A DNA stretch of 22,331 nt from a virus. Within the stretch, counting starts at the first letter, position 1, and each line of letters begins with the position of its first letter. The stretch covers positions 1-22,331 of IMG/VR virus record IMGVR_UViG_3300036829_000070; one strand, 5' to 3'. Positions 1 to 22,331 of the stretch are shown piece after piece. The translations under genes were made by a program, and so were the position numbers. A model generated the notes under the pieces. That model was not told the origin of the DNA. It was given only the letters and a program-made list of their open reading frames with translations, and did no database searches.

Positions 1-519
1 ACCGCCGCCGGGTGCGGCCGGATCTACACCGAGAAGATCAGCACCCGCAAGGCCGCCTCCGAGCGTGCAGGGCTCACCGCGGCGCTTGACTACGTGCGCC
101 AGGGCGACACGCTCACCGTCTGGAAGCTGGACCGCCTCGGTCGCTCCGTCAAGGACGTGCTGACCATCGCCGACGACCTGCACGCGCGCGGCGTCGGCGT
201 CAAGATCCTCACCGGCAAGCTGTCCGGCGCCTACTCGCCGACCGGCGAGGGCAAGTTCTTCTTCACGATGATGGCCGCGTTCGCCGAGCTGGAGCGCGAC
301 ATCATCCACGAGCGCACCATGGCCGGGCTTGCCGCGGCACGCGCTCAGGGCCGCAACGGCGGCCGGCCGACCGTGATGAACGCAGACAAGCTCGCAGCGG
401 CGAAAGCGCGCAAGGAACGCGGTGAGAGCCCTACGCAGATCGCCAGGGCCCTCGGCATCAGCCGCGCGTCCGTGTACCGGCACCTGGGCGGCGACACCGA
501 GGCCGCCAATGCCTCCTGA
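1..519 (+). CDS. Small serine recombinase (resolvase/invertase family), 5' end outside the window
   Basis: The frame is open from base 1, so the gene starts upstream of the window and the N-terminal catalytic serine is not visible. What remains is the rest of a resolvase-type catalytic domain, including the conserved arginine stretch VWKLDRLGRS near residue 42 of the visible part. The E-helix region AFAELERDIIHERT follows, and then a C-terminal Hin/Tn3-type helix-turn-helix (ESPTQIARALGISRASVYRHL region, last 30 residues). This architecture is typical of DNA invertases and resolvases of about 180-200 aa, which cut and rejoin DNA through a phosphoserine intermediate. The stop overlaps the start of the large serine recombinase by 11 nt, so the two are probably translated together. 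It could be a transposon resolvase, a plasmid-type resolvase or an invertase. No inverted target sites are visible in the window. Confidence 0.88.
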   Translation, partial: TAAGCGRIYTEKISTRKAASERAGLTAALDYVRQGDTLTVWKLDRLGRSVKDVLTIADDLHARGVGVKILTGKLSGAYSPTGEGKFFFTMMAAFAELERDIIHERTMAGLAAARAQGRNGGRPTVMNADKLAAAKARKERGESPTQIARALGISRASVYRHLGGDTEAANAS

Positions 520-2143
520 GTCCCCTCCCGCCGAGCTGGTGGACGCGTTCGGGTACATCCGCGTATCGATGGCGCGGGATGAAATGATCAGCCCTCAGAC
601 CCAGAGGGCGGCGATCGAGGCGTGCGCCGAGCGCACCGGCCGCCGGGTCATCGACTGGATCGAGGATCTCGACCAGACAGGCCGCAGCTTCAACAAGCGC
701 AAGATCACGAACGCGATTAACCGGGTTGCGGCTGGCGAGGCCGAGGAGATCATCGTCTGGAAGTTCAGCCGGTTCGGGCGCGACCGGGCCGGCAATGCCA
801 AGTATCTGGACGAGTTGGAGAAGGCGGGCGGACGGCTCGTATCCGCGACCGAGGACATCGATACGTGGACCGCGACGGGAAAGTTCAGCCGCTCCATGCT
901 GCTGGAGTTCGGCGTGTACGAGTCCGACCGGGCCGGGGAGATCTGGGCGGAAGTCTACGAGTACCGGGCGCGCAGAGGACTGCCCACCCACGGGAGGCCG
1001 AGGTTCGGCTACCGCCAGGCCGGGCGCGTCCCGGACGAGAAGAACCCGAAGCGCACCCGCCACGTGAAGGGCGAGGATGAGCGTTACGAGCCGGACCCGG
1101 ACACCGGGGACGTGCTCGCCGGGATGTACCGCGCCTACATTGCCGGGGACGGGTTCACGACGATCGCACGGCGCCTGACGGAGGACGGCTGGCGCACCTC
1201 CTACGGCAACCCGTGGCGTGCCGACGCGGTGCGGGACGTGCTCGACTCCGGGTTCGGCGCCGGGTTCCTGCTGCTGCACGACCCTGCCTGCCGGTGCACC
1301 CGCAAGACGAAATGCCGCCGGAAGCAGCATGTCCGCGGCGCCCACGACCCGGTCATCACCGAGCAGGAATGGCAGGCGTACCAGGACCGCCGGAACGTGC
1401 CGCTGGCGGAGCTGCCGCCACGGGCCCGCGTCGCGGTGTATCCCGTGTCCGGGCTGGTGCGCTGCGGGCACTGCCGCGGCGCGATGGCCGCCACCGGGGA
1501 CGGCGCGGGTGGCGCACCGGTGTTCAAATGCCTGCGGCACCGCAAGTACGCCGACTGCGACGGCCGTCCGTCGGTGACCGTGACGCGCCTCGTGGAGGCG
1601 GCGCGGGATTACGCGGCGGAGCTGGCCGCCGACATCGACCGGATAGCCCGCGAGGCCGCGATCCGGCAGCAGGCCCGCGGTCCCGCGCCTACCGCCGCCG
1701 CGGTTGCCGAGAAAAGACTCCGGGAAGCGGAGCGGGAACTGGTGCGGCTCGCGCGGGAGCGTGCTCGCGGCGACGGCGACATTCCGGACGGGGCGTGGAA
1801 GCTAGCTGCGGCCGAGGCGAGGGCGGACCGCGACGCGGCGGCAGCCGAGATGGAGGCGCTGCGGACGCGTGAACGGCAGATGGAGGCATCACGGGACGTG
1901 CCGCGCCTGCTGCCGTCCCTGCTGGCCGACTGGGACACCTTGCCGCCGGGCGCGCTGAACGCGATCCTGCGTAAGCTGGCGCGCCGGATCGTGGTGCACC
2001 GCGACGGGGAGCGGGCCCGGGACGGGAAGGGCCACTGGCTGCCGATGCCGGTGCGGATCGAGATCCATCCGGTATGGGAACCGGACCCCTGGGAGACCGA
2101 CAATGATTTAGGGGGGTTGTGGTTGCAGAACGCCGCTGAATGA
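509..2143 (+). CDS. int: Large serine recombinase, probable phage integrase
   Basis: At 544 aa this matches the usual size of large serine integrases, which recombine attP with attB without host factors. The catalytic domain starts with GYIRVS (catalytic Ser20, Arg18) and has VWKFSRFGRDRAG (about 83-95) as the conserved arginine block. The Recombinase domain follows (about 160-300). A zinc ribbon has Cys319, Cys322, Cys341 and Cys350. A charged coiled-coil stretch (about 360-480) is where these enzymes carry the motif that controls directionality. The ATG at 509 was chosen because it overlaps the upstream stop in the usual translational-coupling layout and leaves a normal N-terminus. The frame stays open to 422, but those 29 residues are Arg/Pro-rich shadow of the upstream gene. 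An additional Cys cluster (261, 263, 269) before the zinc ribbon is unusual. Integration is the most likely role given the phage context, although the attachment site was not located. Confidence 0.92.
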   Translation: MPPESPPAELVDAFGYIRVSMARDEMISPQTQRAAIEACAERTGRRVIDWIEDLDQTGRSFNKRKITNAINRVAAGEAEEIIVWKFSRFGRDRAGNAKYLDELEKAGGRLVSATEDIDTWTATGKFSRSMLLEFGVYESDRAGEIWAEVYEYRARRGLPTHGRPRFGYRQAGRVPDEKNPKRTRHVKGEDERYEPDPDTGDVLAGMYRAYIAGDGFTTIARRLTEDGWRTSYGNPWRADAVRDVLDSGFGAGFLLLHDPACRCTRKTKCRRKQHVRGAHDPVITEQEWQAYQDRRNVPLAELPPRARVAVYPVSGLVRCGHCRGAMAATGDGAGGAPVFKCLRHRKYADCDGRPSVTVTRLVEAARDYAAELAADIDRIAREAAIRQQARGPAPTAAAVAEKRLREAERELVRLARERARGDGDIPDGAWKLAAAEARADRDAAAAEMEALRTRERQMEASRDVPRLLPSLLADWDTLPPGALNAILRKLARRIVVHRDGERARDGKGHWLPMPVRIEIHPVWEPDPWETDNDLGGLWLQNAAE

Positions 2144-2186
2144 CTGTTGTTCTGACGTGCAGGTTTAAGGGAGGGCGGGGCGCCGC

Positions 2187-2333
2187 ATGAGCCGGTTCGC
2201 CGTAAGGGAGTCTTCCGGCGGGGTCGCCGCCGACGAGGACGACGTCGACGAGGCGCAGCAGCTGGAGGGCATCGCCGCCCTGATCCGGATCTCGCGTATG
2301 CAACATGTCGATAACGCCGGGAACGCGAAGTAA
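2187..2333 (+). CDS. Small acidic protein, 48 aa, unknown function
   Basis: This is a short frame from ATG to TAA with a strong Shine-Dalgarno (AAGGGAGGG, about 11 nt before the ATG). It sits 43 bp after the integrase stop and just before a perfect hairpin. The protein has a D/E-rich middle (residues 16-24) followed by a short amphipathic helix. No cysteine pairs, membrane segment or helix-turn-helix can be seen. Position and ribosome binding site argue that it is translated as the last gene of the integrase transcript. I do not recognise the family. A recombination directionality factor is possible by position only; nothing in the sequence shows it. Confidence 0.55.
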   Translation: MSRFAVRESSGGVAADEDDVDEAQQLEGIAALIRISRMQHVDNAGNAK

Positions 2334-2356
2334 GCACCGCTGTAAACGCAACAACG

Positions 2357-2386
2357 CCCTGCGCCGTCCAACAAGACGGCGCAGGG
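2357..2386 (+). terminator. Perfect 12-bp hairpin after the integrase module
   Basis: CCCTGCGCCGTC (2357-2368) is complemented exactly by 2375-2386, with a 6-nt loop (CAACAA). No T-run follows (ATTACGG). It would therefore be a weak intrinsic terminator of the kind common in actinobacteria, or an RNA-stability element. It lies 24 bp after the 48-aa gene and 26 bp before the next start. A protein-binding site for recombination cannot be excluded. Confidence 0.6.
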
Positions 2387-2412
2387 ATTACGGGGCGATC
2401 CAGGAGTAACCA

Positions 2413-2634
2413 ATGATTATCAGCCGATACCAGCAGTGGGCGGACAGGATGATGGACGGGCGGGACGCCGGGGCCGACATGTCGTCGAAGCCGCAGCGTA
2501 CGCCGCTCACGGCTAACCAGCACATCCTTCACCTGCTGCTTACCGTCTTCACCTGCGGCCTGTGGGCTCCGGTGTGGCTCGTGCGCGCATGGCGCGGGAA
2601 CCCGCCCCGGCGGCAGACGGACAGGGGTGCCTGA
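2413..2634 (+). CDS. Small membrane protein, 73 aa, unknown function
   Basis: The ATG is preceded by a good ribosome binding site (CAGGAG, 5 nt spacing). The first 37 residues are hydrophilic. They are followed by one clear hydrophobic segment of about 23 residues (38-60, with the centre LLLTVFTCGLWAPVWLV) and a short basic Arg/Pro tail. Positively charged residues flank the C-terminal side, so an N-out/C-in single-span topology is likely. Small proteins with this 'HLLLT...CGLWAPVWL' look are widespread in actinobacteria and their phages without an assigned role. It is last in the plus-strand module and is followed 26 bp later by a very strong terminator. Lysogeny-related functions such as superinfection exclusion fit the location but are guesses. 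Confidence 0.75.
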   Translation: MIISRYQQWADRMMDGRDAGADMSSKPQRTPLTANQHILHLLLTVFTCGLWAPVWLVRAWRGNPPRRQTDRGA

Positions 2635-2660
2635 CGGGCTTCAGGTCTGCGGGCATGCGA

Positions 2661-2704
2661 AAAGGGGCCTCGATCCAGTCCGGAGACTGGATCGAGGCCC
2701 CTTT
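2661..2704. terminator. Strong bidirectional terminator between convergent modules
   Basis: A perfect 20-bp stem (2661-2680 with 2685-2704) closes on a CGGA tetraloop. The arm begins with AAA and ends with TTT on either strand, so each direction reads GGGGCC-rich stem followed by a short U-run. It lies between the plus-strand membrane protein gene and the end of the minus-strand lysis genes, where it would stop both transcripts. Confidence 0.92.
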
Positions 2705-2721
2705 ATGGCGTGCGCTGGTGT

Positions 2722-2859
2722 CTACCCGGTGGACCTGCGCTCGTGCTGGTGATCAGCGTACCGTTCTGGCGGGTCGTCGTGGTCCCGCCACGCGAACCTG
2801 AGCAGCGCCGCGTACAGCCAGGCGGCCGCTGCGACGAAGAGGCGCCCGAGCCGTCTCAC
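2722..2859 (-). CDS. 45-aa membrane peptide at the end of the lysis operon
   Basis: The GTG start overlaps the stop of the upstream holin-like gene in a GTGA (4-nt) arrangement, the classic sign of translational coupling. The peptide begins with a basic MRRLGR, then has one hydrophobic segment (about 7-22, LFVAAAAWLYAALL), and ends in a charged His/Asp/Arg-rich tail (WRDHDDPPERYADHQH). It stops 17 bp before the bidirectional terminator. I do not recognise the family. Size, single membrane span and position suggest an accessory lysis peptide, but this is inference only. Confidence 0.6.
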   Translation of the reverse strand: MRRLGRLFVAAAAWLYAALLRFAWRDHDDPPERYADHQHERRSTG

Positions 2860-3284
2860 GCGGCGGGAGCCGCGGGCGACGGAGGGACCGGGGCGGTCGC
2901 GGGCGAGGCCGGAGCAGGAACGGGCTTGCGCTTCGCGGCGTTGAGCGTCGCGACCGGGGTCACGTGGAACCGCACGATCAACGGCGCGATGGCGACGATG
3001 GCCGCGTTCACCGTCGCCACGATGCCCGGGTCGACGTGCGGCACCCCGAAGGTGATCAGCAGCGTCACCGCCGCGGTGACGAACCCGGTGAGCGCCTGCA
3101 CCTGAAACGGCCTAGTCGCGATCGCGGCGATCAGCGCCAGCACCGCCGTGGTGACAGCCAGGATCGCGCCGGTCTGCTCGGCCGTGAGGCTGACGACCGT
3201 GGCCGACAGCAGCGCGAGGACCACCTGCACAGCGCCCGTGATGAGCGCCGGCTCCGTCTTAATGATCTGAATGAAACGAGACAT
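2856..3284 (-). CDS. Holin-like membrane protein
   Basis: 142 aa. The ATG at 3284 begins MSRFIQIIKTEPALITG and lies one base after the stop of the peptidase gene; longer readings only add Ser/Pro/Arg-rich shadow residues. A short cytoplasmic N-terminus is followed by two hydrophobic blocks. The first spans about 14-57 and is split by a polar SLTAEQTG turn, so it may hold two spans. The second spans about 64-101 and contains a polar loop (VPHVDPG). The C-terminus is Pro/Ala/Lys-rich and probably soluble. Two or three spans with a charged tail, encoded in a lysis cassette, fit a class II/III-type holin or a holin-like membrane protein. These release the endolysin by permeabilising the membrane. 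No family-specific motif proves it. Confidence 0.65.
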   Translation of the reverse strand: MSRFIQIIKTEPALITGAVQVVLALLSATVVSLTAEQTGAILAVTTAVLALIAAIATRPFQVQALTGFVTAAVTLLITFGVPHVDPGIVATVNAAIVAIAPLIVRFHVTPVATLNAAKRKPVPAPASPATAPVPPSPAAPAA

Positions 3285-3285
3285 G

Positions 3286-4110
3286 TTAGATGACCACCTG
3301 TTTGAAGTCGCAGTACTGGGCGAGCATGTCCAGCGTCGAGGCGTGGACGAGGAAGTCTCCGGACAGGGGTGCGTTCCAGGACGCGGACCACGAGTTTCGG
3401 GCCCGGAGCACGGTCTTGGCGAGCTCGACGTGCCCGGACTTGGTAAGCGCAAGCTGCTCGATGCCGGTCAGCAGGGTTTCGTGACCCCCGGCGACGCCGG
3501 AGTCCAGCGCGGCCTCGAGGGCTTCGACGGAACCGTCCCCGTCGATGAACCCCTGGCTGTCGGGCTGCTCCCAGGAGTAGAAGAACGGGGTGCCCTGCAT
3601 GACCGTAGCCGCTTGCAGCAGCGAGAGGGCGCCCTGCACGTTGGACGCGCTCTTGTAGGTGCTGGCAAGCTTCAGCCGCTCAAGCTCGGCGGTCACGTAG
3701 TAGCCGGACGAGCCGCAGTCGGTCGGCGGCCACTCGCTCGACGGGTCGCCGGTCTGGTCGGTGACCGCGTGGTACAGCAGGATCGCGGCCTTCTCGTCCT
3801 GCACGGCGTCTGTAGCGGACAGGGTGAGACCGAACAGATCCAGGTCCGCGAGGTCCTTCCCCGCGGCCACCCACCGCTCGGCGAGGTGCGCGGTACCGGC
3901 GTTGCACGTGCAGGACCCGAGGGCGTCGACGACCTGCGCCCCGGCGACCAGCGTGGTCACGTCAATACCCTGCGACTTCAGGTCTTGCTGATCCAGGGTG
4001 GGGATCGGAACTGTGTGGCGTACCTCGCGGAGCGTCGAAAGCTCGGCCGCGACGTGCAGCCGGTGAAGCTGCATCGGCGGGGCGGACTGAATGCGGCCGT
4101 AACGGCTCAT
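3286..4110 (-). CDS. Papain-fold (C1-type) cysteine peptidase
   Basis: 274 aa with an unusually strong ribosome binding site (GGAGG, 5 nt before the ATG). The pattern LGSCTCNAGTA at 64-74 matches the catalytic-cysteine block of papain-like peptidases (GSCxxNA), making Cys67 the likely nucleophile. GGH at 208-210 supplies the histidine and RNSW at 238-241 the asparagine, in the usual Cys-His-Asn order and spacing. The first 60 residues look like a short pro- or docking segment. There is no signal peptide. The gene stands between a terminator upstream and a holin-like gene one base downstream. It may cleave a protein or peptide bond in the host envelope during lysis, or act on phage or host proteins. 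Papain-fold enzymes are much rarer in phage lysis cassettes than amidases or CHAP endopeptidases. The fold call is firm; the substrate is unknown. Confidence 0.8.
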   Translation of the reverse strand: MSRYGRIQSAPPMQLHRLHVAAELSTLREVRHTVPIPTLDQQDLKSQGIDVTTLVAGAQVVDALGSCTCNAGTAHLAERWVAAGKDLADLDLFGLTLSATDAVQDEKAAILLYHAVTDQTGDPSSEWPPTDCGSSGYYVTAELERLKLASTYKSASNVQGALSLLQAATVMQGTPFFYSWEQPDSQGFIDGDGSVEALEAALDSGVAGGHETLLTGIEQLALTKSGHVELAKTVLRARNSWSASWNAPLSGDFLVHASTLDMLAQYCDFKQVVI

Positions 4111-4134
4111 TTAACCTCCGTGTGCGCATAGAGA

Positions 4135-4160
4135 AAGCCCCCGGCGGATGCCGGGGGCTT
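4135..4160 (-). terminator. Intrinsic terminator after the endolysin gene
   Basis: AAGCCCCCGGC (4135-4145) pairs perfectly with 4150-4160 around a 4-nt loop. Read on the minus strand, the stem is followed by TTTCTC. It lies 20 bp beyond the lysozyme stop and 15 bp before the strong ribosome binding site of the peptidase gene. It would partly separate expression of lysozyme from that of the downstream peptidase and holin genes. Confidence 0.8.
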
Positions 4161-4180
4161 GAGGGCAGGGAGCGCGGGCC

Positions 4181-5173
4181 TCAGCCCGCGGTCGTCTTGA
4201 ACGTGACCGTTGCCCACTTGCCCGCGTGCGCCTGTGTGCCGGACGCGAGGGCCCGCACGAGCGCCGTGAGTGTCTTGCCCGGCGGGAGGCTGCCAAACTG
4301 CACGAGTTCGCTTGTCCCGGTCTTGTCGACGGTGCGCGGGTAGGACGGCAGGTCCTGGCCGCCCTCGCGGATGGTGATCTGGTAGCTGCCGACGCCCGCG
4401 GGCATCGGCTGGCCGGGCGACGACCATGCCAGCTTCACCGAGTTGGGGCCGACGTTTACCGCGCGCAGGTCACGCGGCGGCCCGAACACCCAGTCCGCAG
4501 GCGGCGGTGTCGGCTTGGCAGGGGTCTTGTACGCCAGCGCGGCAAGCTGGTCGATCGTCCCGTGGAACCGGGAACAGTCGGCGCGGCCGATGCCGGGGAT
4601 CTGGTAGCTGTCGGTGAACTGCCACAGCTTGTGCGGCGAGGATGGCTCGCTTGACTGATAGGCGGCGATCCACTCGACGGGAAGGGCGTGCTGTGCCTGC
4701 CCGAAACTCGCGCCCGTGTAGGTCCACAGGTAGGGCCGGATCGCCTGCCCGTAGAGGCTGACCATCTCGCTGTACCAGGAGGACAGCATCGAGTGCTGGC
4801 CTTCCTCGAAGTCGGCGATGAAGACCTCACCGGGCTGGATGGGGCCGACGAGCTTGTGGAACGCCTGCGCCTGAGCGGCGCCAGACTGGCCGGCGACGAG
4901 GAACTGATACACGCCCAGGAACCTGACGCCGCCAGCGTGCAGCATCGTGCGCCGCTGGCCGCCGTACCACGCCTTATCGTCGTGGGCGTCGCCATACAGA
5001 GCGCGGATCACGATCGCCTTGGACCACGCCAGGTACAGCGCGTCCGTAATGTTCGGCTGGAACTCCGAACAATCCGCCAGCAGGACGGCGGGGCCGCTGG
5101 CCACCTCCGGCTGCGCCACTGGTTCAGCATTGGTGACCCCGGCGCGGAACGGGGCGGGACGGTCAGATGTCAA
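4181..5173 (-). CDS. Endolysin: GH25-type lysozyme with C-terminal fibronectin type III domain
   Basis: 330 aa from the TTG at 5173. That TTG overlaps the upstream stop (TTGA) and has AAGGA 7 nt ahead, so it is preferred over the longer Arg-rich reading to 5269. The catalytic domain (about 28-215) has the GH25 signatures LLADCSEFQPN (Asp34) near the start, the core IADFEEG (Asp121, Glu123) and LWQFTD (183-188). GH25 enzymes cut the MurNAc-GlcNAc beta-1,4 bond of peptidoglycan. A proline linker (PTPPPADW, about 221-228) leads to a fibronectin III-like domain (about 230-330; PPRDLRAVNVGPNSVKLAW, then SYQITI). This may bind the wall or act as a spacer. No signal peptide is seen, so export would depend on a holin; the two membrane-protein genes immediately upstream and the one downstream are candidates. 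Confidence 0.88.
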   Translation of the reverse strand: MTSDRPAPFRAGVTNAEPVAQPEVASGPAVLLADCSEFQPNITDALYLAWSKAIVIRALYGDAHDDKAWYGGQRRTMLHAGGVRFLGVYQFLVAGQSGAAQAQAFHKLVGPIQPGEVFIADFEEGQHSMLSSWYSEMVSLYGQAIRPYLWTYTGASFGQAQHALPVEWIAAYQSSEPSSPHKLWQFTDSYQIPGIGRADCSRFHGTIDQLAALAYKTPAKPTPPPADWVFGPPRDLRAVNVGPNSVKLAWSSPGQPMPAGVGSYQITIREGGQDLPSYPRTVDKTGTSELVQFGSLPPGKTLTALVRALASGTQAHAGKWATVTFKTTAG

Positions 5174-5466
5174 TTTGGTTCCTTGTCTGTCATGCTCTGG
5201 ACTGCCTCGTCGTGGGCAGCGATCACTTCGGAGTGAGTTGGTGCGCCGCCGGGTGAGTGCCGACGGCAAACGCGGTGTCCCGCTGCGGTCGCATGCCGCC
5301 CGAGCCGCGGACAGCGGTGTACCTCGCAGTTGTGCCGGCGCAGGAACGCTGCTGTCGCCGCGCTGATCGTCGCCGATGTGAGCAGCGCCGGGATGCAGCC
5401 AGACCAGGCGTCATACGCGTACGACTGCTGCGTGTCGACCCCGAGGACGTGCAGCAGCCAGTGCAT
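5170..5466 (-). CDS. Small membrane protein with Cys/His cluster, holin region
   Basis: 98 aa. The ATG overlaps the stop of the upstream gene by one base (TGATG). After a short N-terminus (MHWLLHVLGVD) there is one membrane span (about 22-42). A C-terminal soluble part follows with His45, Cys47, His50, Cys52, His58, His64, Cys67 and His70 within the HNCEVH...GRH...CRRHSPGGAP pattern. I recognise this layout, one membrane span followed by a C/H-rich 'hHnC.vH.C.R.GRH' segment, as a recurrent actinophage membrane protein found beside endolysins, with no proven function. The cluster could bind a metal. It is translationally coupled to the endolysin through the TTGA overlap and could act as a holin or as a regulator of lysis. 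Confidence 0.75.
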   Translation of the reverse strand: MHWLLHVLGVDTQQSYAYDAWSGCIPALLTSATISAATAAFLRRHNCEVHRCPRLGRHATAAGHRVCRRHSPGGAPTHSEVIAAHDEAVQSMTDKEPN

Positions 5467-5849
5467 CAGCCGCCGCCCCCCCACGCCAGCGCGCAGGCGG
5501 CGGTGACGCCCGCGATGATCAGCAGGAGGCCGAACGTCTCGCACAGCGCCAGGGGCAGGGACCGCTTGGCGCGCAGCATCGCCACGGTGATGCCGATGCA
5601 CAGGCAGATGATCGCGCACTCCGCGATAGCGGCAGGTCCCGTGCTGAACGCGAACGGCAGCGCGGGCAGCAGCGCGCCGGCGAGGGTGGCGATGCCCATC
5701 ACCGAGGACCCTGCGAGGCCGTCGCGGTTGTCGTCGGACAGCCACCATCCGGCGGCCATCGACAAGGCGGCCGAGAGCGCGCCGGACAATGCCGTCTCAA
5801 AGATCAATGACGGGCGGCTGAGCAACAGGAAAATTGTCACGCCGAGCAA
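5466..5849 (-). CDS. Multi-span membrane protein, putative holin-like
   Basis: 127 aa with three to four hydrophobic segments (roughly 1-10, 18-37, 50-92 and 98-122). Short polar links (WWLSDDNRDG, RAKRS) separate the later ones, and it ends in a run of glycines. It is the first gene of the lysis operon and overlaps the next start by one base. The start is uncertain: TTG at 5849 has GGGA upstream at about 8 nt, and a GTG three codons inside is the alternative; no ATG is available. No family motif is recognised. Position next to a lysozyme suggests a lysis role, but a general membrane or exclusion function is equally compatible. Confidence 0.65.
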   Translation of the reverse strand: MLGVTIFLLLSRPSLIFETALSGALSAALSMAAGWWLSDDNRDGLAGSSVMGIATLAGALLPALPFAFSTGPAAIAECAIICLCIGITVAMLRAKRSLPLALCETFGLLLIIAGVTAACALAWGGGG

Positions 5850-5915
5850 TGAAGCGGTCCCGTCGAAACTTCCGAGAATCGCAGGACGCGCGAGTTGTGA
5901 ACGCAGTGAAATCCC

Positions 5916-5953
5916 CTGTCTAAGCGTGGTATTCGATAGAATGGCCTAGACAG
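5916..5953. promoter_or_regulatory. Nested inverted repeat in a divergent control region (operator or leader hairpin)
   Basis: CTGTCTA (5916-5922) and TAGACAG (5947-5953) are perfect inverted arms around 24 nt. Within that spacer ATTC-GATA-GAAT (5931-5942) is a second dyad whose centre is 2 nt off the first. TAGAAT at 5937-5942 resembles a -10 box for the plus strand, without a convincing -35 at 16-18 nt. The element lies in the 173-bp gap between the lysis operon start (minus) and the RAMP-like gene (plus). An operator controlling one or both sides is the simplest reading. Confidence 0.45.
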
Positions 5954-5956
5954 CAT

Positions 5957-5989
5957 GAAACCCCCCCGGACGTGACCCAGGAGGGTTTC
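5957..5989. other. Leader hairpin upstream of the RAMP-like gene
   Basis: GAAACCC (5957-5963) pairs with GGGTTTC (5983-5989), extendable by two more pairs across one A/C mismatch, around a loop of about 13 nt. If transcription starts at the nearby -10-like box, this hairpin would sit at the very 5' end of the leader. There it could protect the RNA, attenuate, or insulate against read-through. It lacks a proper U-run on either strand. Confidence 0.4.
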
Positions 5990-6022
5990 GGCGAGGCGTC
6001 TCACTAGGAAGGAATCCGCCTC

Positions 6023-6631
6023 ATGGCCACTGTAAACGCCGTGTCTCCCGCGAGCAACGACGGGTCGTCGATCATCGACCAGAGTCAGCCGTACGCGGTC
6101 GAGTTCACGATCAAGGGAGTCGCACCGCTGCTCTTTCATCGCTGGTCGGTTGAAGCGGTAGCCGAGAAGGCCGCTGCGGCAAAGGGATCGGCAGCGAAGA
6201 AGACCGACGACATCCAGTCCTACGTCTGGCGACTAGACAACGGCGAGATCGGTCTCCCCGGCGAGTACGTCCGGCAGGCGGCGATCCTTGCGGCAAAGTT
6301 CCGCCAGGATCCGCGATCACCCCGAAAGTCGGCGATGGACTTGTACAAGGCGGCGCTCGTGTCGCTTACCGACCTGGCGTCGCTCGGAACCACCGATTGG
6401 GACTATCTCGATCAGCGGCGCGTGATGATTCAGCGCGCAGGCGTCACCCGGTGCCGTCCAGCGTTCCATCCCGGCTGGTCGGCGAGGTTCATGTTCCAGG
6501 TCCAACTGCCTGAATACGCGCCCCCGGCCGACGTCCTGGACGTTCTCGCGAACGCTGGCCGTTTGATCGGCGTCGGCGACTTCCGGCCTTCTTTCGGCCG
6601 GTTTCAGGTGACCTCGTTCGAGGTAGCCTGA
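6023..6631 (+). CDS. RAMP/Cas7-like phage protein preceding a pentanucleotide repeat array
   Basis: 202 aa, ATG at 6023 with AAGGAAGGA about 9 nt ahead. A beta-strand opening (EFTIKGVAPLLFHRW, 27-41) leads to a lysine/alanine-rich helix. A middle block follows (GEIGLPGEYVRQAAILAAK, 74-92), then RPAFHPGWSARFMFQV (145-160) and the C-terminal signature AGRLIGVGDFRPSFGRFQV (178-196). The last motif closely resembles the glycine-rich loop plus final strand of RAMP (Cas5/6/7) RNA-binding proteins. I also recall this ending in a widespread phage protein family of unknown function. No catalytic residues can be named. The gene stands alone on the plus strand between two minus-strand operons, with its own leader and terminator, and is followed 14 bp after its stop by the GGCNN array. 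RNA or DNA binding is inferred from the loop and the context, not shown. Confidence 0.8.
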   Translation: MATVNAVSPASNDGSSIIDQSQPYAVEFTIKGVAPLLFHRWSVEAVAEKAAAAKGSAAKKTDDIQSYVWRLDNGEIGLPGEYVRQAAILAAKFRQDPRSPRKSAMDLYKAALVSLTDLASLGTTDWDYLDQRRVMIQRAGVTRCRPAFHPGWSARFMFQVQLPEYAPPADVLDVLANAGRLIGVGDFRPSFGRFQVTSFEVA

Positions 6632-6645
6632 CCTAGTACCTCTGC

Positions 6646-6750
6646 GGCCTGGCGAGGCATGGCGCGGTCCGGCGAGGCAGGGCGCGGCGTGGTGGGGCAA
6701 GCCATGGCAGGGTTTGGCGGGGCTGGGCGTGGCATGGTAGGGCAAGGCAA
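6646..6750 (+). repeat. Tandem pentanucleotide array, 21 units of consensus GGCNN
   Basis: From 6646 to 6750 every fifth base restarts a GG or GC step. Sixteen of 21 units are GGC plus two variable bases. Units 5, 10, 14 and 19 (6666, 6691, 6711, 6736) are GGT, and unit 12 (6701) is GCC. The two variable bases take many values, so this is not a simple slippage repeat. The register never breaks over 105 bp. Downstream, 6751 begins GGAGA and the terminator stem. The array lies 14 bp after the stop of the RAMP-like gene and before that gene's terminator, so it is the 3' untranslated part of the same mRNA. Reading frames through it give only Gly/Arg/Ala-rich or Pro/Arg-rich peptides, so coding is unlikely. 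Confidence 0.93.
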
Positions 6751-6753
6751 GGA

Positions 6754-6793
6754 GACTGCGGTGGCCGCCTTCGGGTAGGCGCCGCAGTCGTTT
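6754..6793 (+). terminator. Hairpin terminator closing the RAMP-like gene/array transcript
   Basis: GACTGCGG (6754-6761) pairs with CCGCAGTC (6782-6789). A few further pairs form inside (for example GCC 6767-6769 with GGC 6778-6780), and GTTT follows. It begins 3 nt after the last pentamer unit. It also faces the 3' end of the minus-strand operon (HNH gene stop at 6827), so it may serve convergent transcripts. Confidence 0.75.
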
Positions 6794-6826
6794 CCGCCGC
6801 AACTCGCGAACACGCGAGGGCGTGCC

Positions 6827-7303
6827 TCACGAGCTGGCCCCCGGGTGCATGTGCTTCCACTCGCCTGCCGAGTAGAAGTGCGCAGGGGGCTCAACGCCAG
6901 CCTTGCGGTACCGCATCGGCTCCCAGAGAGGACCGGGCAAGACGTGTACGCCGTACGCCGTGCGATGGTGGGCAGAGCACAAAACCTCGAGGTTGCCCGG
7001 AGACTCGGCCCATGCCTGGAAGTCGTCATCATCGGCTAGATGCAGTCCGAGCGCCTCGTTCACCCGGTGGAAGTCTGAGGCGTTGACCTGGGAAAACTCC
7101 AAATGTGAGTGATGGAGTTCGGGAACTCCGGCGCAGTACGGGTCAGCGAGGATGCACTTCCACAGTCCCTGTCGCTTGAGCCGCGCCTTGGCCTGCTCGA
7201 ACAGACGGTAGTGCGGGTCGCCTTCCCGGGGCTCATGCTCGGGAATCGAGGCGACGATGTGCAGCGTCATGGCCTGCTCGTGCGCCGGGATGACGTCTCC
7301 CAC
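6827..7303 (-). CDS. HNH endonuclease domain protein
   Basis: 158 aa from GTG at 7303, with GGAGG 7 nt upstream and 3 bp after the preceding stop. The nuclease core is WKC...PYCAGVPELHHSHLEF (48-70; His64, His65, His67), then NLEVLCSAHHRTAYGVH (104-120; Asn104, Cys109, His112, His113). This fits a beta-beta-alpha-metal HNH fold with Cys50, Cys57, Cys109 and a histidine as possible structural zinc ligands. I recognise the 'ELHHSH.EF ... NLE.LC..HHR...G.H' pattern from actinophage HNH proteins. HNH proteins act in phage packaging, as homing nucleases or in DNA turnover. This one is the last gene of the late operon and far from the terminase, so the role is open. The acidic stretch DDDD (91-94) is unusual. 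Confidence 0.82.
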   Translation of the reverse strand: MGDVIPAHEQAMTLHIVASIPEHEPREGDPHYRLFEQAKARLKRQGLWKCILADPYCAGVPELHHSHLEFSQVNASDFHRVNEALGLHLADDDDFQAWAESPGNLEVLCSAHHRTAYGVHVLPGPLWEPMRYRKAGVEPPAHFYSAGEWKHMHPGASS

Positions 7304-7306
7304 GCC

Positions 7307-7786
7307 TCAGCCTCCGATCCGGACACAGGCGCTGACCTTGAGGACGTCGGCGCGGATGAGGCAGGAGGCCGCAGACGGGTGTGACGGCGGCGGGGGCGGA
7401 GATGTCGCCGGGTGCGTGCCCGAGGTGGTGGACGGCCCGGTCGGCTGGCTGCCGGACGATGGCGCACCGGGGCCGGACGACCTTCCGCCTCCCCTGGAGC
7501 CTGTACCGGATCTGCCGTGCGAGGCGACAAGCACCGGTGAGGACGGCGTAGTGCCGGATGGCGACGCGGACGGGCTGGGCCTCAAGGGCGTGGACACCGG
7601 GGCCGCAGGCGGGGTCGTGGCGGACGGCGTGCTAGAGGCAGGCGCGGACGGGGGCGGCGAGCCTGCCGCGACCGGCGGTGACCCGGGCGGCGAGTGTCCG
7701 AACAACTGGGCACCGAAAACCGCTCCGGCAGCCGCCATTGCGGCTATCGCACTCGGGACGGCCTTGTAAACCCACTGATGTGCCAT
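7307..7786 (-). CDS. Membrane-anchored or secreted Pro/Ser-rich protein
   Basis: 159 aa. The N-terminus has one basic residue (MAHQWVYK) followed by a hydrophobic segment (VPSAIAAMAAAGAVFGAQLFG, about 9-29), either an uncleaved anchor or a signal peptide. Residues 30-140 are low complexity, dominated by Pro, Ser, Thr, Gly and Ala, like a wall-spanning linker. The C-terminus (CLIRADVLKVSACVRIGG) holds two cysteines that could form a disulphide outside the cell. Gaps of 3 bp on both sides tie it to the HNH gene and to the upstream membrane protein gene. No homologous function is recognised; an envelope-located accessory protein is the best description. Confidence 0.65.
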   Translation of the reverse strand: MAHQWVYKAVPSAIAAMAAAGAVFGAQLFGHSPPGSPPVAAGSPPPSAPASSTPSATTPPAAPVSTPLRPSPSASPSGTTPSSPVLVASHGRSGTGSRGGGRSSGPGAPSSGSQPTGPSTTSGTHPATSPPPPPSHPSAASCLIRADVLKVSACVRIGG

Positions 7787-7789
7787 GCC

Positions 7790-8119
7790 TTAGTGGCCTC
7801 CATGGCTGATCAGGAACGAGAGGAAGGCCGACGCCGCCGCTACTGCCGCGGGGAGTGCACCGGTCCACAGCAGCGTGCGCCAGTGCATCCGGTGCTGCGC
7901 CCCGGCCTCGGCCTGCGCCGTTATCCGGGCGTGCAGTTCGCGGACATCGTCGCCGTGGACGCGCCGCAGGTCGTCGATGTGCCCCTTGATCTCCGTGAAC
8001 CGGTAGTCCAGGGCCTGCTTGTCCGACAGGTACTCCGGCCGTCCGATGACGCCGTTCAGCGTGTCCTGTATGCGCCCCAGGCGCCAGGCCAGCTCAGCGT
8101 TCGATGGCTCGTCACTCAC
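7790..8119 (-). CDS. Small coiled-coil protein with C-terminal membrane span
   Basis: 109 aa from GTG at 8119, which has a G-run at 5 nt spacing; a GTG two codons further out (8125) is the alternative. Residues 1-75 are helical and charged, with regularly spaced hydrophobics (AELAWRLGRIQDTLNGVIG, DYRFTEIKGHIDDLRRVHGD), suggesting a coiled coil. A transmembrane segment (about 83-105, LLWTGALPAAVAAASAFLSFLI) and HGGH tail follow. This layout is common in actinophage genes near tail fibres or lysis genes, where it is often labelled a holin or membrane protein without proof. Its position at the end of the tail operon could place a membrane protein under late control. Confidence 0.72.
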   Translation of the reverse strand: MSDEPSNAELAWRLGRIQDTLNGVIGRPEYLSDKQALDYRFTEIKGHIDDLRRVHGDDVRELHARITAQAEAGAQHRMHWRTLLWTGALPAAVAAASAFLSFLISHGGH

Positions 8120-8218
8120 GCCCACCCCCCGGTGCTGTCTCAGGACGGCCAGATGCTCATCGCGGGCAACGCAGTGCCTGCCGCGCGGTGATCGCGCAGA
8201 TCATATGATTCCCCCGCG

Positions 8219-8232
8219 CCGGGTTCGCCCGG
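8219..8232 (-). other. Short stem-loop at the end of the tailspike gene
   Basis: Read on the minus strand, CCGGG-CGAA-CCCGG forms a 5-bp stem with a GNRA-like closing (G-CGAA-C) directly after the tailspike stop codon. No U-run follows. It may protect the mRNA 3' side or slow polymerase. The remaining bases up to 8120 hold no convincing gene. Confidence 0.3.
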
Positions 8233-10254
8233 TCAATCCAGCACCCACTGCCATGTCGGTGCAGCGCTGTAGGTGACGGTGATCGAGTGCCCGGACGGGA
8301 CACGCACCCACCCGGACGTGATCCCGGTGAGGGTGGTGGCGTCTACGGCGATGGCGGACACGGTGCCGCCCCGCACGTTGACCCAGGCGTCCCGCCAGGC
8401 GGTGTTCTGCACGGCAGACGAGCTGACGGCGGGCGGGGAGGACCACACGCCGGGGCCGAGCTCGTCGCAGATGACCTTGACCTTGCCGCCGCCGATGACC
8501 ACCGGGAACCGGGCATTGGCGGGATCGCGGAACCGGAAGATGCCGTGGACGCCTCCGTCATCCCGGAAGTCGTAAGCGGGCGTCCCGTTGCACTCGGAGT
8601 CCCAGTCGATATCGACCTGGATGTTGCTTCCGGAGGACAGAAAACCGCCGTTGTATGCCTCGGCCGCGATCGAGCTGATCCTGATTATGTGCTGCGTGCC
8701 GGACTCGCCCTGCGAACCGTCGACCAGCATCGTCACGTCGTTGTAGATGGCGTTGAGCTTGTGCGCGTCGAAATGGTCGGCGACGCTGAAGCCGAGCTCG
8801 TAGCCCTCGGCAGCGCAGTCGGTCATGGAGATGTCGGCGTTGTTGCCCCCTACCGGGGTGCGCCAGCCGACGCCGATCGACCCGGTGAACGCCGGTGCCG
8901 CGATGTTGCTGAGGTACGGCTGTACCGCGGCCGTGTTGACGCCCGTAGGGGCGAAGATGTGCGCGGCGGATGACTCCGCCCGCATGCCCGCCACGTATCT
9001 GAAGTCCCAGGCGGACATGTTGGTCCAGATCGGGCACCACACGCCGATGCCCTTGATGACTGCCTTCACGTTGGCGGTCGGAAGGGCGCCGCTCACCGAA
9101 CTGAACCCGGCTTCCCCGGACGGGCCGCCGATGACGGACTGCACGCCGAACGTGGAAGAGGCGGGCTTGGGGGCGGTTGCCATCGACACCAGCGACGTGC
9201 CTGCCACGTTCGGGATCAGCGAGTTCCAGAACTGGGCGTATCCCGCGTCTCCTGCGCCGGTCAGCGCAATGACGAGCTTGCGTGAGGTGCCGTTGGCGGC
9301 CGGGTACGGCAGGGGGATCTGGGCGTTGAACGTCGGCGTGGTGGCTCCGTCGCCGGTCTGCACCGGGCCGGACGCGAGGACGTAGATCTTCGACCCGAAC
9401 AGGATCTCCGCGAAGTAGTCGCCCGAGAGAGCGTAACTGCCCGCCGCGTTCACGGCGGCGTTGACGGCCGGCTGGTCATCGGTGCCGAATACCGCCGGGC
9501 AGCCGTTCACCGTTGCGGACGGCGCGGCAGTCAGCACCGCGGTCGTCGCATCCGTCACCGACACGATCGTGGTGATCAGCGGCCCGTTCGCGGAGCCGTT
9601 AGCGCCGTGGATCATGATGTGCTTGCCGCCGTCGACCGCCGTGGACGTGAACACGGCCGGCGTGGCGGTCACGGTCGTGCTGCCCGCCGTCGTGTTCACG
9701 GTGCAGACGATGCCGTCGCCTTCCGCGCCGTAAGACTCGGGCCGGAACTGATAGGGCTGGTACTGCGGAGGCACGTTGCCCAGCTCAGACGCGGGCACCT
9801 GCCCGGAGTCGTCCAGCGTCGCCGCTCCCACGTCGGAGGCGGTCAGCGTCACCGCGCCGGACTTCCCGTTCACGGACGACACGCCCGCTCCGCCGCCGCC
9901 GCCAGCGGACAGCTGCGACAGGTCCACGGTTTCGCCGAGGCTGCTCGGCAGCTGGATCTTGTAAGAACGCTGCTCCCATCCGGCGATGGACTCCGTCACC
10001 GTGTAGGAGAAGCCGGACGGGATCAGGGTCGCGTTGTCGGTGCACGGCAGCGCTATGCCGGGCTGGCCGCCCGTCGTCAGCTGCCCGTCCACAACCCCGG
10101 CGGTAGCGGCGCGGCCGAAGACTACCTTTCCGGTGCTGTCGGTGATGACGTCGCTGGGGTCGAACGTGACCGTCCCGCCGGACGCGAGAGTGCCGTCGAT
10201 CGACTGGTAGGTGGCGGTCACCAGGATGACGGACAGGTCCGTGGGCAGGGACAT
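8233..10254 (-). CDS. Tail fibre/tailspike-like protein with pectate-lyase-type beta-helix
   Basis: 673 aa, ATG at 10254 with AAGGAG upstream. The N-terminal 115 residues form a beta-rich virion-attachment region beginning SLPTDLSVILVTATYQSIDG. A poly-Gly hinge (119-124) is followed by VSSVNGKSGAVTLTASDVGA (125-144), the NGK.G.VTLT.sDVGA motif repeatedly found in siphovirus fibres. Then SYGAEGDG (174-181) and, after an insertion, GTDDQPAVNAAVNAAG match the start of Pectate_lyase_3 beta-helix domains, where 'fGA.gDG..DD..A...A' is typical. The rest is Gly/Ser/Val/Asn-rich as in right-handed beta-helices. It probably contacts, and may hydrolyse, surface polysaccharide on the host. Catalytic residues cannot be assigned by eye. 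It lies downstream of the tape measure and baseplate genes as expected for a receptor-binding protein. Confidence 0.85.
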   Translation of the reverse strand: MSLPTDLSVILVTATYQSIDGTLASGGTVTFDPSDVITDSTGKVVFGRAATAGVVDGQLTTGGQPGIALPCTDNATLIPSGFSYTVTESIAGWEQRSYKIQLPSSLGETVDLSQLSAGGGGGAGVSSVNGKSGAVTLTASDVGAATLDDSGQVPASELGNVPPQYQPYQFRPESYGAEGDGIVCTVNTTAGSTTVTATPAVFTSTAVDGGKHIMIHGANGSANGPLITTIVSVTDATTAVLTAAPSATVNGCPAVFGTDDQPAVNAAVNAAGSYALSGDYFAEILFGSKIYVLASGPVQTGDGATTPTFNAQIPLPYPAANGTSRKLVIALTGAGDAGYAQFWNSLIPNVAGTSLVSMATAPKPASSTFGVQSVIGGPSGEAGFSSVSGALPTANVKAVIKGIGVWCPIWTNMSAWDFRYVAGMRAESSAAHIFAPTGVNTAAVQPYLSNIAAPAFTGSIGVGWRTPVGGNNADISMTDCAAEGYELGFSVADHFDAHKLNAIYNDVTMLVDGSQGESGTQHIIRISSIAAEAYNGGFLSSGSNIQVDIDWDSECNGTPAYDFRDDGGVHGIFRFRDPANARFPVVIGGGKVKVICDELGPGVWSSPPAVSSSAVQNTAWRDAWVNVRGGTVSAIAVDATTLTGITSGWVRVPSGHSITVTYSAAPTWQWVLD

Positions 10255-10268
10255 GCTGCTATCTCTCC

Positions 10269-11240
10269 TTAGTAGGGCGCGCCGACCGAGTAGATTCCGG
10301 TGCCGAACGCGAACGACGCGGCGCCCGCGAAACCCCAGCAGGTGACGCCTCCGTCGGAACCGACTCGCAGGGCCGCCGACTCGTTGTTGCTGAACTGGGC
10401 GCCGGGCAGGATGCGCTGCTGATCGGTGTGGGCCTGGAGCATCCGGTCTGATGTCGGCCGGTAGGCCGCCGGCAGCACGTTGGTGAGGACGTGCGTGCCG
10501 TCGCCGTTGTTGCCGCCTCCAGGTGCACCCAGCCGGAACTCGGCCATGACCACGCCCGGCGCGATGAACCGGTAGATGAAGTAGTTTGCCGGGTGGCCCG
10601 CAATCCAGCCGTTCGCCCCGATCCCGGCGTCATTCCAGTCGTCGTCTACCCAGACGGTTTTCCATGCCCCGCCGGGGGTGGATGACATGAGCAGGTTGCC
10701 GGTGTCGGGCTGCATCAGCAGGCTTGCCCGGTCCAGCGTCGGCGTGCCGGCCGTCGAATTCATCACCGGAATCGGGCTGGAGATCTTCATCCGCTCGTCG
10801 ACGAGGGCGGACAGCGACCCGTTGGACGCCGATGTCCAGTGCGCGATCGGCAGGTCCCACAGGCCGGTGCTCGTCTGCGTGACCGCCGGGACCTGCGGGC
10901 TCGGCGCCGGGGTGCCCGTGATGACCGTCGGGACGATGAACCCGGCCGCGGTGGTCGCGGCCCGGTTGAGCCGCAGGACCAGGCGGTCGATCCGGTTCTG
11001 CGCTGACGCGGCAGGGATCGACACGTACGTCGCCGCCGACACTGGCTTGTAGAACGCCCTGACAATCGCGCCGCCCGGCTGGATCACGGCGTTGCGGCCG
11101 GAGGCGTCCAGGCTCGGCGCCATCTCCGAACCCTCGCCGGGGATGATGCCGCTGCCCATCGCGGGGTGGAAGAACTCCTCCCACTGGCCGACGGTCGACA
11201 TCGCGGAGATGCCCGGCACCGGATAAGCATCATCGGCCAT
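10269..11240 (-). CDS. Minor tail (baseplate/fibre-connecting) protein
   Basis: 323 aa. The ATG at 11240 (MADDAYPVPGISAMSTVGQW) lies 2 bp after the previous stop; residues further upstream are the shadow of that gene. The first about 170 residues contain the pattern GNAVIQPGGAIVRAFYKP-like and NRIDRLVLRLNR, followed by PIAHWT...LVDERM. I associate this with actinophage and firmicute upper-baseplate or fibre-base proteins whose N-terminal domain docks on the tail tip. The C-terminal half is rich in Gly, Asn and aromatic residues (WIAGHPANYFIYRFIAPGVV and later GDGTHVLTNVLPAAYRP), like a trimeric fibre head. Position between the Gp37-like tail-tip protein and the tailspike gene supports a linker role. 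Confidence 0.78.
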   Translation of the reverse strand: MADDAYPVPGISAMSTVGQWEEFFHPAMGSGIIPGEGSEMAPSLDASGRNAVIQPGGAIVRAFYKPVSAATYVSIPAASAQNRIDRLVLRLNRAATTAAGFIVPTVITGTPAPSPQVPAVTQTSTGLWDLPIAHWTSASNGSLSALVDERMKISSPIPVMNSTAGTPTLDRASLLMQPDTGNLLMSSTPGGAWKTVWVDDDWNDAGIGANGWIAGHPANYFIYRFIAPGVVMAEFRLGAPGGGNNGDGTHVLTNVLPAAYRPTSDRMLQAHTDQQRILPGAQFSNNESAALRVGSDGGVTCWGFAGAASFAFGTGIYSVGAPY

Positions 11241-11242
11241 GT

Positions 11243-12439
11243 TCAGGGTGTCCTTTTCTGCAGCTCGTTGACGCGCTGTTTCACGATGGTCAGCTGGTCG
11301 GTGAGGTCGTTGCCGGTCGCGGTCTGCGTGGTGGTGCCCACGTTGAACTGGATCAGCCGCGTCCCGGCGCTCGCGTCGGCCTCGATGTGCACGCTGGAGA
11401 TCACGTCGGTGATCACCGTGCCGGGACGCGTCGGGTCCACGATCGTGACGATGTCGCCGCGCCGCACGGTCTGCGGGTAGCGGACCTGGGCCGTCTCCAC
11501 GATCGTGCAGTCCCGCGCGTACTGGCGTGCCCCGGCGGTCAGCGCCGCCTGCCCGGCCTGGGTGATCTGCGTCGCGTCGGACGTGCTCGAGGAGTCCACG
11601 GTCTGCCGGACGATCATCCGCCACGATTCGGCTGAGGCGGAGTCGTCGACCTCGGTGACTATCTGCGCGTTGCTGCTGCCGGCGCCGAGCACCACGGCGT
11701 GCGTCAGCGTCGGCATCGACACGGTGGTCGACGCACTGGTCAGGGTCCCGGCTTCGCGGGAGAACCGCATTCTGGCCGTGAGGTCGCGCGGCTCGTACAC
11801 GTCGAACACGAGCGAACTGCCCTGCTGCAGTACCTCGGCGCCGAGGTTCGACCCGGCCTGGCTGATCGTCTGGATGATGTCGAGCAGCCCGTTGAACCGC
11901 GCCGAGAACGACACGATGTCGCCGCGCGCCTGGTCCGTCGCGACAGTGACCGTGCGGGCCTGCGGCGCGCTCGCGTCCCCGCGGGCCGCCGCGCGCGTGC
12001 TGCCGACGTTCGCGGAGACGTAGTGCTTGATGACCGTCTCGGCCGCCTTGGATGTCTGCGTGTCCTGGTAGGCGGCACCGGTCTGCCCCACGGCGTTCTT
12101 CGTCGGGTCCGGATAGGCCAGCTCGTTGCTGACGATAACGAGGTCGTCGGATCCGGTGACGGTCAGCGTCCCCGGGCCGCCGTCGTCGGCCGCCGTCCAC
12201 GAGCGCGGCCCGTCGTCCTCGAGCGGCCCGGACAGCAGCTCCTGCCCGTAGCGCAGCAGGATCACGCCCCAGCCCGGATTTATCTTGGACAGCACCGACG
12301 GGATCGCGGGCAGCGTCAGCGTCCAGCTCGACACGTCGGCGTGCCGGTGGTCGAGGGTGAGCGTCTTCCACGGCAGGTAGCCGCGCCTGTTCAGGTCCGG
12401 GTCGCGCGCGATGACCTGCCACTCGCTGCTGGCTACCAT
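11243..12439 (-). CDS. Siphovirus Gp37-like tail protein (tail-tip/Tal-type)
   Basis: 398 aa, ATG at 12439, overlapping the upstream stop by 7 nt. The opening EWQVIARDPDLNRRGYLPW, then LTLDHRHADVSSWTLTLPA and GWGVILLRYGQELLSGPL, fits the Siphovirus ReqiPepy6 Gp37-like family. These proteins form the hub ring below Dit at the tail tip. The middle carries LLDIIQTISQAGSNLGAEVL and LVFDVYEPRDLTARMRF. The C-terminal part has RRGDIVTIVDPTRPG and ends in a coiled-coil-like LTIVKQRVNELQKR. A separate peptidase or lysin domain was not seen, so this is the short form. Order TMP-Dit-Gp37-fibre is the standard siphovirus baseplate order and supports the call. Confidence 0.85.
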   Translation of the reverse strand: MVASSEWQVIARDPDLNRRGYLPWKTLTLDHRHADVSSWTLTLPAIPSVLSKINPGWGVILLRYGQELLSGPLEDDGPRSWTAADDGGPGTLTVTGSDDLVIVSNELAYPDPTKNAVGQTGAAYQDTQTSKAAETVIKHYVSANVGSTRAAARGDASAPQARTVTVATDQARGDIVSFSARFNGLLDIIQTISQAGSNLGAEVLQQGSSLVFDVYEPRDLTARMRFSREAGTLTSASTTVSMPTLTHAVVLGAGSSNAQIVTEVDDSASAESWRMIVRQTVDSSSTSDATQITQAGQAALTAGARQYARDCTIVETAQVRYPQTVRRGDIVTIVDPTRPGTVITDVISSVHIEADASAGTRLIQFNVGTTTQTATGNDLTDQLTIVKQRVNELQKRTP

Positions 12440-13353
12440 GCGCCTTGATACCTCGGCGCGAACTCGACGGTGACGTTGCTGGCGGCCGTCGCCCCGGTCA
12501 CCGTGATGGACAGGTTCGTGTCACCCGGCGGGAGGGTCCAGAAGTCGGGGTAGTCCGCGAGGTTCGGCCACCAGTCTGTTCCGCCAGCGTCGATCGCGGT
12601 CAGGCCCGTAGTCGGCGCGAGCTCCACCGGCCGGCAGTCCACGGTCACGACCGTCCCGGCTGGGATCGCCGTCGTGAACGCGTACGACTGACCGCTGTCA
12701 GCGTTCGTGACGGTCACGGTGCCGGGCCCGGTGATCGTCCAGATGGGGTAGGCGTCCGTGTCTCCCGGGTTCGTTACCGTGCTCGCGCCGATGACCGCAC
12801 CGGAGCCGAGCAGCACCGGCGGCATCGGCGGCACTCCGGCCGACACCGGGGCGAGCTGCCACGTCTTGCTGACCGTGTCGCCCTCGAACGTCGGCACCGG
12901 GGCGTAGAACTGCAGGTTCGGCAGCACGCACCAGCCCGCCGCCACATCATCAAGCTGGTCCTCGGTCGGGTTGCCGCCGCCCTGGTAGTAGGCGGCGATC
13001 GACCGCTGCGACGCGTCCGGCAGGCTGACGGTGACCCTGCCCGGAACCGGCAGGCCCGTCGCCGGGTCTACCGGGTGCCGGAGCGTCGCCCGCAGCGCCC
13101 CCAGCCGCGCCCGGTACGTGTCCGAGTCCGGCCCCATCACGTACAGGGGAATAGTCATGACCCGGGGCTGCTGCCGGTGGGTGCGCACCAGCGTGGACCC
13201 GTCCCACATCTGGTCGCTTACGATCTGTGCGTCCACCGGCCCGAACCCGGTCCGGCCGGTCGTCGAAATGTAGCCGCCGTCGCTGTCGGTCAGGTCAATG
13301 ACCGCGCCGGACGCCGAGGTCCAGGTGACCTGTTTTCCCAGCCACGGACCCAC
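12433..13353 (-). CDS. Distal tail protein (Dit-like)
   Basis: 306 aa. The GTG at 13353 is preceded by AAGGGGG and lies 13 bp after the tape measure stop. N-terminal residues WLGKQVTWTSASGAVIDLTDSDGGY, then TLVRTHRQQPRVMTIPLYVMG and YRARLGALRATLRHP, match the ring-forming belt domain of siphovirus tail proteins. The C-terminal half (about 165-306) is a beta-sandwich region with GDTDAYPIWTITGPG...VTVTNADSGQSYAF, typical of the galectin-like Dit domain, and ends in NLSITVTGATAASNVTVEF. Dit hexamers connect the tail tube to the baseplate. Gene order directly after the tape measure agrees. Confidence 0.85.
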   Translation of the reverse strand: MGPWLGKQVTWTSASGAVIDLTDSDGGYISTTGRTGFGPVDAQIVSDQMWDGSTLVRTHRQQPRVMTIPLYVMGPDSDTYRARLGALRATLRHPVDPATGLPVPGRVTVSLPDASQRSIAAYYQGGGNPTEDQLDDVAAGWCVLPNLQFYAPVPTFEGDTVSKTWQLAPVSAGVPPMPPVLLGSGAVIGASTVTNPGDTDAYPIWTITGPGTVTVTNADSGQSYAFTTAIPAGTVVTVDCRPVELAPTTGLTAIDAGGTDWWPNLADYPDFWTLPPGDTNLSITVTGATAASNVTVEFAPRYQGAW

Positions 13354-13366
13354 GCCGCCCCCTTCG

Positions 13367-16300
13367 CTACCGGCGGGCGAGGCGGACCTGCCGCGCCGCC
13401 GCCGTCAGCCCGTTCTCGATGTCCTTGACCGTGGTGAACCCGGGAACGTGGTTGATGTTCACGTTCTCGACGTGCAGGGCCCCGCCGTCGCCGCCCCTGG
13501 CCGTCAGCGCCGCGCTCTGCTCCGGCGAGTACACCCGCCCGGACTGGCCGAAGGACGCTAGTTCCGGGCCCCGGTCGCCGACAACAAACAGCTGCCCGGC
13601 GGAGAACGTGCCGCCGTGCCCGTAGTGCGGCAGCTTCGACGCCGGCACGCCCAGCCAGCGGGCCACCTCGCGGCCCATGGTGGCCCCGAGGTTCTTCATC
13701 TGCTTCTCCAGCGCCGACTGCTGGGCCTTGAACCCGTCCACGACGGCTTTCCCGTACACGGCGACCGCGGCGGTGTGCGCCACCCCGCCCGCGGCGCTGG
13801 TGATGGCACCCTCGGCGGTGTTGATCTGCTTGATGATCGACGACCCGCCGGACAGCATCGCCTGTGCGTAGGTGTAGCCGTCGTCCGGGCCCATGGCGAC
13901 CACCTGCTGCAGCAGCGTCTTCGACAGGCCCGCCTTCTTGAGCTGGCCGATCGCGCCGCTGAACTTGTTCAGCTGGGCGAGTTTCGCCTGCAGCTGTGAC
14001 GAGAGGCCGCCGCCCTTCTGGAACGGGTCCACGGTCAGCCCCGACAGCGCCCCGTAGCCGGACAGATTCGATTGCACCGACGACTGGTAGGAGACGGCGG
14101 CGTTGTGCTGGCTAGTCAGCGTCGTGAGCTTGTTGGCCAAGTTGGTCAGCTGCCGGGACTGGGTGCTGATCTCTCGTTCCCGCGAAGCGGCGGAATGACC
14201 GCTGTAATACGTCTGGATGGCCTTCACGGCGGCGGACTGTTCGCTCGCGATTTTGCTGAGCGTGGTGACGACGCCGGACATGTAGGTGTCGGCGACGGTG
14301 AGGCCGCGGCTCTGCTCTGCTGTGAGCCGGCCGCCCACGACCCCTCCGGACGCGAACCCTGGCACGCCGTGCGCCTTCAGGGCGTCCGCGAACAGGGGCA
14401 CCAGGTGCTTCGGGATGACCGCCTCGCCGGGCGTGAGCATCGCGAGCACGCTGTCGCTGTTCCCGGTGCCGGGCACCTTGCCGCCGGATGCATACCATCC
14501 TGCGGACGTTTCGTGCGCCCACGCGGCCGCCGGCGACCCGTACCGGCCCAGGATGTAGCCGAGACCCCACCGGATCTGGGTCGCCGGGTTCGTCATGTAG
14601 TCCGCCCCGGCGCTGGCCATCTTCGACGCTGGCAGCGATTGCGGGATGCCGTACGCGCCCGACGACGGGTTCGTGGCGGTGGTGTTCCACCCGGACTCGC
14701 GGGTCCACAGGGATTGCAGTGCGGTCCACTGCGAGCCGGTCCAGCCCATCGCCGCGGCCATCGCCTTGCCGATCGCCTCGTTGGAGGCGTTGCCGCCGCC
14801 ACCGCCGCCGCTGAACAGGCCGCCGATGAAATTCCCCAGTTTCGACCCGAGCCCGGTGAGCGCGCTCAGCGCCTTCGACGGCAGGCTCGCAACCGACGCG
14901 AGGCCCTTCTCCACGATGGAGCCGAGCGCGTCCGGCAGCGACCCGAAGATCTGCTTGACCATGCCGGTCAGGTCACCGCCCATCATGCCCTGGAACAGGC
15001 CGGACATCAGGTGGCCGCCGATCCCGGCCATGACAGTACTGGGGCTCTTGATGCCGAAGAAATGCTTGACCCAGTTGATCACGGGGTCGACCACGTTCGA
15101 CTTCACCCAGCCGCCGATGTCCTTCATGGCGTTGACCATGCCGTTTTTCAGGCCGCGGATGATGTCGCCGCCGTGACCGACGAGCCAGCCGCCCGCTTTC
15201 GCGAAGCTCCCGATGATCCAGCCGCCGATCTTCGTGATCCACGACCACGCGGCGGACCACTGGGCTTTCTGTCCGTTCCAGAGCCCGGAGATAATGTCAC
15301 GGCCGTGACCCACCAGCCAGCTAGCGGCCTTGGCGAACGCCGAGATGATCCAGCCGCCGATCTTCGTCACCCAGGACCAGGCCGTCGACCACCGATCTTT
15401 CTCGCCGCTCCACAGGCCGTCGATGATGTCCCGCCCGTGGGCGAGCAGCCACGATCCGGCCTTGGCGAAGACGCCGCCGATCCAGCCGCCGATCTTCGTC
15501 ACCCAGGACCAGGCATCGGACCAGCGGGCCTTCTCGCCTTCCCACAGGCCGCCGATGATGTCGCCGCCCACCTTGAGCAGCCACTTCCCGGCCGCCTTGA
15601 ACGGGGCGAGGACGAAATTCCCGAACTTGCCGAGCCACCGGACGACGGCCCCCCAGGCGTCCTCGGCGCCGTACCACAGGCCGAGGAGGATGGACTCGCC
15701 CTTACCGCGCAGCCAGGACAGCGCGTCCTTGAAGTAGCCGCCGATCAGGTCACCGACCGGCCCGAACACCTTCCCGAGGATTTTCTTCAGCAACGACCAC
15801 AGCATGTCGCCGACCTTCGCGACCGGGCCGAGGAAGAACTTCGTCAGCGGGCCGATGATCGGCACCTTGTCGAGCACGTCGATCAGGATCCCGGCGGCCT
15901 TCCCGATCGGGATCAGCGCCAGGATGAACTGGAGCATGTCGAGCGGGTGATGGATGGCCTCGTCCAGGATCGCCGGGAGGAGGCCGTTGAAGATCCCGAC
16001 GATGAGGCCGACCATCACCTTCGCGGCCGCGCCGCCCACCTGCGTCCAGTTGATTTTCCCGAGCAGGTCGACGAACGCCGCACCGATCTTCTGCGCCCCG
16101 GACACGGCACTGGACAGTATGTCGGAGAACACCTGGCCCCAGTCGACCTTTTTCACCGCGCTGATGATGCTGTCCGCGATGCCGCCGCCTGCCTTCGCCG
16201 CGTGGCCGGGCAGGGCGTTGAAGATCTGGGCGGACTGTCCGCCGATCTCCGGCCCGAGCCGCGCCTGGACCGTGGCGGCGGGCAGGTTGTAGAGGCTCGA

Positions 16301-17656
16301 AGTACCGCCGACGACAGGACCGAGCTTCGTCGGGACCGTCACCGGCGCGTTGAAGATGCTGGCCTTCGTCCCGCCCACCACGGGTCCGAGCTGCACCGGC
16401 ACCTTAACGGGCTTCGGCTTCTGCTTGATGCCGAACAGGTTGTCGATCCAGGTCTCTACCTGGTCGAAGTCGCGCTTGATCGTGCCGACCGGGATGATCG
16501 ACATGACCGCGTGCGCGAACTTCGCCACCGCCGGGACCGCCGTGGCGGCGAGGTATTTCACGAACGCGGTGACCGGCGGCAGCAGGTCCAGGCCAAGCCG
16601 GATCCCGAGCGTGTCGATCGATGACCGGAGTATCGCGAACTGTGCCTGCGCGGTCTGTCTCTGCGCCGCGACCGCCCCGCCATACCTCCCGGTTGTGTCG
16701 TTGATTTGCTGCTGCTTCTTCTCCAGCACGTCCAGGTTGTTCAGCATCGTCATGATCGCGCTGGACGACCGGCCGCCGCCGAACGCGGCACTGATGATCT
16801 GCGCCTGCTTCGACGCGGACATGCCGGACGCGTCCAAGTGATCCTTCAGCAGGCTGATCGCGCCGATAAGGCCCTGCGGCCCGCGCATCGCGTTAGCGAG
16901 CTGCAGCCCGGTCAGGCCGATCTGCCCCAGCACCTTGTTCGCCGCCGCGGACGGTGCGCCGAGCAGCGAGAACGACATCCGCAGCCGTGTCGCCGCATCC
17001 ACGGCAGGCACGCCCTCGTCCGTCATCAGCGCGAGCGCCGAGCCGACCTGCGACAGCGACAGGCCGAACGTTTTCGCCGACGGGAGGATGCCGGTACCGA
17101 TCGCCTGGACGAAATCTTCCATCTTCATGTTGCCGGCGCCGATGATCGCGTTCACAGTGGACGCGGCACCGCCGAAGTCCGTTGCGCCCCGGATCCCGGA
17201 CCGCCACGCGCCGGCGAGCGCGTTAGTCGTGTCCTCCAGGTTCGCGCCGCCGACCGCCGCCAGGTCCGACGCGGTCTTGAGCGCCTTCATCGCGTCGGCG
17301 TTGTCCATGCCGACCGACTTCAGGTGATACAGGGCCTCGGACAGCTGCTCCGGGCCCTGCTGGGTCGACGGGGCGAGCTGGAGGACGCTTTTCGTCAGCG
17401 ACTCCACCGCGGCCTGGGACGCCCCTGCCTGCGTGTGGATCTTCTCCATGCTGGCCTGGAAGTTGACGGCCATCTTCACGGACTCGGCGCCGATCACGGC
17501 CGCCGCGGCGCCGATCGCCGCCCCCGAGACTGCGACCGCCTTCCCGAGGCTGCCCACGGTCCGTTCCAGCCGGGACGCCGACTCCCCCGCCTTGTTGAAC
17601 GCGGGGCTGGCCGAGTCCCTCCCGATTAGGTCATAGATGACGGAAACGGTTGAAAT
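13367..17656 (-). CDS. Tape measure protein with internal lytic transglycosylase domain
   Basis: 1429 aa if started at the ATT at 17656, which gives STVSVIYDLIGRDSASPAF, a typical tape measure opening. The next standard start (GTG 17557) would leave 123 bp of conserved coding sequence untranslated. A TP901-type core (about 60-260; ALYHLKSVGMDNADAMKALK) is followed by hydrophobic and Trp-rich segments, including three 44-residue repeats (707-838). A transglycosylase-like domain (about 950-1055) has RESGWNTTATNPSSGAYGIP with Glu987 as the likely acid. A glycine/hydrophobic region and helical C-terminus follow. The protein sets tail length and may help penetrate peptidoglycan during DNA entry. 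At 3 nt per residue and about 1.5 angstrom per residue, a tail of roughly 210 nm is expected. Gene order after the G/GT chaperones is classical. Confidence 0.93.
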   Translation of the reverse strand: MSTVSVIYDLIGRDSASPAFNKAGESASRLERTVGSLGKAVAVSGAAIGAAAAVIGAESVKMAVNFQASMEKIHTQAGASQAAVESLTKSVLQLAPSTQQGPEQLSEALYHLKSVGMDNADAMKALKTASDLAAVGGANLEDTTNALAGAWRSGIRGATDFGGAASTVNAIIGAGNMKMEDFVQAIGTGILPSAKTFGLSLSQVGSALALMTDEGVPAVDAATRLRMSFSLLGAPSAAANKVLGQIGLTGLQLANAMRGPQGLIGAISLLKDHLDASGMSASKQAQIISAAFGGGRSSSAIMTMLNNLDVLEKKQQQINDTTGRYGGAVAAQRQTAQAQFAILRSSIDTLGIRLGLDLLPPVTAFVKYLAATAVPAVAKFAHAVMSIIPVGTIKRDFDQVETWIDNLFGIKQKPKPVKVPVQLGPVVGGTKASIFNAPVTVPTKLGPVVGGTSSLYNLPAATVQARLGPEIGGQSAQIFNALPGHAAKAGGGIADSIISAVKKVDWGQVFSDILSSAVSGAQKIGAAFVDLLGKINWTQVGGAAAKVMVGLIVGIFNGLLPAILDEAIHHPLDMLQFILALIPIGKAAGILIDVLDKVPIIGPLTKFFLGPVAKVGDMLWSLLKKILGKVFGPVGDLIGGYFKDALSWLRGKGESILLGLWYGAEDAWGAVVRWLGKFGNFVLAPFKAAGKWLLKVGGDIIGGLWEGEKARWSDAWSWVTKIGGWIGGVFAKAGSWLLAHGRDIIDGLWSGEKDRWSTAWSWVTKIGGWIISAFAKAASWLVGHGRDIISGLWNGQKAQWSAAWSWITKIGGWIIGSFAKAGGWLVGHGGDIIRGLKNGMVNAMKDIGGWVKSNVVDPVINWVKHFFGIKSPSTVMAGIGGHLMSGLFQGMMGGDLTGMVKQIFGSLPDALGSIVEKGLASVASLPSKALSALTGLGSKLGNFIGGLFSGGGGGGNASNEAIGKAMAAAMGWTGSQWTALQSLWTRESGWNTTATNPSSGAYGIPQSLPASKMASAGADYMTNPATQIRWGLGYILGRYGSPAAAWAHETSAGWYASGGKVPGTGNSDSVLAMLTPGEAVIPKHLVPLFADALKAHGVPGFASGGVVGGRLTAEQSRGLTVADTYMSGVVTTLSKIASEQSAAVKAIQTYYSGHSAASREREISTQSRQLTNLANKLTTLTSQHNAAVSYQSSVQSNLSGYGALSGLTVDPFQKGGGLSSQLQAKLAQLNKFSGAIGQLKKAGLSKTLLQQVVAMGPDDGYTYAQAMLSGGSSIIKQINTAEGAITSAAGGVAHTAAVAVYGKAVVDGFKAQQSALEKQMKNLGATMGREVARWLGVPASKLPHYGHGGTFSAGQLFVVGDRGPELASFGQSGRVYSPEQSAALTARGGDGGALHVENVNINHVPGFTTVKDIENGLTAAARQVRLARR
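15143..15538 (-). repeat. Three tandem 132-bp repeats inside the tape measure gene
   Basis: The stretch GCCGCCGAT.TTCGT recurs at 15221, 15353 and 15485, and the GEK/GQK codons at 15538, 15406 and 15274, each exactly 132 bp apart. Each unit encodes 44 residues with the pattern G.K..WS.AWSW.TKIGGWI...FAKA.SWL..HGRDII.GLW. Degenerate copies flank both sides. Such repeats arise by duplication and are associated with changes in tail length. Confidence 0.9.
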
Positions 17657-17662
17657 GGGGAT

Positions 17663-17670
17663 TCACCCCC
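17663..17670 (-). promoter_or_regulatory. Shine-Dalgarno that points to an ATT start for the tape measure gene
   Basis: On the minus strand GGGGGTGA matches seven of eight bases of the ideal GGAGGTGA and lies 6 nt before the ATT at 17656. An in-frame TGA (17665-17663) blocks any start further upstream. No ATG, GTG or TTG exists in this frame between that stop and the GTG at 17557. Confidence 0.6.
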
Positions 17671-17680
17671 AATTCAGCGC

Positions 17681-18234
17681 CTAGTGCCCAACCTCACCGG
17701 GCGGCCGCCAGACCTGCTGCCCGTTCTCCCGCTCCTCGGCGTCTTCGGCTTCAAGCCGGTAGTACGCCCGCCATTCCGCGATCTCCCGTGAGGAGACCCG
17801 TTCCAGGAACTCCTCGGCGGTCATGCCGCCGATGTCGCGGACTAGCCGGAGAATGAATCGCCGCTCTGGGCGGCGTCTGAGTTTCCCGCAAGCTCCTCGA
17901 CGTCCTCGTCGGACAGGCCGGACAGACGGGAGGCGACCTCGAACAGCCGGTTGAGCGCCGCGGCAGACTTCAGGCCGAGCGCGTTCGCGTCCCGGTCCTC
18001 GAAGATCCGGTTGCCGTCCTCGTCGATCACGGAGCGGACGACGAGCTTCGCCCGGACGTTCGCGAGGTTCCGGACCATGTCTTTGCCGCGCTGCTGCACG
18101 ATCGAGGCTTCCCAGTCGTCCCGCTCGCGCCCGTTCAGCGCCCGGACGATCACGTCGCCATCCCATTCGGGGACGTTCACGGTCTCGCGCTTGAGGTCGT
18201 CGGTCTTGAGGATGTCGTCTCTGGACAGGAACAC
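17681..18234 (-). CDS. Tail assembly chaperone GT fusion made by -1 frameshift
   Basis: Slippage at GGGAAAC (17887-17881) would join the first 118 residues of G to 66 residues read in the -1 frame, giving a 184-aa protein ending at the TAG at 17681. The extension reads LRRRPERRFILRLVRDIGG, then MTAEEFLERVSSREIAEWRAYYRLEAEDAEERE, ending WRPPGEVGH. This 'EF.erms..E..EW.AYy.lEp' pattern is the recognised T-domain signature in actinophages. In lambda-like systems G and GT bind the tape measure and recruit tube subunits, in a fixed ratio set by the frameshift. The tape measure gene lies directly downstream, as required. The fusion could only be disproved experimentally; sequence support is strong. 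Confidence 0.88.
17842..18234 (-). CDS. Tail assembly chaperone G
   Basis: 130 aa from GTG at 18234, preceded by AAAGGCGGGG; residues before it are Arg/Ser-rich shadow. VFLSRDDILKTDDLKRETVNVPEWDGDVIVRALNG is the usual start of actinophage G-type chaperones ('..d.v.vpeWg..v.vr.ltg.erd.fe'). It is followed by ERDDWEASIVQQRGKDM, a short basic stretch and NLANVRAKLVVRSVIDEDGNRIF. The C-terminal acidic helix (GLSDEDVEELAG) contains the slippery site, after which the normal product ends in SGDSFSG. Together with GT it should coat the tape measure during tail assembly. It is 16 bp downstream of the gp10-like neck gene. Confidence 0.88.
   Translation of the reverse strand: MFLSRDDILKTDDLKRETVNVPEWDGDVIVRALNGRERDDWEASIVQQRGKDMVRNLANVRAKLVVRSVIDEDGNRIFEDRDANALGLKSAAALNRLFEVASRLSGLSDEDVEELAGNSDAAQSGDSFSG
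17881..17887 (-). promoter_or_regulatory. -1 ribosomal frameshift slippery heptamer (G_GGA_AAC)
   Basis: Read on the minus strand, codons GCG GGA AAC of the G gene contain the heptamer G GGA AAC in the correct X_XXY_YYZ phase, closely related to the GGGAAAG used by phage lambda. It lies 13 codons before the G stop. The -1 frame is open through the whole T segment, and that frame encodes the T-domain signature. Confidence 0.9.
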
Positions 18235-18250
18235 GCTGCCCCGCCTTTCG

Positions 18251-18769
18251 CTAAGTGATTTTCCTGGTGATGTCGGCGGTGATCTTGTTGACCGCGACCT
18301 TCGCGCCGGCACCGAGGGGACGCACCGTCCTGTAAAAGAACGGGTGCGAGTCCTGCTGCCTCCAGTTGTCCGTGTTACCGAACACTGGATGTCTCCAGGG
18401 GGACTTGGTCCCCTCCATGTATGCCGGGAGAGCCCGCTGCCCAGACGGCATCTTCGCCGTGCTCATCAGGATCGAGACCTGGGCGTTCTTGCCGCTGGTG
18501 CGGACCCGCAGCGTGACGGCTTTCTTGAGCCGTGCCCGCAGCCCCGTCGACCCGGAGGTGCCCTTGACGGGGATCGCGTCGATCGACGTGCGGACGGCGG
18601 GCACGAGCGGTGCCGCGGCGGCCCGCAGTTCGGTGCGAAACTGGCGGATGATCGCCTTGTCGTTCATGCGCCGCAGTTCCCGGCTGATCTCACTCAGGTC
18701 CGCGCCGGTCGCCCGGACCTGGAACGTGCCGGGCTTGCTGTAGGACCTGATCCGGGACGGGGCAGGCAT
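18251..18769 (-). CDS. HK97 gp10-like neck/tail-completion protein
   Basis: 172 aa. The ATG shares one base with the stop of the major tail gene (TGATG). The N-terminus (FQVRATGADLSEISRELRRM) leads to a helix with ELRAAAAPLVPAVRTSI. Near the C-terminus comes HPVFGNTDNWRQQDSHPFF, the 'HPvfG....w..Q...pff' signature I associate with gp10-like and related tail-completion proteins. These are small, basic, and sit at the neck between connector and tail tube. The protein is rich in Arg and Lys (RARLKKAVTLRVRTSGK). Its place after the tube gene instead of before the tail terminator differs from HK97 but is seen in other actinophages. Confidence 0.75.
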   Translation of the reverse strand: MPAPSRIRSYSKPGTFQVRATGADLSEISRELRRMNDKAIIRQFRTELRAAAAPLVPAVRTSIDAIPVKGTSGSTGLRARLKKAVTLRVRTSGKNAQVSILMSTAKMPSGQRALPAYMEGTKSPWRHPVFGNTDNWRQQDSHPFFYRTVRPLGAGAKVAVNKITADITRKIT

Positions 18770-19254
18770 CAGGATCCCGGGATGGTGACGTTCTCTGCCG
18801 GCTCGCTGGGAACAGCGAACGTGACCACGACCGTGCCCGCGTTCGTGATCGTCGTGTCGGGTGCCTGGGAGACCACGGTCACCGGGTACACGTCCATCAG
18901 CTTCCCGGGCTCATCCCCCTCCCATAGCACGATAACGAACCCGTCGGTGTCACGGGGCAGCAGTTGCCGCGCGTCGTGGCTGTCCTCGCTGGTGTACATG
19001 GTGATCGACGAGGACGCGGCGGTGACCTGGCCGCCGATGTCGCCGGCGAACCGGGACTTCAGGTCTGGCACCGACACGGTGGCCGATGTCGTGTTGAACC
19101 CGGACATGGCCGACAGGTCGCCGGTCAGGTCAATCCCGGCATCGAGCTCGGCCCTCGTCGGCGACGCGATGTTGGCGATCGTGGGCACCCAGTACACGGC
19201 CCGGGTGCCGGGCGGGTAGTAGCGCGTTGCCGCGGTGATCGGAGTAGCTACCAT
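18769..19254 (-). CDS. Major tail tube protein
   Basis: 161 aa, ATG at 19254 with GGGAGTGA just ahead. It opens VATPITAATRYYPPGTRAVYWVPTIA and contains PTRAELDAGIDLTGDLSAMSGF, then SRFAGDIGG. This is the usual 'l..gtDl......iegf' start of siphovirus tube proteins, which make stacked beta-barrel hexamers. The middle has TMYTSEDSHDARQLLPRDTDGFVIVLWEGD and the C-terminus ends in TITNAGTVVVTFAVPSEPAENVTIP. The position just before the G/GT chaperones and tape measure is the textbook one. It is the gene expected to have the highest expression of this operon after the capsid. Confidence 0.87.
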   Translation of the reverse strand: MVATPITAATRYYPPGTRAVYWVPTIANIASPTRAELDAGIDLTGDLSAMSGFNTTSATVSVPDLKSRFAGDIGGQVTAASSSITMYTSEDSHDARQLLPRDTDGFVIVLWEGDEPGKLMDVYPVTVVSQAPDTTITNAGTVVVTFAVPSEPAENVTIPGS

Positions 19255-19257
19255 CGT

Positions 19258-19539
19258 TCACTCCCCTGTCTCGGTGTTTCCCGCCCGGCGGCGGGACTTC
19301 TTCTCGGGCTTGGCAGTGTCGTCCGCCTCGCCCGGCGGGACGTCCTCGGGTGACGGGGCATTCTCCGGCGTCCCGCAGGTGGCCTGGACGTGCTCCAGGC
19401 CCTCCTTGATCTGCGCAACGGGATCCGGCTCCGGCGGTTCCGTCTCCACCCAGCCGCAACGCAGATGGTCGGCGAGCGCCGAGCGGGCGATCCGCGTCTT
19501 CCCGCCGGTCACCGGGTGCTCGATCCAGACCCACTCCAT
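19258..19539 (-). CDS. Small acidic-to-basic connector-region protein, unknown function
   Basis: 93 aa; the ATG shares one base with the upstream stop. The start EWVWIEHPVTGGKTRIARSALADH followed by GWV resembles a recurring small actinophage protein ('v.V.HP.TGg.a.vp.sA...w...GW'). The remainder is a disordered Pro/Glu tail ending in KPEKKSRRRAGN. The fold is probably a small SH3-like or LEM-like head attached to a flexible tail. It is usually encoded near head-tail connectors, but no activity has been proved to my knowledge. The two cysteines (residues 28 and 55) are not in a metal-binding arrangement. Confidence 0.72.
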   Translation of the reverse strand: MEWVWIEHPVTGGKTRIARSALADHLRCGWVETEPPEPDPVAQIKEGLEHVQATCGTPENAPSPEDVPPGEADDTAKPEKKSRRRAGNTETGE

Positions 19540-19880
19540 CAGGCGGCCCTGATCACGGCGACGGTCACGCTGGTGACAGCGTCGTAGGTGAACGTCGCAA
19601 GTCCGTCAGCCGGATCCTTGTACAGGTCCAGCAGCGGGATGAAACCCGTGTCGCCCGCGGGCACCGGCACCGTGCGCGAGTTCACGGTCAGGCTGTCGAC
19701 CGTCTCCGGCACGGCCAGCGTCACCGTGTGCGCCGACGCGTCGCCGTTCTTCACCAGCAGCACGACGCCGGGGCCGGTCGGGGCCTTGTCGTTTCCGGGC
19801 GATGCCGTCGCCGCGGCATAGTCCGAGGCGCCCAGCGAGAGGCCGCCGTGCGGGATCACCTTCACTGGCAGGGTTGCCAT
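19539..19880 (-). CDS. Small beta-rich structural protein, unknown function
   Basis: 113 aa, ATG at 19880 with AAAGGA 7 nt upstream. It is dominated by alternating polar and hydrophobic residues (VVLLVKNGDASAHTVTLAV, DSLTVNSRTVPVPAGDTGFI) and ends in TFTYDAVTSVTVAVIRAA, as expected for an immunoglobulin-like or jelly-roll beta-sandwich. Similar small beta proteins are encoded in siphovirus structural operons as decoration or connector proteins, and I cannot decide between these. It is the first gene after the plus-strand insertion at 19986-20240. The 105 bp ahead of it hold no other gene but would carry its leader. Confidence 0.72.
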   Translation of the reverse strand: MATLPVKVIPHGGLSLGASDYAAATASPGNDKAPTGPGVVLLVKNGDASAHTVTLAVPETVDSLTVNSRTVPVPAGDTGFIPLLDLYKDPADGLATFTYDAVTSVTVAVIRAA

Positions 19881-19985
19881 GTGCGCGTTCCTTTCGGGTG
19901 TGTTCAGCCGGCGCGGTGAACCGCAAGCCGTTCCTGCGCGTCATACGGAACTGGGGGCACGCAAATGCGCACGGAAGGACGAATT

Positions 19986-20240
19986 ATGGACAGCGGCAGA
20001 TCAGGCAGCGAAAGGATCAGCGGATGGGCGGCGCTGGTCATCGCGGACGAATGCGCGGCGTACTGGCTGTGGCGGACGGGCGTGCTGAGCACGATGCTGG
20101 CGGCGGTCCTCGGCGCCGTGACGGCCGTGGTGATCCTGGCAGTGCACGGGACGGTCAAAAGCCGGGCGCGGCGCAGGCGGCAGGAACTGATGAGCCGGCT
20201 GGCCTCCGATATGCGCCAGGTCGCCCGCAGCCGGCCGTAA
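19986..20240 (+). CDS. Membrane-protein moron inserted antisense in the tail operon
   Basis: 84 aa from ATG at 19986, preceded by GGAAGGA at 6 nt. An in-frame ATG at 19965 with GGGGG upstream is the alternative and adds 7 residues. The N-terminus is polar (MDSGRSGSERISGW). A hydrophobic region (13-30) and a clear span (about 33-53, VLSTMLAAVLGAVTAVVILAV) come next, then a strongly basic helix (RARRRRQELMSRLASDMRQ). The protein composition is natural, whereas the opposite-strand reading of the same bases is a His/Arg/Pro jumble; this shows which strand is coding. It is the only plus-strand gene inside the late operon. A weak palindrome (GCGGTGAACCGC) lies upstream, and no promoter or terminator is convincing. 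Exclusion or lysogenic-conversion roles are typical of morons but unproved here. Confidence 0.72.
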   Translation: MDSGRSGSERISGWAALVIADECAAYWLWRTGVLSTMLAAVLGAVTAVVILAVHGTVKSRARRRRQELMSRLASDMRQVARSRP

Positions 20241-20732
20241 GCGGCGAGTCCAGGCGCTGACGGCCACCTCGAACACGATCGTGGCGACCGCGCCGCGCGG
20301 GCCCTGCTCCTGGTCGAGCGTGTGGGTGCCCATGTGCGCCATTGCGACCGCGCCGCCGAGGGTCTTGTCCCCGGCGATCACCTGCCCGCATTCGGCGAGC
20401 AGTTCGTAGGCGCATTCCCGTGCCGCGGCGGCGTTCCCGGCGCCGTTCAGGACAGCCAGCAGGTTCCGGATCGTGTACGTCTCGGCCTGCGGCGCCATGA
20501 CCAGCCCGTCGACCGTGGCGTCGTAGTCGACAGCCGGGGTGCCGGGCTCAGGGTAGGCGCCGGTGCGGGACATGCGTTCCCCGGTGAACCCGACCGCGAT
20601 CGCGGCGGATGCCTTCGACTCCGACACGACCGGTCCGTCGAGGATCTCGGTGCCTTCCAGGCCCGGGGCGTCACGGAACATGGTGACCAGTCCGGCGAGC
20701 GCCGCGGGAACAGTCGGCTTCCATCCTGTCAT
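20001..20732 (-). CDS. Tail terminator protein with antisense-derived C-terminal extension
   Basis: 243 aa as read. Residues 1-163 look like an actinophage tail terminator: MTGWKPTVPAALAGLVTMF, then EILDGPVVSESKASAAIAVGF, IRNLLAVLNGAG, ARECAYELLAECGQVI, TLGGAVAMAHMGTHTL and the final strand ATIVFEVAVSAWT. Tail terminators cap the growing tail tube and join it to the head. Such proteins normally end within a few residues of this last strand. Here the frame runs on for about 80 residues (165-243) exactly where the plus-strand gene lies, and that part is His/Arg/Pro-rich low-quality sequence. The native stop was probably lost when the plus-strand gene arrived. Whether the extension is made or removed is unknown. 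Confidence 0.83.
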   Translation of the reverse strand: MTGWKPTVPAALAGLVTMFRDAPGLEGTEILDGPVVSESKASAAIAVGFTGERMSRTGAYPEPGTPAVDYDATVDGLVMAPQAETYTIRNLLAVLNGAGNAAAARECAYELLAECGQVIAGDKTLGGAVAMAHMGTHTLDQEQGPRGAVATIVFEVAVSAWTRRLRPAAGDLAHIGGQPAHQFLPPAPRPAFDRPVHCQDHHGRHGAEDRRQHRAQHARPPQPVRRAFVRDDQRRPSADPFAA

Positions 20733-20744
20733 CAGGTCACCGGC

Positions 20745-21560
20745 CTACGCGATCGAGGGCCGGGGCTCGCCCAGCCACTCCCGGACCTTGCGGGGCAGCA
20801 TGAACATCTGCTTGTAGTCCCCGGCTTCCTCCGGGCCGATGACGCCGCCGCCGATGACGGCCGGGCCGCGCTGCGTCTCCCACACGTGCTGCAGCAGCAC
20901 CAGCGCGCCCTGCATGATGTGGTACGGCACCACCTGGTATCCGGCCGTGTACGTGGCGGTGATGTCGCCGCGCAGCGACGAGCCGCGCAGCAGCCGCACC
21001 AGCCCGGTTTCCGGGTTGGTGCGGACGTCGCTGGTCACATCCCATGTCCTCATGCCGTCGGCGGAGGCGAGGGAGTCAACGGAGATGATCGGCACCTTCC
21101 ACAGGCGCAGCCGGTTAGCGTGCGGATTCCAGTCGGTGAAGGTGAACTGGCGCCGGGCGATGACCTCGTTCTTGACCCGCTCGACTGTCTCCGTCGTGCC
21201 GGCGAGCCACGCCCGAAGCTCGTCGTCCTCGCTGGTGTCGGCGGGGTCGATGCCGAGGAACTGCTTCGCGTCGGCCAGCGACACAATGCTCGGGATGACC
21301 GCGGGCGCGACGTCGAACACGTCGGTGTACGCGTCGGCCGGGCTGGTCGCGACCCACCGGACGATATGCCGTCCCGGCTGCACAGTCACGTAAGAGTACG
21401 CGTAGTCGCCGGCGGGCGCGTCCGCGCTCGCGATGGACGGCGCGTCGGTAGTCCCGTCCGGCAGCGTGATCGTCAGCGTGACCTGCCCCGCATTCACGGG
21501 GTTACCGCTGCCGTCACGGACCTGGAAGGCGAGCGGGACGGCGGCGCCGAGGTCGAACAT
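20745..21560 (-). CDS. Head-tail connector (gp6-like) with N-terminal Ig-like domain
   Basis: 271 aa, ATG at 21560 sharing one base with the upstream stop (TAATG). Residues 1-85 form a beta-sandwich resembling the carboxypeptidase/BppU-type domain (AAVPLAFQVRDGSGNPVNAG, VTLTITLPDGT, GDYAYSYV, GRHIVRW). From about 90 comes the gp6-like adaptor: SLADAKQFLGID, EDDELRAWLAGTTETVERVKN, DWNPHANRLRL, VTYTAGY-like TATYTAGYQVVPYHI and the final helix MLPRKVREWLGE. Gp6-like dodecamers extend the portal and receive the tail. The fusion to an Ig-like domain is an expansion over the about 100-180-aa minimal form and may decorate the neck. Confidence 0.82.
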   Translation of the reverse strand: MFDLGAAVPLAFQVRDGSGNPVNAGQVTLTITLPDGTTDAPSIASADAPAGDYAYSYVTVQPGRHIVRWVATSPADAYTDVFDVAPAVIPSIVSLADAKQFLGIDPADTSEDDELRAWLAGTTETVERVKNEVIARRQFTFTDWNPHANRLRLWKVPIISVDSLASADGMRTWDVTSDVRTNPETGLVRLLRGSSLRGDITATYTAGYQVVPYHIMQGALVLLQHVWETQRGPAVIGGGVIGPEEAGDYKQMFMLPRKVREWLGEPRPSIA

Positions 21561-21862
21561 TAGCGTCCCTTGCGGGCCTGAGCGGAACCGCGGGCTGGGC
21601 CGGCAGCCTGGGGCGCCGCCTTGGGCGCGGCGGGCTGCCCCTCCTGCTGCTCCGGTACCTCCGCGGCGGCTTGCGGCTTCGCGGCAGGCTTCGCCGGCTC
21701 CTCGCTCACCTCGAAGTCGACGGTGAGCGGGGCAAACAGGTGCCCGTAGGAAGCGAGCACCCGATGCCCGGCCCGCGCCGTCTGGCCGGGCGTGATGTAC
21801 TGCGTCTGCCCGTCCAGGAAGATGACCGCCCCCTGGCGGGCGATGAAGATGTCCCCGGCCAT
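21560..21862 (-). CDS. Small protein with Pro/Ala-rich tail, unknown function
   Basis: 100 aa from ATG at 21862 with AAAGGA 7 nt upstream. The upstream in-frame reading is shadow of the methyltransferase. The folded part (MAGDIFIARQGAVIFLDGQTQY, then RVLASYGHLFAPLTVDFEV) is about 52 residues. A low-complexity Pro/Ala/Glu/Lys-rich tail follows (53-100). I recognise the type 'v...d......Pgf...a....pevf.P' as a frequent small protein between capsid and connector genes in actinophages, without assigned function. The flexible tail suggests it binds other virion proteins. Confidence 0.7.
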   Translation of the reverse strand: MAGDIFIARQGAVIFLDGQTQYITPGQTARAGHRVLASYGHLFAPLTVDFEVSEEPAKPAAKPQAAAEVPEQQEGQPAAPKAAPQAAGPARGSAQARKGR

Positions 21863-21876
21863 GTCGTGTCCTTTCG

Positions 21877-22320
21877 CTAAATCCGCCGCAGCTTCACGTT
21901 CATGTCGCCGCCGGACCCGTCCAGCCATAGCCCTTCCCTGGCGAAGCAGCAGCCGCGGGCATAGGCGGCGCCGTACCGCTGGTGCAGCCCCGTGCCGGGC
22001 ACCCAGTAGTCGAACGACTCCTCGGTGAGGAACCGGCGGTGCGTCGGGTCCGTGTAGGCGTTCCGGGACTGGTAGTGGACGGTGTGGATGAACAGCAGGC
22101 CGCCCGGCGCCAGGACGCGGTGGCATTCGCCCATGAAGCCGACCGGGTCGGCGACGTGCTCGAACACGTCCCAGGCGCGGATCTCCTCCGCCTCGCCGTC
22201 CTTGAACGGCCACGGGAAGACGTCCAGGTCATGGGCAACGTCCACGCCGGGCTGATCCCACACGTCCACGTTCACGTAGCCGGGTTCGGGAACGCTCCCG
22301 CAGCCCAGGTTCAGCCGCAC
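21877..22320 (-). CDS. Class I SAM-dependent methyltransferase
   Basis: 147 aa. The GTG at 22320 has AGGAG 6 nt ahead, so the gene is complete at the right edge. The SAM-binding motif I is RLNLGCGSVP (2-11), with acidic Asp19 after the second strand (YVNVDVWD). A later FPWPFKDGEAEEIRAWDVFEHV supplies the motif typical of Methyltransf_11-like enzymes, and LAPGGLLFIHT is motif III. The protein is short (these enzymes are often 180-250 aa), so the substrate-binding cap is minimal. The substrate cannot be named; the motif style fits small-molecule, sugar or protein methylation rather than a DNA N6-adenine enzyme, since no DPPY/NPPF is visible. Location beside structural genes suggests capsid or glycan modification. 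Confidence 0.85.
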   Translation of the reverse strand: MRLNLGCGSVPEPGYVNVDVWDQPGVDVAHDLDVFPWPFKDGEAEEIRAWDVFEHVADPVGFMGECHRVLAPGGLLFIHTVHYQSRNAYTDPTHRRFLTEESFDYWVPGTGLHQRYGAAYARGCCFAREGLWLDGSGGDMNVKLRRI

Positions 22321-22331
22321 AACCGCTCCTC

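Follow-up and report, generated by a model that had tools for sequence, protein, structure and literature searches.

The DNA analysed here, referred to as the window, is a whole IMG/VR viral record of 22,331 bases. A self-contained plus-strand unit flanked by minus-strand genes is present at 6023–6750 and consists, as a preliminary description of this DNA had stated, of a gene for a 202-aa protein, a 14-bp gap and a 105-bp array. The features of this unit and its immediate surroundings are as follows.

5958–5996, plus strand: dyad GAAACCC...GGGTTTC in the leader upstream of vipr, seen in the sequence.
6023–6631, plus strand: vipr gene, encoding a 202-aa protein with a predicted RAMP/Cas7 fold (phrog_4652, E 1.2e-18; PDB 36pp; Foldseek).
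6646–6750, plus strand: vrRNA repeat tract of 21 GGYNN units (69 bits versus a shuffle maximum of 17.7).
6646–6750, plus strand: NN dinucleotides of units 1–21, in order CT GA AT GC CC GA AG GC GT GG AA AT AG TT GG TG GT AT AG AA AA.
6751–6795, plus strand: 3' tail, a GC-rich hairpin after the last repeat (−28.4 kcal/mol, z −3.05).

The 202-aa protein was left unnamed by Pfam, NCBIfam and PADLOC, and phrog_4652 is a PHROG of unknown function that also contains the Vipr protein of SUSP1. A phmmer search of the PDB with the single sequence identified entry 36pp, 'SUSP1 Vipr protein' (E 6.5e-8). A profile of 43 relatives gave the same entry with an E value of 2.9e-12, and this was the only convincing sequence relative in the PDB. 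Relatives found by tblastn were encoded by Phage DSL-LC04 (61%), Felix-O1-like phages including SUSP1, and Pseudomonas LESphi2. The preliminary description had made its interpretation depend on a RAMP fold being predicted. An AlphaFold2 model built from 43 sequences had a pLDDT of 89, and all 50 Foldseek matches listed against the PDB were CRISPR effector subunits or complexes (best E 8.6e-8), including type VII Cas7, Csm3 and Cas7-11. The glycine-rich loop previously placed at residues 178–196 corresponds to a conserved stretch from 179 to 194, in which G179, G183, P189, G192 and R193 were invariant in 43 of 43 sequences. The model supports the assignment of a Cas7/Csm3-like RAMP fold to this protein.

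VIPR is a CRISPR-related, RNA-guided system described in a preprint of April 2026 (bioRxiv 2026.04.26.720920; PMC13142463). It consists of Vipr, a single-RRM RAMP protein with a G-loop, and vrRNAs of alternating GGY and NN, the reported but not defining repeat number being 9–16, and recognizes DNA via the NN letters with one base skipped per repeat (PMC13142463). Seven types have been published; VIPR acts phage against phage, reads DNA by a gapped code and has been proposed as an ancestor-like relative of CRISPR (PMC13142463). In SUSP1 the vrRNAs are transcribed and associate with Vipr, which uses the skip code to bind dsDNA and acts as a transcriptional repressor (PMC13142463). The unit in the window resembles the SUSP1 system (type II) in its homologous RAMP protein, its GGY/NN array on the coding strand and its structured 3' tail. 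Unlike in SUSP1, no vap gene is adjacent to vipr in the window, the array lies 14 bp rather than about 500 bp from the gene, and it has 21 units compared to the 9–16 reported. The two Vipr proteins are distant (44% over 70 aa), and the sequence of the tail hairpin is unlike that of SUSP1.

The array had been described as 21 GGCNN pentamers followed by a hairpin with a U-run. The 21 units are present, but the strict GGC is not, as GGC or GGT starts 20 of them and unit 12 starts with GCC; the repeat unit is better described as GGYNN than strictly as GGCNN. The hairpin is likewise present, whereas the U-run is weak (GTTTCC) and absent from the terminator-scan list. A log-odds scan for period-5 GGY, with 200 first-order Markov shuffles of the 22-kb strand as the control, gave 69.2 bits at 6646–6755 compared to a best shuffle score of 17.7 (n = 200). 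The same scan found no second array in the window. The array starts 14 bp after the end of vipr on the same strand, and we infer that the gene and the repeat tract constitute one transcription unit. No promoter for this unit was recognized, and an Rfam scan of the window gave no match. No vap accessory gene, a typical but not a defining part of VIPR loci, was recognizable next to vipr, which has no same-strand neighbour.

An HNH-like ORF at 6827–7303 on the minus strand (phrog_8048, E 0.0018) was considered as a vap gene and is not favoured, being on the opposite strand, weakly matched and unconserved. This ORF is convergent with the array, and DSL-LC04 likewise has an HNH gene downstream of vipr in the opposite orientation.

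An IMG/VR profile scan matched 447 relatives, 80 of which were kept; addition of relatives from other searches brought the collection to 86 loci. The preliminary description had predicted that arrays would accompany homologues, and GGYNN arrays were found on the vipr strand in 85 of the 86 loci and on the opposite strand in the remaining one. Among 89 control viral loci fetched for other reasons, short weak runs of at most 22 bits were present in 9. The shuffle control and this strand asymmetry rule out chance, low complexity and coding effects as the origin of the array. The arrays of the clade often abut vipr directly and reach 140 units; across them GG(C/T) is conserved and NN approaches randomness, with an entropy of about 3.8 out of 4 bits. 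We found no second gene conserved across the clade. Distant Viprs are also encoded by two (L183 and L184) of 396 genomes sampled from the phylum to which an Actinoplanes genome belongs, and several GGYNN arrays lie close to them. Among the relatives, L076 (3624–4323) and L081 (2210–2789) have uninterrupted GGYNN tracts of 140 and 116 repeats, far above the 9–16 repeats published per vrRNA.

The fold is that of Cas7/Csm3, which would also be expected of a CRISPR-Cas relic or a mini-CRISPR array with a stray Cas7. This origin is extremely unlikely for the unit, as repeat-spacer structure is absent from the window, PADLOC assigned no CRISPR-Cas model to the eight window proteins scanned except for a weak CARF match on a recombinase fragment, and the closest solved sequence relative is SUSP1 Vipr rather than Cas7. 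The earlier statement that the array is not a CRISPR array agrees with these results, no cas operon profile being among those matched. The protein shares the RRM-type RAMP fold and the glycine-rich loop with the Cas7/Csm3 backbone subunits of class 1 systems, which form an RNA filament with periodic base-pair skipping (PMC13142463). It differs from those systems in that the window is without a CRISPR array or cas operon and the code is a 5-nt repeat, not a contiguous spacer. TIGR-Tas (PMC12045711) is similar in that phages encode it and that it targets DNA by RNA guides from a tandem-repeat array, and differs in its protein family and its array.

To decode the array we used the rule of PMC13142463, in which NN is read and one target base is skipped as a wildcard. 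IMG/VR was scanned with three seeds of eight repeats each (units 1–8, 8–15 and 14–21). The middle seed, with 16 bases, matched 10 stretches. In 4 of the 10, units 2–7 and 16–17 matched as well, at 16 of 16 bases, giving 32 of 32 over units 2–17. Only 16 of these 32 bases had been used in finding the target, and the chance expectation for the neighbouring 16/16 matches is roughly 10 x 4^-16. The match fails outside units 2–17, such that the matching block is exactly 16 consecutive repeats of the 21 in the tract, and the GCC unit sits within this perfect block. The seeds from units 1–8 and 14–21 gave only chance matches in IMG/VR. With the same middle seed, a skip of 0 matched 7 stretches and a skip of 2 matched 2 stretches, none of which extends. 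A match of an Actinoplanes genome to 10 guide units did not extend either and was attributed to chance; the target site was found in 0 of 396 genomes sampled from the phylum of that genome.

The four target contigs, all viral, represent one phage, as they are 100% identical over their overlaps, and the target was seen in this phage type only. The target is a 47-bp site in a gene for a VIT1-like membrane protein (Pfam E 5e-8) near a GH25 endolysin gene. This gene is read from the strand opposite to the site, and the skipped base falls at codon position 3. Because each skipped base is a wobble position, synonymous third-base changes offer the target no escape. As in SUSP1, the target is read with a one-base skip, belongs to a probable competing element and has the skipped base at the wobble position; unlike in SUSP1, it is a lysis-region membrane gene rather than a satellite phage. 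No vipr gene was found in the target contigs by a search that had no positive control.

The window has tail genes of actinophage type, its best tape-measure relatives being those of Gordonia and Streptomyces phages, and it also encodes a GH25 endolysin and a large serine integrase. As it carries this integrase, the window phage is presumably a temperate actinophage, judging from gene content. A second protein common to the target phage and the window, encoded near the endolysin, is 49% identical between the two. The target phage is probably a competing mobile element and a rival of the window phage.

The preliminary description missed that the guide resides in the NN letters, which spell out the target. 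If the array were instead a protein-binding decoy or a packaging or assembly scaffold, GGY repeats alone would suffice for binding, and the match to the rival phage would be due to chance. This explanation is very unlikely given the diversity of the NN letters and a 32/32 target that appears only under the one-base-skip code, as the skip-0 and skip-2 controls did not extend. In addition, scrambled arrays scored at most 17.5 compared to 33.5 for the real array, with the target loci having been fetched with skip-1 seeds; the unbiased case, locus L054, scored 23.

The targeted protein has a homologue in the window, encoded beside vipr, and the guide was aligned with this gene as well. The features involved are the following.

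6651–6730, plus strand: guide proper, units 2–17, 16 dinucleotides matching the rival-phage target at 32 of 32 bases with a 1-nt skip.
5466–5849, minus strand: own homologue of the targeted gene, encoding a VIT1-like membrane protein, beside vipr (BLASTP 44%, E 4e-23).
5773–5819, plus strand: own-gene site aligned with the guide, 23 of 32 bases (9 mismatches), the best self match of the guide.

The own neighbour protein matched Pfam VIT1 with an E value of 0.003, which is below the Pfam cut-off. The start codon of its gene is uncertain, as homology continues upstream of 5849. The homologous region at 5850–5912 is without an ATG, GTG or TTG start, and translation may instead begin at the CTG after AGGGGATTTCA.

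That the best self match lies in the neighbouring gene, at 23/32 over a background of 19/32, is what would be seen if the array regulated its own phage, the RNP repressing gene 5466–5849 rather than the rival's gene. However, the rival site matches at 32/32, while the 9 mismatches of the own site are spread along the guide. A second case points the same way. When 265 arrays were compared to all collected DNA, the L054 guide matched a DUF669 gene at 27/32 in the wobble phase. This DUF669 gene adjoins vipr directly upstream in five relatives, whereas the copy that L054 itself has at this position matches the L054 guide at only 19/32. Self-regulation is therefore improbable. The preliminary description had offered regulation of the gene by the array and a decoy role as alternatives, and neither is favoured.

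We consider it very probable that the unit in the window is a VIPR system with this guide and this target. What it adds to the systems described in 2026 is a decoded natural target and the pattern at the neighbouring gene. By homology with SUSP1, several Vipr subunits with the RAMP/Cas7 fold would line up on the repeat RNA, with the protein gripping the GGY of each pentamer and displaying the NN pair for base pairing, a mechanism proposed and tested for that system (PMC13142463). The resulting RNP would read dsDNA as NN-x-NN-x with one skipped base per repeat, and repeats 2–17 would direct it to the 47-bp site in the rival's VIT1-like gene near the lysis genes. Once bound, it may repress the rival's gene, as repression in SUSP1 suggests. 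The window phage itself would escape, its allele next to vipr deviating at 9 of the 32 read bases. Both the earlier observation and the core of its interpretation stand: coating of the pentamer RNA by RAMP subunits, each step being set by a G/C triplet, agrees with the mechanism published for VIPR, as does the alternative of a guide-like scaffold (PMC13142463). The pair of guide and target decoded here is natural and independent, comes from a genome of actinophage type, shows no departure from the one-base-skip rule and belongs to a system far from both VIPR systems studied at the bench.

For 192 arrays, guides were compared to own DNA lying no more than 1 kb away. With a skip of 1, similarity exceeded that of shuffled guides (mean z 0.56 ± 0.12), compared to z values of −0.08 for a skip of 0 and 0.07 for a skip of 2. 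Similarity above the shuffles was absent for more distant own DNA and for other loci. The skipped base was at codon position 3 in 13 of the 19 strongest own-neighbourhood sites (null about 40%). Most of the 192 arrays gave no signal of similarity to a neighbour. At the level of sequence comparison, these data are independent support for the skip-1 code in the clade. They also lend support to guides aimed at homologues of the neighbouring gene, as a tendency and not a rule.

A prospective test of whether guides prefer a rival's allele of the neighbouring gene was carried out on locus L053, in which an AAA_24 gene lies beside the array, with the criterion fixed before looking. Neither of the only two usable homologues matched the guide better than the own copy did (29 and 27 versus 29 of 36), and by this criterion the test, made on a very small sample, failed. 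The L053 guide decodes to the AAA_24-family peptide DKRINGLLKEWSDVIVFA, compared to DRRINGLLREWCDLIIFA in its own gene, the residues having been chosen among those that NN allows.

We give about even chances to the proposal that guides in this clade aim at rivals' alleles of the vipr-adjacent gene, the own allele having diverged enough to be spared. Intronless homing and marker exclusion offer a precedent. The T4 segF gene adjoins gene 56, and SegF attacks the rival's allele of this neighbour while its own allele has diverged. SegF is a protein endonuclease that cuts, whereas VIPR is an RNA-guided binder that presumably represses. Whether the pattern amounts to RNA-guided allele or marker exclusion is, in our estimate, evenly balanced. 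Its role would be in competition among related phages or prophages, with the guide singling out the rival's allele of the VIPR-adjacent gene, an assignment to which we attach roughly equal weight for and against. The pattern may be new to the field. If it is true, the gene adjacent to vipr offers a clue to how guides arise and to spread of the VIPR locus by recombination. Under a rule in which guides are aimed at the rival's version of that gene, natural targets could be predicted and the origin of guides could be tested.

Two further observations concern the window outside the vipr region. Tandem serine recombinases are encoded at the contig end (94–2143), comprising a resolvase/invertase-like fragment at 94–519 and the large serine integrase at 422–2143. 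The tape measure gene contains about three copies of a 132-nt repeat at 15140–15568, with roughly 73–80% identity.
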